Shown here: positions 1 through 64,000 of the stretch, one piece after another
Position numbering within the stretch: position 1 is the first letter of the stretch
Layout: the number at the start of each line of letters is the position of its first letter
Assembly (NCBI RefSeq): GCF_009712605.1
Contig: NZ_WASO01000015.1
Coordinates: 186,001-250,000 of the forward strand
Direction: 5' to 3'
Length of the DNA: 64,000 nt
Source of the DNA: Paludibacter sp.
GTDB lineage: Bacteria > Bacteroidota > Bacteroidia > Bacteroidales > Paludibacteraceae
Position numbers and translations under genes: made by a program
The notes under the pieces: model-generated
What the model was told of the DNA's origin: nothing
What the model saw: only the letters and a program-made list of their open reading frames with translations
The model's database searches: none

Positions 1-294
1 TTCATCGGAAAAATCCTTGCCGAATTTCACGCAAATCTTTTCTTTGCAAGAAATCGGTTGTTCCATATCGTCAAGGCAACGGTCACAAGGTAGTATTGCA
101 ATACCATCCAAATTGAATGTTATTTCAAATGTATTCCCTGTTTTCTTTACGTTAACGGCCGCTTTTATATTGCCTTTACGGACTTCAGGACTGTCGATCT
201 TTGCAAAATAGTCATTATCGAGCTGGTATTCAAAGCTGTGATTACCGGCACTTAAAGACTTTAACGGAATGATATATGTATCAAATTTTCCCAC
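1..294 (-). CDS. DUF177 (YceD-like) family protein, 3' part outside window
   Basis: Reading the minus strand from a GTG at 294 gives 98 codons without a stop, running off the left edge. The start reads MGKFDTYIIPLKSLSAG and later has a CDRCLD motif. This matches the DUF177 family, which in many bacteria lies directly before rpmF (ribosomal protein L32) and is implicated in 23S rRNA/ribosome biology. The paired cysteines (CDRC) are typical of the family. The GTG start is chosen because family members begin MGKF...IPLKSL and because a TAnnTTTG promoter box lies about 25 bases upstream. rpmF would be expected next, outside the window. The family call is from memory of the motif pattern and the C-terminus is unseen. 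Confidence 0.8.
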   Translation of the reverse strand, partial: MGKFDTYIIPLKSLSAGNHSFEYQLDNDYFAKIDSPEVRKGNIKAAVNVKKTGNTFEITFNLDGIAILPCDRCLDDMEQPISCKEKICVKFGKDFSDE

Positions 295-319
295 TTCGAA
301 CTCGACATTAAAAACCGTG

Positions 320-350
320 CAAAGGTACGAAAAAATAATTGTGATGCAAT
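320..350 (-). promoter_or_regulatory. Promoter of the DUF177 gene
   Basis: On the minus strand TACCTTTG (327-320) fits the Bacteroidota -7 consensus TAnnTTTG. ATTG (350-347) lies 19 bases upstream as a -33 element. The start codon follows closely, so the leader is very short. Confidence 0.6.
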
Positions 351-818
351 CACCTCTGTTCTTTTTTTGTTTTTGCCTCTCTCTTTTAACGAATTGACTA
401 ATTGTGAAAACTTATTTTGAGGATTTAGGCTTGTTTATGGTCGTCTTATTGGTCGTCGATTTTTTCTGTTTTTCACGAAATTTTCACACAAACCGATGAC
501 TATTTGGAGTTTTTTCGGTGGTTTATGTGTAGATGTTTTAGGATATAAAACTAAAATAAGTTAATATTTAAATTCCATAGCTGATTCTTGGTAAATGTAG
601 TATATCTTTGCGGTGTATTAATGAAATAGTACACCAAAACAGAAATTCTGTTTGTAAAAAAATAAATGCCTGAATGATTAGGGTAGGGGTTGTGTAAACG
701 GTCATATTAATTAGGTGGCTCTGATCCAATTCACGAGGCGATAACGGCAAGCAGATATGAGGTGTTTTGTTGTGCAGAGAATATGTTAGGTAGCTAAAGA
801 GGTAAATCAATTAATTTA
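351..818. other. Intergenic region with leader of the 819 gene
   Basis: This gap holds no convincing gene. A -7-like box TATCTTTG at 603-610 probably starts the transcript of the downstream receptor gene, giving a leader of roughly 200 bases. The leader begins with two small hairpins: GGTGTA/TACACC (612-617 with 630-635) and AACAG/CTGTT (around 638-652). I found no recognisable riboswitch, and an 80-codon frame on the minus strand here has no family features. The part between 351 and 600 is AT-rich and shows nothing I can name. Confidence 0.4.
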
Positions 819-3161
819 ATGGGTATGGAGAGTAAACGTTTTTTATTTTCGTTATTGGCATTGATGACTATTTGTGTAACGTCAGTATCTGCAAAAAGTG
901 CAGCTGATATTTCGGCAACGGTAAAAGATAGTCAGACAAAGCAGCCAATTGAGTTTGCAACAGTAGAGTTGTTATCGGCGCACGACAGTTTGCTGATAGG
1001 GTGTATAACTGATTCAAAAGGATACTTTGAGATTACCCCGCCGGCAAAAACCGGTAAAATCCGAATTCGCTATCTGGGATATAAAAATCTCGAGATGGTA
1101 TTCAAGGATCGAGATCTGGGAACTCTTTTAATGGAAGAGGATTCTAAACAACTAAATGAGGTTGCGGTGAAAGGCAGCGCAAGGCAAAATAAGATTGATC
1201 GTGATGTTTTTACTATTACAAAAGAATTGAAGGCGGGAACAGCTTCGTCGCAGGAACTGCTGGGTAAGCTGAATGGGGTGAATTATAACCGGTATGACAA
1301 GTCAATCAGTGTAAACGGAAGTACGAAGGTGCTGATTTTGATTGATGGTGTTGAAAAAGATCAGCAAATGGCCAAGACACTTTCGCCCGACCGGATTGAG
1401 CGGGTCGAAGTGATAAAGGATCCGGTAGGTAAATATGCAACTGATGGTTATACGGCGGTTATTAATATTGTGCTCAAGAAAGATTATTCGGGGGTTGATT
1501 TCTATGTGGGAAATACTACCTTTTTCGATTTGGCAGGCAGTAACGGTTCTCAATGGTTTGTTCAGGATTATGGCAATATGAACCTTACCTATACTTATAA
1601 GAAATACAATATTTATATGTCGGGGTGGGGGTATGGCAATAATTTTTGTCTGCCATTCGATAATATTAAGAAGTATGGTAGTATAACGACAGCTTCAGAT
1701 CCGTTTGATTTTGATAACCCTAATGGACGGATAAAAGATGCCAGTGGAAGCGCAAGCCTGGGCGGCGACTACATGCTGAGTAAAACACAGACAATATCTG
1801 CGGAGATAAACTGGAGCGGAGATAAGCAGAATCAGTCCTTTCTTAATAATCTGACCAATTCAAATAATGGGGTCTTTCTTAGCAGAAGTACGTCGGAATC
1901 TTTGCAGAAAGGGCATAATAATTCAATTACCACAACAATAACCTATAACGGAAAATTCGGAGAAAAGAGCACGTTGACATCGGATTTGCGTTATGGGTTC
2001 GGCAGTGGGGTGTCGGATAATACATACGAACAGGATAATTTTTTGTCTGCGAGTAATATTGATAAGTCTAGTAACTATATTCGTTTCAATGCTGGTTACA
2101 CATATCAGTTTAATCCGTTGTTGTCCATGGAGCTTGGGTATGGTCTCAAAAGCCAAAGTAATACGAATAAACTATCGGGAACCTCGTTCTCGTATGATGA
2201 ACTGAAAAACCGGTTTTCATTGTATGTAAGTTACCAGCCATTAAAGAAATGGAAGATGAAAGGCGGAGGAGTTTTGGAAACCTATCATCAGAATTATTTG
2301 GGTGAGTCAAGAAATGTAAGCGCTTTTCTTCCTTATTTTAATTTGCAGTTTACGGCCAGCCCCAAATTTAATGTCGTGGCAAAATACCATACGTTTGCCG
2401 ATTATCCGTCGATGGATCAGTTGACTCCATTTAAGACGGCATCGGACTCTTTGACGTGGAATGTGGGTAATCCGGATTTGAAAACTGCTATTTACCAAAA
2501 GCTTGGACTGGAATTTCATATAATGAATTTCATTACAATTGAACCATATTATCATTTTGATAACAAACGGATTGCTTCTTTTGTTTCCAATGTAGGGAAG
2601 TATTATTACATAAGTAATGTAAATGCTGATTTGTATCAACGTTACGGTGTGCAGCTCAATTTTACACTTCCATTAAGCAAGACAATTTTCTGGCAGAACT
2701 GGATGGATTTTTATAAGAATCATCTTGAATTCAATGGCGTGGGTACGACCGTTAGAAACTCGCTGATTAATTCGACGTTGGTTTATGTAAATCCGAAAAT
2801 CGGACTTACAGCCGGAGCTGTATTGCAAAAGCAGTTGTGTAAAGATGCCGCTATTCAGGGGTATACGTCAAACAATAATGATTTGATAGTTTTGTTTATC
2901 AATAAATCTCTGATGAAACAAAAGCTGAACATAACGCTCATGTATATGCCTCCTGTAGAAATGGGGTTGAAATACGAACAGACCAATGTTACAGAAGCAG
3001 GAAGTTATTACCAGATGTCACGGGCAAGCTTGAATTTGATTAAAAATCTGACCTTTGTTGAAGTGAATTATCATTTTAATGCAGGTAAAGAGGTTAAGAA
3101 AAGAGAGTCTGTGCCAGATGGCGACGCTGCTAAGAAAAAGTCAGGTGGAATAGGCTTGTAA
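819..3161 (+). CDS. TonB-dependent receptor-like outer-membrane beta-barrel protein
   Basis: 780 residues. A signal peptide (about 1-26) is followed by a carboxypeptidase-regulatory-like beta-sandwich (about 28-112, ending with a YLGYK segment). Next come a plug-like domain with LNEVAVKG near its start and the segment VLILIDGV...RIERVEVIKDPVGKY, then a long aromatic-rich barrel. This is the architecture of the 'outer membrane beta-barrel family' related to SusC-like receptors but shorter and without a SusD partner. The substrate is unknown. The C-terminus carries an odd lysine-rich tail (KKRESVPDGDAAKKKSGG) after the last strand. Two in-frame ATGs (819 and 825) are possible starts. The gene appears monocistronic: rpsU downstream has its own promoter. 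Confidence 0.85.
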   Translation: MGMESKRFLFSLLALMTICVTSVSAKSAADISATVKDSQTKQPIEFATVELLSAHDSLLIGCITDSKGYFEITPPAKTGKIRIRYLGYKNLEMVFKDRDLGTLLMEEDSKQLNEVAVKGSARQNKIDRDVFTITKELKAGTASSQELLGKLNGVNYNRYDKSISVNGSTKVLILIDGVEKDQQMAKTLSPDRIERVEVIKDPVGKYATDGYTAVINIVLKKDYSGVDFYVGNTTFFDLAGSNGSQWFVQDYGNMNLTYTYKKYNIYMSGWGYGNNFCLPFDNIKKYGSITTASDPFDFDNPNGRIKDASGSASLGGDYMLSKTQTISAEINWSGDKQNQSFLNNLTNSNNGVFLSRSTSESLQKGHNNSITTTITYNGKFGEKSTLTSDLRYGFGSGVSDNTYEQDNFLSASNIDKSSNYIRFNAGYTYQFNPLLSMELGYGLKSQSNTNKLSGTSFSYDELKNRFSLYVSYQPLKKWKMKGGGVLETYHQNYLGESRNVSAFLPYFNLQFTASPKFNVVAKYHTFADYPSMDQLTPFKTASDSLTWNVGNPDLKTAIYQKLGLEFHIMNFITIEPYYHFDNKRIASFVSNVGKYYYISNVNADLYQRYGVQLNFTLPLSKTIFWQNWMDFYKNHLEFNGVGTTVRNSLINSTLVYVNPKIGLTAGAVLQKQLCKDAAIQGYTSNNNDLIVLFINKSLMKQKLNITLMYMPPVEMGLKYEQTNVTEAGSYYQMSRASLNLIKNLTFVEVNYHFNAGKEVKKRESVPDGDAAKKKSGGIGL

Positions 3162-3247
3162 CCTGTTGAAAAACAATTTGTGTGCAAAGATTCCAAACGT
3201 AGAGAAGCGGAATTAATCGGAATCTGAGAAAATATTCTGAGAAAATA

Positions 3248-3278
3248 TTGCAGAATCAAAAACCTTTCTCTACCTTTG
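3248..3278 (+). promoter_or_regulatory. rpsU promoter
   Basis: TTG (3248-3250) and TACCTTTG (3271-3278) are separated by 20 bases, a near-ideal Bacteroidota -33/-7 pair. A 13-base tandem duplication of TCTGAGAAAATAT (3223-3235 and 3236-3248) abuts the -33 element. Confidence 0.7.
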
Positions 3279-3324
3279 CAGCCCGAAATAATCAGAAATA
3301 ATATAAACACAATTCGCTAAAACA

Positions 3325-3516
3325 ATGATTGTAGTTCCAGTAAAAGAAGGCGAAAACATCGAAAAAGCCTTGAAGAAATTCAAAAGAAAATTCGAAAAAA
3401 CAGGTGTGGTAAAAGAATTGAGAAGACGTCAGGCTTTTTCAAAACCGTCAGTTGTTCGTCGTGAAGAACTGATCCATGCTGCCTACGTTCAACAATTACA
3501 TCAGAACCAAGAATAA
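3325..3516 (+). CDS. rpsU: 30S ribosomal protein S21
   Basis: 63 residues, the normal length for S21. It begins MIVVPVKEGENIEKALKKFKR and is rich in Lys/Arg (ELRRRQAFSKPS), the family signature. S21 is a late-assembling small-subunit protein near the 3' end of 16S rRNA that affects initiation. In Bacteroidota it has been linked to anti-Shine-Dalgarno accessibility (established for the phylum, not visible here). A strong own promoter lies about 47 bases upstream. The tyrosine recombinase gene follows 54 bases later, a neighbourhood I recall from other Bacteroidales. Confidence 0.95.
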   Translation: MIVVPVKEGENIEKALKKFKRKFEKTGVVKELRRRQAFSKPSVVRREELIHAAYVQQLHQNQE

Positions 3517-3570
3517 TCCGCTTTTTATTTGCGGTTTTAGGTTATCTTTGCATCAAATCCATTTTGTTGC

Positions 3571-4461
3571 ATGATCGACCTATTCATAGAATACTTACGG
3601 TATGAGAAGAATTCTTCTTCTCATACCGTTTTGTCGTATCATAACGACATAAAACAATTTGCCCGGTTCTTAGATCCGGAGTCAGATAGTTTTGATCCGC
3701 AACAGGTGACTCCCACTTCCATTCGCGAATGGATTATTAGTTTGATGGAAACTGGTGATAGTGCCAGAACCGTCAATAGAAAACTATCCGCTCTCAAGTC
3801 GTTTTACAGCTTTCTCTCCCATAAAAGTCTGTGTACGAATAACCCAACAAAAAAACTCATTTCTCCTAAAATAAAAAAGCCATTACCTTTGGTTTTTCGG
3901 GAAAATGAAGTTAATTTTGTCTCAGAAAACATCATCGAGAATGATTTTGAACATTTGAGAGATAAGTTGATTGTCGAGCTTTTTTATCAGACAGGTATAA
4001 GGCGGGCAGAGCTTATCGGTTTAAAAGATGGTGATGTTGATTTGAACAAACGTATACTCAGAGTGCTGGGGAAACGAAATAAAGAACGCATTGTTCCTTT
4101 CGGACAATTACTGGCAGATTTGATTACCAGATATATTAAAGAAAGGGATGCTTTTTTAGAAAAAAATATTGCGGAGCGGCTTATAGTCCTTAATAATGGA
4201 GCCGAAGTTTATCCGAAATTCATATATAATAAGGTGCGAAATGCTTTTACCGGGGTTACTCCTGTAAAAAAGAGAAGTCCTCATGTGTTAAGACATACAT
4301 TTGCAACAACCTTATTGAATAACGGGGCAGAACTGAATGCGGTGAAAGAGCTGTTGGGACATAGTAATCTGTCGGCGACGGAGATTTATACCCATACAAC
4401 TTTTGATCAGTTGCATTCCATCTATCAACAAGCCCATCCAAGGGCAAAAAAAAGGAGGTAA
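3571..4461 (+). CDS. XerC/XerD-type tyrosine recombinase
   Basis: 296 residues, the size of XerC/XerD. It has an N-terminal SAM-like core-binding domain (about 1-90) and a C-terminal catalytic domain. All catalytic residues are visible: Arg144 (TGIRRAEL), Lys168 (GKRNKER), His238-x-x-Arg241 (HVLRH), His264 (LLGHSNL) and nucleophile Tyr273 (EIYTH). These enzymes resolve chromosome dimers at dif, and the chromosomal setting between rpsU and hpf suggests a housekeeping Xer rather than a mobile-element integrase. XerC versus XerD cannot be decided here. A TATCTTTG box (3543-3550) lies just upstream. The stop is two bases before hpf, whose ribosome-binding site lies inside this gene's last codons, so the two are probably translationally coupled. 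Confidence 0.88.
   Translation: MIDLFIEYLRYEKNSSSHTVLSYHNDIKQFARFLDPESDSFDPQQVTPTSIREWIISLMETGDSARTVNRKLSALKSFYSFLSHKSLCTNNPTKKLISPKIKKPLPLVFRENEVNFVSENIIENDFEHLRDKLIVELFYQTGIRRAELIGLKDGDVDLNKRILRVLGKRNKERIVPFGQLLADLITRYIKERDAFLEKNIAERLIVLNNGAEVYPKFIYNKVRNAFTGVTPVKKRSPHVLRHTFATTLLNNGAELNAVKELLGHSNLSATEIYTHTTFDQLHSIYQQAHPRAKKRR
4453..4458 (+). promoter_or_regulatory. Strong Shine-Dalgarno of hpf inside the xer gene end
   Basis: AGGAGG at 4453-4458 lies five bases before the hpf ATG and within the last codons of the recombinase gene. Strong Shine-Dalgarno sequences are uncommon in Bacteroidota, so this one stands out. Confidence 0.6.
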
Positions 4462-4463
4462 CC

Positions 4464-4769
4464 ATGACCATTAGAATTCAAGCCATCAAATTTGAGGCTA
4501 GCCAGAAATTGGAAGAACACATTACAAAGAAAGTATCTAAGCTCGACAGGTTCTTTGACGAAATACTGAGTGCGGAAGTTATTTTGAAAGTGGTAAAGCC
4601 GGAAGCTGTTGCCAACAAGGAAGCCCTGGTGAAAATTAATATCCCCGGAAACGAAATTTTCGCATCAAAAGTATGTGATACGTTCGAAGAAGCAGTCGAT
4701 ACGGCAGTGGATGCGATCGAAAAACAAGTGATCCGACATAAAGAAAAAATCAAACAACCCGCAAATTAA
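4464..4769 (+). CDS. hpf: Ribosome hibernation promoting factor (short HPF/RaiA family)
   Basis: 101 residues, the short form lacking the C-terminal dimerisation domain of long HPF. The fold signature MTIRIQAIKFEASQKLEEHITKKVSKLDRFF and the central NKEALVKINIPGNEIFA strand match RaiA/HPF. These proteins occupy the mRNA/tRNA channel of the 30S subunit in stationary phase. The gene starts two bases after the recombinase stop. A hairpin with an 8-bp stem follows and probably ends the rpsU-xer-hpf unit before the tRNA promoter. Confidence 0.88.
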   Translation: MTIRIQAIKFEASQKLEEHITKKVSKLDRFFDEILSAEVILKVVKPEAVANKEALVKINIPGNEIFASKVCDTFEEAVDTAVDAIEKQVIRHKEKIKQPAN

Positions 4770-4796
4770 TAAAAAGTAAAATTGGGAATGTAGAAT

Positions 4797-4834
4797 AGCT
4801 CTCTGATTTTTAATTAATTGAGAGAGCTGTTTTG
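4797..4834 (+). terminator. Probable terminator after hpf
   Basis: AGCTCTCT (4797-4804) pairs with AGAGAGCT (4821-4828) around an AT-rich loop, followed by a short T run (GTTTTG). Confidence 0.5.
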
Positions 4835-4870
4835 AAAAATAAATTTTTTTGAAAGAAAAACCAAGGAAGA

Positions 4871-4902
4871 TTTGGTACTTCTGAAAAAAACTTCTACATT
4901 TG
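4871..4902 (+). promoter_or_regulatory. Promoter of the tRNA-tuf operon
   Basis: TTTG (4871-4874) and TACATTTG (4895-4902) with a 20-base spacer form a complete Bacteroidota promoter, about 50 bases before the first tRNA. Confidence 0.75.
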
Positions 4903-4903
4903 C

Positions 4904-4937
4904 AAGCCGTTTTAACGAAGTAGTTAAGACGGCTTTT
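4904..4937 (+). other. Hairpin at the 5' end of the tRNA operon transcript
   Basis: AAGCCGTTTTAAC (4904-4916) pairs over 13 positions, one of them G-U, with GTTAAGACGGCTT (4923-4935), loop GAAGTA, then TTTT. It starts only one base after the -7 box, so the transcript would begin within or just before the left arm. It looks like a terminator, but a 5' protective or processing structure is equally possible. Confidence 0.55.
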
Positions 4938-4954
4938 GATTGAAAAATCGAGAC

Positions 4955-5028
4955 GCCTCTTTAGCTCAGTTGGGCAGAGCACGTGATTTGTAATCTCGGG
5001 GTCGTTGGTTCGAATCCGACAAGAGGCT
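4955..5028 (+). tRNA. tRNA-Thr (anticodon TGT)
   Basis: Cloverleaf with acceptor GCCTCTT/AAGAGGC, anticodon loop TTTGTAA and T loop TTCGAAT. It is the first of four tRNAs ahead of tuf. The 3' CCA is not encoded. Confidence 0.95.
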
Positions 5029-5135
5029 CGAAAGAAAATTGAACAGGTAATTAATGATTACGATCTTTTACATTTTTGAAAATTAATCTTCGGTGGAAGA
5101 TTGTTAATTATCTAGTCTTTTCTATGAAGAATTTA

Positions 5136-5218
5136 GGGCAGTTACCAGAGTGGCCAAATGGGGCAGACTGTAAATCTGCTAGCTTACGCTTACGGTGGTT
5201 CGAATCCATCACTGCCCA
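5136..5218 (+). tRNA. tRNA-Tyr (anticodon GTA)
   Basis: Class II tRNA with a long variable arm. Acceptor GGGCAGT/ACTGCCC, anticodon loop CTGTAAA, discriminator A. It is 83 bases long. Confidence 0.95.
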
Positions 5219-5308
5219 CATCATTTACGATTGAAAAAATGTGATTTGTGATTTATCTTTTTGCGAAGAGCATTGTAAATCATCAATAAATAAATTGTCA
5301 ATGAACTT

Positions 5309-5381
5309 GCGGGAATAGCTCAGTCGATAGAGCATCAGCCTTCCAAGCTGAGGGTCGCGGGTTTGAGTCCCGTTTCCCGCT
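5309..5381 (+). tRNA. tRNA-Gly (anticodon TCC)
   Basis: Acceptor GCGGGAA/TTCCCGC and anticodon loop CTTCCAA. It is followed at once by a strong 12-bp hairpin (5396-5423). Confidence 0.95.
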
Positions 5382-5395
5382 CCAGGTTTTACAAA

Positions 5396-5423
5396 AATTA
5401 CTCCGGCTCAGGCCGGAGTAATT
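5396..5423 (+). other. Perfect 12-bp hairpin between tRNA-Gly and tRNA-Thr
   Basis: AATTACTCCGGC (5396-5407) and GCCGGAGTAATT (5412-5423) are exact reverse complements around a 4-base loop TCAG. No T run follows, so RNase processing or transcript protection is more likely than termination. Confidence 0.65.
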
Positions 5424-5449
5424 GTCAATAGACAAAAGTAAGACGCTTT

Positions 5450-5521
<72 letters not shown>

Positions 5522-5576
5522 CAAACAGTACGATGGTAACCACATCTATTTATTAATAAATAATATTTTCTGAGTT

Positions 5577-6764
5577 ATGGCAAAAGAACATTTTAACAGG
5601 ACGAAACCGCACGTTAACATCGGTACCATCGGTCACGTAGACCACGGTAAAACAACGTTGACAGCTGCGATTACGACTGTATTAGCAAAAAAAGGTCTTT
5701 CTGAAATGCGTTCATTCGATTCTATCGACAACGCTCCGGAAGAAAAAGAACGCGGTATTACTATCAACACCGCTCACGTTGAATACGAAACAGCTAACCG
5801 TCACTATGCTCACGTTGACTGTCCGGGTCACGCCGACTATGTAAAGAACATGGTTACTGGTGCTGCTCAGATGGACGGTGCTATCATCGTAGTTGCTGCT
5901 ACTGATGGTCCTATGCCTCAAACACGTGAACACATCCTTTTGGCTCGTCAGGTAAACGTTCCGAAATTGGTTGTTTTCATGAACAAATGCGATATGGTTG
6001 ACGACCCTGAAATGCTTGACCTCGTAGAAATGGAAATGCGTGAATTGCTTTCATTCTATGAATTCGATGGCGATAACACTCCTATCATCCGCGGTTCTGC
6101 TTTGGGTGGTTTGAATGGTGTTGCTGAATGGGAAGATAAAATTATGGAACTGATGGAAGCTGTTGATACATGGATTCCACTGCCTCCGCGCGATACTGAT
6201 AAACCTTTCTTGATGCCGGTTGAAGACGTGTTCTCTATCACAGGTCGTGGTACAGTAGCAACAGGTCGTATCGAAACAGGTATCATCAAAACAGGTGAAG
6301 AAGTTCAGATCATCGGTCTTGGTTCAGAAGGTAAAAAATCTGTTGTAACCGGTGTTGAAATGTTCCGTAAGATTTTGGATGATGGCCAGGCTGGTGACAA
6401 CGTAGGTTTGTTGCTTCGTGGTATCGACAAAGAAGAAATCAAACGTGGTATGGTTATTACTCACCCGGGTAAAGTTAAACCTCACACTAAATTCAAAGCT
6501 CAGGTTTATATCCTGAAAAAAGAAGAAGGTGGTCGTCACACTCCATTCCACAACAAATACCGTCCTCAGTTCTACATCCGTACATTGGACGTAACTGGTG
6601 AAATCACTTTGCCGGAAGGAACTGAAATGGTTATGCCAGGTGATAACTTGACAATCACTGTAGAATTGATCTATCCGGTAGCTTGCGACTTAGGTTTGCG
6701 TTTCGCTATCCGCGAAGGTGGTCGTACAGTAGGTGCAGGTCAGATCACCGAACTGCTTGACTAA
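5577..6764 (+). CDS. tuf: Elongation factor Tu
   Basis: 395 residues, full length. The G domain has GHVDHGKT (P-loop), the RGITI switch I, DCPGHADY (switch II) and NKCD (G4). Domains 2 and 3 follow with the usual [11 protein letters not shown] and [10 protein letters not shown] segments. EF-Tu delivers aminoacyl-tRNA to the ribosome. The gene has no obvious own promoter and is probably read with the four upstream tRNAs. A 12-bp hairpin follows before tRNA-Trp. Codon use is strongly biased (GGT, CGT, AAC), as expected for a very highly expressed gene. Confidence 0.98.
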
Positions 6765-6829
6765 TAAAGCAACTCAGTTTTTTTGAATCCATAGCGTTGG
6801 GCTATTGACAAAGATTCTGATCACAAATA

Positions 6830-6864
6830 AATCCTGACAGGAATTTTCCTGTCAGGATTATTAT
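6830..6864 (+). terminator. Hairpin after tuf
   Basis: AATCCTGACAGG (6830-6841) and CCTGTCAGGATT (6848-6859) are perfectly complementary around AATTTT. Only a weak T-rich tail (ATTATT) follows, so it may be a partial terminator or a processing site before tRNA-Trp and secE. Confidence 0.55.
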
Positions 6865-6900
6865 CCAACTCTTCAGAAAAAGAAGAAATTAAAAAAATAC

Positions 6901-6973
6901 ACGGGTGTAGCTCAGTTGGTAGAGCATCGGTCTCCAAAACCGAGTGTCGTGCGTTCGAGTCGTACCTCCCGTG
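6901..6973 (+). tRNA. tRNA-Trp (anticodon CCA)
   Basis: Anticodon loop CTCCAAA, D loop AGTTGGTA and T loop TTCGAGT. The acceptor ACGGGTG/CTCCCGT has a T6-T67 mismatch, while the other six pairs are regular. It sits 19 bases before secE. Confidence 0.92.
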
Positions 6974-6992
6974 CTAAAAAAAACACTTCGCT

Positions 6993-7187
6993 ATGAAAAG
7001 ATTCATCAATTATTGTAAAGAAGCTTACACCGAGCTCGTGCATAAGGTTTCATGGCCATCTTACAAAGAACTTACTAACAGTGCAGTCGTAGTTTTAGTT
7101 GCTTCCCTTGTTATTGCAGTGGTAGTATGGGTCATGGACTTAGGGTTCGAAAATATCATGAAGTTTATTTACAAACAGATTATCTAG
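6993..7187 (+). CDS. secE: Preprotein translocase subunit SecE
   Basis: 64 residues with one C-terminal membrane segment (about 30-50, VVVLVASLVIAVVVWVM) after the conserved amphipathic helix containing KVSWPSYKEL. This is the minimal single-spanning SecE of most bacteria. SecE clamps SecY in the translocon. Its TAG stop overlaps the Shine-Dalgarno of nusG, and the secE-nusG pairing is near universal. Confidence 0.95.
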   Translation: MKRFINYCKEAYTELVHKVSWPSYKELTNSAVVVLVASLVIAVVVWVMDLGFENIMKFIYKQII

Positions 7188-7197
7188 GAGGTTGAAA

Positions 7198-7743
7198 ATG
7201 GCTGAGTCTGCAAAGAAATGGTACGTGCTACGTGCTATTAGCGGCAAAGAGAACAAGGTAAAGGAGTATATTGAGGCTGAACTCAAAAACACCAACCTTG
7301 GTCAATATGTATCTCAAGTCTTGATTCCAACCGAAAAGGTAGTTCAAGTACGTAACGGAAAGCGGATCACGAAAGAGAGAAGCTATCTTCCCGGTTACGT
7401 TCTCGTCGAAGCTAACATTGTGGGCGACGTTGCTCACCGTCTCAGACAAATGCCTAATGTTTTAGGCTTTTTGGGCGGTACAAACGACCAACCCACTCCC
7501 CTTCGTTCTTCGGAAGTTAATCGTATTCTTGGAACAATGGACGAATTGCAAGAGGCTGGTGAAGATATCACACTCGAGTATTCGGTAGGAGAAAGTGTCA
7601 AAGTAACATTTGGCCCTTTCAGTGGATTTAGCGGAATTATCGAAGAGGTAAATAACGAAAAGAAGAAGCTCAAAGTTATGGTGAAGATCTTTGGGCGTAA
7701 GACTCCTTTAGAATTAGGTTTCATGCAAGTGGAAAAAGAGTAG
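7198..7743 (+). CDS. nusG: Transcription termination/antitermination factor NusG
   Basis: 181 residues from ATG 7198. I prefer this start over the in-frame TTG at 7192 because AGGAGG (7186-7191) is spaced six bases from the ATG. The NGN domain (KKWYVLRAISGKENKVKEYIE, LPGYVLVEA) is followed by a C-terminal KOW domain (about 125-180, ESVKVTFGPFSGFSGIIEEV). NusG binds the RNAP clamp, reduces pausing and links RNAP to Rho and ribosomal protein S10. It is in an operon with secE and the L11/L1/L10/L12 genes. Confidence 0.95.
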   Translation: MAESAKKWYVLRAISGKENKVKEYIEAELKNTNLGQYVSQVLIPTEKVVQVRNGKRITKERSYLPGYVLVEANIVGDVAHRLRQMPNVLGFLGGTNDQPTPLRSSEVNRILGTMDELQEAGEDITLEYSVGESVKVTFGPFSGFSGIIEEVNNEKKKLKVMVKIFGRKTPLELGFMQVEKE

Positions 7744-7794
7744 TGGTTGTTACGAACCTCACTCTGGTAATAATTATTTTAATTTAATCAAATC

Positions 7795-8235
7795 ATGGCA
7801 AAAGAAGTTGCTGGACTTATCAAATTACAGATAAAAGGCGGGGCTGCAAACCCATCGCCTCCCGTTGGACCTGCACTGGGTTCCAAAGGGATCAACATCA
7901 TGGAGTTTTGTAAGCAATTTAATGCCAGAACCCAAGACAAAGCAGGTAAAGTTTTACCTGTTGTTATTACTTATTACTCTGACAAGTCATTCGATTTTGT
8001 TGTCAAGACTCCTCCGGTAGCAATCCAGTTGATGGAAGCTGCTAAGTTAAAAGGAGGTTCTGCAGAACCTAATCGTAAGAAAGTAGCAGAAATCACTTGG
8101 GAACAAGTGCAGACTATTGCTCAGGACAAAATGGTTGACTTGAACTGTTTCACAATTGAATCAGCAATGACGATGGTTGCAGGAACAGCACGCAGTATGG
8201 GTATTACAGTCAAAGGAGAAGCTCCCGGTAAATAA
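7795..8235 (+). CDS. rplK: 50S ribosomal protein L11
   Basis: 146 residues. The N-terminal segment [27 protein letters not shown] holds the proline-rich helix 1 targeted by thiostrepton-type drugs in other species. The C-terminal RNA-binding part ends in [13 protein letters not shown]11 forms the GTPase-associated centre with 23S rRNA. It starts 51 bases after nusG. Confidence 0.97.
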
Positions 8236-8253
8236 TTAAAAAGAAATTCAACA

Positions 8254-8952
8254 ATGAGTAAACTGACGAAAAATCAAAAGTTGGCAAACAGCAAGGTTGA
8301 ACCCGGGAAAGCCTATTCGCTTAAGGAAGCAGCACAATTGGTAAAAGAAATCACGACGACCAAATTTGATGCTTCTGTTGACGTTGACGTGCGTTTGGGA
8401 ATCGATCCGCGTAAATCTAACCAGATGGTTCGCGGTGTAGTTTCTCTTCCTCACGGAACCGGCAAGCAAATAAGGGTTCTTGCTTTATGCTCACCTGATG
8501 CAGAAGCCGAAGCGAAAGCTGCAGGCGCTGATTATGTTGGTCTTGACGAATATATCGAAAAGATTAAAGGAGGTTGGACTGATATCGATGTTATCATCAC
8601 TCAACCTGCGATCATGGGTAAAATTGGTGCACTGGGTCGTGTGCTGGGTCCTCGTGGACTTATGCCTAACCCTAAAAGTGGTACCGTTACCAATGAAGTA
8701 GGTAAAGCAGTAGAAGAAGTTAAACAAGGTAAGATTGACTTCAAAGTTGATAAAAGCGGTATTGTTCATACATCCATTGGTAAAGTGTCGTTCGATGCTT
8801 CAAAGATTGCTGATAATGCGAAGGAATTTATTCATACGCTTATCAAATTGAAGCCTTCTACGGCTAAAGGTACTTATGTGAAGAGCATTTATCTTTCAAG
8901 TACAATGAGTCTTGGTATTAAGATTGACCCCAAATCGGTTGAAGAAAACTAA
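8254..8952 (+). CDS. rplA: 50S ribosomal protein L1
   Basis: 232 residues, normal length. Conserved blocks include [48 protein letters not shown] and the C-terminal [15 protein letters not shown]1 forms the mobile L1 stalk and in many bacteria represses its own rplKA mRNA. It starts 18 bases after rplK. Confidence 0.97.
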
Positions 8953-8966
8953 AAAAGTTGTAGTGT

Positions 8967-9488
8967 ATGAAAAAGGAAGATAAAAGTGTCATCATAGAGC
9001 AAATCAAAGAAACAATCGGATCATACAGCCATTTTTATGTAACAAACAGCGAAGGACTTAACGCTGAAGATACAAGTAAGCTCCGTAAGGCTTGTTTTAG
9101 CAAAGAGATCAAATTGATGGTCGTTAAAAACAAGTTACTTATCAAAGCTCTTGAATCGACAGGAACTGATTTCAGCCCGTTGTTTGATTCATTGAAAGGT
9201 TCATCTGCATTGTTGCTTTCTAACACTGGAAATGCACCTGCTAAATTGATCAAAGAATTTAGCAAAACTAATAAGCTGGAAAAACCTGCTTTGAAGGCAG
9301 CTTATGTAGAAGAAAGTTTCTATGTTGGAGCCGATCAGCTCGAAGCCTTGATTAACATCAAGAGCAAAAACGAACTTATCGCAGATGTTATTGCCTTGCT
9401 GCAATCGCCTGCTAAGAACGTGGTATCTGCACTCCAATCAGGAGGAAACACTCTTCACGGCGTATTACAAACGTTGTCAGAACGATAA
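8967..9488 (+). CDS. rplJ: 50S ribosomal protein L10
   Basis: 173 residues. The N-terminal part has SHFYVTNSEGLNAEDTSKLRKAC and KNKLLIKALE. The C-terminal helix (about 130-170) anchors L7/L12 dimers. The start is 14 bases after rplA, too short for the long rplJ leader known from E. coli. Confidence 0.95.
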   Translation: MKKEDKSVIIEQIKETIGSYSHFYVTNSEGLNAEDTSKLRKACFSKEIKLMVVKNKLLIKALESTGTDFSPLFDSLKGSSALLLSNTGNAPAKLIKEFSKTNKLEKPALKAAYVEESFYVGADQLEALINIKSKNELIADVIALLQSPAKNVVSALQSGGNTLHGVLQTLSER

Positions 9489-9533
9489 AAAACAAAACAA
9501 AAAATCAATCCAAACTTTTAAAAATATCTCATC

Positions 9534-9908
9534 ATGGCAGATTTGAAAGCATTTGCAGAACAATTGGTTAACTTGACCGTTAAAGAAGTAAACGAGTTGG
9601 CCGAAATTTTGAAAAACGAATACGGTATCGAACCCGCAGCTGCTGCTGTTGCTGTTGCTGCTCCTGCTGCAGGCGCTGCTGCTGCTGAAGAAGAAAAAAC
9701 ATCTTTTGATGTTATCTTGAAATCAGCTGGCGCAAACAAGTTGGCTATCGTTAAGCTTGTAAAAGAACTTACCGGCCTTGGTTTGAAAGAAGCAAAAGAC
9801 TTAGTTGACGGTGCTCCTAGCGCAATCAAAGAAGGTGTTGCTAAAGACGAAGCAGAAGCTTTGAAAAAACAACTTACTGAAGGCGGAGCTGAAGTTGAGC
9901 TTAAATAA
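9534..9908 (+). CDS. rplL: 50S ribosomal protein L7/L12
   Basis: 124 residues. It has an N-terminal dimerisation domain (1-35), an Ala-rich hinge (about 38-54, [17 protein letters not shown]) and a C-terminal domain with [27 protein letters not shown] that contacts translation factors. A 15-bp hairpin 22 bases after the stop separates it from rpoB. Confidence 0.98.
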
Positions 9909-9930
9909 CACACCCTGATTACAGGCATTT

Positions 9931-9969
9931 GGTTTAGAATCTCATGTTGATGAGATTCTAAACCTTTTT
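9931..9969 (+). terminator. Terminator/attenuator between rplL and rpoB
   Basis: GGTTTAGAATCTCAT (9931-9945) pairs perfectly over 15 bp with 9950-9964 around loop GTTG, followed by TTTTT. It is a classical intrinsic terminator shape. It should partly or fully separate ribosomal protein from RNA polymerase expression. Confidence 0.75.
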
Positions 9970-10033
9970 GCGTATAATGTTATTCATTTTGGTTTAATTA
10001 ACTGGTTGCTTATAAAAAGCAATTTATTGAATA

Positions 10034-10041
10034 TACATTTG
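10034..10041 (+). promoter_or_regulatory. Possible rpoBC promoter -7 box
   Basis: TACATTTG at 10034-10041 fits TAnnTTTG and lies after the rplL hairpin, 148 bases before rpoB. No -33 element is at the usual distance, since the nearest TTG is 25 bases upstream. Confidence 0.4.
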
Positions 10042-10188
10042 TGCTATTAATTCAACAACTCGTTACGAAATTAGAACTTCAGTTTGTCTTTTAATCCTTC
10101 TTTTCCATCTTTATTTTTAGACTACAGTACTGAATTAATTTCTTAGCAGAGTATCGGCTAATTAAGTTCAATCAAACTTTCCTTCCCA

Positions 10189-13100
10189 ATGATGTCCAAT
10201 ACAGCAAACCCAAGAATAAACTTCGCCTCAATCAAAAGTCCGTTAGATTATCCGGATTTTCTTGAGGTTCAACTAAAATCATTTCAGGACTTTTTCCAAC
10301 TGGACGCTCCTCCCGAAAAAAGGAAGAATGAAGGCCTGTTTAACGTTTTTGCAGAAAACTTTCCTATTTCTGATACGCGAAACAACTTTGTCCTTGAGTT
10401 TTTAGACTACTTTGTAGATCCTCCGCGTTACTCTATTCCAGAATGTATTGAACGAGGCTTGACTCATAGCGTACCCTTAAAGGCTAAACTGAAGCTTTAT
10501 TGTACGGATCCTGAACACGAAGATTTCGATACTGTTATTCAGGATGTATATTTGGGTACTATTCCCTACATGACAGAAAAAGGCACGTTTGTGATAAACG
10601 GTGCCGAACGTGTTGTTGTTTCGCAACTTCACCGTTCTCCGGGTGTGTTCTTCGGTCAAAGTGTGCATACCAACGGAACAAAATTATATTCAGCAAGAAT
10701 TATTCCGTTTAGAGGTGCCTGGATTGAATTTGCAACGGACATCAATAACGTGATGTATGCTTACATCGATCGTAAAAAGAAATTACCTGTAACAACCCTG
10801 CTTCGTGCTATCGGCTACGAAAGTGATAGAGATATTCTTGAAATCTTTAATCTGGCAGAAGAAGTTAAGGTTAACAAAAGCAGCCTGAAAAAGGTTGTCG
10901 GACGCAAGCTTGCTGCTCGTGTTTTGAAATCATGGAATGAAGACTTCGTGGATGAAGATACCGGTGAAGTTGTTTCAATTGAACGTAACGAAGTGGTGAT
11001 TGACCGTGAGGTTATTTTGGAAAACAGCCATATCGATGCGATCATTGATTCGGGTACCCAAACAATTCTTCTCCACAAAGAAGAACAAAACCAAAGCGAT
11101 TTCAGTATTATCTACAATACACTGCAAAAAGACCCCAGTAACTCGGAACGTGATGCAGTTTTATATATTTATCGTCAGTTGCGTAGTGCAGAACCTGCCG
11201 ATGATACTTCAGCACGTGAAGTTATCAATGGTTTGTTCTTCTCTGACAAGCGTTATGACCTTGGTGAGGTAGGTCGTTATCGTATCAACCGCAAACTGAA
11301 TCTTACAACAGAAATGGATGTCAGAGTTCTGACTAAGGAAGACATCATTGAAATCATCAAGTACCTCATAGAACTGATCAACTCGAAAGCTGAAGTGGAT
11401 GATATTGACCACTTGAGCAACCGTCGTGTGAGAACTGTTGGCGAGCAATTGTACAACCAGTTTGGAGTTGCTCTTGCCCGTATGGCTCGTACTATTCGTG
11501 AACGTATGAACGTGCGTGACAATGAAGTGTTTACTCCGACAGACTTGATTAATGCGAAGACAATTTCTTCGGTTATTAATACCTTCTTCGGAACAAATGC
11601 TTTGTCGCAATTCATGGACCAAACGAATCCTTTGGCTGAGATTACGCACAAACGTCGTTTGTCGGCTCTTGGTCCTGGTGGTCTTTCCCGTGAAAGAGCA
11701 GGGTTTGAGGTTCGAGACGTACACTATACTCACTATGGTCGTCTTTGTCCTATTGAAACACCTGAAGGTCCAAACATTGGTTTGATCTCTTCTCTTTGTG
11801 TGTATGCCAAAATTAACGATCTGGGCTTTATTGTTACTCCTTATCGTAAGGTTTCGGAAGGCAAGGTAGATATCTCAGAAACCGGTATTGTTTACCTTAC
11901 AGCTGAAGAAGAAGACGGCAAGCTTATCGCTCAGGGAAATGCTCCGTTGAATGAAGACGGTAGCTTTGTTCGTTCTCGCGTTAAAGCCCGTCAGGATGCC
12001 GACTATCCTGTAATTGCTCCGAACGAAGTCCAGTTGATGGATGTATCTCCTACTCAGATCGCTTCTATTGCAGCTTCATTGATTCCGTTCCTCGAACACG
12101 ATGATGCTAACCGTGCGTTAATGGGTTCGAACATGATGCGCCAGGCAGTACCATTGCTCCGTAGTGAGGCTCCTATCGTTGGAACAGGTATAGAAGGTCA
12201 GATGATTCAGGACTCTCGTACGCAAATCATGGCCGAAGAAGACGGTGTGGTTGAATTTGTAGATGCAAAACGTATCGTAATCCGATATGACCGTACTGAA
12301 GACGAAGAGTTTGTTAACTTCGATGATTCGGTTAAAGAATATATTATCCCGAAATTCCAGCGGACTAATCAGGAAACAACGATGGACCTTCGTCCTATCG
12401 TTGAAAAAGGTGCTCGCGTAACTAAAGGCCAGATCCTGACAGAAGGTTATTCAACTGAACAGGGAGAACTTGCTTTGGGACGTAACCTGAAAGTGGCGTT
12501 TATGCCTTGGAAAGGGTACAACTTTGAGGATGCTATCGTAATCAACGAACGTGTGGTACGCGATGACATCTTTACTTCAGTTCACGTTACCGAATATTCT
12601 CTTGAAGTTCGTGAAACAAAACGTGGTATGGAAGAGCTTACTTCTGATATACCAAACGTGAGCGAAGAAGCAACCCGTGATTTGGACGAAAACGGTATCA
12701 TCCGTATAGGTGCTCATGTAGCTCCGGGTGATATTCTCATTGGTAAGATTACACCAAAGGGAGAATCTGATCCTTCTCCGGAAGAAAAATTGTTGCGTGC
12801 TATTTTTGGTGATAAGGCTGGTGATGTTAAGGATGCTTCTCTAAAAGCGTCTCCTTCTTTAAGAGGAGTTGTTATTGGAAGAAATCTCTTTGCAAAAGCA
12901 ATGAAAACCAGAAAATCGAGTCTTGCTGACAAGGCCGTGCTTCCTAAATTAGAAGAAGAATTTGAAAAAGAAGCAGCAGCTTTGAAAGCGAAGTTGATTG
13001 AGAAACTGGTAACTCTTACACAAAATAAAACATCTCAGGGTGTGAAAGACTTTTTAGGTACCGATCTGATTCCGAAAGGAAGCAAGTTTACCCAGAAAGT

Positions 13101-14001
13101 AATGAACGATATTGATTATACTACAGTTCATGTAAGTCGCTGGACAACTGATACACATCGTAATGATATGATTCAGGCAGTGATTGTGAACTATTTGAAG
13201 AAATATAAGGAACTCGATGCTCAACTCAAACGTAAGAAATTTAATATTACGATCGGAGACGAGCTGCCTTCAGGTATCGTACAATTGGCTAAAGTTTATA
13301 TCGCTAAGAAACGTAAGATTCGTGTTGGTGATAAAATGGCCGGTCGTCACGGTAACAAGGGTATTGTATCAAGAATCGTGCGTCAGGAAGATATGCCGTT
13401 CCTTGAAGATGGAACTCCTGTAGATATTGTATTGAACCCGCTGGGTGTGCCTTCTCGTATGAACTTGGGGCAGATTTTTGAAACTGTTCTTGGTTGGGCA
13501 GGAAAGAACCTTGGAGTGAAATTTGCTACTCCAATCTTCGATGGAGCTACCCTTGAAGACCTTAATGCATGGACTGATAAGGCTGGTGTACCTAACTACG
13601 GTAAGACATATCTGTATGACGGTGGAACCGGCGAGCGTTTCGACCAAACGGCTACAGTTGGTGTTATTTACATGCTGAAGCTGGGTCACATGGTTGAAGA
13701 CAAGATGCACGCACGTTCTATTGGTCCGTACTCGTTGATTACCCAACAGCCTCTTGGTGGTAAAGCTCAATTTGGTGGTCAGCGTTTTGGGGAAATGGAA
13801 GTTTGGGCTCTGGAAGCATTTGGAGCCGCCCATATTCTGCAGGAAATTCTGACGGTTAAATCTGATGACGTTGTAGGTCGCGCACGTTCTTACGAAGCAA
13901 TTGTGAAAGGAGAGCCGATGCCGACTCCGGGATTACCAGAATCTCTGAACGTATTGCTGCACGAATTGCAGGGTCTCGGATTGAGTGTACATCTGGAATA
14001 A
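10189..14001 (+). CDS. rpoB: DNA-directed RNA polymerase subunit beta
   Basis: 1270 residues, typical for Bacteroidota. The rifampicin region reads [27 protein letters not shown] when taken in its two halves, with wild-type Asp, His and Ser at the classic resistance positions. The [15 protein letters not shown] active-site segment and the C-terminal [21 protein letters not shown] are intact. Two adjacent ATGs (10189, 10192) could start the protein. It precedes rpoC by 99 bases containing a hairpin. Confidence 0.98.
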
Positions 14002-14053
14002 TTCCTTCTGTAGAACCATTCGGTAATAAATTACATTCTTCAAAAAACGAAAA

Positions 14054-14082
14054 TTCTCTTGCCTCATGAAGAGGCAGGAGAA
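14054..14082 (+). other. Hairpin between rpoB and rpoC
   Basis: TTCTCTTGCCTC (14054-14065) pairs with GAGGCAGGAGAA (14071-14082) over 12 positions with one G-U, loop ATGAA. No T run follows. It ends 18 bases before the rpoC start, where it might affect initiation or processing. Confidence 0.5.
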
Positions 14083-14100
14083 CTTTAATAAAATAAAACT

Positions 14101-17100
14101 ATGGCTTTTATCAGAGAAAATAAGATAAAGAGCAATTTTAGCAAAATAACGATTGGTTTAGCGTCGCCCGAAGAGATGCTTGAAATGTCTCACGGCGAAA
14201 TTCTGAAACCAGAAACGATCAATTACCGTACATACAAACCGGAACGTGATGGTCTTTTTTGCGAACGTATCTTTGGACCGGTTCGCGATTATGAATGTCA
14301 TTGCGGAAAATACAAACGTATTCGTTATAAGGGTATCGTCTGCGACCGTTGTGGCGTAGAAGTGACAGAAAAGAAAGTGCGTCGTGAAAGAATGGGACAC
14401 ATCAGTTTGGTGGTGCCTATCGCACATATCTGGTATTTCCGTTCGCTACCAAATAAAATCGGCTATCTGTTGGGTATGTCGACAAAGAAACTGGATTCTA
14501 TCATTTATTATGAAAAATACGTGATTATCCAGCCGGGTATTCTCGAAGGAAGAGAAAACATCGTAAGAGGTGAATTGTTGTCAGAAGAAGAATATCTCGA
14601 TTTGATTGACGAATTACCACGCGAAAATCAGCAACTTGACGATACAGATCCTAACAAGTTTCTTGCTAAAATGGGAGCTGATGCTATTTATGATATGCTT
14701 CAGACAATCGACCTTGACAGTCTTTCTTATGAACTGCGTCATATTGGTAGTACAACTTCTTCGCAGCAAAAGAAAACTGAAGCCCTGAAACGTCTTCAGG
14801 TGGTTGAAGCTTTCCGTGCTTCACGTTTACGCAATAAACCGGAATGGATGATTCTGAAAGTTCTTCCGGTTATTCCTCCCGAACTTCGTCCGTTGGTGCC
14901 TCTTGATGGTGGTCGTTTTGCAACTTCCGACCTGAATGATTTGTACCGTCGTGTGATTATTCGTAACAACCGTTTGAAACGTTTGATCGAAATTAAAGCA
15001 CCGGAAGTGATTCTGCGTAATGAAAAACGTATGCTTCAGGAAGCTGTCGACTCATTGTTCGATAACTCACGTAAGGCAAGTGCTGTTAAGACAGATGCTA
15101 ACCGTCCTTTGAAATCGTTGTCAGACAGTTTGAAAGGTAAACAAGGTCGTTTCCGTCAGAACTTACTTGGTAAACGTGTAGACTATTCTGCCCGTTCGGT
15201 TATCGTCGTTGGTCCTGAATTGAAAATGCACGAATGCGGTTTGCCAAAAGATATGGCAGCCGAACTCTATAAACCGTTTATTATCCGTAAATTGATTGAA
15301 CGCGGTATTGTAAAAACGGTTAAATCAGCTAAGAAGATCATTGATCGTAAAGATCCTGTGGTTTGGGACATTTTGGAATATGTAATGAAAGGTCATCCGG
15401 TATTGCTTAACCGTGCTCCGACTCTTCACCGTTTGGGTATTCAGGCATTCCAGCCTAAGATGATCGAAGGAAAAGCTATTCAGCTCCACCCATTGGCTTG
15501 TACGGCGTTCAATGCTGACTTTGACGGTGACCAGATGGCTGTTCACCTTCCGTTAAGCAACGAAGCAGTTGTTGAAGCTCAAATGTTGATGCTTGCAGCT
15601 CACAATATTCTGAACCCGGCCAATGGTGCTCCTATCACTGTACCTTCTCAGGACATGGTACTCGGTTTGTACTATATTACAAAACCGCGTCCAGGAGCAA
15701 AAGGCGAAGGTATGATTTTCTATGGTGTTGAAGAAGTAGAAATAGCTTTGAATGAAGGCAGAGTTGCTCTTCACGCGAAGATCAAAGTACGCCACAATGA
15801 CCTGAATGAAAACGGAGAACTGGAAGAAATGCTGATCGAAACAACTGTAGGTCGTGTTATCTTCAACAAATGTGTTCCTACTCAGATGGGTTTCATTAAC
15901 GAATTGCTTTCAAAGAAATCGTTACGTGATATCATCGGTAACATTATCAAGGTGTGTGGTGTGGCTGTAACAGCTAAGTTCCTTGATGATATTAAGGATT
16001 TGGGTTACAAGATGGCGTTCAAGGGAGGTCTATCCTTTAACCTTGGAGACGTTATCATTCCGGCTGAAAAAGAGGCATTGGTACAGGAAGGTTATGACGA
16101 AGTAGAAGAAATCCTGAACAACTATAATATGGGTTTCATTACTTACAATGAACGTTACAACCAGATTATCGACACTTGGACACACGTTAACTCTAAATTG
16201 TCAAATATTTTGATGAAACAGCTCTCGAGCGACAACCAAGGGTTTAACTCTGTTTACATGATGTTGGACTCAGGAGCTCGTGGTTCTAAAGAACAGATTC
16301 GTCAGCTTTCAGGTATGCGTGGTTTGATGGCTAAGCCTCAGAAATCAGGTGCCGAAGGTGGTCAGATCATTGAAAACCCGATTTTAGCAAACTTTAAAGA
16401 GGGTCTGTCGGTGTTAGAGTATTTTATCTCTACCCACGGTGCTCGTAAAGGTTTGGCGGATACCGCTCTGAAAACGGCTGATGCGGGTTATTTGACCCGT
16501 CGTTTGGTTGACGTTTCACAAGATGTTATTATCAACGAAGAAGACTGTGGTACATTACGTGGTCTGACAGCTGTTGAACTTAAAAATAATGAAGAAGTAA
16601 TCGCTTCTCTCTACGAACGTATTTTGGGTCGTGTATCTCTGCACGATATTCAGCATCCATTGACAGGAGATATCCTCGTTCGTTCAGGCGAAGAAATTAC
16701 AGAAGATATTGCACAGGCTATTCAGGATTCTCCGATCGAACGCGTTGAAATCCGTTCGGTGTTGACTTGCGAATCTAAAAAGGGTGTTTGTGCAAAATGT
16801 TACGGCCGTAACCTGGCAACCGGTAAGATGGTTCACAAAGGTGAAGCTGTGGGTGTTATTGCGGCTCAGTCAATCGGTGAGCCGGGTACTCAGCTTACGT
16901 TGCGTACATTCCACGTGGGTGGTATCGCTTCGAATATTGCTGCAGAATCAAACATTACTTCTCGTTACGACGGTATTGTTGAGATTGAAGAACTCCGTAG
17001 CGTTGATGCAATCGACGAAAACGGTAATCCATATCAGGTAGTGGTTGGTCGTTTGACCGAAATGCGTGTGATCGATCCGCGTACCAAGATTGTTTTGACC

Positions 17101-18375
17101 AATCAGCACGTTCCTTATGGTGCGAAATTGTATACAAAACATGGCGATTTGGTTAAGAAAGGACAGTTGCTTTGTGAATGGGACCCGTTCAATGCCGTAA
17201 TTATTTCGGAAATGGGTGGTAAACTCGAATTCCAGGATATTATCGAGAATACAACATTTAAGGTTGAATCGGATGAAGCTACCGGTTTGCGTGAAAAGAT
17301 TATTATCGAATCGAAAGATAAAACGAAAATACCTACTGTTCACGTGGTAGATAAAGACGGAACTCCTTTGCGTAACTACAGCTTACCAGTGGGAGCCCAC
17401 TTGGTGCTTGATGAAGGCGATATGATCAAGGCCGGTCAATTGTTGGTTAAGATCCCTCGCGCTGTTGGTAAAGCGGGTGATATTACCGGGGGTCTTCCCC
17501 GTGTTACGGAGTTGTTTGAAGCTCGTAACCCGTCAAACCCTGCTGTTGTTGCTGAAATCGATGGTGAAGTTTCGTTCGGTAAAATCAAACGTGGTAACCG
17601 TGAAATCATCGTTACCTCTAAGATGGGCGAGGTGAAGAAGTATCTTGTACCACTTTCAAAACAAATTCTTGTTCAGGAAAGTGACTACGTACGTGCAGGT
17701 ACAGCTTTGTCCGATGGAGCAACTACTCCGTCAGATATTCTGGCAATCAAAGGGCCGACCGCTGTTCAGGAATATATTGTGAACGAAGTTCAGGACGTAT
17801 ACCGTTTACAGGGTGTGAAGATCAACGATAAGCACTTCGAAGTAATTGTGCGTCAGATGATGCGTAAGGTAGAAGTTCTTGATCAGGGTGATACCCGCTT
17901 CCTCGAACAACAAATGATCGATAAAAACGATTTTTTTGAAGAAAACGATCGTTTGTGGGGTAAAAAAGTGGTTGTAAACCCAGGTGATTCTCAAACATTG
18001 AAGGCCGGTCAGATTGTAACCGCACGCAAGTTGCGCGACGAAAACAGTTCTTTGAAACGTAAAGACTTACGTTTGGTTGAAGCCCGCGATGCTATCCCTG
18101 CAACTTCAAGTCAGGTACTTCAGGGTATTACTCGTGCCGCATTGCAAACCAGCAGCTTTATGTCGGCTGCTTCGTTCCAGGAAACCACAAAGGTATTGAA
18201 TGAAGCTGCTATTAACGGTAAGATTGACAAGCTGGAAGGTTTGAAAGAAAACGTTATTTGCGGTCATTTGATTCCTGCCGGTACCGGTCAACGTGAATTT
18301 GATAAGATGATTGTTGGTTCTGTTGATGAAATGGAACGCATTACTGAAGCTCGCAAGGCTGTATTGCCCGAATAA
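14101..18375 (+). CDS. rpoC: DNA-directed RNA polymerase subunit beta'
   Basis: 1424 residues. The N-terminal zinc ribbon ([20 protein letters not shown]), the catalytic NADFDGDQM loop that holds Mg2+, the bridge/trigger-helix region and the second zinc site ([13 protein letters not shown]) are all present. The C-terminus ends normally. It is co-transcribed with rpoB and followed by a strong terminator. Confidence 0.98.
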
Positions 18376-18396
18376 TTTTCTTAATTAATATAAGAT

Positions 18397-18437
18397 GAAA
18401 GCCGTCTCGAAAGGGACGGCTTTCTTGCTTTTTGGTG
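18397..18437 (+). terminator. rpoC terminator
   Basis: GAAAGCCGTC (18397-18406) pairs perfectly with GACGGCTTTC (18415-18424), followed by TTGCTTTTTGG. It shares the AAAGCCGTC core with the terminator at 19299-19331. Confidence 0.75.
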
Positions 18438-18446
18438 AAGAACATG

Positions 18447-18454
18447 TATTTTTG
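18447..18454 (+). promoter_or_regulatory. Promoter -7 box of the MBL-fold gene
   Basis: TATTTTTG at 18447-18454, with TTG at 18425-18427 and a 19-base spacer. It lies just after the rpoC terminator stem. Confidence 0.45.
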
Positions 18455-18547
18455 TTAGCTAAAAGATTTTTTGTCGTGCAAACTGGAAAATGTATGATAT
18501 TGCAATCAACGAAATAATAGAAACATATTCTTAAAGATCTATGATGT

Positions 18548-19258
18548 ATGAAATTAACTTATGTCTTTCATAGTTGTTTTGTAATTGAATCAGATGACGT
18601 AACATTCATTTTTGATTTTTACAAAGATTCTGCTAATAATTGGCTGACGCAACATTTACATGACTTCAAAGGAAAGGTATATGTGTTTGCCTCTCATGCG
18701 CACCACGACCATTTCAACAAGGAGATACTGGGTTGGAGCTCTGTTAGGAACGACATTCAGTATGTTTTCTCTAAAGATATTCTCACCGAAAAGCAATGTT
18801 TGCCTTCAGATGGATTTTTCTTAGATAAAGGAGACGTTTATCAGGACGACCGAATATATGTGAAGGCTTACGGTTCAACCGACCAGGGTATTTCATTTTA
18901 TGTCGAAGCTGGAGGAAAAAAGATCTTTCATGCAGGTGATTTGAACAATTGGCACTGGAAAGAAGAATCGACGCCGGAAGAAATATCTGAAGTGGAAACG
19001 TTTTACCAAAATGAATTGAGTATCCTTGCCGGAGAAGTGCCTGTTTTGGATGTGGCGATGTTTCCTCTTGATCCACGTCTCGGAGCTGATTTTGCCGATG
19101 GGGCTATCCTGTTTCTCCAACAGATTAAAACAGGATTGCTGGTGCCGATGCATTGCCAGGGAGAGCATGTTTTTATCAATAGCTTTGGTGCTAAGGTACA
19201 AAGCTATGGCAGCCGATATTTCTCCATAGAAAAGGAAGAGGATAATATCGAATTTTAG
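18548..19258 (+). CDS. Metallo-beta-lactamase fold hydrolase
   Basis: 236 residues without a signal peptide. The zinc signature HxHxDH is present as His50-Ala-His52-His53-Asp54-His55 (SHAHHDHF), followed by a later HAGDLN and a C-terminal MHCQGEH segment. This matches the cytosolic 'MBL fold metal-dependent hydrolase' group related to UlaG-like enzymes. Substrates of this group are mostly unknown. It stands alone between the rpoC terminator and a terminator shared with the converging EF-G paralog, so context gives no functional hint. Confidence 0.8.
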   Translation: MKLTYVFHSCFVIESDDVTFIFDFYKDSANNWLTQHLHDFKGKVYVFASHAHHDHFNKEILGWSSVRNDIQYVFSKDILTEKQCLPSDGFFLDKGDVYQDDRIYVKAYGSTDQGISFYVEAGGKKIFHAGDLNNWHWKEESTPEEISEVETFYQNELSILAGEVPVLDVAMFPLDPRLGADFADGAILFLQQIKTGLLVPMHCQGEHVFINSFGAKVQSYGSRYFSIEKEEDNIEF

Positions 19259-19298
19259 TGTATGCTTTTATAGAAAGTAACCTGATCTATTAAGTCAA

Positions 19299-19338
19299 AA
19301 AGCCGTCTCAAATACTGTTTGAGACGGCTTTCGTTTTA
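19299..19338. terminator. Bidirectional terminator between MBL gene and EF-G paralog
   Basis: AAAGCCGTCTCAAA (19299-19312) pairs perfectly over 14 bp with TTTGAGACGGCTTT (19318-19331), loop TACTG. T-rich stretches lie on the + strand side, and A-rich sequence upstream serves the minus strand. Confidence 0.8.
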
Positions 19339-19357
19339 TTGAGCCAAGAAAAATAGT

Positions 19358-21517
19358 CTATTCTTTTTCCTGATGAGTAGCTTCGTATTCTTTCAGTAGT
19401 TTGTCTTGTACATCCATTGGAACGAGTTCATAGCTGGCAAACTTCATGGTAAATGAAGCACGGCCACCGGTTAGTGAACTGAGCGTTGTGGAGTAGCTCG
19501 AAAGTTCTTTTAGAGGAACTTTTGCGGTGAGTTTTTCAAAGCCTTTTTCGCTGTGCATGCCCATGATAATTGCTCGGCGTCCCTGAAGGTCGCTCATTAC
19601 GTCGCCAAGGCGGTCGGATGGGGCAAGTACTTCCACGTCATAAATCGGTTCCAGCAATTTAGGACTCGCCTGCTTGAACGCTGCGCTGAATGCATTACGG
19701 CCAGCCAAGCGGAATGATATTTCATTGGAGTCGACCGGGTGCATTTTGCCATCGTAAACAATCACCCGAACGTCGCGGGCATAAGAGCCTGTAAGCGGTC
19801 CTTGCTCTATTTTATCCAGAATTCCTTTAAGGATGGCAGGTAAGAAACGAGCATCGATGGCTCCACCGACAATACTGTTGATGAATACCAGCTTGCCACC
19901 CCAGTCAAGAGGAATTTCCTGCTTGTCGCGTACGCTGATTTTGAATTCCTGTCCGTTGAATTTGTAGAGGTCAGGAGTTGGCATGCCTTCAAAATAAGGT
20001 TCGATGATAAGGTGAACTTCTCCAAACTGCCCGGCTCCACCCGATTGTTTTTTATGGCGGTAATCGGCACGTGCTGATTTTGTGATTGTTTCGCGGTATG
20101 GAATCTTCGGTTCAATATAATCGATCATTACCTTGTCGTTGTTTTCAATCCTCCATTTAAGTGTGCGAAGATGAAATTCACCCTGCCCATACACGATTGT
20201 CTGCTTCAGTTCTTTTGACATCTCAATAATCCATGTCGGATCTTCTTCATGCATACGGGTGAGAATTTCGCTGAGCTTTTCAGAATCGGCTTCGTTCTTG
20301 GCTTTGATGGCCCGACGGAATTTTGGATCAGGGTAGGAGATAGATGGAAATTCGTATTCACAACCCTTTGCATTAAGGGTATTGCCCGTGCGTGTCTCTT
20401 TTAGCTTGACCGTAGCTCCTATATCGCCGGCTACCAATTCTTCAACTTTGTCGCGAAGAGAACCTGCGACGGAAAAGATTTGATTGATGCGTTCTTTTGT
20501 GCCCCGGGAAATATTTACAAGGTCATCTCCTTCATGTACTTTGCCGGACATTACCTTGAAATAAGAAACTTCACCGATATGTGGTTCTATGCTTGTTTTG
20601 AACACAAAAAGGCTGGTCGGCTTTGTAGCATCGGGAGCAACTTCCGTGCCGTCTTTCGTAACTGGTTTGGGAAGATCCTGTACGTAAGGAACCACGTTGC
20701 CGAGGAATTCCATGAGCCGGCGAACGCCCATGTCACGTCCCGAACAAACGCAGAAAACAGGGAACATGTCACGGTGAATAAGTCCTTTGCGAATTCCGAA
20801 TCTCATTTCGTCTTCGGTCAAAGAACCTTGTTCAAAATATTTTTCCATCAGCTCTTCATCGTGCTCAGCGGCCGATTCAACAAGCTTGTTGTGCAGATCA
20901 TCTGCTTTATCTTTATATTCGTCAGGAATTTCTAATTCTTCAGGAGCACCACCTTCAGGTTTCCAGCGGTACATCTTCATTTTCAATACATCGATAACCG
21001 CATTGAAGCCGGCACCGGTATTCAGAGGAAATTGAATCTGAACAACTTTTCCTCCGTATAGTTCTTTTAGTTGTTCAAGAAGTTGATCAAAATCCGCTTT
21101 TTCATGGTCTAACTGATTGGCAACAAAAATAACGGGTTTTGAAAATCGTTCGGTGTAACGAAGATGGTTTTGTGTTCCAACTTCCACACCATAAGGAGTA
21201 TTAAGAAGAATAATAGCAGTGTCGGTCACATTCAGCGACGTGATAACTCCGCCGATAAAGTCGTCGGATCCCGGGCAGTCAATAATATTGAGCTTTTTCC
21301 CGTTCCATTCGACGTGTGTTACAGTTGAAAATACGGAATAACCGTACTCGTGTTCTACCGGAAAATAGTCGGAGACAGTGTTTTGTCCCTCAACCGTGCC
21401 GCGACGTTTTATAATACCACTCTCATAGAGCATCGCTTCTATAAGAGTGGTTTTCCCGGATCCCGAACTTCCCAGAAGTGAGATGTTCTTAATTTCATTT
21501 GATTGATAAACTTTCAT
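19358..21517 (-). CDS. Elongation factor G paralog with degenerate GTPase motifs (EF-G2-like)
   Basis: 719 residues with the full five-domain EF-G layout, including a domain IV segment YRHKKQSGGAGQFGEVH that contacts the A site. The P-loop is GSSGSGKT (16-23) instead of the usual AHIDAGKT. The RGITI of switch I is replaced by EYGYSVFST (57-65). Switch II reads DCPGSDDF, putting Ser84 where the catalytic His of EF-G sits. G4 is NQLD (134-137) rather than NKMD. Bacteroides thetaiotaomicron has an EF-G2 that translocates without GTP hydrolysis and is needed for gut colonisation. This protein shows the same kind of changes, so I infer the same role. The canonical fusA is not in the window. A TATTTTTG box lies on the minus strand at 21562-21555. 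Confidence 0.88.
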   Translation of the reverse strand: MKVYQSNEIKNISLLGSSGSGKTTLIEAMLYESGIIKRRGTVEGQNTVSDYFPVEHEYGYSVFSTVTHVEWNGKKLNIIDCPGSDDFIGGVITSLNVTDTAIILLNTPYGVEVGTQNHLRYTERFSKPVIFVANQLDHEKADFDQLLEQLKELYGGKVVQIQFPLNTGAGFNAVIDVLKMKMYRWKPEGGAPEELEIPDEYKDKADDLHNKLVESAAEHDEELMEKYFEQGSLTEDEMRFGIRKGLIHRDMFPVFCVCSGRDMGVRRLMEFLGNVVPYVQDLPKPVTKDGTEVAPDATKPTSLFVFKTSIEPHIGEVSYFKVMSGKVHEGDDLVNISRGTKERINQIFSVAGSLRDKVEELVAGDIGATVKLKETRTGNTLNAKGCEYEFPSISYPDPKFRRAIKAKNEADSEKLSEILTRMHEEDPTWIIEMSKELKQTIVYGQGEFHLRTLKWRIENNDKVMIDYIEPKIPYRETITKSARADYRHKKQSGGAGQFGEVHLIIEPYFEGMPTPDLYKFNGQEFKISVRDKQEIPLDWGGKLVFINSIVGGAIDARFLPAILKGILDKIEQGPLTGSYARDVRVIVYDGKMHPVDSNEISFRLAGRNAFSAAFKQASPKLLEPIYDVEVLAPSDRLGDVMSDLQGRRAIIMGMHSEKGFEKLTAKVPLKELSSYSTTLSSLTGGRASFTMKFASYELVPMDVQDKLLKEYEATHQEKE

Positions 21518-21953
21518 AACTGTATAGGTTTAAGTTTTACAATTAGTTATCAAGCAAAAATAGTCTTTTGAGGACTTAATTTTGCATATGCCAATATAGC
21601 GAGATTTGATTAAAAACTCCCTGTGAACCACATGTTTAACAACATTGTTTTTGGACATATGGTTGGCGATTTGTCTCGGGAAGAAGAGACCTTTTATTGA
21701 GAATTGCATACATTTAATCGATATAATGTCCATCAAAGAAAAAAGTACCGGAACCATTTTGTTTATGGGCAAAATGATTAATCCGGTCGCAGAATAATTG
21801 TAATCTTTCTACATCATAGCAGGAAGGAAAAGGGAGTCTCTTTTGTTCACGGGCAGAATTAATACAATTGTAATGAAAAGTAGATGTTGATGCCCGAAAA
21901 CTGAAAAATTATTGCTATTTTTGTGGAAAATTCGAGCATATCGTTACTTTTTT
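21518..21953. other. Divergent control region of the EF-G paralog and aroQ
   Basis: No gene is supported here. On the minus strand TATTTTTG (21562-21555) is a likely -7 box for the EF-G paralog. On the plus strand TATTTTTG (21916-21923) is the likely -7 box for aroQ. Neither has a good -33 element. A short palindrome TGTGAACCACA (21622-21632) lies about 60 bases upstream of the EF-G box. It could be a CRP/Cur-like operator, but this is only a pattern resemblance. An 80-codon minus-strand frame (21772-21530) overlaps both signals and is not credible. Confidence 0.4.
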
Positions 21954-22385
21954 ATGAACATTCTCATTATCAATGGTCCAAACCTTAACCTGCTGGGCAA
22001 AAGAGAACCGGAAATCTACGGAACATTGACTTTCGATGACGTTTTTTCTAGTCTTAAAGCCCGCTTTCCTGAACATAACTTCCACTATGTTCAATCCAAC
22101 CACGAAGGCACGATAATTGATACACTTCACGAGCATGGATTTACGATTGACGGTATTGTGCTGAATGCAGGAGCTTATACGCATACTTCCATTGCTATAG
22201 CCGATGCAATTCGTTCAATCACGTCACCCGTGGTTGAAGTGCATATTTCTAATGTTTTTCAGCGTGAAGAGTTTCGCCACCATTCTACTATCTCAGGGGT
22301 TTGCATGGGTACCATTGTAGGGTTTGGTTTTGATTCTTACCGTTTGGCTATTGAAGCATTGATAGAACGGGCAATCAAGAAATAA
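21954..22385 (+). CDS. aroQ: Type II 3-dehydroquinate dehydratase
   Basis: 143 residues. I start at ATG 21954, giving MNILIINGPNLNLLGKREPEIYG, the family N-terminus. An upstream in-frame start at 21912 would overlap the -7 box and add unrelated residues. The catalytic region has NPEIYG-like REPEIYG (Tyr), QSNHEG, LNAGAYTHTS (Asn) and VEVHISN (His). The dodecameric enzyme dehydrates 3-dehydroquinate in the shikimate pathway. An AT-rich 8-bp hairpin (22390-22419) follows. pyk downstream has its own box. Confidence 0.95.
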   Translation: MNILIINGPNLNLLGKREPEIYGTLTFDDVFSSLKARFPEHNFHYVQSNHEGTIIDTLHEHGFTIDGIVLNAGAYTHTSIAIADAIRSITSPVVEVHISNVFQREEFRHHSTISGVCMGTIVGFGFDSYRLAIEALIERAIKK

Positions 22386-22489
22386 CTCTTTCATAAAGAA
22401 TGCATATTTTTTTTATGAATTTGAGCATTGGCGTGCCTTTTACCTGACTTCTTAACTTATTTACGCAAGCAAATCCTGGCGTTTCGTAT

Positions 22490-22497
22490 TATCTTTG
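22490..22497 (+). promoter_or_regulatory. pyk promoter -7 box
   Basis: TATCTTTG at 22490-22497, 61 bases before the start. There is no clear -33. Confidence 0.5.
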
Positions 22498-22558
22498 AAA
22501 GAAATATGGCCTCGTTTGGGTTTGGATCTGATATTTAAAGACATCAACATTTACTCTT

Positions 22559-24007
22559 ATGATAAAATACACTAAAATTGTAGCCACGCTTTCCGATAAG
22601 CAATGTGATCCTGCGTTTCTTCGCGAGTTATTCAATGCCGGAATGAATGTGGTTCGCCTTAATACGGCGCATCTTGATGAGGCCGGCTTAAATAAAATTG
22701 TAACCAATGTGCGCAAAGTTTCTAAATACATTGGTGTTCTGGTAGATACCAAAGGGCCGGAAGTCCGCACAACTATAACACCGGAAAATATTGACATCGA
22801 AACAGGAGATCGTATTAAGGTAGTGGGTAATCCACAACAGCAAACTACAAAAGAATGTATTTCAGTTTCTTATCCATATTTCGTTCGTGATTTGAATATT
22901 GGTGACGATATTTTGATTGATGACGGTGAAATTGATTTAAAAGTAATTGAGAAGACAGAAGAATATCTTGTTTGTGAGGCAACAAATGCAGGTGTTTTGG
23001 GAAGTCGCAAAAGCGTGAACGTTCCGGGTGTTCGTATCAACCTGCCATCCTTGACTGACCGTGACCGCGAATTTATTCAATATGCTATCAAACACGATAT
23101 CGATTTTATCGCTCACTCGTTTGTTCGCAACAAGCAGGATATTTTGGATATTCAAAAGATTCTGGATGAACACAAAAGCCCGATCAAGATCATTGCCAAG
23201 ATAGAAAACCAGGAAGGCGTTGACAATATCGACGAAATCCTGCAATATGCTTACGGTGTAATGGTGGCACGTGGTGACCTGGGTATTGAAGTGGCTCAGG
23301 AAAAAATCCCGGCTATACAGCGTCGTTTGATTCGTAAGTGTGTGATGGCTAAAAAGCCTGTGATTGTGGCAACACAAATGCTCCACACGATGATCAAAAA
23401 CCCGCGTCCTACCCGAGCAGAAGTGACCGACGTGGCAAATGCAATTTACTCTCGTACGGATGCTGTGATGTTAAGTGGAGAAACAGCCTACGGTAAATAT
23501 CCTGTTGAGGCAGTTCAGACGATGGCACGTATTGCTCAGGAAGCCGAACAAGCCAAAATGGTAGAAAACGAAATTCCTATCTCTTACTCCAAAGATGAGT
23601 TTGATGTAACTTCGTTTCTGGCTCACCGTGCTGCCGAAGCATCTTCAGAACTTGGAGTAAAAGCTATTATTACAGATACATATACCGGTCGTACGGCTCG
23701 ATTCCTTGCTGCATACAGAGGAACCAGTCCTGTGATTGCTATTTGCTATGACAAACGCCCAATGCGTCAGTTGATGTTGTCATACGGTATTATTCCTATG
23801 TATCAGGCTCTGAAAGAAGATCGTAGAGAATACTTCTTTGCTGCATTGCGTCTTTTGTTGCGTAAAGGTTTACTCAAGCAAAACGATTTGGTAGCTTACC
23901 TGAGTGGTAGTTCCGGATTGGGTGGCGGTACATCGTTCCTGGAAATTAATCATGTAGGAACAATTCTTGCAAACGATAACGAATATATTCTCCCAACATT
24001 CCGATAA
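22559..24007 (+). CDS. pyk: Pyruvate kinase
   Basis: 482 residues. Conserved parts: MIKYTKIVATLS start, RLNTAHLD (usually RLNFSHG), DTKGPEVR, the signature IIAKIENQEGVDNIDEI with the proton-donor-assisting Lys, MVARGDLGIEV and TQMLHTMIKNPRPTRAEVTDVANAI. The C-terminal allosteric domain is about residues 350-480. It makes ATP and pyruvate from PEP. It is followed by a hairpin terminator. Confidence 0.96.
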   Translation: MIKYTKIVATLSDKQCDPAFLRELFNAGMNVVRLNTAHLDEAGLNKIVTNVRKVSKYIGVLVDTKGPEVRTTITPENIDIETGDRIKVVGNPQQQTTKECISVSYPYFVRDLNIGDDILIDDGEIDLKVIEKTEEYLVCEATNAGVLGSRKSVNVPGVRINLPSLTDRDREFIQYAIKHDIDFIAHSFVRNKQDILDIQKILDEHKSPIKIIAKIENQEGVDNIDEILQYAYGVMVARGDLGIEVAQEKIPAIQRRLIRKCVMAKKPVIVATQMLHTMIKNPRPTRAEVTDVANAIYSRTDAVMLSGETAYGKYPVEAVQTMARIAQEAEQAKMVENEIPISYSKDEFDVTSFLAHRAAEASSELGVKAIITDTYTGRTARFLAAYRGTSPVIAICYDKRPMRQLMLSYGIIPMYQALKEDRREYFFAALRLLLRKGLLKQNDLVAYLSGSSGLGGGTSFLEINHVGTILANDNEYILPTFR

Positions 24008-24086
24008 AATTTGCCAGAACTTTAAACTTTATCGGGTTTTAAGGGTCTCAGTATTGATGAATGAATAATCATTTATCATCTGACAG

Positions 24087-24118
24087 CAGGCTTCTCTGTT
24101 CAGGGAAGCCTGTTTGTT
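24087..24118 (+). terminator. pyk terminator
   Basis: CAGGCTTCTC (24087-24096) pairs with GGGAAGCCTG (24103-24112) with one G-U, loop TGTTCA, then TTTGTT. Confidence 0.6.
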
Positions 24119-24168
24119 AATAGAAATGTTGAAACGAAGAATGAATAATAACTAAATGTGATTTTTGA

Positions 24169-26601
24169 ATGAAAAGGAATGTGATTTTGTTGTTTGCCTG
24201 TCTTTTAAGTTTAAATGTTCTGTTTGCCGAGACGGTAATAAAGGGAATTGTAAAAGATGCAGGTACCAATGGACCGCTTGGGTATGTTAATGTGGTTTTG
24301 ACGAAGCCGGGTCAAAAGATTCCGGTTGCAGGTGCAGTGACGAATGATCAGGGCACTTTTTTATTGTCGAAAGTAAATAATGGTAAATATCAGCTCGAAA
24401 TTTCATTTGTGGGATACACTCCTGTAAGCAAATTGATTACTGTAACCGGAAAAACTGTTGATTTGGGAACTGTACTTTTGTCGGAAGATAGCAAAACCCT
24501 CAACGAAGTTCAGGTTCGTGGACAGGGTCCGCAAATGAAGCTGGAGATTGATAAGAAGGTCTTTACTGTTGACCAGACAATTGCTGCAGCAGGGGCTTCT
24601 ACCTCAGAAATGTTGCGTAATATTCCATCTGTAGATGTGGATAATGATGGCAATATCTCGTTGAGAAATAATGCGAACGTCGAAGTGTGGATTAATGGTA
24701 AACCTTCGGGGCTAAGTGCTGATAACCGCGCTCAAATATTGGAGCAAATGCCGGCTGAAAGTATCGAGAAGGTTGAACTTATAACAAATCCGTCTGCAAA
24801 GTATAACCCAGAGGGATCTGCTGGTATTATTAATTTAATACTAAAGAAGAACCGAAAAGCAGGGTATTACGGATCTCTTTCGTCGGGAGTGATGATCCCA
24901 CAAAATGGTAAATTAGGATACAATGCAGGTGCAAGTATTAATTACAACAGCTCAAAAATTGATGCGTTTGCCAGTATTGGAATGCGTGGGATGTCAATGT
25001 CGGGTGGTGGTTGGAGTGACAGATACACCATCGACCCTGTAACCAATAATGTTTTATCGTTTCTTAAACAGACGAATGAATCGACCCGAAGTATGCATGG
25101 TCCATTTGTCAGAGGCGGTCTTGATTATCACCTTGACGAAAAAAGCACTCTTGGCTTTTCCGGATTTATGATGTTGGGTTCGTCAGATGGCCCATCAACC
25201 ATCAACTATCAGTCGTTTGATGCAAATAATAATTTGGTACGCCAGTTTTCTAGAGAAAATACATCGTCGGGTAACCGAAATATGTTTAATATTGACTTAA
25301 ACTATAGAAAAGAACTGGATAAAAAAGGAAGTGAGTTATTGGCTACGCTCTCTTTTTCTAATCATCCCAGTAGTTCTGATGCCGGGCATATTCAGTATGA
25401 CAATTTGGGACTGATGACGTCGCAGCAATCCCAGCATACGAGCGGTAAAAACCCGGAAACGGAGTTGAAGGTTGATTATACGAAGAAATTTTCTGAAAAA
25501 AGCAGATTGGAAGCCGGGTTTGACGGAAACTATGAAGTGCGTAATTCAGATATAACAGGATATACGAATGGCTTGTTTGATACGCGCCTGAGCAATGAAT
25601 TTGATTATACGGAAAGAAATTATGCAGCTTATGCAACCTATGCAAGCAAGTGGGGTAAGTTTGGTGCTCAATTGGGATTGAGAGGTGAACTTTCCGATAT
25701 TAATTTCACTTCTGATGGTAAAGATTATTCGATTCATTACATACAACCATTCCCAAGTGTTTATCTGAGCTATGCCATGGATAAGAGTAATGAGTTTCAA
25801 TTAAATTATACCCGTCGATTGAACCGTCCCCGTGGTCGTTCATTGAATCCGTTTATTGATACATCCGACTCAACAAGCTGGTATTTTGGAAATCCTCAAT
25901 TAACGCCGGAGTATACCAATTCATTTGAATTGAATTATCTGAAAACATGGGAGATGCATTCTTTATCTGCATCATTGTATTATAGATACACGACGGATGT
26001 GATGCAATCTGTGCGCTGGTTGGAAGGTGGTATTATGATGAATACTACAATGAACGGTGCCAAAACGGAGGCTGCCGGCCTTGAAGTTGTCATGAAGAAT
26101 AGCTTCTTTCGCATCTTGAGTCTGACAACTACGTTTAATGGATTCTACAGTAATTTGCACACGGGACAATACTTTGTAGACAATACAACAATAAATATTC
26201 CCGGTAAAGAAAGTTTTTCGTGGAATGTGAAATCGATAGCAAATGTTATGTTGCCGGCCAATTATTCTATGCAGCTGATCGGTGCATATAATGCTCCTTA
26301 TTATGTGGCTCAGGGAAAGAATAAGGCAAACTACTCTCTTGATTTCGGCTTGAGAAAATCATTCTTTAACAGAAAGCTGACTGCGAATCTGAATGTTCGG
26401 GATATCTTTAATTCACGTAAATTCCGGACGGATACATGGGGGGCAAATTTCACCCAGCAATCTGAAAGCTATTTTAACGGAAGGGTAATTGGTGTCAATG
26501 TCTCGTATAATTTTGGCAACGGAAAAGCTTCCCGTAAGCAAAAGAATAAGCAGTCCAACGAGGATATGAACAATAATGAGAATATGATGGATATGCAATA
26601 A
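24169..26601 (+). CDS. TonB-dependent receptor-like outer-membrane beta-barrel protein
   Basis: 810 residues. Signal peptide (about 1-20), carboxypeptidase-regulatory-like domain (about 22-105, GYVNVVL... and ISFVGYTPVSK), a LNEVQVRG segment, plug-like domain with NVEVWINGKPSG and SIEKVELITNPSAKYNPEGSAGIINLILKK, then a large barrel ending in VGVNVSYNFGNGK. It belongs to the same family as the 819-3161 protein, and both lack a SusD partner. The tail is very polar (KNKQSNEDMNNNENMMDMQ). The substrate is unknown. Confidence 0.85.
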   Translation: MKRNVILLFACLLSLNVLFAETVIKGIVKDAGTNGPLGYVNVVLTKPGQKIPVAGAVTNDQGTFLLSKVNNGKYQLEISFVGYTPVSKLITVTGKTVDLGTVLLSEDSKTLNEVQVRGQGPQMKLEIDKKVFTVDQTIAAAGASTSEMLRNIPSVDVDNDGNISLRNNANVEVWINGKPSGLSADNRAQILEQMPAESIEKVELITNPSAKYNPEGSAGIINLILKKNRKAGYYGSLSSGVMIPQNGKLGYNAGASINYNSSKIDAFASIGMRGMSMSGGGWSDRYTIDPVTNNVLSFLKQTNESTRSMHGPFVRGGLDYHLDEKSTLGFSGFMMLGSSDGPSTINYQSFDANNNLVRQFSRENTSSGNRNMFNIDLNYRKELDKKGSELLATLSFSNHPSSSDAGHIQYDNLGLMTSQQSQHTSGKNPETELKVDYTKKFSEKSRLEAGFDGNYEVRNSDITGYTNGLFDTRLSNEFDYTERNYAAYATYASKWGKFGAQLGLRGELSDINFTSDGKDYSIHYIQPFPSVYLSYAMDKSNEFQLNYTRRLNRPRGRSLNPFIDTSDSTSWYFGNPQLTPEYTNSFELNYLKTWEMHSLSASLYYRYTTDVMQSVRWLEGGIMMNTTMNGAKTEAAGLEVVMKNSFFRILSLTTTFNGFYSNLHTGQYFVDNTTINIPGKESFSWNVKSIANVMLPANYSMQLIGAYNAPYYVAQGKNKANYSLDFGLRKSFFNRKLTANLNVRDIFNSRKFRTDTWGANFTQQSESYFNGRVIGVNVSYNFGNGKASRKQKNKQSNEDMNNNENMMDMQ

Positions 26602-26626
26602 ATTAAATAATAGTAACATTATTTTC

Positions 26627-26657
26627 TTGTTACAATGGAATGTCCATGGTAACTTTG
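26627..26657 (+). promoter_or_regulatory. Promoter of the DUF47-PiT operon
   Basis: TTG (26627-26629), a 20-base spacer and TAACTTTG (26650-26657) match the Bacteroidota pattern. A terminator-like hairpin begins six bases later. Confidence 0.5.
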
Positions 26658-26662
26658 ACGAC

Positions 26663-26695
26663 AAAATGCCGGAGAAGTTTTCATGGGCATTTTTA
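26663..26695 (+). terminator. Terminator-like hairpin ahead of the DUF47 gene
   Basis: AAAATGCC (26663-26670) pairs with GGCATTTT (26686-26693), followed by TT. It may end the upstream receptor transcript or, given the promoter just before it, sit at the 5' end of the DUF47-PiT mRNA. Confidence 0.45.
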
Positions 26696-26727
26696 TGTCT
26701 AACTAACTATTATCTAACCACTACTGA

Positions 26728-27378
26728 ATGAAATCAAATTTCTTTGCCAAACTCTTTATCCCGAAGGAAAGAGTTTTCTTCGACTTGTTTGAGGAAGATA
26801 CCAATAACATTTGTTTAATCGCGCAATTGTTACTTCAGTTAGTAAATGAACCGGATGAAGTAAAACGTCGTGAAATTAAAAACAAAATGCACGATGTAGA
26901 GCATGCTAACGATCAGGTTACTCATAAAGTACTTGAAGAACTGGGCCGTAATTTTATTACACCGTTTGACAGGGAAGATGTGCATAGTTTAATATCTGCT
27001 TTGGATGATGTAACTGACTTTATTTATGTAGCGGCAAAGAGTATGTTGCTTTATAAAGTAGATCCCACACATGATCAGACAATTGTTGCTACTGTAGATT
27101 TGATCCACAAGGCAGCGGAAGATCTTAATGTTGCAGTGCAGGGACTTCGTGATCTGAAGAAAACAGATCAGGTTGTAAAGGCATTAGTGCATGTCAATAG
27201 CATCGAAAATCATGCGGACGATCTTTTGTATACAGGTCTTGAACGTCTGTTTGATCATGAAAAGGATATGGTGCAGATCTTGAAAAGACGCGATGTTTAT
27301 TATCAACTGGAAACGGTAACAGATAAATGTGAAGACGTTTGTGATGTTATCGAAAATATAATGATTAAATACGCATAA
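26728..27378 (+). CDS. DUF47 (PhoU-like) family protein
   Basis: 216 residues, all helical, with the family segments MHDVEHANDQVTHKVLEELGRNFITPFDREDVHSLISALDDVTDF and ENHADDLLYTGLERLF. DUF47 proteins resemble PhoU and accompany PiT phosphate transporters, where they are thought to regulate or gate uptake. The PiT gene follows after six bases, which supports that role. The two genes form an operon. Confidence 0.9.
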   Translation: MKSNFFAKLFIPKERVFFDLFEEDTNNICLIAQLLLQLVNEPDEVKRREIKNKMHDVEHANDQVTHKVLEELGRNFITPFDREDVHSLISALDDVTDFIYVAAKSMLLYKVDPTHDQTIVATVDLIHKAAEDLNVAVQGLRDLKKTDQVVKALVHVNSIENHADDLLYTGLERLFDHEKDMVQILKRRDVYYQLETVTDKCEDVCDVIENIMIKYA

Positions 27379-27384
27379 CCGGCT

Positions 27385-28428
27385 ATGAGTTTTACGTTAT
27401 TAATCATCATTATTCTAGCCTGCTTTGTATTTGACCTGATCAATGGATTTCATGATGCCGCGAATTCTATTGCTACGGTTATTTCAACGAAGGTGTTGAC
27501 TCCTTTTCAGGCCGTTTGTTGGGCCGCTTTCTTTAATTTTGTTGCTTTTTGGATTTTTGACCTTAAAGTGGCAAATACGGTGTCAAAGACCGTTCATCCC
27601 GAAACGATCAATCTGGTTGTAATTCTGGCAGGTGTTATTGCTGGTATTACATGGAACCTGATTACATGGCGTTTTGGTATTCCTTCCAGTTCGTCTCACA
27701 CTTTAATGGGGGGCTTTGCCGGAGCAGCAGTGGCTCACGCCATGAGCTTTAGCGTTGTTAATTCGGAAGTGATCGAAAAAACAGTTTTGTTTATCTTTGC
27801 AGCTCCTCTTATTGGTATTGTGACAGGGCTTATTATTGCAACCATCGTGATAAATCTTTTCCGGCGGGTCAATTCCTATAAGGCCGATCACATTTTCAGG
27901 CGATTACAGTTGGTTACTTCAGCAGCGTTAAGTTTAGGTCATGGAGGATCCGACTCTCAGAAGGTAATTGGTATTATTATGGCGGCGTTGGCTGTTTATA
28001 ATGGATACTGTGCGCAACACGGGATTTATGTACCAGAGTGGCTTGCGCATAAGGATATTCATCATGTGCCGGAATGGTTGCCTATTTCATGTTATACGGC
28101 AATTGGTTTGGGTACGTTGATGGGTGGTATGCGAATCATCAAAACAATGGGGACGCGTATCACTAAGGTAACTCCTTTTGAAGGTATTGCAGCTGAAACT
28201 GCCGGTTCAATAACATTGTACGGTGTTTCTCAGGGGCTTGGAGTGCCGGTGAGTACAACGCATACCATCGCCGGATCAATTATGGGAGTTGGAATGCTTA
28301 AGCGTATTAGTGCTGTTCGTTGGGGGATTACCCGACAGTTGCTTGTGGCATGGGTGATTACTATTCCTATAAGTGGAGTGATAGCGGCGATAATCTACTG
28401 GATATTTAAAATATGCGGTGTGCATTAA
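27385..28428 (+). CDS. Inorganic phosphate transporter, PiT family
   Basis: 347 residues with about ten membrane segments. The duplicated PiT signature is visible: GFHDAANSIATVIST near the N-terminus with SSSHTLMGGFAGAA, and GSITLYGVSQGLGVPVSTTHTIAGSIMGVG in the second half. PiT proteins take up phosphate, usually as a metal-phosphate, by symport. The partner DUF47 gene is directly upstream and a strong terminator follows. Confidence 0.92.
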   Translation: MSFTLLIIIILACFVFDLINGFHDAANSIATVISTKVLTPFQAVCWAAFFNFVAFWIFDLKVANTVSKTVHPETINLVVILAGVIAGITWNLITWRFGIPSSSSHTLMGGFAGAAVAHAMSFSVVNSEVIEKTVLFIFAAPLIGIVTGLIIATIVINLFRRVNSYKADHIFRRLQLVTSAALSLGHGGSDSQKVIGIIMAALAVYNGYCAQHGIYVPEWLAHKDIHHVPEWLPISCYTAIGLGTLMGGMRIIKTMGTRITKVTPFEGIAAETAGSITLYGVSQGLGVPVSTTHTIAGSIMGVGMLKRISAVRWGITRQLLVAWVITIPISGVIAAIIYWIFKICGVH

Positions 28429-28449
28429 AATAGAAAAGTATAAATGGAG

Positions 28450-28483
28450 ACTGCTTGAGGTGTTATCTTGAGCAGTTTTTTTA
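28450..28483 (+). terminator. PiT operon terminator
   Basis: ACTGCTTGAG (28450-28459) pairs with CTTGAGCAGT (28467-28476) over ten positions, two of them G-U, followed by seven T. Confidence 0.75.
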
Positions 28484-28564
28484 TTTTTGTAGGACAATTG
28501 TATATTATTCGTTTTTGATGTTTATATGATATGACTTTAGTATTCATCCAACTTTTCTAGTCGA

Positions 28565-29965
28565 ATGAAAAAAAACAACTTATGCCTGTTAGTGTGCCTG
28601 GTTCTTTTGCTGCCGTGCAGTGTTGATGCTCAAGTGAATACGTTGTATTATATGGAGAATGTTCCGGCGCGCAACGTTCTGAATCCTGCTTTTATTCCCA
28701 GTCAAAAATTCTACATTGACTTGCCGGTTATTTCTGGGGTGGCTTTTAGTGTCGGGAACAACTCGATTGCAGCACAGGATATAGTGGTTAAAAAAGGCGA
28801 TGAGTTGCTGCCTGAATTGCAATCAGGTGCCGATCATAGCCCGTTTCTGAATAAATTGAAAACAACAACCAATTTTACCTCGGAGTCCCGGGTGAACTTG
28901 TTGGGCTTTGGGTTTCGGTTGCCGGCGGGTTATTTTACATTTGATATTAGTGAACGGGATCGGGTAGGGATTAACATACCGAAATCATTAATCAGGCTTG
29001 GATTTGAGGGCGCTCCGGTACCTCTCGAAACCAAAAGTTACAATCTGTATAAAATTGGTTGTGATGCATCGACATATCTGGAAATGGCGTTTGGTTATTC
29101 CCGAAAAATAGATGACAGTTGGACAGTGGGCGGAAAAGTAAAAGTTTTATTTGGAGAGGCTCATGCTGATCTTGCTTTTTCAGAATTAGGGCTTGATGTC
29201 GGAGATCAATATATTGATTTGTATGGAAAAGGTAAAGCCAGATTTACATCTCCTGTAGCTGTTTCGCAGCGGTTTGATGGATTACCTTATATTAGGCAGG
29301 AGGATGCGAAGTTGAATAAAATGCTTCATCCGGTTGGGTTGGGTTTGGGGCTTGATGCCGGAGTGGCTTATCGGTACGATGACAGGCTTCAGTTTTCAGG
29401 TTCTATAGACGATATTGGTTTTATTCGTTGGAAAAGGAGTGATTGGGAGGGGAATTTGAATGCACATACATCTTATAAGAGCTGGGATTTTACGGTTGAT
29501 AATGCAACTTCTAACTGGGGACAGCAGATAAAAGACTCTCTCATAAATTCGTATACTCCTTCGTTTAATAATAATCAGGGCTATGTCAAAGCTTTGGTGG
29601 CAACTGTTCGTTTAGGGGCAGATTATGATCTGGTCAAAAAGAAGATTAACCTCGGATTGTTGTGTGTTAAAACTTTTGGGGGAAGATATAGATACAATGA
29701 AGTGCTCACTTCTGTGAATTTCCGCCCGTTTTATTGGTTTAATACTTCAGTGAGTTATGGATTGATAAATGGTAATATGGGGAGTTTGGGCTTGGGACTG
29801 AACTTCATAGGGGGGCCGTTTAATTTTTTCGTAGCGACGGATTATCTTCCACTTTCTTATACGGATAATAATATTCCGTATAAATCAAAATATGTGAATG
29901 GGCATGTGGGGGTGTCTCTTACATTCAAAGATAGGGTACGTAAACCTTTGTGTCATTGCGAATAA
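28565..29965 (+). CDS. DUF5723 family outer-membrane protein
   Basis: 466 residues. Signal peptide about 1-22 (cleavage after SVDA), then VNTLYYMENVPARNVLNPAFIPSQKFYIDLP, the characteristic start of DUF5723 proteins. The remainder alternates aromatic-rich strands (FFVATDYLPLSYTD, HVGVSLTFKD) as in a beta-barrel related to PorV/FadL-like porins. The function is unknown. It is monocistronic, ended by a 13-bp bidirectional terminator shared with tRNA-His. Confidence 0.75.
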   Translation: MKKNNLCLLVCLVLLLPCSVDAQVNTLYYMENVPARNVLNPAFIPSQKFYIDLPVISGVAFSVGNNSIAAQDIVVKKGDELLPELQSGADHSPFLNKLKTTTNFTSESRVNLLGFGFRLPAGYFTFDISERDRVGINIPKSLIRLGFEGAPVPLETKSYNLYKIGCDASTYLEMAFGYSRKIDDSWTVGGKVKVLFGEAHADLAFSELGLDVGDQYIDLYGKGKARFTSPVAVSQRFDGLPYIRQEDAKLNKMLHPVGLGLGLDAGVAYRYDDRLQFSGSIDDIGFIRWKRSDWEGNLNAHTSYKSWDFTVDNATSNWGQQIKDSLINSYTPSFNNNQGYVKALVATVRLGADYDLVKKKINLGLLCVKTFGGRYRYNEVLTSVNFRPFYWFNTSVSYGLINGNMGSLGLGLNFIGGPFNFFVATDYLPLSYTDNNIPYKSKYVNGHVGVSLTFKDRVRKPLCHCE

Positions 29966-29967
29966 AA

Positions 29968-29999
29968 AAAGGAATAGTAATTATTACTATTCCTTTCCA
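29968..29999. terminator. Bidirectional terminator
   Basis: AAAGGAATAGTAA (29968-29980) and TTACTATTCCTTT (29984-29996) are exact complements with loop TTA. It serves the DUF5723 gene on + and tRNA-His on minus. A-rich and T-rich flanks lie on either side. Confidence 0.75.
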
Positions 30000-30004
30000 A
30001 AAAG

Positions 30005-30077
30005 GGTGGCAGATGGGGTTCGAACCCACGACCAATGGAACCACAATCCACTACTCTACCCCTGAGCTACAGCCACC
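30005..30077 (-). tRNA. tRNA-His (anticodon GTG)
   Basis: Minus-strand cloverleaf with anticodon loop TTGTGGT and an extra G(-1) opposite C73, the His identity mark. Acceptor GTGGCTG/CTGCCAC has a T6-T67 mismatch, as in the tRNA-Trp here. Confidence 0.93.
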
Positions 30078-30091
30078 GTTTATTTGCGGTG

Positions 30092-30122
30092 CAAAAGTAG
30101 TGTAAATATCGTTTGAAACCAA
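30092..30122 (-). promoter_or_regulatory. tRNA-His promoter
   Basis: Minus strand TACTTTTG (30099-30092) with TTG (30122-30120) 20 bases upstream. The tRNA begins 15 bases after the -7 box. Confidence 0.6.
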
Positions 30123-30190
30123 GCTTTTTGGGTAAAAAAACACATATAATTATAAGTATCAGAAATATAATTGATTGTAAATAGGGCGAG

Positions 30191-30880
30191 ATGTCGAAAT
30201 ATATATATATAAGTGCAGAAACCGAGCGTCAGCTGAAGCAAATCCGTCGTAGTGTTTATCTAAAGATGAATGGTGTTACTGCCGATAGAATGAAGTCGGA
30301 TGGTGTGGTTTATGCGAAGAATTATGGAGTGTCGTTGCCGGAGCTGAAACAGATGGCGGCAAAAATACCACAAGATAAGACGCTTGCGGAGGCTTTGTGG
30401 AGAGATAAAGTGCGGGAAACAATGTTGCTGGCGACCTTTGTTTATCCCGTTGATGAATTTGAAGCAGATATAGCAGATGAGTGGGTGGCGGATGTGACGA
30501 CGCTGGAGCTTGCGGAAAATCTCAGCAGGAATTTGCTGGGAAAATTGTCTTATATAGGTTCTGTGGCTGAAGCCTGGGTCGATTCGGAGAATTATTGGAT
30601 ATGTGCGGTTGGTTTTTTTTCTGCAGCCTTTGCTGTTGAAAGGTTAACTCAGGAGCAAAAACATGCGCTGCTGTTAAAGGTGAGTCAATGTGCTAAGTTT
30701 AATGAAGTGCCTGTCTGTCGCGCTATTGCTTTGTTTTTACGCAAACTGGGTGGCCAGTCTCAGGAAGATGCACGGGCTGTTATGTCGTTTTTGACAGATT
30801 TTGCAATGTCTGAAACGCGTGCCGAACGATATGTTTATGAGGAAGTGAAAACCGATTTAGAATATCGGTTCGATATTTAA
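30191..30880 (+). CDS. DNA alkylation repair (AlkD/HEAT-like) family protein
   Basis: 229 residues, helical throughout, cytosolic. Features of the AlkD-like HEAT-repeat family: LAEALWRDKVRETMLLATFVYP, LSYIGSVAEAWVDSENYWICAVGFFSAAFAVE and a C-terminal helical pair. AlkD glycosylases remove bulky alkylated purines by trapping flipped nucleotides. Many family members are uncharacterised and may lack activity, and I could not confirm the catalytic Asp/Trp set. It stands alone between tRNA-His (minus) and tRNA-fMet (minus). Confidence 0.65.
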   Translation: MSKYIYISAETERQLKQIRRSVYLKMNGVTADRMKSDGVVYAKNYGVSLPELKQMAAKIPQDKTLAEALWRDKVRETMLLATFVYPVDEFEADIADEWVADVTTLELAENLSRNLLGKLSYIGSVAEAWVDSENYWICAVGFFSAAFAVERLTQEQKHALLLKVSQCAKFNEVPVCRAIALFLRKLGGQSQEDARAVMSFLTDFAMSETRAERYVYEEVKTDLEYRFDI

Positions 30881-30885
30881 AAAGC

Positions 30886-30914
30886 AAAAGGGAAAGATTA
30901 AATCTTTCCCTTTT
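30886..30914. terminator. Bidirectional terminator between AlkD-like gene and tRNA-fMet
   Basis: AAAAGGGAAAGAT (30886-30898) and ATCTTTCCCTTTT (30902-30914) are exact complements with a 3-base loop. They give a U-run for either strand. Confidence 0.75.
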
Positions 30915-30919
30915 CTGTG

Positions 30920-30992
30920 TTGCGGAGGATGGACTCGAACCACCGGCCTCCAGGTTATGAGCCTGACGAGCTGCCAACTGCTCTACTCCGCG
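30920..30992 (-). tRNA. Initiator tRNA-fMet (anticodon CAT)
   Basis: Anticodon loop CTCATAA. Initiator hallmarks are visible: C1 opposite A72 (unpaired), and A11-T24 (purine 11-pyrimidine 24) in the D stem. The anticodon stem is TCAGG/CCTGG, giving A29-T41 instead of the usual G29-C41 of the three-GC stack. CCA is not encoded. Confidence 0.93.
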
Positions 30993-31003
30993 ATTTTGTA
31001 CTG

Positions 31004-31033
31004 CAAAGGTAAGGACTTTTTTCTATTTTGCAA
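31004..31033 (-). promoter_or_regulatory. tRNA-fMet promoter
   Basis: Minus strand TACCTTTG (31011-31004) with TTG (31033-31031) 19 bases upstream. The tRNA starts 12 bases after the box. Confidence 0.65.
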
Positions 31034-31077
31034 TAGCTGGAAATGAAAAAACAGAAATATTTTTTCATTTCCAGCTA
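31034..31077. repeat. 18-bp perfect inverted repeat in the tRNA-fMet / 31305 spacer
   Basis: TAGCTGGAAATGAAAAAA (31034-31051) and its exact complement (31060-31077) flank an 8-base loop. It begins directly after the -33 element of the divergent tRNA-fMet promoter. The remainder of the gap up to 31304 is AT-rich and shows nothing else I can name. Confidence 0.7.
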
Positions 31078-31304
31078 ATTTGTTTATATACAGTTGCTAG
31101 TGCTGTTTTAAGAGCTGGTTTTTCTGTGTTTTGGGGCAAAAAAGATCCTTCTTTATCGGTACTTTGAGGTTTGGAATACTGTTTTCTTTTCGGGAAAACG
31201 GTTTTTGCTGGATGAAATGTGATTTGTCATGTATTGTTAAATAGATTTATGTATCAAAATTACGTTATAATGAGAAAATAAAAAATATATATTATATTTA
31301 CGGC

Positions 31305-32114
31305 ATGAAAAAGTGTTTAGTTAATATAGTATTTATACTAGTGGGTCTTTTTTGTTATTCTCAAACTGCGAGCGTATTGCCTAAATCTTATTCTGCCGGA
31401 GGAGTTTCTGTTTCTCAAAAAGGTGATTGGCAGGGATTTGATAATCCGGCATTGTTGGCGGTGCGAGAGCGGTGTGGACTTTCGTTGGTTTACGAAAACC
31501 GGTTTGCAATGAAAGAGTTATCAACGCAGCAGCTTTCGTTGTCGTTGCCAACTCCATTGATCAATATCGGAGTGGCAGTTTCTCGTTTTGGGTATTCTTC
31601 TTATAATGAAAAACTTGCCGGAATTTCTTTTGCCCGTACATTTGATGAATTATTTTCCATGGGCGTGCAATTTAACTATTATACGGTTGCATTTTCGCGT
31701 TCTCTTGGGAGCAAGGGTGTTGTGGTGCCGCAAATTGGCTTGCTGTCGGAAGTGACACCTGATTTTTGTCTTGGTTTGAATGTGTTCAATCCAATGCACC
31801 AGCAACTCAAGTATCAGGAAATTGTAAAGGATTTGCCTTGTTTGTTCACGATTGGAATGCAGTACCGAATGGCTGAATCGTTTCGGTGGCTGTTGCAATT
31901 TGACAAAGAGATGAGCAGCCGTTTAATTGTCAGAAGCGGTTTTGAATATTACCCCACGAAGTCGATTGTGGTAAAATTGGGAGGATATGGAGCTCCACTT
32001 ACACCGACTTTGGGGTGTGGTGTGATGGTGGGTGGTTTTGTGTTTGATGTCAATTTTGAAAGGCATCCAGTTTTAGGTATTACGTCGGTGGGAGCATTAA
32101 GGTATAATTTCTGA
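31305..32114 (+). CDS. Predicted outer-membrane barrel protein, unknown function
   Basis: 269 residues. A signal peptide (about 1-19, cleavage near YSQ) is followed by alternating strands with PorV/PorP-like flavour: SYSAGGVSVSQKGDWQGFDNPALLAV, then ISFARTFDELFSMGVQFNYYTV, and a terminal VGALRYNF ending in an aromatic residue as outer-membrane barrels do. I do not recognise a specific family. It is followed after three bases by the 689-residue barrel protein, so the two probably act together in the outer membrane. Confidence 0.65.
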   Translation: MKKCLVNIVFILVGLFCYSQTASVLPKSYSAGGVSVSQKGDWQGFDNPALLAVRERCGLSLVYENRFAMKELSTQQLSLSLPTPLINIGVAVSRFGYSSYNEKLAGISFARTFDELFSMGVQFNYYTVAFSRSLGSKGVVVPQIGLLSEVTPDFCLGLNVFNPMHQQLKYQEIVKDLPCLFTIGMQYRMAESFRWLLQFDKEMSSRLIVRSGFEYYPTKSIVVKLGGYGAPLTPTLGCGVMVGGFVFDVNFERHPVLGITSVGALRYNF

Positions 32115-32117
32115 TAA

Positions 32118-34187
32118 ATGAAGATGAGGAGAGTACTGTTTGTTATGTTCTTTGTACACGTGTTGTGTTGCGGTATTGTTCTTGCTCAGGATAAGCCCGA
32201 AAATACAGCCGCGGTTATTGAGCGTATTTATGAGCAGATGACATCTGATGGGGAAACAGACGTGGATTTAACGACTCTGGAAGACGATTTGAATTATTTT
32301 GCCCGCAATCCGATTAATATTAATAATACGAATAAAGAAGAGCTTGGGAGGTTGCAATTCTTGAGTGATAAGCAGATCGAGAATCTTCTTTACTATTTGT
32401 ATCGTCAGAAGCGGATGCAGACGATTTATGAACTTCAGTTGGTCGATGGGTTTGATATGTTTCTGATACGTAATTTGTTGCCGTTTATATATTTGGGTGA
32501 TATGGGAGAGAAAAGGGGTAAACGGCTGTCTTTTTCGAAATTAATGAAAGAAGGGAAGAGTGAGCTTTGTCTGCGAAGTGAGCGGACGCTGGAAAAGAAA
32601 TCTGGTTATGAGAATACGGAGGATAATGCAGAGGCGGAAGCCGCAGGTAAGCGATATCTGGGCGGATCTGAATATTTGTCTTTAAAATATTCGTTTCGGT
32701 ATAAAGATAAAATAGACGTGGGCTTGATTGCGGAAACGGATGCCGGTGAGCAGTTTTGGGGAAATTATCACAAGGGTTTTGATTTTTATTCGGGTTATTT
32801 GCAGCTGGCTAATTTTGGCAAACTGAAAGCGTTGGTTTTAGGAAATTTCAGGGCTAATTTCGGAATGGGATTGGTGATTCATCCGGAGCTTAATTTTGGA
32901 AAGTCGACCGATATTATGAATGTTTTGCCCCGAAATACCGGTTTGCGGAAGAGTTCATCGGTTGATGAATATAATTTTTTGCGGGGAACAGGGGTGACGC
33001 TTCGGTTTGGGAAAGCTGAGGTTTCAGGTTTTTATTCCTATAGGTTCATTGATGGCGATTCTACAGGGAATACATTCTCGAGTTTTAAAACAGATGGTTT
33101 GCATCGAACGCTGAGTGACCTGAATAGTAAGAATACAATCTCTATGCAAGTGTTTGGCGGTAATGTAAATTATCGGTTTTCTAATGCAAATTTGGGAATT
33201 ACGGTGACTGATACGCGGTTGGGTAGAGATCTGGAGCCAGAACTCAAACCATATAATGTGTTTTATTTCAGAGGAAATCATCAATTAGCAGCAGGGGTAA
33301 ATTACCGTTTTAAGTGGAATAAATTCACCTTTTTTGGAGAAGAGGCGACTCAATCGGTGGGGGGTTATGCTCTTCTGAACGGATTTACGGTCAGTCCTGT
33401 ATCGACAGTGAGTTTGGTGGCGCTTTACCGTCTTTATTCAAAACGATATGATGTGTTGTTGTCCAATGCGTTTGCCGAAGGCTCCAAAGTGAACAATGAG
33501 GAGGGATTTTATCTCGGGCTGGAGGTGCATCCCGTTAAACGCTGGAAAATAACGGGGTACATGGATGTTTATTCATTCCCCTGGTTGCGGTACCTGGTGA
33601 GCCGACCGTCAAATGGCTATGATGCTATGCTTGAAGCGGATTTTATGCTTAATAAAAAGGTTGAAATGCTTTGGCGGCTCCGTTATGAGCAAAAAGAGAA
33701 AAATCAAACGGGACCGGAAACTACTGATTTTACGGACGATTATGCAAAAGCATCTTTGCGCTACAAATTGGTGTTTTCTCCAAATGAGCGTTGCGTATTG
33801 AAGAGTACGATTGAGACAAATAGTGCATCGGGTAGGGATCATGAGCTTGCGTTTGGCTTTTTGTTTTCTCAGGAAATGTCCTGCTCTTTCCGAAGATTGC
33901 CTTTGTCGTTTGATGTCAGGTATGAACTCTTTGATGCGGTTAATTACGAAAATCGGATTTACAGCTATGAACGGGACATTCTCTACGCATACTCGGTGCC
34001 AATGCTTTATGGTAGGGGTAGTCGTTGGTATCTGAATTGCCGTTGGCAGGCATTGAAAAATGTGTCACTTTGGTTGAAAGTAGCAGAGACGTTGTATGCG
34101 GATCGATCAGAGGTTGGTGACGGTCTTGAAAAAATAGAAGGGAACCACAAGACAGATGTCAGAGCTCTGGTTCGATTCCGATTTTGA
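32118..34187 (+). CDS. Exported helix-hairpin-helix plus beta-barrel protein
   Basis: 689 residues. Signal peptide about 1-23 (cleavage after VLAQ). Residues about 45-120 form a helix-hairpin-helix-like region (NPININNTNKEELGRLQFLSDKQIENLLYYLYRQ, then ELQLVDGFDMFLIRNLLPFI) of the ComEA/TomB type. The rest is a barrel of strands (GLIAETDAGEQFWG, ALVLGNFRANFGMGLVIHPE) ending in VRALVRFRF. Proteins with this layout occur widely in Bacteroidota but their function is not settled. A DNA- or protein-contact role of the HHH part in the periplasm is only a guess. An alternative ATG is at 32124. Co-transcribed with the 31305 gene. Confidence 0.75.
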   Translation: MKMRRVLFVMFFVHVLCCGIVLAQDKPENTAAVIERIYEQMTSDGETDVDLTTLEDDLNYFARNPININNTNKEELGRLQFLSDKQIENLLYYLYRQKRMQTIYELQLVDGFDMFLIRNLLPFIYLGDMGEKRGKRLSFSKLMKEGKSELCLRSERTLEKKSGYENTEDNAEAEAAGKRYLGGSEYLSLKYSFRYKDKIDVGLIAETDAGEQFWGNYHKGFDFYSGYLQLANFGKLKALVLGNFRANFGMGLVIHPELNFGKSTDIMNVLPRNTGLRKSSSVDEYNFLRGTGVTLRFGKAEVSGFYSYRFIDGDSTGNTFSSFKTDGLHRTLSDLNSKNTISMQVFGGNVNYRFSNANLGITVTDTRLGRDLEPELKPYNVFYFRGNHQLAAGVNYRFKWNKFTFFGEEATQSVGGYALLNGFTVSPVSTVSLVALYRLYSKRYDVLLSNAFAEGSKVNNEEGFYLGLEVHPVKRWKITGYMDVYSFPWLRYLVSRPSNGYDAMLEADFMLNKKVEMLWRLRYEQKEKNQTGPETTDFTDDYAKASLRYKLVFSPNERCVLKSTIETNSASGRDHELAFGFLFSQEMSCSFRRLPLSFDVRYELFDAVNYENRIYSYERDILYAYSVPMLYGRGSRWYLNCRWQALKNVSLWLKVAETLYADRSEVGDGLEKIEGNHKTDVRALVRFRF

Positions 34188-34252
34188 AAGATAAAACAGC
34201 GGAAGGTGTGAAATTTTGATATTTTGAGATAAAAAGCTGTGTTTGACGCCGA

Positions 34253-34268
34253 TATTTTTGTACCTTTG
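34253..34268 (+). promoter_or_regulatory. Promoter of the his leader
   Basis: Two adjacent -7-like boxes, TATTTTTG (34253-34260) and TACCTTTG (34261-34268), precede the leader peptide. TTTG (34242-34245) is a possible but closely spaced -33. Confidence 0.55.
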
Positions 34269-34287
34269 TGCTCTATTTCAGAGTAGA

Positions 34288-34329
34288 ATGAATACGACCC
34301 TCAATTTATTATCGCATCATCATCAATGA
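34288..34329 (+). CDS. hisL: his operon leader peptide
   Basis: A 13-codon frame encodes MNTTLNLLSHHHQ, with three consecutive CAT histidine codons just before the last sense codon and the TGA. It lies between a TAnnTTTG promoter and a Rho-independent terminator, and the next gene is hisG. Runs of His codons in a short leader upstream of hisG are the hallmark of ribosome-mediated attenuation, as in the enterobacterial his operon. The peptide is otherwise unrelated to the enterobacterial one. Translation has not been shown, and there is no strong Shine-Dalgarno. Confidence 0.85.
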   Translation: MNTTLNLLSHHHQ

Positions 34330-34339
34330 GCTGCATCGC

Positions 34340-34405
34340 AACGGTGGGCAAATGGGATGTTGTACCTAATTGACTTGGCTTACCGTTAATCGGTGAGCTT
34401 TTTTT
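34340..34405 (+). promoter_or_regulatory. his attenuator: antiterminator and terminator
   Basis: Terminator: GGCTTACCG (34377-34385) pairs with CGGTGAGCT (34391-34399), nine pairs including two G-U, followed by seven T. Antiterminator: AACGGTGGGC (34340-34349) can pair over ten positions, two G-U, with GCTTACCGTT (34378-34387), which overlaps the left terminator arm. The two structures exclude each other. A ribosome stalled at the His codons (34315-34323) would leave 34340-34349 free to form the antiterminator. Confidence 0.8.
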
Positions 34406-34464
34406 GTAAATGGCAGAATTGAAATAATAAAAAATACATTATAAACCCATTATTACAGACTATT

Positions 34465-35316
34465 ATGTTACGAATAGCAGTTCAATCGAAAGGACGTTTG
34501 TATGAAGATACGATGGAGTTATTCTCCGAAATAGGTATTAAACTCAGTAGTGCAAAACGCACTTTGTTGATTGCCTCGACCAACTTCCCTGTTGAAGTCC
34601 TGTTTTTGAGAGATGACGATATTCCTCAATCGGTAGCCGATGGCGTTGCTGATGTGGGCATAGTGGGCGAAAATGAATTTGTAGAACGAAATGAGAATGC
34701 AATTATTGAAAAACGACTGGGTTTCAGTAAATGCCGTTTGTCATTGGCTATTCCTAAAGAAGAAGATTATAAGGGTGTTAGCTGGTTTGAAGGCAAAAAA
34801 ATAGCTTCTTCTTATCCTCATATTCTGAACACCTTCCTGAAAAAACAAGGTATCAGTGCCCACTGTCACGTTATTACAGGATCTGTTGAGATTGCTCCGG
34901 GTATTGGACTTTCGGATGCTATTTTTGATATTGTTAGCTCCGGTAGTACACTGGTTAGTAACCATCTGAAAGAGGTTGAAGTGGTTATGAAATCGGAAGC
35001 TGTATTGATTGGGAATCCCGAACTTTCTGCCGAAAAAAGAGAAATTCTCAACGAACTGATGTTTCGCATTGATGCAGTGCAGGCGGCCGAGGGCAAAAAA
35101 TACATTTTGCTGAATGCTCCGAATGAAAACATTGAAGATATTATAGCCGTGTTGCCCGGTATTACCAGTCCGACCATTATGCCACTGGCAAAAGAAGGTT
35201 GGAGCTCGATGCACTCGGTATTGCCTGAAAAACGTTTCTGGGAGATTATCGGGAAACTGAAATCACTTGGAGCAGAAGGTATATTGGTATTGCCAATTGA
35301 AAAAATGATTATGTAA
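34465..35316 (+). CDS. hisG: ATP phosphoribosyltransferase (long form)
   Basis: 283 residues, the long HisG form with a C-terminal regulatory domain (about 205-283) that binds histidine. Conserved parts: MLRIAVQSKGRLYEDTMELFSEIG, DIPQSVADGVADVGIVGENE, and GIGLSDAIFDIVSSGSTL (PRPP-binding). It catalyses the first committed step of histidine synthesis. It lies behind the His-codon leader and attenuator, so it should be controlled both by transcription attenuation and by feedback. The downstream hisD is 207 bases away, with an inverted-repeat element between. Confidence 0.97.
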   Translation: MLRIAVQSKGRLYEDTMELFSEIGIKLSSAKRTLLIASTNFPVEVLFLRDDDIPQSVADGVADVGIVGENEFVERNENAIIEKRLGFSKCRLSLAIPKEEDYKGVSWFEGKKIASSYPHILNTFLKKQGISAHCHVITGSVEIAPGIGLSDAIFDIVSSGSTLVSNHLKEVEVVMKSEAVLIGNPELSAEKREILNELMFRIDAVQAAEGKKYILLNAPNENIEDIIAVLPGITSPTIMPLAKEGWSSMHSVLPEKRFWEIIGKLKSLGAEGILVLPIEKMIM

Positions 35317-35329
35317 ATAATATATATTG

Positions 35330-35508
35330 GACACTAATTTCACAAATTCATTGTGTGTTTGATTTGTGTTTTTTTATACGGTTATTGGTGCTGGAGGGAG
35401 AATGGGTTTTGGGGCGGTTAACCGGAAAATGAGCAAACAAACAATCTGCTTGATTTCGTTTTTCTGAGATAAGTAGTTGAATTTATATGTATTCGTGTGA
35501 TTCGTGTC
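35330..35508. repeat. Small inverted-repeat-bounded element between hisG and hisD
   Basis: The ends 35330-35350 and 35488-35508 are imperfect inverted repeats (16 of 21 positions complementary). The right end reads ATTCGTGTGATTCGTGTC. The 179-base unit encodes nothing credible. It resembles short dispersed palindromic elements that I associate from memory with Bacteroidales intergenic DNA. No clear target duplication is visible. Confidence 0.5.
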
Positions 35509-35523
35509 TTTATTTAATTCGTT

Positions 35524-36843
35524 ATGCAAATTATAAAAAAGCCGTCGAGACAGGAGTGGGCAGAACTGCTCAAACGTCCTGAAATAGATACAACGAGCCT
35601 GTTTGGTACGGTGGGCGAAGTTTTGGAAAATATTCGTCAGAACGGCGATAAGGCTGTTTTTGAATATGAACTGAAATTTGATAAGGTTCAGTTATCTGCG
35701 TTGCAGGTAAGTGCAGAGGAAATTGCAGAAGCAGAACCTCTGGTTCCTCATCTGTTGAAAGAGGCTATTTCGCAGGCAAAACGGAATATCGAAAAATTCC
35801 ATGATGCGCAAAACGATGAACTGCCTTACATGAACGTAATTCCCGAAGTGCGTTGCTGGCAAAAACGGGTAGCAATCCAAAAAGTAGGCTTGTATATTCC
35901 GGGCGGAACAGCACCTCTGTTTTCGACAGTATTGATGTTGGCGATTCCGGCTCAGTTGGCTGGTTGTGAGGAAATTGTGCTTTGCTCGCCACCCAATACC
36001 GAAGGTAAAATTCACCCCGCAGTTTTGTATGCAGCCAACTTGTGTGGTGTTACCAAGATATTTAAAATTGGTGGTGCTCAGGCAATTGCTGCTATGGCGT
36101 ATGGAACGGAAAGCGTGCCCAAGGTGTATAAAATATTCGGTCCCGGAAATCAGTATGTTACTGCGGCCAAGCAATTGATAAGTTTGAAGAATACGGCAAT
36201 TGATATGCCTGCCGGACCATCGGAAGTGGCAATTATTGCCGATAATACGGCAAAACCGCGTTATATTGCAGCCGATCTGCTTTCGCAAGCCGAACATGGT
36301 GTTGATAGCCAGTCGATTTTGATTACAACAGATGAGTCGCTTATTGTAGGGGTTCAAGAGGAGGTAAAATCACAACTCGAACTATTGCCCCGTAAAGACT
36401 TGGCTGAAAAAGCGCTGCAACATAGCAAGATTATCTATATTCCCGATATTGAAGAAGCTATCGCGTTCACGAACGAATATGCACCCGAGCACCTGATTAT
36501 CATGACGCACAACTACACGGTAGTAGCCGAGAGGATTATTAATGCAGGCTCGGTATTTTTGGGAGAATACAGTCCCGAAAGCGCTGGCGATTATGCCTCG
36601 GGAACGAATCATACGCTGCCTACCAATGGTTATGCAAAAGCGTACAGTGGGGTGCATCTCGACAGTTTTACCAAAAAAATAACTTATCAGGAATTATCCC
36701 GCGAAGGATTGTCGATGTTGAGCAATGCTATTGAGATAATGGCTGAAAATGAAAGCCTTATTGCTCATAAAAATGCCGTTGAAGTACGCTTGGAAAGAGT
36801 GTATCGCGAAGACGAAGACTATACCGATTCGTGGAGAAGATAA
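35524..36843 (+). CDS. hisD: Histidinol dehydrogenase
   Basis: 439 residues, full length. The family signature is present (RYIAADLLSQAEHGVDSQSILIT with zinc-ligand His), as are the catalytic Glu-His in NEYAPEHLII and the later zinc-site residues in SGTNHTLPTNGYAK and GVHLDSFTKK. It oxidises histidinol to histidine with NAD+. In most Bacteroidales hisC and hisB follow, but here obgE is next, 29 bases downstream. Whether it is still read from the his leader promoter depends on the intervening element. Confidence 0.96.
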   Translation: MQIIKKPSRQEWAELLKRPEIDTTSLFGTVGEVLENIRQNGDKAVFEYELKFDKVQLSALQVSAEEIAEAEPLVPHLLKEAISQAKRNIEKFHDAQNDELPYMNVIPEVRCWQKRVAIQKVGLYIPGGTAPLFSTVLMLAIPAQLAGCEEIVLCSPPNTEGKIHPAVLYAANLCGVTKIFKIGGAQAIAAMAYGTESVPKVYKIFGPGNQYVTAAKQLISLKNTAIDMPAGPSEVAIIADNTAKPRYIAADLLSQAEHGVDSQSILITTDESLIVGVQEEVKSQLELLPRKDLAEKALQHSKIIYIPDIEEAIAFTNEYAPEHLIIMTHNYTVVAERIINAGSVFLGEYSPESAGDYASGTNHTLPTNGYAKAYSGVHLDSFTKKITYQELSREGLSMLSNAIEIMAENESLIAHKNAVEVRLERVYREDEDYTDSWRR

Positions 36844-36872
36844 GAAACTAAAAAATAAAATCAACCAATTAT

Positions 36873-38015
36873 ATGGCTGAAACTAATTTCGTAGATTACG
36901 TAAAAATATTTTGTCGTTCCGGTAAAGGAGGCCCCGGATCAATGCATTTTCATCGTGAGAAGTTTGTGCAAAAAGGTGGTCCTGATGGAGGCGATGGAGG
37001 CCGGGGCGGGCACATCATTATGCGTGCCAATAAAAATTACTGGACGCTGATTCACCTTAAATATGCCCGTCACGTTTTTGCCGGTGACGGTGAATCGGGC
37101 AGTAGTAGTCGCAGCTTTGGAAAAGAGGGTGAGGACAGAGTGATTGAGGTTCCTTGCGGAACCGTGGCGCACGATGCCGAAACCGGCGAATTTATTTGTG
37201 ATGTAACCGAAGACGGACAGGAGGTGATTTTATTGCAGGGAGGCCGTGGAGGGCTTGGCAACTGGCATTTCCGTACGGCAACCAATCAAACCCCCCGGTT
37301 TGCACAGCCGGGAGAACCCCGCGTAGAACGGGCTGTGATTCTGGAATTGAAGGTGTTGGCTGATGTTGGTCTTGTCGGTTTTCCGAACGCCGGCAAATCG
37401 ACTCTTTTGGCAGCTATTACAGCCGCTAAACCTGAGATTGCCAATTATCCGTTTACTACTCTGGTTCCCAACCTGGGTATTGTACCTTACCGCGACAATA
37501 AGTCGTTCGTAATGGCAGATATTCCAGGTATTATTGAAGGAGCACACGAAGGGAAAGGCCTTGGATTGCGTTTTTTACGACACATCGAACGAAATGCTAT
37601 CCTGTTGTTTATGATCCCTGGTGATACAAAAGATATTGCCGAAGAATATAATATTTTGTTCAATGAACTGAAACAGTTTAATCCTGAATTGCTTGATAAA
37701 CAGCGGTTGTTGGCCGTTACAAAAGCAGATCTGCTGGATGAGGAACTGATTGAGGCTTTAAAAGCCGAATTGCCGGAAGTGAAGTTTATATTCATCTCTG
37801 CAGTCACCGGCTTTGGTATTCCCGAACTGAAAGATATGATTTGGGAAGAGTTGAACGATGAGGCTAACCGTGTAATGACGATGACTCACCGTTTGCCTGA
37901 GAATGTGGTTCTTCCGTCTGAACGCGAATCAGAGGAAGAAGATATTGAAGACTACGAAGAAGAGGATGACGATGATTTTGACTATGAGAACCTTGATCCT
38001 GAAGCTTATCGTTAG
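36873..38015 (+). CDS. obgE: GTPase ObgE/CgtA
   Basis: 380 residues. The N-terminal Obg fold (about 1-160) is Gly-rich ([33 protein letters not shown]). The G domain has GFPNAGKST (P-loop), [11 protein letters not shown] (switch I) and [16 protein letters not shown] (switch II), and TKAD (G4). The C-terminus is a very acidic tail (about 345-376). Obg binds the 50S subunit and (p)ppGpp and is essential in many bacteria. It directly follows hisD and is followed by a DUF4834 gene. Confidence 0.96.
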
Positions 38016-38044
38016 TCTGTTTGCGTTAAATTTAATCTGACTAT

Positions 38045-38266
38045 ATGGGATTTTTTCTTTTCCTGTTTTTATTCATACTTGTTCTTGGGCTTGCTGTAGT
38101 AGGCAGTGTACTTAACTTCTTCCTCCGACTGTTTTCTTTCGGACGAAAGGGGCGTGCATCAACGGCTAATCAGGAGGAAAGTGCGACTTCAGCTGCACGG
38201 TCGGATCGAAAAGTTTTTAGTAAGGAAGAAGGTGAATACGTCGATTTCGAAGAAGTAAAAAATTAA
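38045..38266 (+). CDS. DUF4834 family small membrane protein
   Basis: 73 residues. One N-terminal membrane segment (about 2-28, FFLFLFLFILVLGLAVVGSVLNFF), then a basic patch (FSFGRKGRAS) and a polar C-terminus ending in KEEGEYVDFEEVKN. The last motif is the mark of DUF4834 proteins of Bacteroidota, whose role is unknown. It sits 29 bases after obgE and 11 before the prenyltransferase gene, so it is probably cotranscribed. Confidence 0.75.
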   Translation: MGFFLFLFLFILVLGLAVVGSVLNFFLRLFSFGRKGRASTANQEESATSAARSDRKVFSKEEGEYVDFEEVKN

Positions 38267-38277
38267 GTCTGCCTGTT

Positions 38278-39276
38278 ATGCGTAATTATTTACAGCTGGT
38301 TAGATATAAAAATCTGATTGTCATTTTATTTCTTCAATGGGTGATGCATGTCTGCGTTGTAAAACCAGTGTTGTTACCCTTTAGAGTACCGCCGGCTACC
38401 CCTGAAATTGCTTTCTGGCTATTGGCGTTGTCTACTATTCTGATAGCAGCCGGAGGGTATATTGTCAATGATTATTTTGATGTGAAGATTGACGAGATCA
38501 ATCGTCCGGATAAGGTAATTGTTGGCAAGAGTATCTCCAAAAAAACAGCAATGCGGCTATACCAGATATGCACGGTAATCGGGTTGTGTATCGGTATTGG
38601 TCTTGCGATATGGGTACGTAATGTTACGTTCGGGTTTTTATTTGTGGCTATTACCGGATTGCTTTGGTTCTATTCGGCCAGTTATAAGCGTCAGTTTTTA
38701 GTCGGCAACCTGATTGTCGGTGTAACAACGGCTTTGGTGCCTTTTATGGTTGGCCTTCTGGAAGTGACATTTTTACATCGTACTTATGGCGAATTGTTAG
38801 ATTTTACACCTGTAGCGCCATCCATTTTTTCGTGGATAAACGGATTTGCTCTGTTTGCTTTTTTGGTAACTCTTATCCGTGAAGTGGTGAAGGATATGGA
38901 GGATGTTGAAGGTGACCGGGAGATGGAATGTCGGACCATGCCCATTGTTTGGGGGATCTCACGTTCCAAATGGGTCGTTTACGGACTGGTGGCAGTCGTA
39001 ATTGCAGCGGCAGGTTATTGTGTCTCCAGAATACATTTTGCCAACGACACTCTGACGATGCGTTATTACATATTTGGCATTATTGTACCATTCTTGTATT
39101 TTGTCTATCTCATCATAAGGGCGAAGCGTCAATCTTCGTTGCATCAGGCAGCAGGATTTCTTAAGTTTATAATGGTAGTCGGCATTTGTTACAGTTTTGT
39201 CTTTTATTTCCTGCAGGCGCGGGCATACGGTTTTCCGTTGTTTGATTTGTTTATGATCAACCAGCCTGCGGTCTGA
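38278..39276 (+). CDS. UbiA-type prenyltransferase (geranylgeranylglycerol-phosphate geranylgeranyltransferase-like)
   Basis: 332 residues with about nine membrane segments. The first Asp-rich motif is NDYFDVKIDEINRPDK (NDxxDxxxD) and the second KDMEDVEGDREM (DxxxD), both needed for Mg2+-diphosphate binding. In Bacteroidota this type, placed near maf, is often annotated as geranylgeranylglycerol-phosphate geranylgeranyltransferase. The real prenyl acceptor is uncertain and menaquinone- or lipid-related roles are possible. It overlaps no gene, and maf starts 22 bases later. Confidence 0.82.
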   Translation: MRNYLQLVRYKNLIVILFLQWVMHVCVVKPVLLPFRVPPATPEIAFWLLALSTILIAAGGYIVNDYFDVKIDEINRPDKVIVGKSISKKTAMRLYQICTVIGLCIGIGLAIWVRNVTFGFLFVAITGLLWFYSASYKRQFLVGNLIVGVTTALVPFMVGLLEVTFLHRTYGELLDFTPVAPSIFSWINGFALFAFLVTLIREVVKDMEDVEGDREMECRTMPIVWGISRSKWVVYGLVAVVIAAAGYCVSRIHFANDTLTMRYYIFGIIVPFLYFVYLIIRAKRQSSLHQAAGFLKFIMVVGICYSFVFYFLQARAYGFPLFDLFMINQPAV

Positions 39277-39298
39277 ATCCTTGCTAAATTCTTTTATC

Positions 39299-39880
39299 GT
39301 GCTTTCCAATCTATCTTCCTACAATATCATTTTAGCGTCGCAGTCGCCACGTCGGCAAGAACTTTTAGCCGGTTTGGACATTCCTTTTACGGTTCAGGTG
39401 CTCCCCGATCTGGAAGAAGTGTATCCGGATACACTCTCGGGTGACGAGGTAGCTCTTTATCTGGCCAAACACAAAGCTTCGGCATACGAACATTTGTTGG
39501 ACGATAATACATTGGTGATTACTGCCGATACCATTGTATGGTGCGATGGTCATGTTCTTGAAAAGCCGGCCGATGAAGCTGATGCAAAACGTATGCTTGC
39601 TCATTTGTCGGATAAAACCCACACGGTGTTTACGGGTGTCTGCCTGCAAGCGAAAGAAAAGCAGGTGGCATTTTCAGTTTCTACAGAGGTGCGTTTTGCC
39701 AAATTGGCGGCAGAAGAGATCGATTATTATGTCGGGAAATACCGACCGATGGATAAAGCCGGCTCGTATGGAGTGCAGGAGTGGATTGGTTATGTGGCGG
39801 TTGAGTCAATCAATGGCTCCTTTTATAACGTAATGGGATTGCCGGTTCAACGACTGTATGCGGAACTGAAAAAATGGTAA
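39299..39880 (+). CDS. maf: Maf-family nucleoside triphosphate pyrophosphatase
   Basis: 193 residues from GTG 39299 (MLSNLSSYNIILASQSPRRQELL), chosen because it matches family length and N-terminus. An in-frame TTG at 39281 is also possible. Conserved residues: SQSPRR (substrate-binding), ADTIVWCDG with the catalytic Asp, EKPADEADAKRMLAHLSDKTHTV, and DKAGSYGVQEWIG. Maf enzymes hydrolyse dTTP, UTP and modified bases to the monophosphate. It ends the obgE-DUF4834-ubiA-maf run. Confidence 0.92.
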   Translation: MLSNLSSYNIILASQSPRRQELLAGLDIPFTVQVLPDLEEVYPDTLSGDEVALYLAKHKASAYEHLLDDNTLVITADTIVWCDGHVLEKPADEADAKRMLAHLSDKTHTVFTGVCLQAKEKQVAFSVSTEVRFAKLAAEEIDYYVGKYRPMDKAGSYGVQEWIGYVAVESINGSFYNVMGLPVQRLYAELKKW

Positions 39881-39913
39881 CCGTTTTTAATTGAACAAAA
39901 TAGCTTCAAGCTA

Positions 39914-39944
39914 TTGCGAATGTCGCAAAAAATCGCTTATTTTG
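39914..39944 (+). promoter_or_regulatory. Possible tRNA-Arg promoter
   Basis: TTG (39914-39916) and TATTTTG (39938-39944) are 21 bases apart. The second box is one base short of TAnnTTTG. The tRNA starts 17 bases later. Confidence 0.4.
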
Positions 39945-39961
39945 CACCTCCAAAAGAAAAG

Positions 39962-40035
39962 GGTTCGGTAGCTCAGCTGGATAGAGCAACAGCCTTCTAA
40001 GCTGTGGGTCTTGGGTTCGAATCCCAACCGAATCA
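39962..40035 (+). tRNA. tRNA-Arg (anticodon TCT)
   Basis: Acceptor GGTTCGG/CCGAATC (one G-U), anticodon loop CTTCTAA and T loop TTCGAAT, 74 bases. A terminator follows after six bases. Confidence 0.95.
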
Positions 40036-40041
40036 CTTTTG

Positions 40042-40083
40042 AAAATCAGACAGTTATATAAAATTAGCTGTCTGATTTTTTCT
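40042..40083 (+). terminator. tRNA-Arg terminator
   Basis: AAAATCAGACAG (40042-40053) pairs perfectly with CTGTCTGATTTT (40068-40079), then TTCTTTT. Confidence 0.75.
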
Positions 40084-40695
40084 TTTAAATACTCTGGTTT
40101 ACTTGGTTTTGGATAGCCTTCGATCGTTTGGTTAAGTTTGGTTTTTACAGTTCTTTTTTTAGGACTTTTATAAGATGATTTCAGTAAGAATCGGAATAAG
40201 TTCCACTATTTCCACTATATGTTTGAATTGTTGCTGCACTTTAGTATAGCTGTGAAAGGATCGTTATTTTATCACGTATAATTTAATATTGCGGTTACTC
40301 CAGAAACGAATAAATTAGTTACGGTAGCCTTTTTTGGATCTGTAAATTGACTATTTAAAGTGCCGGACAAAGTGACATTTACTTTTTTTCATGACTTGTG
40401 CATGTCCAGTTAAGGGTACTACACAATGACATCAAAATGACTTTGTTAAGTAAATGTAGACTTTTCTTGATTTCAATTCCAAGATTAGGGAAAATATCCA
40501 ATAAGATTAAAATTATTTTGATTTATGAACTGGATTATGAAAGAGATGGCATTATCCGTTTAAATATTTCCCCAAAAGACCCCAAGAGCATACATAGGAA
40601 ACATAAACGGCTGTTTTATTACTGTTTTGCCTGAGTAAGTGGTAGATTTAGTGGTATCTTTGGTCTTGTAATTTTTAATTTGGATAAGCAATACT
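40084..40695. other. AT-rich spacer ahead of the polysaccharide locus
   Basis: No gene is supported in these 612 bases. A 78-codon frame with a GTG start (40398-40634) has no family features and ends just before the promoter. TATCTTTG (40655-40662) is the likely -7 box of the HTCS gene. A 9-base unit TTCCACTAT is tandemly repeated at 40201-40218. Confidence 0.45.
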
Positions 40696-43600
40696 ATGAA
40701 GAATATGCGCTTCTTGCCGGCGTTTGTTTTTTTTGTCTTTTTGTTTTTCGAAGCAAAAGGTCAAACGGATTATGTATTCCATCATTTATCAACCGTTGAT
40801 GGTCTTTCTAATAGTCATGTATATACCATTTTGCGGGATAGGAACGGTTTTTTGTGGATTGGTACCGAAGCCGGCCTGAACAGGTATGATGGCTATCGTT
40901 TTAAAATTTATCCTATCCGCGAAGCTAATAGCAATGTGTTGTCTTATAATGATATAGTAGGCCTGAGTGAAGATGCGAAAGGCGATATATGGGTTGATAT
41001 TGGACATGGGTATGTGGTGTATTCGAAATTGAAAGATCAGTTCATCACGGACATACCGGGACTTTTGAAGAAGTATTCTATTACCGTTGAACGTAATTAT
41101 AAAATTTATATTGATATCAACCATAATTTATGGGTGTTTAGTGATGGCCGCATATATTATTATAACTATAAAAACAATATCGTTAAAATAATAAAGAACA
41201 CGTTGCCGGTGTCGGATTATTCCAACATTGGCATAAGCGATAATGAAGAGAGTCTGTATGTTATAACTAAAGAAGGCGCATTGTTTCAAATAGGTAAGTT
41301 TAGCGGCAGACTGGCAAGAATCGACCTTCCGGATTTTGTCAGAAATGACATGTCGGGAAATTATAATAAAATTTATGCAGACACTAATTTCGGTCTGTGG
41401 CTTTTCTCCAATAAATCCAATCTGATTTATTATAAGCGAAACTCTGCGTCGGTATGGAAGAAAATCGCTTTGAATTCGACCATAAAAACTCAGACTAACG
41501 TGGTGCAGAGTATTATGGATGATGGTGCCGGAAATGTTTGGATTGGAACAGATCATAAAGGTGTTTTTGTGTATGATAGAAACAAAGATGCCATTAGAAA
41601 TATGAAGAATGATCCGTATTTGTACACCTCAATAGCCTCTAATAATGTTGATTGCATTTACAGGGATAATAACGGAACAATCTGGCTGGGACACGATAAA
41701 CTGGGGTTGTCTTACTTTCATGAAAGTTTTCAGAATATTGTAAATATACAGTCGCCCGGATGCAGAGATGTGAGCGTGATTCTCGAAGATAAGAAAGGCA
41801 ATATATGGTATGGAACTGACGGCAACGGTATTTTTGTGCAGAACGGAGGTGCAAACAACCCAATGCAGAAAATTTCATTTCCAAACTTTGCCATTGTCTC
41901 TTTGCTCGAAGATAAGAAGGGGAGAATGTGGATCGGTGCATATCAAAATGGCTTATTTTGTTATGATCACGGAACTATAACCCAGTATACAACTGCGAAT
42001 AGCAATTTGTCTGATAATAATATCTGGAGTTTGCAGGAAGATCGTTATGGAAATTTGTGGATAGGAGCTCTGGGCGGTAAGGTTCAATGCTTTCAGCCCG
42101 ATACCAGAAAATTTTGTCCGGAGAAGGTAGGGTTGGAGGTCAAATACCCTCAGAGTACATATTATGACGGAGGAAACAATTTGTATGTAGGAACCGCTTA
42201 TGGTCTTTATATTAAGAATGTTATTAGCGGCAAAAAGGTGTCGTATTTCGGCAATGCACATGGGACGCAACAATTCAGGCAACCCTATATCTCAAACATC
42301 TATAAGGATAAAAAAGGTCGTTTGTGGCTGGGGCATTTGCAGGGAATAACCATTTGGGATTTGAAGAAGGATACTCTTTATTATCTGGATAAGGAAGCCG
42401 GATTATGCGATGATATTATCAGAGGAATTGTTGAAGATGGATATGGAAATGTGGTCGTTACCACCAGCAATGGGATGTCTATCATATCAGCGAGTAATAA
42501 TAAAGCAGGAGATTTGACTTTTGCCTGCAGAAATTTTTCCGTCAAAGATGGTCTGAAGAGTAATAGTTTCAATAACCATTCTTTGTGTAAACTGCGGAAC
42601 GGGAATATTTTGTTGGGTGATGCCGACGGATCAACGCTGATATATTCCAATAAAATGGCAGAAAAAAAGCGCCCGCTTGCTAATATTGTTTTTACAGAAC
42701 TAAGAGTGGCCAATCAGGTTATTGAGGTCGATTCGTTGTACCATGGACATAAGTTTCTGGATTGCTCATTGGAAAAAACATCTGAGTTGACATTCAGATA
42801 TGATGATCAACTGATTGCGTTTTATTTTACTACCGGCGATTTACTTCATGCCGATAAAGTGAAATATGCGTATAAATTGGAAGGCTTCACAGACCAATGG
42901 CTGTTTACGAAAGAAGATAAAATTGAATTTTCAGCCTTGCCTCCGGGTAGTTATCGTCTGTTAATCAAAGCCTGTAACAGTGATGGTGTGTGGAATGAAG
43001 ATCCGGTCGTGCTGGATATTAGGGTGTTGCCGCCATTTTATTTGTCGTGGGTAGCCATAGTGATTTATATAATACTATTGATTTCGCTGTTCCTGTATAT
43101 TATTAAACGGACTAAACGTCATCATCGGATTAAGCTGGAGCAACAAAAGCTGCAAATAGAACATGAACAGGAGATGAATCTCAATGAGATGAAATTGAAA
43201 TTCTTTACCAATATAAGTCACGATTTGCGGACACCACTTACACTGATTATTACTCCAATTCAAATCATGTTAAATGAAGTGTCGGATGAAAAGCTGCGGA
43301 AAACACTTCAGACAATGCACAAGAACGCAGAGCAGTTGTTGCAGTTAATCAATTCGTTGCTGGATTTTAGAAAGCTGGATGTCGGAGCAGAGACACTAAA
43401 ACTCAGAAGCGAGGATTTGGTTAGCTTTATCAGAGGAGTGTACTCTTCATTTCAGATGTATGCAACCGATAGGAAAATAAACTTTATGCTGACAACGGAT
43501 GTCGATACTCTTCCGATGCGATTTGACCCTGATAAAGTACAGAAAATTGTAATCAACCTGCTTTCGAATGCTTTTAAATATACACCTGACGGAGGTGCAG

Positions 43601-44715
43601 TAACGGTGAGTATAACCCGGCAGGACAATAATGCATGTATTCGTATCTCTGATACAGGTTCGGGTATAAGTGATTCTGAAAAGAGACATGTTTTCGAACG
43701 TTTTTATCAGGCTCCGCAAAAGCAGGATAAAACAGGCAGTGGAATCGGTCTGCATATTGTTAGTGAATATGTACAGATGCATGGTGGTGTTGTTGAGGTG
43801 ACAGACAATGTGCCGGCAGGAAGTGTATTCGCGTTTACGATTCCTATTGTGGAGCCTGACATGCCGGTTTTGGACGAGTCGGAAACAATAGAAAAAGAAG
43901 AGGATGTGTCCGATAACCCCGAAAGGCCGATTGCCAATAAAAAACCGGTGTTGCTGTTCGTCGACGATAACAAAGATTTTTGTGATTTTATGTCGGACAG
44001 TCTTTCGGACGAATACGAAGTGCTGACGGCTTATAACGGACAGGAAGCCATCGAGCAGTTGAACCAGTTTGATGTGAATATTGTGGTGAGCGACGTGATG
44101 ATGCCGGTGATGAGTGGGACAGAGCTCTGTAAACAGATAAAAACGAATATCCTGTGGTCTCATATCCCGGTTATACTGTTGACTGCCCGCACCGCGGAAG
44201 AGGCTCAGGTAGAGGGCCTGGAACTTGGTGCCGATGATTACATAACAAAACCCTTTAATTTTAATATCCTGAAACTGAGGGTTCGGCGGTTCATTGAATG
44301 GACGGAGAAATGCCACGTTGCTTTTAGCCAAAAAATGGATGTCTCGCCCAGTGAGATCACTATAACATCATTGGATCAACAGCTGATTGAAAAAGCTATA
44401 CGGGTTGTAGAAGAAAATATAAGTGATACGGAGTTTTCTGTTGAAGCGTTTGGTTCGGCAGTGGGCATGAGCCGTAGTCACTTGTATAAGAAATTGATGA
44501 ATATAACAGGTAAAGGACCTGCGGAATTTATTCGTACCGTTCGTCTGAAACGGGGGCGTCAGCTGCTGGAAAAAAGCCAACTGCAAATAGCTGAAATTGC
44601 CTATGCTGTGGGATTCAATTCACCTAAAATATTCACTAAAAACTTCCGGATTGAGTTTGGCGTATCACCATCCGAATATTTGCGCAGTCTTAATAAACCC
44701 ACTCAGGAAGAATAA
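40696..44715 (+). CDS. Hybrid two-component system regulator (HTCS)
   Basis: 1339 residues in one chain. Signal peptide 1-22, then two seven-bladed Reg_prop propellers (about 25-690, many GxxWIGT/DKKGRMWIG repeats). A Y_Y_Y domain (about 695-775) and one membrane helix (about 783-806) follow. The cytoplasmic part has a DHp domain with His842 (FFTNISHDLRTPL), a HATPase (VINLLSNAFKY from about 952, GSGIGLHIV), a receiver with phospho-acceptor Asp1133 (VVSDVMMPVMSG) and a C-terminal AraC-type HTH (about 1235-1335). HTCS proteins bind imported oligosaccharides in the periplasm and switch on the adjacent PUL. The position immediately upstream of susC, same strand, fits. Confidence 0.95.
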   Translation: MKNMRFLPAFVFFVFLFFEAKGQTDYVFHHLSTVDGLSNSHVYTILRDRNGFLWIGTEAGLNRYDGYRFKIYPIREANSNVLSYNDIVGLSEDAKGDIWVDIGHGYVVYSKLKDQFITDIPGLLKKYSITVERNYKIYIDINHNLWVFSDGRIYYYNYKNNIVKIIKNTLPVSDYSNIGISDNEESLYVITKEGALFQIGKFSGRLARIDLPDFVRNDMSGNYNKIYADTNFGLWLFSNKSNLIYYKRNSASVWKKIALNSTIKTQTNVVQSIMDDGAGNVWIGTDHKGVFVYDRNKDAIRNMKNDPYLYTSIASNNVDCIYRDNNGTIWLGHDKLGLSYFHESFQNIVNIQSPGCRDVSVILEDKKGNIWYGTDGNGIFVQNGGANNPMQKISFPNFAIVSLLEDKKGRMWIGAYQNGLFCYDHGTITQYTTANSNLSDNNIWSLQEDRYGNLWIGALGGKVQCFQPDTRKFCPEKVGLEVKYPQSTYYDGGNNLYVGTAYGLYIKNVISGKKVSYFGNAHGTQQFRQPYISNIYKDKKGRLWLGHLQGITIWDLKKDTLYYLDKEAGLCDDIIRGIVEDGYGNVVVTTSNGMSIISASNNKAGDLTFACRNFSVKDGLKSNSFNNHSLCKLRNGNILLGDADGSTLIYSNKMAEKKRPLANIVFTELRVANQVIEVDSLYHGHKFLDCSLEKTSELTFRYDDQLIAFYFTTGDLLHADKVKYAYKLEGFTDQWLFTKEDKIEFSALPPGSYRLLIKACNSDGVWNEDPVVLDIRVLPPFYLSWVAIVIYIILLISLFLYIIKRTKRHHRIKLEQQKLQIEHEQEMNLNEMKLKFFTNISHDLRTPLTLIITPIQIMLNEVSDEKLRKTLQTMHKNAEQLLQLINSLLDFRKLDVGAETLKLRSEDLVSFIRGVYSSFQMYATDRKINFMLTTDVDTLPMRFDPDKVQKIVINLLSNAFKYTPDGGAVTVSITRQDNNACIRISDTGSGISDSEKRHVFERFYQAPQKQDKTGSGIGLHIVSEYVQMHGGVVEVTDNVPAGSVFAFTIPIVEPDMPVLDESETIEKEEDVSDNPERPIANKKPVLLFVDDNKDFCDFMSDSLSDEYEVLTAYNGQEAIEQLNQFDVNIVVSDVMMPVMSGTELCKQIKTNILWSHIPVILLTARTAEEAQVEGLELGADDYITKPFNFNILKLRVRRFIEWTEKCHVAFSQKMDVSPSEITITSLDQQLIEKAIRVVEENISDTEFSVEAFGSAVGMSRSHLYKKLMNITGKGPAEFIRTVRLKRGRQLLEKSQLQIAEIAYAVGFNSPKIFTKNFRIEFGVSPSEYLRSLNKPTQEE

Positions 44716-44752
44716 GACGTTTTAATTTGCATCATTTATCTTCATTATATCG

Positions 44753-44786
44753 CGGGGCATTCCATCTTGGAATGCTCCGTTTTTTT
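44753..44786 (+). terminator. HTCS gene terminator
   Basis: CGGGGCATTCCA (44753-44764) pairs with TGGAATGCTCCG (44768-44779), one G-U, loop TCT, followed by TTTTTTT. Confidence 0.8.
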
Positions 44787-45458
44787 GTTTCTCTCCAATC
44801 ATATTTAATTGACCGGAAATTTCTTTCCCGAATTTCTTTTCCTTCTTTTATCGGCATTCGTGTCACCGCTATTCTCTTCCGCGTAAGAAACACCCAACAA
44901 GCGTTTGTGTACTTCCTTTTTGTATTACGAGCAAGATATCTTCATATTTCAAAAATGTAAATAAATGTAAAATAACAATCGTGGTTTTACAGTCGTTGAA
45001 AGTGATTGTTGAACATAACTATGTGCGATGTTGATATATTGACAGATACGGCTGGTTTGGTTGTTTTGTGATATTTAAATTGCATTAATATAGATTATTA
45101 TGTGTGTATTTCGGCTCGTGATCTACGCTTTATGAAAGCAAAAATGCAACAAATATGACATATATCTACAACAAAATGATACCATCCTTCAGTAAAAGTG
45201 AGGGTATTTTTGTGATGAAAAATTTGGATTTGTATTGAGTTGTAGTGTTAAATGATGTTTTTGGTTACGGTGGGTTGCTGTATGGGTGATGTGGTTCTGT
45301 GACGTGAAAATTTCGTTGACATATTATAAGTGAGAGTTTGTTACTGATAGGTGAATAGTTGAAACACATATAAAAGGCAGTATTACATGCCAACTGTTTT
45401 TACTGCGATGATTATGGATCGTGTTGGCCGTCTTTATTAACTACTAAAATTTAATTAC
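44787..45458. other. PUL promoter region upstream of susC
   Basis: A 672-base spacer without a credible gene. TATTTTTG (45205-45212) is the best -7 candidate and would give a leader of about 240 bases. It lies in an imperfect inverted repeat (ATACC at 45179-45183 with GGTAT at 45203-45207). HTCS binding sites are expected in this spacer but I cannot single one out. Confidence 0.4.
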
Positions 45459-48400
45459 ATGAAGAAACAAATCGTTTTGATCGCGGCGTTTCTATCAATG
45501 TTTGGCTTTATTTATTCGCAAACGGCCAAACCTGATTTAGCGCTACCTCAATCTGGAGTGACCGGGAAAATAGTGGATACTTCAGGGAATCCTCTTATCG
45601 GAGCAGCTGTTTCCGTCAAAGGAACCAGACAGGGCACCGTTACGGACATTGATGGGAAATTTATTCTCAACAATATTGAAAAAGGAATTGTAGTACACGT
45701 CTCTTATGTGGGTTACATCCCGAAGGATGTGCGCATCGCTTCCAATGATATGACTATTACGTTGGCCGAAGACACCAAGCAAATGAATGAAGTGGTGGTA
45801 ATCGGTTACGGGAAACAGAAGCGGAAAGACGTAACAGGATCTATCTCTTCCGTTACGGGCGATGAACTCCGCAAAACACAGCCCACAACCTTTGACCAGG
45901 CCTTGCAGGGCAAAGTTGCTGGTCTAATGGTACAACAGGTATCGGGACAACCCGGTGGCGGGGTATCTATCCAGATACATGGTGTTTCTTCCGTAAATGG
46001 CACTAATTCTCCACTTTATGTTATAGATGGAGTAATTATTCCTCCCCCTAGCGATCCCCATAATGGTTCCAACCCGTTGAATACCATCAATCCTTCTGAA
46101 ATAGAATCTATCGACGTGTTGAAAGATGCTTCAGCAACGGCTATTTATGGTTCGCAGGCCACCAATGGTGTGATTGTGATTACTACGAAAAGAGGTGCCG
46201 TGGGAACTCCGCAGATAACGTACGATTTTTATGCAGGATACCAGGAATTGGCAAAGAGACTTCCGACTTTGAATTTACAGCAGGATGCCACTTTGCTCAA
46301 TGACCGGGCTGCTGTTTGGGGTTTTGATGCCAGACCGGAATTTGTCAATCCTCAATATCTGGGTAAAGGTACCGATTGGCAGGATGCTTTATTTCGCAAA
46401 GCGCCAATGAGTAGCCATTCCGTTACATTACGAGGTGGCGATAAGGGTACACAATACTTGTTGTCAGCATCTTATTTTGATCAACAAGGGATTTCTATCG
46501 GTTCAGACTTCAAACGATATTCGGTGCGACTTAATCTTGATAATAAGACCACGAATTGGTTGAAGATAGGTACCAGTCTCCAGTTGGCTCATATTGATGA
46601 AAATGTGAATGCGACCAGTTCCAGTGTTATTTCTACAGCACTCAGCCTTACTCCTGATATTCCTGTCAAAAATCCAGATGGTACCTGGGGTGGCGTCACC
46701 AACACAAGCGGTTGGGTAAATTCTGTTGCCAACCCTGTCGGTATTGCACTTCTGCTCAAGGATAAACGAAAAAGAAATCAGGTGTTTGGTAATGCATATG
46801 CTGAAATACAATTCAATAAAGACTTGTCACTGAGAAACGAGGTGTCCGGTAATTTTGATTTCAATACAGAAGACACTTTTACTCCAACGTACACGTTTGG
46901 AAAAACCGTTAATGGGACTAATTATGCTTCATTTACTTCCGGTCAAAATTTTTATACAGTAATCAGAAATTATCTCACCTATAACCACTCGTTTAGTAAG
47001 TATACACTCAATGCTATGCTGGGCCATGAGGCTCAATTGAGTTCGTTCAACAATTTATATGCTTATCGTTCTAATTTTCCTTCAAATAACGTACAAGCCA
47101 TAAATAGCGGAGATGCTACCACTGCAAAAAATTCAGGTGATCAGGGAACCGGTCCGGCCCAGGAATCTTATTTCGGTCGTGTTAATATTTCGCTGTTTGA
47201 CAAATATTTGATTACAGGTAACTTGAGGGATGATGGATCATCGAATTTTGACACGGGTAAGCGTTGGGTAACAACATATTCGGGTGCGTTTGCTTGGAAA
47301 ATCAATAACGAAAAGTTTTTGAAAAACATAAAAGCGATTAATGAATTAAAGTTGCGACTTGGCTATGGTCTTACCAATAATCAGGGTATCCCCGGTAATA
47401 CTTTCGTGACCCAACTTGCATCGGCAGCTAATGGTCTGTCGGGAACAGCGCAGTTCCAAAACAACCTGGCCAATCCGAATGTGACGTGGGAAAAAACAAA
47501 TTCTTCCAGTTTGGGACTTGATGGAACATTCTTTAACTGGAGATTAAATTTCTCGTTAGATCTTTATAACCGCAAAACAAACGGACTTTTATTAAAATTG
47601 CCACTCCCCTTGTATTCCGGTACTACGGCAGACTGGTCTCCCGGAGCAATGGATGCTCCATATGCAAATGTTGGTTCTATGAGTAACAAAGGATTTGACC
47701 TTAGAATCAGCTCAACTAATATTAGCAATAGTAAGTTTACCTGGAAAACCGACCTTACCGTTTCTCATAACGTTAATAAAGTACTCAATTTGGGGTCAGG
47801 TGGAAGTTCAGCAAATTTAAGCAAGTCGCTAAACAATCAGGTATTCGAAAAAACTGTTGTCGTACAACCCATCGGTGAATTTTATGGCTACATATTCGAC
47901 GGCGTATTTGCGACTGCCAACGATTTCAAAACACATGCCCTGCCCGTTGACCAAAGCGGAGTGCCCTATAAAATCTCTTCAGCAGGTGGTGGTATCTGGT
48001 ATGGCGACCGCAAGTTTAAGGATTTGAATGGTGATGGTGTTATAGATTCAAAAGACCAGACTTTTTTGGGATCGCCGATTCCTAAGGTTCAGTTGGGATT
48101 CAATAATACTTTCAATTACAAGAATTTTGATTTGAGCATATTTTTTACAGCCAGTATAGGCAACAAAGTGCTCAACCAACTGGCAATATCACAAAATAAT
48201 CCCCAGAATAATACCGCCTATTTTAAATCGGTGATGAACTATGCCCGACTGGCTTTGATAGATCCCAATGGCTCGGCGACCGATGTCAACAACGTGTATG
48301 TCACCAATCCAAATACAAAGATTGTAGGATTGAGAAATGACGATACCAACGCAAACAATCGTCCTTCCAACTTGTTTATCGAAGATGGCTCTTTTGTGAG

Positions 48401-48632
48401 ATGCAAAACCATTACACTTGGGTATACACTTCCTGAAAAATGGATGGAAAAGGTGAGTATGCACGCGTTGCGGATATATGCAAGTGTTACGAATGCCTTT
48501 ATCATAACAAAGTATACCGGCATGGATCCTGAAATCGGTTCATGGAATCCTCTTCAAGCGGGTTGGGACAATGGTTATTATCCTCAGCCAAGAATATTTA
48601 CTATAGGTGCCAGCTTATCACTGACAAAATAA
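45459..48632 (+). CDS. susC: SusC-like TonB-dependent outer-membrane transporter
   Basis: 1057 residues. Signal peptide about 1-20, carboxypeptidase-regulatory-like domain (about 32-108, VTGKIVDTSGNPLIGAAVSVKGT), TonB box region NEVVVIGYGKQKRKDVTGS, plug with SSVNGTNSPLYVIDGV and IESIDVLKDASATAIYGSQATNGVIVITTKRG, then a 22-strand barrel ending in an aromatic-rich strand (RIFTIGASLSLTK). SusC forms a lidded pore with SusD and imports oligosaccharides with TonB energy. It is first in the structural part of the locus, 134 bases before susD. Confidence 0.96.
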   Translation: MKKQIVLIAAFLSMFGFIYSQTAKPDLALPQSGVTGKIVDTSGNPLIGAAVSVKGTRQGTVTDIDGKFILNNIEKGIVVHVSYVGYIPKDVRIASNDMTITLAEDTKQMNEVVVIGYGKQKRKDVTGSISSVTGDELRKTQPTTFDQALQGKVAGLMVQQVSGQPGGGVSIQIHGVSSVNGTNSPLYVIDGVIIPPPSDPHNGSNPLNTINPSEIESIDVLKDASATAIYGSQATNGVIVITTKRGAVGTPQITYDFYAGYQELAKRLPTLNLQQDATLLNDRAAVWGFDARPEFVNPQYLGKGTDWQDALFRKAPMSSHSVTLRGGDKGTQYLLSASYFDQQGISIGSDFKRYSVRLNLDNKTTNWLKIGTSLQLAHIDENVNATSSSVISTALSLTPDIPVKNPDGTWGGVTNTSGWVNSVANPVGIALLLKDKRKRNQVFGNAYAEIQFNKDLSLRNEVSGNFDFNTEDTFTPTYTFGKTVNGTNYASFTSGQNFYTVIRNYLTYNHSFSKYTLNAMLGHEAQLSSFNNLYAYRSNFPSNNVQAINSGDATTAKNSGDQGTGPAQESYFGRVNISLFDKYLITGNLRDDGSSNFDTGKRWVTTYSGAFAWKINNEKFLKNIKAINELKLRLGYGLTNNQGIPGNTFVTQLASAANGLSGTAQFQNNLANPNVTWEKTNSSSLGLDGTFFNWRLNFSLDLYNRKTNGLLLKLPLPLYSGTTADWSPGAMDAPYANVGSMSNKGFDLRISSTNISNSKFTWKTDLTVSHNVNKVLNLGSGGSSANLSKSLNNQVFEKTVVVQPIGEFYGYIFDGVFATANDFKTHALPVDQSGVPYKISSAGGGIWYGDRKFKDLNGDGVIDSKDQTFLGSPIPKVQLGFNNTFNYKNFDLSIFFTASIGNKVLNQLAISQNNPQNNTAYFKSVMNYARLALIDPNGSATDVNNVYVTNPNTKIVGLRNDDTNANNRPSNLFIEDGSFVRCKTITLGYTLPEKWMEKVSMHALRIYASVTNAFIITKYTGMDPEIGSWNPLQAGWDNGYYPQPRIFTIGASLSLTK

Positions 48633-48705
48633 GTATTGTGAAATAAGAAAATTATTATCATATGAAACGAGCATTAAAACAGACGTTTAAACCAAAAGAC
48701 CATGC

Positions 48706-48721
48706 CCCGATAGCTATCGGG
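48706..48721. repeat. Perfect 16-base palindrome between susC and susD
   Basis: CCCGATAGCTATCGGG is self-complementary over its full length. It lies 45 bases before the susD start. Similar CCCGATAGCTATCGGG sequences recur in Bacteroidota genomes as I recall, so a dispersed repeat is likely. Confidence 0.6.
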
Positions 48722-48766
48722 ATGCGAGTTCCATGTGACAACTATTTAAAAAATAAAAATGAACAC

Positions 48767-50356
48767 ATGAAATCAATAAATAAATCAATCATTCCGTTAT
48801 TGCTGTTTTTTGCAGTTATAGCCGGAGGATGTACGGAAAGCTTTTTGGATCGGCCGTCTCAATCGCAAATCAGCTCTAATAATTTTTATCAAACGACTTC
48901 AGATTTGCGACTTGCAACAGCAAGCCTTTATGGGGGAGCTCCATGGATGCAGTGGCACAATAGTGCTTTGTTGCCCCTTGGTGATATTTTGAGTGGTAAC
49001 GCTTATTTTGCATGGTTTGGCGATTTTGTTCAGTTGTACACCCGTACCATTACAGCTCAGAATAGTGTTGTTGCCAGTGGGTGGACCGGCTTGTACAATG
49101 TAGTGGCACAATGTAATACGGTAATTAATGCCATACAGGAGCAAGCTGCGTCTTCGATATCTGCAACCGACAAAAATGCAGCAATTGCAGAAGCCCGGTT
49201 TATCCGCGCTGTAGCCTATTATCATTTGGCTGTAATGTGGGGTGCAGTACCCATTATTGAGGATAACCGTAAATTGATACAGAATCCGTTACTGAACCGG
49301 AACATTATTTCCGATGTGTATAAATTTATTATTGCCGACCTGACTTATGCAGCCCAGAATCTTCCGACAACTGATGCGTCGGGTAGAGTAACTACATGGT
49401 CAGCACAAGGAATGCTGGCCAAGGTATATTTAACAGCGGCAGGCTTGGGTCAAACAGGCGGTACCCGCAATCAGGAATATTTGGATAATGCAAAAAAATA
49501 TGCAGGTAATGTTTGCAAAAACAGCGGGTTGTCTTTGTTGCCGAATTATTATAACCTTTTCAGAGCACAGTATAATGACAACCAGGAATCATTATTTTCC
49601 CTTCAATGGACAGCCGGCGTGGGCTATAGTAACGGTAACCATTGGCTAACGTATTCGCCCAGCAATGATATTAACCCGCAAAAGAACGGAGCGTGGACGC
49701 CATTGGCTCCTACTTACGATTTGTATTTACTTTATTCTCCAAAAGATACGGTAAGACGAAAAGCAAGTTTTATGCTCAACGGAGATTATTATCCCGAACT
49801 AAATGCAGCCGGTGGCGGTTACAAGTCTACGGGGCAAGCAATGAAGAAACATATTATCGGCAATGAGAAAGATAATAATGCACCAACCATGGATATCTGG
49901 TCATCAGTTGAACATAACGCAATTCTTCGATTGGCAGATGTTTACCTCATTTATGCCGAGGCTGTTTTGGGTAATAATGCTTCCACTACCGATGCCGATG
50001 CTCTGTCTTATTTTAATAAAGTCCGTACAAGAGCAGGGGTTGATCCGGTTGCTACATTAGATCTCGATGCTATTTATCGGGAAAGAAGAATTGAGCTGGC
50101 ATTCGAAGGCCAATATTGGATTGATTTAGTACGGCTCTCGTATTACAACCCGACAAAAGCGTTGTCTGTCCTTTCTAATCAGCAGCGTGTTACATTTAAA
50201 TACGACAAGGGGGTGGCTACCACAACTCCGGCTGGTGAAGCTGGTGGTCCTCAGCCGATTGTTGCGCCAACTATCGGTTCATTTACCTTGCCTATCCCGG
50301 CATCAGAGTTGACTTCAGATCCAAAACTGGCTGATGCACCGGTGCCTTATTATTGA
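48767..50356 (+). CDS. susD: SusD-like surface lipoprotein
   Basis: 529 residues from ATG 48767 (MKSINKSIIPLLLFFAVIAGGC), giving a lipoprotein signal with lipid-modified Cys22. An in-frame ATG at 48662 would add 35 polar residues before the signal peptide and run through a palindromic repeat, so I reject it. SusD features: CTESFLDRPSQSQISSNNFYQT, the TPR-like helices with AEARFIRAVAYYHLAVMWGAVPII, a central EDNRKLIQ segment, and the C-terminal ERRIELAFEGQYWIDLVRL. It acts as the lid of SusC and binds the glycan. The gap to susC is unusually large for a susCD pair. Confidence 0.95.
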   Translation: MKSINKSIIPLLLFFAVIAGGCTESFLDRPSQSQISSNNFYQTTSDLRLATASLYGGAPWMQWHNSALLPLGDILSGNAYFAWFGDFVQLYTRTITAQNSVVASGWTGLYNVVAQCNTVINAIQEQAASSISATDKNAAIAEARFIRAVAYYHLAVMWGAVPIIEDNRKLIQNPLLNRNIISDVYKFIIADLTYAAQNLPTTDASGRVTTWSAQGMLAKVYLTAAGLGQTGGTRNQEYLDNAKKYAGNVCKNSGLSLLPNYYNLFRAQYNDNQESLFSLQWTAGVGYSNGNHWLTYSPSNDINPQKNGAWTPLAPTYDLYLLYSPKDTVRRKASFMLNGDYYPELNAAGGGYKSTGQAMKKHIIGNEKDNNAPTMDIWSSVEHNAILRLADVYLIYAEAVLGNNASTTDADALSYFNKVRTRAGVDPVATLDLDAIYRERRIELAFEGQYWIDLVRLSYYNPTKALSVLSNQQRVTFKYDKGVATTTPAGEAGGPQPIVAPTIGSFTLPIPASELTSDPKLADAPVPYY

Positions 50357-50377
50357 TAACTCTAAAACTTTGATCAC

Positions 50378-51895
50378 ATGAAAAAAATATCACATAGACA
50401 AATGTATTTTTTACTTGTGTGCTGCATGACTGCATTTTGCGCTCTGCTGACATCTTGTAAAAATGATACTATAGGTTCGCCGGTAATTACTGCTGTGAGA
50501 AATTATGTAGCTTCTCCCAATGATACCATTATCAATAGCGCAGTGGCGAAAGGACAGTGGGTGGTTATTGAAGGAAAATACCTTCAGGATGCCCTTCAAA
50601 TATCATTTGATGGTGTACCGGCTACTTTTAATAATGCATTGTTTTCGTCAGATCATGCTGTGGTGCAGATACCTTCCATCTTGTTCTCGACAATAGATAT
50701 GAATAAACTCTATACTATAGAATATAAAACAACAACGGGTACAGCATCGTTTTCTTTTAAGCTGGGTCCTCCAGCGCCGACTATTACTGCTATTTCAGAT
50801 GTCTTTGCCAACCCGGGTGATTCGGTTTTTCTGTATGGAACAAATCTGGTTTTAGTTGAGAACCTGACGTATGGAGGTGCCAAAATTAGCTCGTATAAGT
50901 CAAACCTTGATGGTACATCTCTTGGTTTTGTGATGCCGTCTCCTGCCCCAACATCAGGAAAGGTACTGCTCACAACAAAAAGTGGTTCCGCTAGTTTTGA
51001 CATAGTTGCTCTTCCAACTATTACAGGTGCTTCCAACGAAAATGCCGTTCCTGGCGATTCAGTTTATGTTTATGGAACCTACCTTAAAGGTGTCCAGACA
51101 TTTACTTTTGGAGGAGTGGCTATTACTTCTTATAAGTTAGCCGCCAAAGGAAACTCTATCGGTTTTGTTTTGCCGTCGTCTGTACATAGTGGACCGGCAT
51201 CAGTAACCACCGTGTTTGGAACAGCTACCACCGTATATGATGTCTATAACCAGTATAATGTACAGTATGTGGGAAGTGCCACAACAGGCGTGTTAGCCAA
51301 TATGGAATGGGGCAGTGCATTTGGATGGGGCTGGTGGGGAGGTGCCAATCTCTCGGTAAGCGACGCCAGCCGAACCGGAGGATGGTTAACTCTTTGTGCT
51401 GATATGGCAACCAATCCAGGGATGTTCATGTCGATCAACGAAGGAACTCTGGCTGCCGGAGTTAAGGGCAGCAGCATACCCCTCGGTGCTGCTCAGTGGA
51501 TACCCGCTGCCAATATGAATGATCCGGTTGATAATTGGGCTATTAAATTTGAAATAAACATTCCAAAAGTATGGAACGGAGGTGCTGTTTGTATTCAATC
51601 AGGATTTACCGGTTCATACACCGCCCGGTACGAACCCTGGCAAATTTCCTCGACAGCCACGGCCGCATATACAACCAAGGGCTGGACAACGGTAACCATT
51701 CCGCTTTCCATGTTCCGGGCGAAAGATGCTACGTTGGGTGAAGGGAAAGGGGCTTCAGTAACAACATTAGCAAACTTATTAGGGCCTACAGGAAATACCG
51801 GATGTAGCGTGTTTATCAATAATTACGGTACATCAACTACAACAACAGGATTTTATGGTGGATTTGATAATTTCAGAGTTGTAAAAATCAAGTAA
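50378..51895 (+). CDS. Surface glycan-binding protein with IPT/TIG-like domains (SGBP-B type)
   Basis: 505 residues. Lipoprotein signal with Cys27 (ALLTSC). Three Ig-like IPT/TIG repeats follow (about 35-128, 130-215 and 215-290), each with the PGDSVFLYGTNL / PGDSVYVYGTYL type strand. The C-terminal domain (about 295-505) is Trp-rich (EWGSAFGWGWWGGANLS, WIPAANMNDPVDNWAIKFEI) and probably binds glycan. The layout equals the SGBP-B proteins of xyloglucan and other hemicellulose loci. It would hold polysaccharide at the cell surface for the GH5 and SusCD. It starts 21 bases after susD. Confidence 0.88.
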   Translation: MKKISHRQMYFLLVCCMTAFCALLTSCKNDTIGSPVITAVRNYVASPNDTIINSAVAKGQWVVIEGKYLQDALQISFDGVPATFNNALFSSDHAVVQIPSILFSTIDMNKLYTIEYKTTTGTASFSFKLGPPAPTITAISDVFANPGDSVFLYGTNLVLVENLTYGGAKISSYKSNLDGTSLGFVMPSPAPTSGKVLLTTKSGSASFDIVALPTITGASNENAVPGDSVYVYGTYLKGVQTFTFGGVAITSYKLAAKGNSIGFVLPSSVHSGPASVTTVFGTATTVYDVYNQYNVQYVGSATTGVLANMEWGSAFGWGWWGGANLSVSDASRTGGWLTLCADMATNPGMFMSINEGTLAAGVKGSSIPLGAAQWIPAANMNDPVDNWAIKFEINIPKVWNGGAVCIQSGFTGSYTARYEPWQISSTATAAYTTKGWTTVTIPLSMFRAKDATLGEGKGASVTTLANLLGPTGNTGCSVFINNYGTSTTTTGFYGGFDNFRVVKIK

Positions 51896-51931
51896 AAATG
51901 CTTGTCGTGTTTTACAACTAACTTACAGAAT

Positions 51932-52042
51932 GGGGCGTTACTTCGGAGTTTTTGGTCGGAGTTTGCAATCCGGATCAATGGCCTAAAGCCAATCTTTCTA
52001 CTTGCGACTCATACTGTTCCAAAAAGACCGGGTTAACGCCCC
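51932..52042. repeat. 111-bp inverted-repeat element in the SGBP-GH5 spacer
   Basis: The ends 51932-51955 and 52019-52042 are inverted repeats (19 of 24 positions complementary), each starting with GGGGCGTTA. A 7-base direct repeat AACTAAC flanks the unit (51916-51922 and 52045-52051), although at unequal distances. Inside are two copies of TCGGAGTTT (51943-51951 and 51956-51964). It has no coding capacity. The features suggest a REP/MITE-like nonautonomous element inserted in the operon. Confidence 0.6.
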
Positions 52043-52075
52043 TAAACTAACGCTAAACTATAAAAATATTTACAA

Positions 52076-53521
52076 ATGAGATTAAACCAAATACTAGCTT
52101 GCGCATTGTCGTTACTGATTTTTCCAGTTGTATCTTGTTCAAAGACGGCAGAATTAGATTCTCAGTTGACAGTATCTCCGGCTTCGGTCTCTTTCCCGGC
52201 AGCAGGAGGAACGTTGGCTGTGGGAGTCACCTGCAATAATGATTGGAATGTTAATAATTCTGCAACATGGCTTCAACTGGATAAAACCTCTGGAGGTAAT
52301 GGCAGCGACTCTATCCACCTTACCACAAAGCTTAATGACACAGGTGCAATTCGTTCTGCGATCCTGTCTGTTGATTCGAAAAACGGGCAATCCCGACGGG
52401 TGTCTGTGTCTCAGGCAAGTCAAATATTCCCGTCCTACAACACGTCCCCAAAAGCTCCGGATGCTACCGGCATGAGTACTGCTGTACAACTGGCGGCCAA
52501 ATTCAAATTTGGATGGAATATTGGGAATACGCTTGAGGCTCTGGGTGGAGAAACAGGTTGGGGCAATCCCCAAATTACAGAGTCGTATGTAAAATCTATA
52601 AAGCAATTAGGTTTCACGGCTATTCGCATCCCGTGTTCCTGGAATATTCATATCGATAACAAAGCTACTGCTCATATAGATCAGAATTGGATCAACAGGG
52701 TAAAAGAAGTAGTTGGTTATTGTGTGAATAACGACCTGTATGTTCTGCTTAACATTCACTGGGATGGTGGATGGCTGGAAAACAACATCAGTCAAGCAAA
52801 GCAAGATTCTGTCAATGCAAAGCAAAAAGCTTTGTGGGAGCAAATCGCCACCTCTATGCGCGACTTTGATGAGCATCTGATGTTTGCCAGCGCTAACGAA
52901 CCGAATGCAGACAAAGCTGAAACGATGGCAATTCTCGCCTCATATCACCAAACTTTCATAAATGCTGTTCGTTCCACGGGTGGAAAAAACAGCTACCGTG
53001 TTCTTGTACTTCAAGGGCCCAATACAAGTATGTCATTGACGCCTCAATTGATGGGTGCGCTTCCTAATGACCCGATACCCAACCGCTTGATGGTTGAAGT
53101 GCATAACTATAACCCGTCACAGTTTTGTTTCGGGAAATCAGACGAGGTCTGGGGTAAAATGCTTTACTACTGGGGTAGCGGCCATCATTCAACCATTGAA
53201 CCTGACCGTAATGCTACGTATGGTGAAGAGGACGCCCATCTCGCAGACTTCCAGAAAATGAAAGAGACGTTTGTTGATAAAGGAATTCCGGTTTTGATGG
53301 GTGAGTATGGAGCTTACCGACGTGATGGTTCTGCAAATTTACCCAAAGATATGCCAACACACGAAGCTTCGGTTGATTATTGGATCACCTTTGTTACCAA
53401 GCAGGCATTGGATCATGGAGTAAAACCTTTCTGGTGGGATACCGGAGGAGCCGTGGATCGGCTAAATAATGCAGTAAAAGATCAACGCACAATTGATGCA
53501 ATTTTTGCAGGAGGAAAATGA
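52076..53521 (+). CDS. BACON-domain GH5 endoglucanase/xyloglucanase, surface lipoprotein
   Basis: 481 residues. Lipoprotein signal with Cys21 (PVVSC). BACON domain about 28-115 (LTVSPASVSFPAAGGTLAVGV, NATWLQLDKTSG-like, RRVSVSQAS). GH5 barrel about 130-480 with FKFGWNIGNTLEA, typical of subfamily GH5_4. Acid/base is Glu275 (ASANEPN) and nucleophile Glu410 (LMGEYGA). GH5_4 enzymes cut beta-1,4-glucans, and many BACON-GH5_4 lipoproteins are surface endo-xyloglucanases. Being the only endo-acting enzyme visible, it probably makes the oligosaccharides imported by SusCD. Subfamily and substrate are inferred. Confidence 0.88.
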   Translation: MRLNQILACALSLLIFPVVSCSKTAELDSQLTVSPASVSFPAAGGTLAVGVTCNNDWNVNNSATWLQLDKTSGGNGSDSIHLTTKLNDTGAIRSAILSVDSKNGQSRRVSVSQASQIFPSYNTSPKAPDATGMSTAVQLAAKFKFGWNIGNTLEALGGETGWGNPQITESYVKSIKQLGFTAIRIPCSWNIHIDNKATAHIDQNWINRVKEVVGYCVNNDLYVLLNIHWDGGWLENNISQAKQDSVNAKQKALWEQIATSMRDFDEHLMFASANEPNADKAETMAILASYHQTFINAVRSTGGKNSYRVLVLQGPNTSMSLTPQLMGALPNDPIPNRLMVEVHNYNPSQFCFGKSDEVWGKMLYYWGSGHHSTIEPDRNATYGEEDAHLADFQKMKETFVDKGIPVLMGEYGAYRRDGSANLPKDMPTHEASVDYWITFVTKQALDHGVKPFWWDTGGAVDRLNNAVKDQRTIDAIFAGGK

Positions 53522-53561
53522 AAACTGGACACCATCTAATCAAAAAAATAGACTGAACTAA

Positions 53562-55157
53562 ATGAAAGCAAACCGTGTAATAGTAGCATTATTAGTATGT
53601 TTGATGATTCTTCCGGTTATGGGAGTGAATCGGAAAAATAAAAAGCAAGAAATACCGGAACGAGTGATAAATGTCGACTTCAATCAGACATCCGGGCCAA
53701 TGAATACCATGTTCAAAGAATGCGTAGGGGCCGGACGAGCTAATGAAGGCTTGCGTGCAGACTGGCAACAACAGTTGGCTTACGTTAAAAAAGAGTGTGG
53801 TTTTAAATACATTCGTATGCACGGTTTGCTGACGGATGATATGGCCGTATATACCGAAGATGGTAAAGGGAATCCCATTTATAACTACATGTATGTGGAT
53901 GCTCTGTATGATTTTTTGTTAAGTATCGGTATGAAGCCTTTTGTGGAATTAGGTTTTATGCCTAATGCGTTGGCCAGTGGCAACCAAACTATCTTTTGGT
54001 GGAAAGGAAATGTGACTCCGCCTAAAGATTATAATAAATGGGGCGATTTTATCCGTAATCTGGCGCAACACTTCACGGATCGTTACGGTGCGGATGAAGT
54101 GAAAACATGGTATTTTGAGGTTTGGAATGAGCCGAACCTTTCGCCGGGGTTCTGGTCCGGCACACAAGCTGATTACTTCAGGTTGTACCAATACACAGCC
54201 AAAGCAATCAAGAGTGTAAATTCGGAATATAAAGTTGGCGGACCAGGAACAGCGGGTGCTGCCTGGGAAAGCGAAATGATTGACTATTGCACCAAAAACA
54301 GCATTCCAATTGACTTTATCAGTACGCATTCGTATGGTGTAAAGCAAGGATTTCTTGATGAATATGGAGTAGGAGGTACTGTGTTGAGTAAAGATTCGAT
54401 GAGTGTCAGTGGTGATGTGCTTCAGTCGCACAAAGAGATTGCCGCTTCATCCAAACCCAATCTGGAATTGCATTATACCGAATGGAGTTCCTCATACACT
54501 CCTGCGGATCCGCTGCATGACAGTTATCACGAAGCTGCGTATATTCTGGAAAAGATCAAGCAGGTTGGAAATGCGGCCAATTCTATGTCATATTGGGTGT
54601 TTACCGATATTTTTGAGGAATCAGGTCCCCGCTTCACACCTTTTCACGGCGGATTCGGACTGCTGAACATTCAGGGAATTCCCAAGCCGGCCTTTTATGC
54701 TTACCAGTTGATGAATAAACTCGGAAAAACGGAGCTGGCGACTTCAGACAAACGTTCGTGGGCAACTAAAAATGACAACGGCGATGTTCAATTGCTTTGT
54801 TGGGACTTCACGAATACACATCCCGGTGATTCAGTGCATAATCAAAAATATTACGTACAGGATTTGCCTTCCAAAGCAAAAGGAAAGCTCACGGTTAACT
54901 TCTCAAAAATTCCGGAAGGACATTATGCATTCGAAATTTATAAAGTTGGATATCGGTGTAATGATGCCTTTTCTTCTTATCTCGATTTAGGAAAACCATC
55001 ACAATTGAATAGAACTCAGGTGGAACAAATCAAAAAACTGAACGACGGATCACCATTTATCAGAGAGATTGTTAATATACAATCCGGTCAATCTTTTGTT
55101 AAGAAATTGGATATCAGGGAAAATGATGTGATCTTCTTCAATTTGGTAAAATTATAA
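53562..55157 (+). CDS. GH39 glycosidase (beta-xylosidase-like)
   Basis: 531 residues with a signal peptide (about 1-22) and no lipobox, so probably periplasmic. The GH39 barrel (about 35-400) carries acid/base Glu190 (FEVWNEPNL) and nucleophile Glu307 (LHYTEWSSSY), the canonical GH39 pair. A C-terminal beta-domain follows (about 400-531). Known GH39 activities include beta-xylosidase, iduronidase and some arabinosidases. In this locus a beta-xylosidase or arabinosidase acting on side chains is most plausible. It starts 41 bases after the GH5 gene and ends three bases before the GH43 gene. Confidence 0.85.
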   Translation: MKANRVIVALLVCLMILPVMGVNRKNKKQEIPERVINVDFNQTSGPMNTMFKECVGAGRANEGLRADWQQQLAYVKKECGFKYIRMHGLLTDDMAVYTEDGKGNPIYNYMYVDALYDFLLSIGMKPFVELGFMPNALASGNQTIFWWKGNVTPPKDYNKWGDFIRNLAQHFTDRYGADEVKTWYFEVWNEPNLSPGFWSGTQADYFRLYQYTAKAIKSVNSEYKVGGPGTAGAAWESEMIDYCTKNSIPIDFISTHSYGVKQGFLDEYGVGGTVLSKDSMSVSGDVLQSHKEIAASSKPNLELHYTEWSSSYTPADPLHDSYHEAAYILEKIKQVGNAANSMSYWVFTDIFEESGPRFTPFHGGFGLLNIQGIPKPAFYAYQLMNKLGKTELATSDKRSWATKNDNGDVQLLCWDFTNTHPGDSVHNQKYYVQDLPSKAKGKLTVNFSKIPEGHYAFEIYKVGYRCNDAFSSYLDLGKPSQLNRTQVEQIKKLNDGSPFIREIVNIQSGQSFVKKLDIRENDVIFFNLVKL

Positions 55158-55160
55158 ATA

Positions 55161-56765
55161 ATGGTGATAAAAGTTAGGTTACAAGCAAGATTATCAATAT
55201 ATTTGGTCCTCGTAGGGTTATTGTTGAGCAGTTTTATTTTTAGTCAGAAAACATATAAGAATCCCATTATCACGGGAATGAATCCCGACCCGAGTATTTG
55301 CCGTGTCAATGACGATTTTTATATGGTTACTGCTACATTTGAGTATTTTCCGGGCCTTCCAATTTATCATAGCAAAGACTTGGTGCATTGGAAAATGATC
55401 GGATATGTGTTGTCCCGGGCAAACAACTGTCCGGTAGGAGGGGCATCCTCATCAGGGGGCAATTTTGCTCCGGCACTGCGTTACCACAACGGCACCTTTT
55501 ACGTCTCATGCACAAATTATGGCGGAAATGGCTCGCAGGGAGTATTTTACGTAACAGCCAAAAATCCGGCAGGGCCATGGTCTGACCCGATTTGGATAGG
55601 CAACTGGAATGTCGATCCTTCGATGATGTTTGCCAACGATAGCATGTACTGGATCAGTCCCGACAACAAGGGCGGTTTTATGACAGGAACTATCAATGCT
55701 GCTACAGGAAAATTTATAACGCCGCTACGGAAAGTTGCCGCCGGACTGGGTGGTTCATCCCCCGAAGGGCCGCACATGTACAAAATAAACGGTTATTATT
55801 ATCTGATGTCAGCCGAAGGTGGCACCGGATACGAACACCGGGAAGTGATTCAGAGAAGCAAAACGCCTTGGGGACCGTTTGATGCAAGCCCTTACAATCC
55901 GGTTGTGTCCAATATGAAGGTTCCCCAAAGCCCGATTCAGGCTATAGGACATGCCGATTTGTTACAATTGGCGGATAGCAGTTGGTGGTTAGTTTGTCTG
56001 GGTATCCGACCTACCGGAGGTAAATTTCATCACTTAGGAAGAGAAACGTATCTTGCTCCTGTTACCTGGAGCCCGGATGGCTGGCCCAAGGGAGGTGTCG
56101 ATGGGGTGGTGAAAGAGCGGTTTCCATGCCCGAATCTTCCCGAACATGTTTGGGAGAAAGAGCCAGTTCGTGATAATTTTGACAGCAGTGTTTTGCGGTT
56201 ACCCTGGAATTTTCTCAGAGTGCCGTATGGTCAAGATTGGTCATTAACCGAAAAACCCGGCTACCTCAGGCTAAAAGGATCCGGCGTCAGTTTGAACGAT
56301 AAAGACTCGCCTGCTTTTGTGGGGCGCAGGCAAACGGCATTCAATGTGACGGCTTCATCCAAAATAAGTTTTATACCGACAGCGGCAAATGAAGAAGCCG
56401 GTTTGACGGTTCGCGGTGATGATCATAACCATTTTGACTTATTGATTACAAAGGTGAAAGGAACGCGGGTTGCCATGTTCCGAAAATACCTGAAAGGCAA
56501 AATTACCGGCGTGAATTCCCGACAAATTGCTGATGGCGACATCGTTTTACGCATAACTGCTACGGAAAATCAGTACAAATTCTGGGTGCTGCAGGAAGGA
56601 AAACCTGACAGGCTGCTTGGTTCTGCGTTGACCAAAGACATATCTACCGAGATGATCGGAGGTTTTACCGGTACGTATATTGGTATGTATGCTTCCGGAA
56701 ATGGGCGGGCGAATGCCAATCCTGCCGATTTTGACTGGTTCGATTATGCAGAGGGGATTAATTGA
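55161..56765 (+). CDS. GH43 glycosidase with C-terminal beta-sandwich
   Basis: 534 residues, signal peptide about 1-29. Five-bladed propeller (about 33-315) with catalytic base Asp43 (MNPDPS), pKa modulator Asp152 (NVDPSMM) and acid Glu202 (SPEGPHMY). The C-terminal domain (about 335-530, LPWNFLRVPYG..., GLTVRGDDHNHFDLLIT, TYIGMYASGNG) is the beta-xylosidase-type concanavalin-like fold. Such enzymes are beta-xylosidases or alpha-L-arabinofuranosidases. Arabinofuranosidase activity would suit arabinosylated xyloglucan. The start is three bases after the GH39 stop. Confidence 0.9.
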   Translation: MVIKVRLQARLSIYLVLVGLLLSSFIFSQKTYKNPIITGMNPDPSICRVNDDFYMVTATFEYFPGLPIYHSKDLVHWKMIGYVLSRANNCPVGGASSSGGNFAPALRYHNGTFYVSCTNYGGNGSQGVFYVTAKNPAGPWSDPIWIGNWNVDPSMMFANDSMYWISPDNKGGFMTGTINAATGKFITPLRKVAAGLGGSSPEGPHMYKINGYYYLMSAEGGTGYEHREVIQRSKTPWGPFDASPYNPVVSNMKVPQSPIQAIGHADLLQLADSSWWLVCLGIRPTGGKFHHLGRETYLAPVTWSPDGWPKGGVDGVVKERFPCPNLPEHVWEKEPVRDNFDSSVLRLPWNFLRVPYGQDWSLTEKPGYLRLKGSGVSLNDKDSPAFVGRRQTAFNVTASSKISFIPTAANEEAGLTVRGDDHNHFDLLITKVKGTRVAMFRKYLKGKITGVNSRQIADGDIVLRITATENQYKFWVLQEGKPDRLLGSALTKDISTEMIGGFTGTYIGMYASGNGRANANPADFDWFDYAEGIN

Positions 56766-56842
56766 AGAAAAAGGATGGTTAAGCCAAGCGAAGAAATTCG
56801 ACTTTTAGTGTATTGATTTGATAATTAGAAAAATATATTTAC

Positions 56843-58834
56843 GTGAAAAACATCAGAATAATCTCATTGCTTTTTATTTCATTATTTTCGATTCAGGTTT
56901 GTTTGTCTATGACCACTCCTGTTGAAATGCGACTATTATCTCCGGATAAACAAATAGTATTGCAACTAGAAGTTGGTTCAGATCTAAGCTGGACTTTAGT
57001 TCAGGCCGGCGAAACAATAATATCTCCTTCAAATATTTCTCTGCTGTTGGCTGACGGAACAATATTAGGAAAAGATGCTAAGATAAAGTCAACCCAAAGA
57101 ACTACGATAAACTCGACAATCAAAGCGGTTAATTACCGAAAGCAAGAGATCGCGGACAATTATAATCAGATGACCATTACCTTCAAAGGTGATTATGGTT
57201 TGATTTTCAGAGCTTATAACGACGGCGTTGCCTACCGTTTCTTTTCCACGAAGAAAGATGGAATTGTGATTGCCGATGAGCAGGCAAACTTTAATTTCAA
57301 AACCGACCACAAGGGCTGGGTCCCTTACACGCGCGATCCACGCGAGGGTGACAAATTTCAAACTCCTTTTGAAATTATCTACGACCAGACAAATATCTCG
57401 CAATTCCGCATCGATTCCCTTGCAATTCTTCCTTTACTGGTCGATCTGGGAAACCAAAAGAAAGCCCTGCTGATGGAAACTGATTTGGAAGATTATCCCG
57501 GAATGTACCTCAATCTCAATAAACAAACAAAACAGGGATTTGTAGGTGTTTTCCCAAAATCTCCCCTGAATGAGAGAGTTGGTGGCTACGAAAATTTGAA
57601 TTACTGGGTAAGCAAACGGGCCGATTTTATTGCTAAAACCTCGAAAGCACGCGAATTTCCGTGGCGTGTGGTTTTTATCAGTAAAAACGATAAAGAATTA
57701 GCAGATAACGACATGGTGCAACGATTGGCCGCTCCTTCACGTATTGCAGATACTTCGTGGATCAAGCCCGGAAAAGTAGCCTGGGACTGGTGGAACAACT
57801 GGAATATCTCGCACGTCGATTTCAGAGCCGGAATTAATACACAGACCTACAAATATTACATCGATTTTGCCTCGGAGTACGGGGTTGAATATGTGGTGCT
57901 TGATGAAGGTTGGTACAAAGGGCGTGATATACTCACTTCATCAGATGAAATCGACCTTAAAACGATACTCGATTATGCTAAAAGTAAAAATGTAGGAATT
58001 ATCCTTTGGTCTGCCTGGCACGATTTGGATATTGTGAAGGAAAAAGCCTTTGCGAAATATGCAGCTATGGGCGTAAAGGGCTTTAAAGTGGACTTTTTCG
58101 ACCGTGACGATCAAAAATCGATGCGCTCGTGCTACGACATAGCACAACTGGCAGCACAGCATAAAATGTTGCTCGATTATCATGGCATGAAACCTTCAGG
58201 CATACAAAAAACGTGGCCTAACGTGGTGAATTTTGAAGGTGTAAAAGGGATGGAAAATGTAAAATGGGCGCATGATAACATGCCGCCTTACGATGTTACA
58301 CTTCCGTTTATCCGAATGATGGCTGGCCCGATGGATTATACTCCGGGAGCCATGCGAAATGCTACAAAAGAAAATTTCCAACCGTCTAACTCAATGCCTA
58401 TGAGTCAGGGAACCCGTGTGCATCAAATGGCAATGTATGTGGTGTTTGAAGCTCCGTTGCAGATGTTGTGCGACAATCCCACCGCTTACCGCAAGGAAGC
58501 CGAATGTACACGTTTTATGGTGAAAGTGCCAACAGTAACAGATCGCACAGTGGTTTTGGATGCGAAAGTTTCAGAATATATAGTGACGGCTCGCAGCAAA
58601 AATGATAACTGGTATGTTGGAGCATTAACCAACTGGGATGCCCGCACGCTGACAGTCGATTTGTCATTTCTGCCCGAAGGAAAATATAAAGCCGAAATAT
58701 TCAGCGATGGCATCAACGCCGACCGCGATGCCACTGATTTCAAACGTGAGGAAAAGATATTAACCAATAAAGATAAGATAGTAATTAATCTGGCAACAGC
58801 TGGTGGTTGGGCTGCCCGGTTCGAAAAACAATAA
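56843..58834 (+). CDS. GH97 glycosidase, retaining alpha-galactosidase type
   Basis: 663 residues from GTG 56843, signal peptide about 1-22. GH97 layout: N-terminal beta-sandwich (about 25-280), TIM barrel (about 290-560) and C-terminal beta-domain. The KVDFFDRDDQ segment places Asp417 as nucleophile and Glu465 (NFEGVKG) as acid/base. These fit the retaining alpha-galactosidase branch (BtGH97b uses Asp415/Glu470) and not the inverting SusB branch that uses three Glu. It therefore most likely removes alpha-linked galactose or a similar sugar. Alpha-galactose is not a usual xyloglucan decoration. Confidence 0.88.
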   Translation: MKNIRIISLLFISLFSIQVCLSMTTPVEMRLLSPDKQIVLQLEVGSDLSWTLVQAGETIISPSNISLLLADGTILGKDAKIKSTQRTTINSTIKAVNYRKQEIADNYNQMTITFKGDYGLIFRAYNDGVAYRFFSTKKDGIVIADEQANFNFKTDHKGWVPYTRDPREGDKFQTPFEIIYDQTNISQFRIDSLAILPLLVDLGNQKKALLMETDLEDYPGMYLNLNKQTKQGFVGVFPKSPLNERVGGYENLNYWVSKRADFIAKTSKAREFPWRVVFISKNDKELADNDMVQRLAAPSRIADTSWIKPGKVAWDWWNNWNISHVDFRAGINTQTYKYYIDFASEYGVEYVVLDEGWYKGRDILTSSDEIDLKTILDYAKSKNVGIILWSAWHDLDIVKEKAFAKYAAMGVKGFKVDFFDRDDQKSMRSCYDIAQLAAQHKMLLDYHGMKPSGIQKTWPNVVNFEGVKGMENVKWAHDNMPPYDVTLPFIRMMAGPMDYTPGAMRNATKENFQPSNSMPMSQGTRVHQMAMYVVFEAPLQMLCDNPTAYRKEAECTRFMVKVPTVTDRTVVLDAKVSEYIVTARSKNDNWYVGALTNWDARTLTVDLSFLPEGKYKAEIFSDGINADRDATDFKREEKILTNKDKIVINLATAGGWAARFEKQ

Positions 58835-58846
58835 GAGACAACTACC

Positions 58847-60784
58847 ATGAAAAAAAACATTTTAAGTATCGTTCTTTGTTTCTTTGCGTCGTTGGTTTCA
58901 GCGCAAATATCGTTGCCCAAGGTTTTTGGCGATAGTATGGTTTTGCAGCGCGATATTCGCATTCCTGTATGGGGAAATGCTGTACCCGGTACGCAAATTG
59001 TTGCCAAGCTTGGAAATAGTGAGGTTAAAGCAAAAACCGATGAAGCGGGAAAATGGATGGTTCGCTTTCCTAAATTCAAAGCGGGCGGCCCATATACCCT
59101 TACAATTGCTGAAGCGGGAACGCCGGAGACTAAGATTCAATGCAAGGAAATTCTTATTGGCGATGTGTGGCTGGCTTCCGGTCAATCCAACATGGACTGG
59201 TCAGTAAAACAGGCTCAGAATGCAGCAAACGAGATAGCAAAAGCCAATTATCCTCAGATACGCTTCATCGTTGTGGCGCAGGATATGAAATTAACGCCGC
59301 AAAACGATATTCTTTCGGGCAAATGGAAAGTTTGCGACCCGACAAATGTGAAAGATTTTTCGGCTGTGGCGTATTACTTTGCGCGCAAGATACATACCGA
59401 TCAAAATGTGCCAATCGGGATTGTACAGCCTTCACGGGGCGGCACTCCGGTTGAAGCGTGGACAAGTCGCGAGAAATTGCTCTCATCGCCCATCACACGG
59501 GCAAGGACGCTGAGCAACGACACGCTCACACCAATGCACTTTGTGAAGGACAGCCTGAGCTGGGTTCGTTTGTGGAACATTGTGTATAACCCTCAAAACA
59601 ATACCGATAAAGTTGTTCCGACAATAGATTACGATGATGCTGCCTGGCCGACTGTAGAAATGCCCCGACTGATTAAAGATTTCGGAATTGGAGCTTACGA
59701 AGGAATGATTTGGATGCGAAAGAAGATTCAGTTGTCCGAATCCTTTTCAGGAAAAGACCTGATACTGAATATCGGGCATCCCGAAATGAATTATTCGCTC
59801 TATTTTAATGGCGTTGAAGTCTGTAAATCCGTCTGGAATAGCTCTCAGAATCACTCCTATAAGATTCCGGCAGGCATTGTGAAGAAAGGAGAGAATACCA
59901 TTGCCATCCGAATCGCGATGATATGGAGCGGAGGTGGAATAAATCCACCTGCAGAAGATTTATATCTGGCTGATGGAAATTCAAAATTATCTTTGGCCGG
60001 TAAGTGGAAATATCAAAAAAATCTTGAATCCACTTTTCCTAAGATATTCAATTATCAGTATTATCCTACGGTGCTCTACAATTCAATGGTTCATCCCCTT
60101 ATTCCATTCGGGATCAAAGGATTTCTCTGGTATCAGGGAGAAGCAAACGACTCGGCAGCGTATAATTACCGGAAATTATTTCCGATGATGATTGCAGACT
60201 GGAGAGCACGTTGGGGGCAGGGTAACCTTCCGTTCTTATTTGTACAGTTGGCAAATTACAAGAAAATACAGCCGAAACCGATGGAAAGCGAATGGGCCGA
60301 ATTGCGTGAAGCACAAACCATGACACTTTCACAACCCAATACCGGAATGGCTTGTATTATTGATATTGGAGATGCAGAAACCATTCACCCGCTGAACAAA
60401 CAAGAAGTGGGTCGTCGGTTGGCATTGATTGCTGAAAAGCAGGTGTATAAACAAAATGTAATCGCAAGTGGGCCAATGTTTAAAAGTCTCAGCATCATTG
60501 GGGGAGAAATTCATATTCGTTTTTCACATGCAGAAAAAGGACTGAAAACCAGTGATGGAAAAGAAGTGACCGGCTTTGCTATTGCCGGCGATGACAAACA
60601 ATTTTATTGGGCAAAAGCAACAATAAAAGGCGATCAGGTGGTGGTTTTTCCCGACAAAGTAAGCAAGCCGGTAGCCGTGCGTTATGCCTGGGCGGATAAT
60701 CCGGTTTGCAATCTGATGAATTCGGAAGGATTGCCTGCTGTACCATTCAGAACGGACGAATGGAAAGGTATTACTCAGAAATAG
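58847..60784 (+). CDS. SGNH sialate O-acetylesterase-like carbohydrate esterase (CE20-like)
   Basis: 645 residues, signal peptide about 1-19. The SGNH domain is split: block I SGQSNMDW with Ser114 comes at about 111, while WYQGEAND (about 427) and the Asp/His block DAETIHP (about 508-512) come much later. An inserted beta-sandwich with DYDDAAWPTVEMP and IWMRKKIQL (about 260-370) lies between. This interrupted layout is that of 'sialate O-acetylesterase' proteins, among which xyloglucan acetylesterases (CE20) are known. Deacetylation of galactosyl side chains before GH42 action is the likely role. It starts 12 bases after the GH97 stop. Confidence 0.85.
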   Translation: MKKNILSIVLCFFASLVSAQISLPKVFGDSMVLQRDIRIPVWGNAVPGTQIVAKLGNSEVKAKTDEAGKWMVRFPKFKAGGPYTLTIAEAGTPETKIQCKEILIGDVWLASGQSNMDWSVKQAQNAANEIAKANYPQIRFIVVAQDMKLTPQNDILSGKWKVCDPTNVKDFSAVAYYFARKIHTDQNVPIGIVQPSRGGTPVEAWTSREKLLSSPITRARTLSNDTLTPMHFVKDSLSWVRLWNIVYNPQNNTDKVVPTIDYDDAAWPTVEMPRLIKDFGIGAYEGMIWMRKKIQLSESFSGKDLILNIGHPEMNYSLYFNGVEVCKSVWNSSQNHSYKIPAGIVKKGENTIAIRIAMIWSGGGINPPAEDLYLADGNSKLSLAGKWKYQKNLESTFPKIFNYQYYPTVLYNSMVHPLIPFGIKGFLWYQGEANDSAAYNYRKLFPMMIADWRARWGQGNLPFLFVQLANYKKIQPKPMESEWAELREAQTMTLSQPNTGMACIIDIGDAETIHPLNKQEVGRRLALIAEKQVYKQNVIASGPMFKSLSIIGGEIHIRFSHAEKGLKTSDGKEVTGFAIAGDDKQFYWAKATIKGDQVVVFPDKVSKPVAVRYAWADNPVCNLMNSEGLPAVPFRTDEWKGITQK

Positions 60785-60858
60785 GCATCATACTTTTACG
60801 AATCAATTAATTAGTCCGTATCGCAGTTGCTCGTTTAACCGTTAAAATCAAATTATAC

Positions 60859-62898
60859 ATGAAAAACTCCAGGTTTTTGTTGCTTTTTATTGTTACTATG
60901 TTTTTTGGCTGCGTGTTGCAAGCCCAAGGATTGTATGTTGGAACCAATTACCATCCTCACGATGATAAGAATATCGAAAAAATTAAGAGTGATATTCAGT
61001 TAATGAAAGCCGCAGGTTTCACGGTGGTACGCATGGGCCATTTGGCATGGGATAGCTACGAACCGGCTGAAGGTCAGTTTGACTTTGAGTGGTTTGATAA
61101 GGTAATGGATATGATGAACGAGGCAGGTATTAAGGTTATTCTGGATATTGCCGTACATCCAGCCCCTATTTGGTTGCACAAGAAATTCCCATCGATAGAT
61201 GTGGTCAGTGCTACCGGCAACCAGTTATATCCCAACCACCGCTATATGGACGATGCGGGAGATCCCAACTATCAAAAGTATGCGCTTCGATATACCGACA
61301 TGCTGACAAAAAGATATGCCAAACACCCGGCATTGTTGGCGTTTGGCGTTGATAACGAGTCAGGTGACGGCCCTATTTCTTATTCAGAAACTGTTCGGTT
61401 ACGGTTTGCCGAGTGGTTGCACAAGAAATACGGTACTCTTGAAGAGTTGAATACAGCGTGGGCTACCCAACGTTGGTCGCGTCGGTTGAACAACTTTGAA
61501 GAAGTTGGTCTTCCATCCGAAGGACAGAAAAACGGCGCTCCCGAAAAAATCTTAGACTTCCGCACGTTTGTTTCCAGCGAAGTGAATAACTTTTTGTTTG
61601 CCGTTTTGGATAAAGTCAACAGCAATGCGCCGGGTGTCCTCACAAATACCAATGCCTGGTACTATAGCCCGTTGAAATATATCGACTGGTCTGAAATTGC
61701 ATATTCGGGAAAAATGGCTCGTGAAGGTTGTGGTTTTTATCCCGGAAGCTCCCTGACCACAAACTGGGGCGTAATGAATGCAGCATTTGGAATATCAAGA
61801 ATTCAATTCGAGAGTACTAATCCTTTTTGGTGCAGTGAGTTTACGACGATGACAGCTGTCCCCAATTCAATTCGCAAATCGGCGTATGCCACATTGATGT
61901 ATGGCAATCAGATGGTTTGCGGATGGACATGGCAAAGCATGTGGGGCGGAGAAGAGCAATACCTGGAAGGAATGTTGGATTGGGATGGAGTTCCGAATCG
62001 TAAGTACGAAGAATATAAGAAAATAGCCTCCGAATTTAAAAAGATTGAAAAGTATTTCCCCTACAAATCGCAACCGGAAGTCGGCCTTGCATTTTCTTTC
62101 CCGAGTCAAATAGCCAGTAGTTCATTCCCGGAACAACAGGAAAATCAGCTGCAAGCCTGCTGGAATCTTTTTTACTCGCGCAATATGGATGCAAATGTTG
62201 TGGAAATCAGTAAAAGCGCATTGAAATATAAAGTGCTTTTTGTTCCCGGTATTACGGTTATGGATGACTTGACAGCCAATAAAATCCGTGAATTTGTAAA
62301 AAATGGAGGTACGGTAATCATGACCAGCAATTCGGCTTTGGTGGATGCTTCGGGGCAGGTATTTAAATCAACTCACCCCGGAAAATTAAGCGATGTCTTT
62401 GGAATCCGGATCGGTAGTTTCGAAGAAACCGAGTCGATGAATGAGATTTCACGCAAATCTTATAAAGGAAAAGCTCTTGAATTTACATACAAAGGAAAAG
62501 CCGTTGATATGCAGTCGGCAAGGTTCGATGTAATTGAGCCGAAAGGAGCTGAAGTGATTGGCAGCATTACCAGTCTGGACAAAGATTATCCGATAATGAC
62601 TTCAAATAAATATGGTAAAGGCCGTGCTATTTATGTTGGTTTACCGGCTGATGCCAGTGTTCTCAATCCATTGCTTGATGAGCTTATAGCCCAATTGAAC
62701 ATAAAGAAGGGGCCGGAAGTACCATCGGGCGTTATGGCGCGTCAGATTGATAAAACGCACTTTTTGTATTTGAATGTAACAGGAGAACCGAAACAGATAC
62801 CAATGAAGGGGAAATCCAGAAGTATTCTTTTTGATAAGGATTATAACGATAGTTTTACCGTTGCACCTTACGAACCTGAATTTATCGAAACAAAATGA
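60859..62898 (+). CDS. GH42 beta-galactosidase
   Basis: 679 residues, signal peptide about 1-22 (cleavage after LQAQ). TIM barrel about 25-400 with YHPHDD..., acid/base Glu167 (GVDNESG) and probable nucleophile Glu327 (FWCSEFTT). A middle alpha/beta trimerisation domain follows (about 410-610, VLFVPGITVMDDLTANKIREFVKNGGTV), then a C-terminal beta-domain. GH42 enzymes remove beta-galactose and some also alpha-L-arabinopyranose. Here it would trim the galactose of xyloglucan side chains in the periplasm. It is 74 bases after the esterase gene. Confidence 0.88.
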   Translation: MKNSRFLLLFIVTMFFGCVLQAQGLYVGTNYHPHDDKNIEKIKSDIQLMKAAGFTVVRMGHLAWDSYEPAEGQFDFEWFDKVMDMMNEAGIKVILDIAVHPAPIWLHKKFPSIDVVSATGNQLYPNHRYMDDAGDPNYQKYALRYTDMLTKRYAKHPALLAFGVDNESGDGPISYSETVRLRFAEWLHKKYGTLEELNTAWATQRWSRRLNNFEEVGLPSEGQKNGAPEKILDFRTFVSSEVNNFLFAVLDKVNSNAPGVLTNTNAWYYSPLKYIDWSEIAYSGKMAREGCGFYPGSSLTTNWGVMNAAFGISRIQFESTNPFWCSEFTTMTAVPNSIRKSAYATLMYGNQMVCGWTWQSMWGGEEQYLEGMLDWDGVPNRKYEEYKKIASEFKKIEKYFPYKSQPEVGLAFSFPSQIASSSFPEQQENQLQACWNLFYSRNMDANVVEISKSALKYKVLFVPGITVMDDLTANKIREFVKNGGTVIMTSNSALVDASGQVFKSTHPGKLSDVFGIRIGSFEETESMNEISRKSYKGKALEFTYKGKAVDMQSARFDVIEPKGAEVIGSITSLDKDYPIMTSNKYGKGRAIYVGLPADASVLNPLLDELIAQLNIKKGPEVPSGVMARQIDKTHFLYLNVTGEPKQIPMKGKSRSILFDKDYNDSFTVAPYEPEFIETK

Positions 62899-62951
62899 GG
62901 CTTGAAGACAGAAGGCCTTCCTGATTTTCAAAAATAAATTTGATAGATTAA

Positions 62952-64000
62952 ATGGAAAAACACGTATTTAAAATTTTCATGTTGTTTTCGCTCTTAATAA
63001 GCACCGCAAATGCCCAATCTTATGACGTGACGGGGACAGGAGTGAAGACTGAGATTAATGAAAATACTGTCGAAATTCAGTTTTATACCCCTTCCATAGT
63101 AAGGGTTGTAAAATATCCGAAAGGCAGTGTCTGTACAAAACATAGTCTGTCAGTTGTGAAATCACCCGAGAAAGTTTCTTTTAATGCCCAAAGAGTGGGT
63201 GATATTCTTCTGGTGAAAAGTAAAGCGTTGAGCGTAAATATTAATCTAGGTAGTGGTCAGGTAAATTTTTATTCCGCAGCTCAGACACCATTGCTAAAAG
63301 AAAAAGTGGGCGGTACTTCATTTGCCGAGATTAACGATGCAGGAGAAAAATCATTCACCGTATCTCAATCTTTCGAATTAGACAAAGACGAATGCATCTA
63401 CGGGCTGGGGCAACAGCAACAAGGAAAGATGTCTAAACGAAATGTCAGTCTTAAAATGATTCAGGGCAATCTCGATGATTATATCCCGTTTTTCCAATCA
63501 GTTAAGGGATATGGCCTGTTTTGGGACAACTATTCGCCCACGAATTTTGATGATAATCAGGAATGTACAACTTTTAAATCGGAAGTAGGCGATTGCATCG
63601 ATTACTACTTGATGAACGGAGGTAATGCTGATGGTGTGATTGCCTGTATGCGTAACCTGACAGGGCAGGCTCCTATGTTCCCGTTGTGGACGTACGGATT
63701 CTGGCAAAGCCGCGAGCGTTACAAAACTCAGGATGAATTGGTCGATGTTGTGAAGAAATACAGGGAACTCAATGTGCCGCTGGACGGAATCATCCAGGAC
63801 TGGCAATATTGGGGCAATAATTACCTGTGGAATGCGATGGAATTTCTCAATCCTGGATTTCAGGATCCTCAAAAAATGGTGAATGATGTTCATGGGCTTA
63901 ATGCCCACATGATTATCTCCATTTGGAGTTCGTTTGGCCCAAACACGAAGCAATTCAGGGAATTGGAGAAAATGAATGCCTTGTTCAATTTCAAGACCTG
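62952..64000 (+). CDS. GH31 alpha-xylosidase-like enzyme, cut by the window edge
   Basis: An open frame from ATG 62952 (MEKHVFKIFMLFSLLISTANAQS, signal peptide) runs to the window end without a stop, about 349 residues. It has the N-terminal GH31 beta-sandwich (YGLGQQQQGKM) and the start of the barrel, with PLWTYGFWQSRERYKTQDEL and PLDGIIQDWQYWG. The WQSRERY and QDWQYWG segments are characteristic of Bacteroidota alpha-xylosidases rather than alpha-glucosidases. Alpha-xylosidase activity strongly suggests xyloglucan as substrate. The catalytic Asp residues lie beyond the edge. It starts 53 bases after the GH42 stop. Confidence 0.88.
   Translation, partial: MEKHVFKIFMLFSLLISTANAQSYDVTGTGVKTEINENTVEIQFYTPSIVRVVKYPKGSVCTKHSLSVVKSPEKVSFNAQRVGDILLVKSKALSVNINLGSGQVNFYSAAQTPLLKEKVGGTSFAEINDAGEKSFTVSQSFELDKDECIYGLGQQQQGKMSKRNVSLKMIQGNLDDYIPFFQSVKGYGLFWDNYSPTNFDDNQECTTFKSEVGDCIDYYLMNGGNADGVIACMRNLTGQAPMFPLWTYGFWQSRERYKTQDELVDVVKKYRELNVPLDGIIQDWQYWGNNYLWNAMEFLNPGFQDPQKMVNDVHGLNAHMIISIWSSFGPNTKQFRELEKMNALFNFKT

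Follow-up and report, generated by a model that had tools for sequence, protein, structure and literature searches.

The window (the whole stretch of 64,000 nucleotides from a Paludibacter sp. that we analysed) contains hisG and hisD, with an Obg gene downstream of hisD. Upstream of hisG we found a promoter, a short leader ORF with consecutive His codons, and four segments that could form alternative RNA helices. All of these features are on the + strand:

34242..34268, + strand: promoter region of the Bacteroidota type, read from the sequence
34253-34260, + strand: promoter box 1, TATTTTTG (TAnnTTTG pattern)
34261-34268, + strand: promoter box 2, TACCTTTG (TAnnTTTG), which abuts box 1
34288..34329, + strand: leader ORF MNTTLNLLSHHHQ, 13 codons, with ATG at 34288 and stop codon TGA at 34327-34329
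34315..34323, + strand: His-codon sensor CAT CAT CAT, read from the sequence
34301..34338, + strand: segment 1; the basal part (34301-34323) overlaps the leader codons and the His run, and the apical part is 34330-34338
34340..34349, + strand: segment 2, AACGGTGGGC, whose pairing partner is segment 1 or segment 3
34352..34373, + strand: 3' strand of the basal 1:2 helix, whose partner is the His-codon region
34377..34387, + strand: segment 3, the 5' arm of the terminator; 34378-34387 pairs with segment 2
34391..34405, + strand: segment 4 and T-run; the 3' arm of the terminator is 34391-34399 and six T are at 34400-34405
34465..35316, + strand: hisG, ATP phosphoribosyltransferase, the putative regulated gene (TIGR00070, TIGR03455)
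35524..36843, + strand: hisD, histidinol dehydrogenase (TIGR00069), possibly co-transcribed with hisG

The upstream promoter element is the TTTG at 34242-34245, and the distance from it to the second box is 19. A promoter scan of the window, which used a sigma-70 consensus, missed these boxes. We also scanned both strands of the window for TAnnTTTG, a short ORF with 3 like residues per 6 (not counting K, N, I, F, or L), and a terminator; the hisG leader was the sole site. CAY-CAY-CAY starts just once on the + strand of the window (at 34315) and nine times on the - strand.

The terminator stem (34377-34385 with 34391-34399) has a TTAAT loop and is followed by T at 34400-34405. Its predicted energy is -13.3 kcal/mol (z = -5.55), and none of 200 shuffled sequences was equally stable. 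The antiterminator pairs 34340-34349 with 34378-34387 (span 34340-34387; -14.0 kcal/mol, z = -2.15, 5/200 shuffles equally stable). Because the antiterminator and the terminator share segment 3, they are mutually exclusive. The promoter, leader ORF, antiterminator, terminator, and hisG all lie where an initial annotation of this DNA had placed them, and its proposal of his attenuator logic (a leader and an exclusive terminator and antiterminator before hisG) is supported.

The initial annotation saw no strong hairpin between segments 1 and 2. In the window, 34301-34338 can pair with 34342-34373 (-15.8 kcal/mol). This energy is not beyond that of shuffled sequences (z = -0.57, 54/200 as stable), and we discarded the single-sequence energy of 1:2 as evidence (z = +0.19 and -0.57). 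When we drew the window and 17 relatives with RNAfold, the window and most of the relatives had one long 1:2 hairpin whose 5' arm holds the His codons; the fold of L004, a close relative, differs. We set aside a candidate H-type pseudoknot (the basal 1:2 helix plus 2:3), as the single long 1:2 hairpin accounts for the pairing.

To compare relatives, which the initial annotation had suggested, we collected the hisG loci of the window and of 80 named genomes (the best 80 of 497). By their record titles, these 80 are mostly Bacteroidales, with one metagenome-assembled genome labelled Roseburia. Most of these loci have a small ORF with a His run at the equivalent position. A scripted search found a His-rich ORF and a terminator within 450 nt in 72/81 loci, and no leader within 450 nt in 8/81 (L013, L019, L022, L032, L033, L036, L068, and L079). 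We then used alignment A1, with 44 non-redundant members, to build a covariance model (R1). R1 matches an element on the hisG strand in 70/81 loci at E ≤ 1e-4 (all had E ≤ 9.2e-5), of which 44 built the model and hence match by construction. Three more loci (L055, L071, and L081) have leaders with weak R1 scores (E of 0.01-0.08). At 47.3 bits, the window is among the lower scores of the family (range 36.7-109.8 bits). Within the window's genome, the hisG site has E = 3.9e-6 and the next best site has E = 0.24. We rejected R1 loci L109 and L113, which have a terminator but lack a leader and appear to be false hits, as well as reverse-strand matches (E of 0.0026 and above), which we read as mirror images of the terminator.

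In all 70 members, TAnnTTTG occurs no more than 70 nt before the leader (shuffles: mean 4.6, maximum 8), and 65/70 have TTG 20-27 nt before this box. These observations bear on another explanation for the terminator, namely that it merely ends the upstream gene (ORF 32118-34187), which stops 190 nt before this intrinsic terminator, and that the His ORF is there by chance. We rejected this reading, to which we give almost no credence, because a promoter box and a leader intervene and accompany hisG in 69 relatives. Also, a His-rich ORF is present in 69/80 hisG regions across the phylum (see below), versus 2.85 expected.

To examine covariation, we used R1 to align the 70 members (alignment A3, 68 distinct rows). 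The R1 structure includes the apical 1:2 helix and the 3:4 helix, and is without 2:3. In A3, the apical 1:2 helix is 92.6% paired with 28 double-change cells, the 2:3 antiterminator is 97.0% paired with 10, and the 3:4 terminator is 98.5% paired with 31. If the partners are slid by 1-3 columns, pairing falls to 19-64%. For each helix, 0/500 shuffles reached the observed percent paired, number of double-change cells, or covariation score; these counts ignore the relatedness of the sequences and are not probabilities. A weaker measure is the number of pairs with a double change, in which 16 of 500 shuffles matched the observed value for 2:3, 47 for apical 1:2, and 14 for 3:4. Further pair types in 2:3 were not above shuffles (117/500 reached the observed value).

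The basal part of 1:2 was examined with an alignment-free swap test. Across 44 members (including two mis-cut rows, L035 and L053, whose last His or segment 2 was mis-set), the mean energy of each member's own duplex was -13.7 kcal/mol, versus -11.9 kcal/mol (sd 0.36) for swapped partners, and 0/20,000 permutations were as low. Restricted to the stretch as far as the first His codon of the run, the test gave means of -8.9 and -8.0 (p = 0.005). With the stretch after the terminator as the pairing partner, there was no signal (p = 0.87). Against shuffled partner strands, the mean z of the basal duplex was -0.94, with 10/44 below -1.5. The swap test and the RNAfold drawings thus indicate that the 1:2 hairpin that had seemed to be missing does exist; it is long, and across the family it has compensatory changes and is backed by a shuffle control. 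Support for segment 1 comes from the RNA fold, covariation in the apical helix, and the own-versus-swapped duplex test. Overall, we found a leader with cognate codons, an intrinsic terminator, an exclusive antiterminator, and a 1:2 protector hairpin that overlaps the codons. In the relatives, the leader and the stems are conserved; the initial annotation had named a lack of such conservation as a ground for refutation.

The spacing of these parts is also conserved. The core of segment 2 lies 16.2 ± 1.3 nt past the last His codon (range 12-20, n = 70). This near-fixed spacing is expected if a stalled ribosome must leave segment 2 free. The distance from the stop codon to segment 2 is 0.3 ± 5.4 nt, with the stop anywhere from 12 nt before the core of segment 2 to 15 nt past its start.

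We simulated switching by taking the RNA up to segment 3, masking the footprint of a ribosome with a 12-nt leading edge, and computing the probability of 2:3 pairing. Across the 70 members, the mean probability was 0.27 for free RNA (median 0.06), 0.96 for a ribosome stalled at the His codons, and 0.05 for one at the stop codon. The stalled value exceeded the free value in 70/70 members and exceeded both other states in 66/70. For the 66 members outside of the window's clade (see below), leading edges of 8-18 nt gave 0.95-1.00 when stalled and 0.00-0.09 at the stop.

Shuffling the RNA 5' of segment 2 brings the free value up to 0.68 (the real value is lower in 65/70 members), which suggests selection on 1:2 pairing. 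Shuffling the loop between segments 2 and 3 gives a free value of 0.37 (the real value is lower in 50/70). The free value is at least 0.5 in 16/70 members (up to 1.00), so untranslated RNA from these members would be expected to antiterminate, and 1:2 is not decisive everywhere. Many of these 16 leaders end in HHHHTCRS.

We conclude that hisG, and probably hisD as well, is very probably controlled by this element as a ribosome-mediated transcription attenuator that senses charged tRNA-His. The leader RNA would begin immediately downstream of the TAnnTTTG box, and its 13-codon peptide would be translated by a ribosome. If charged His-tRNA is short, we infer that the ribosome would stall on the His codons and open the base of the 1:2 hairpin. 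The freed segment 2 could then pair with segment 3, so that the terminator would not form and hisG would be transcribed. If His-tRNA is plentiful, then in most members the ribosome would end on or beside segment 2 and cover it, so 3:4 would form. In the window, the ribosome would probably stop 10 nt short of segment 2 and leave, 1:2 would refold, and 3:4 would form. In either case, formation of 3:4 (in the window's coordinates) should stop transcription near 34405. Without translation, 1:2 would likewise favour termination in most members.

It is highly unlikely that control is instead translational, with structures that mask the start of hisG and incidental termination. The terminator in the window is strong (z = -5.55) and its T-run ends about 60 nt before hisG. 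Among the relatives, the distance from the terminator to the start of hisG varies from 24 to 235 nt, which is unsuited to masking of the start site. On the other hand, our scan found no simple terminator for 20/69 leaders from across the phylum, and some of these bacteria may therefore have a different output.

The window itself is an odd member of the family. It forms a clade with L002, L003, and L004, whose stop codons, like its own, are within one codon of the His run; in all four, the stop codon is 12 nt before the core of segment 2. Because the stop codon comes so early, a terminating ribosome need not cover segment 2 in this clade. With a 12-nt leading edge, the probability of 2:3 with a ribosome at the stop is 1.00 in the window and 0.71, 1.00, and 0.78 in L002, L003, and L004. 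Occlusion in the window would need a leading edge of 16-18 nt (the at-stop probability is 0.51 at 16 nt and 0.00 at 18 nt). The initial annotation had suggested that the default state may rely on ribosome occlusion; this fits 66/70 members of the family, but in the window and its three kin the stop codon lies too far 5' for occlusion unless the leading edge reaches 16-18 nt. According to the simulation, termination in this clade when histidine is in excess would have to proceed by release and refolding, or else regulation would be leaky. Also, the stalled-state probabilities for L002 and L004 are just 0.00 and 0.17.

These features raise the question of whether the attenuator in the window is decaying or only weakly tuned, with partial termination and little response to histidine. 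Besides the misplaced stop codon and the at-stop value of 1.00, the clade has few His codons in a row (just 3 in the window and 2, 1, and 2 in its kin), and no leader was found in 18/29 loci from the window's own family. Nevertheless, we consider decay to be unlikely. The 2:3 and 3:4 helices of the window are intact, and a stalled value of 0.99 versus a free value of 0.43 is still a switch, albeit with a weak default. Furthermore, there are no differences from a same-genus genome across the 166 nt from the promoter to the T-run (34241-34406), while other stretches differ by 5-13%: 48/373 in the upstream gene (12.9%), 6/53 in the 5' gap (11%), 5/58 in the spacer after the terminator (8.6%), and 44/852 in hisG (5.2%). 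Locally low divergence may contribute to this conservation, as the unchanged run (34214-34414) is wider than the element and hisG is likewise unchanged up to 34550. We view the window as a divergent member of the RNA family, and the position of its stop codon makes the release step interesting.

In the window's own family, we examined 29 other hisG loci (29 of 46 matches). Of these, 10 have a leader with 3 or more His per 6 codons, and L119 has an eleventh leader with two His. We found no His-rich leader before hisG in the other 18 loci (L120-L125, L127-L130, L134, L139-L143, L145, and L146; for L125, this covers just 346 nt upstream). In several of the other loci from this family, a promoter box is close to hisG.

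Of the his genes, only hisG and hisD lie downstream of the leader. A terminator scan of the window found no terminator-like site between them. The gap between hisG and hisD (35317-35523) spans 207 nt in the window, as against about 32 nt in L118, from the same genus, which reflects either an insertion in the window or a loss in L118, as judged from these sequences. The other his genes are scattered: hisGD, hisB, a hisF-like gene, and a hisA-like gene are apart on contigs C14, C4, C11, and C9 of the window's genome (the hisF- and hisA-like genes were named by eye). Within about 1.5 kb on each side of hisB and the hisA-like and hisF-like genes in this genome, we found no His-rich leader before them. 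We did see two short ORFs that contain His: one lies about 1.2 kb past hisF, and the other, inside another frame, precedes hisA by about 500 nt.

To examine the distribution of these leaders more broadly, we searched 296 genomes of Bacteroidota. R1 matches 59/296 at E ≤ 0.01, and of the 29 R1 loci that we took besides the window's own, 23 hold hisG. Since hisG is present in 253/296 genomes, we also took 80 of the 253 upstream regions, spread over genera. This sample includes only hits with E ≤ 1e-65, so more distant types of hisG are absent, and most genomes that were already fetched via R1 were left out. An ORF that has 3 or more His per 6 codons is found in 69/80 regions (some, such as L157, L173, L174, L185, and L221, are doubtful), while shuffled sequences gave a mean of 2.85 and at most 7 (20 rounds).

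A simple intrinsic terminator is present in 49 of these 69 leaders, and our scan found none in the other 20. In 44/49 of the leaders with terminators, a segment 2 lies 0-24 nt after the last His; here segment 2 was chosen for the best complementarity, a choice that is biased towards pairing. Switching is in the expected direction in 41 of these 44, and strictly so (probability below 0.5 in the free and stop states, and 0.5 or more in the stalled state) in 26. Many of these leaders have unrelated stems. For instance, many leaders from family f6 (perhaps Flavobacteria) use stems such as CTCAAGCG/CGTTTGAG/TCAAACGG, which are unrelated to those in the window. So, His leaders of the same design appear to be widespread in Bacteroidota; for distant families this is a likeness of design and does not imply homology.

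Several loci from family f24 (L207, L211, L213, L214, L215, L216, and L222) have His-rich leaders, no simple terminator, and C-rich, G-poor spacers. The spacers from the 8 genomes of f24 are 26% C and 8% G, as compared to 17% and 17% for 48 with a terminator. The f24 spacers could be targets for Rho.

We tentatively suggest, as a possibility that falls well short of our confidence in the attenuator itself, that the His-codon leader before hisG is an old, phylum-wide sensor in Bacteroidota whose output module was replaced repeatedly. The outputs would then include unrelated terminator stems, leaders that run through segment 2 or end short of it, and, for instance in f24, candidate Rho-target spacers in place of an intrinsic terminator.

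Our searches also turned up other leader-like elements. On the reverse strand of L104 and L108, near position 1500, R1 finds a leader, MIFNTSIITTIIITTG, and a terminator before a gene that resembles aspartokinase/homoserine dehydrogenase; the leader resembles the thr leader of enterobacteria. Near position 1500 of L106, on the reverse strand, a terminator separates a pair of short Cys-run ORFs, MKNTFTFTCCCCSTRR and then MSHQVTNKTVFHNAACCCCCCALPLERTVC, that precede peroxiredoxin-like and cysteine-synthase-like genes. By its sequence, this pair is a possible tandem cysteine attenuator. In L103 (near position 1500), a leader-like ORF, MKINTEYKRNKRSYLLG, and a terminator precede an aminotransferase-like gene. 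The genes in these four loci were named by eye.

It's useful to compare the element to known systems. Like the enterobacterial His leader (RF00514; hisL of E. coli and Salmonella), it has a leader peptide with His codons before hisG and an alternative antiterminator with an intrinsic terminator. In the enterobacterial leader, a 1:2-type hairpin contains the His codons. Unlike that leader, the window has a Bacteroidota promoter and only hisG and hisD follow; also, unlike in enterobacteria, translation in Bacteroidota is said to initiate without a Shine-Dalgarno sequence. The Bacteroid-trp RNA (RF01692), which is associated with trp genes and has the nature of a leader peptide, is likewise a cis-regulatory RNA of Bacteroidetes, although its model does not match here. 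Neither RF00514 nor RF01692 had a gathering-level match in the 64-kb window or in 20 relatives, and neither had a match at E ≤ 10 within 34200-34480. We therefore rejected a known Rfam family, which fits the initial annotation's statement that the leader and stems are unrelated in sequence to those of enterobacteria.

As for the literature, for which we rely on the portions of each paper that were accessible, his attenuation in enterobacteria is described in PMC9413887, and Bacteroid-trp is listed by Weinberg and colleagues (2010, PMC2864571). The His-leader attenuators of Firmicutes (PMC9413887, PMC2965389) are similar in that a short His-rich leader of lineage-specific sequence precedes a proposed attenuator; they differ in being from another phylum, in partly preceding other genes (hisZ, hisS), and in having been reported from a few lineages. 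Another report is of a structured element 5' of hisG in Flavobacterium psychrophilum, which is stated to occur in other genera of Flavobacteriaceae as well and had no Rfam hit (PMC9723704). It is described in one sentence, with no structure given in that section; for comparison, the stems of f6 are unrelated in sequence to those of the window. The same paper notes attenuation by leader peptides for amino-acid operons of F. psychrophilum. In Bacteroides thetaiotaomicron, short ORFs that resemble leader peptides were reported within long 5' UTRs, with no hisG in the main text (PMC7366714). A 2021 survey of his genes in Bacteroidota names attenuation for enterics alone, in its accessible portion (PMC8305728). 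Within the partial coverage of our literature search (including PMC4833913, PMC7366714, and PMC9723704), we found no description of a his attenuator in Bacteroidales. The leader class may, as the initial annotation suggested, be independently evolved or undescribed, with the F. psychrophilum element as an earlier mention of a hisG 5' element in the phylum.

So, the mechanism is classical, and the RNA family seems to be barely described and to lack an Rfam model. Bacteroidota are a major phylum of the gut, and for their control by histidine there is no Rfam model that fits this locus. The near-fixed distance from the His codons to segment 2 leads to testable predictions about the coupling of translation and transcription in bacteria that are said to initiate without Shine-Dalgarno sequences. 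And the natural variants, in which the stop codon precedes, falls on, or follows segment 2, or in which the terminator is absent, are suited to testing occlusion against release and refolding.
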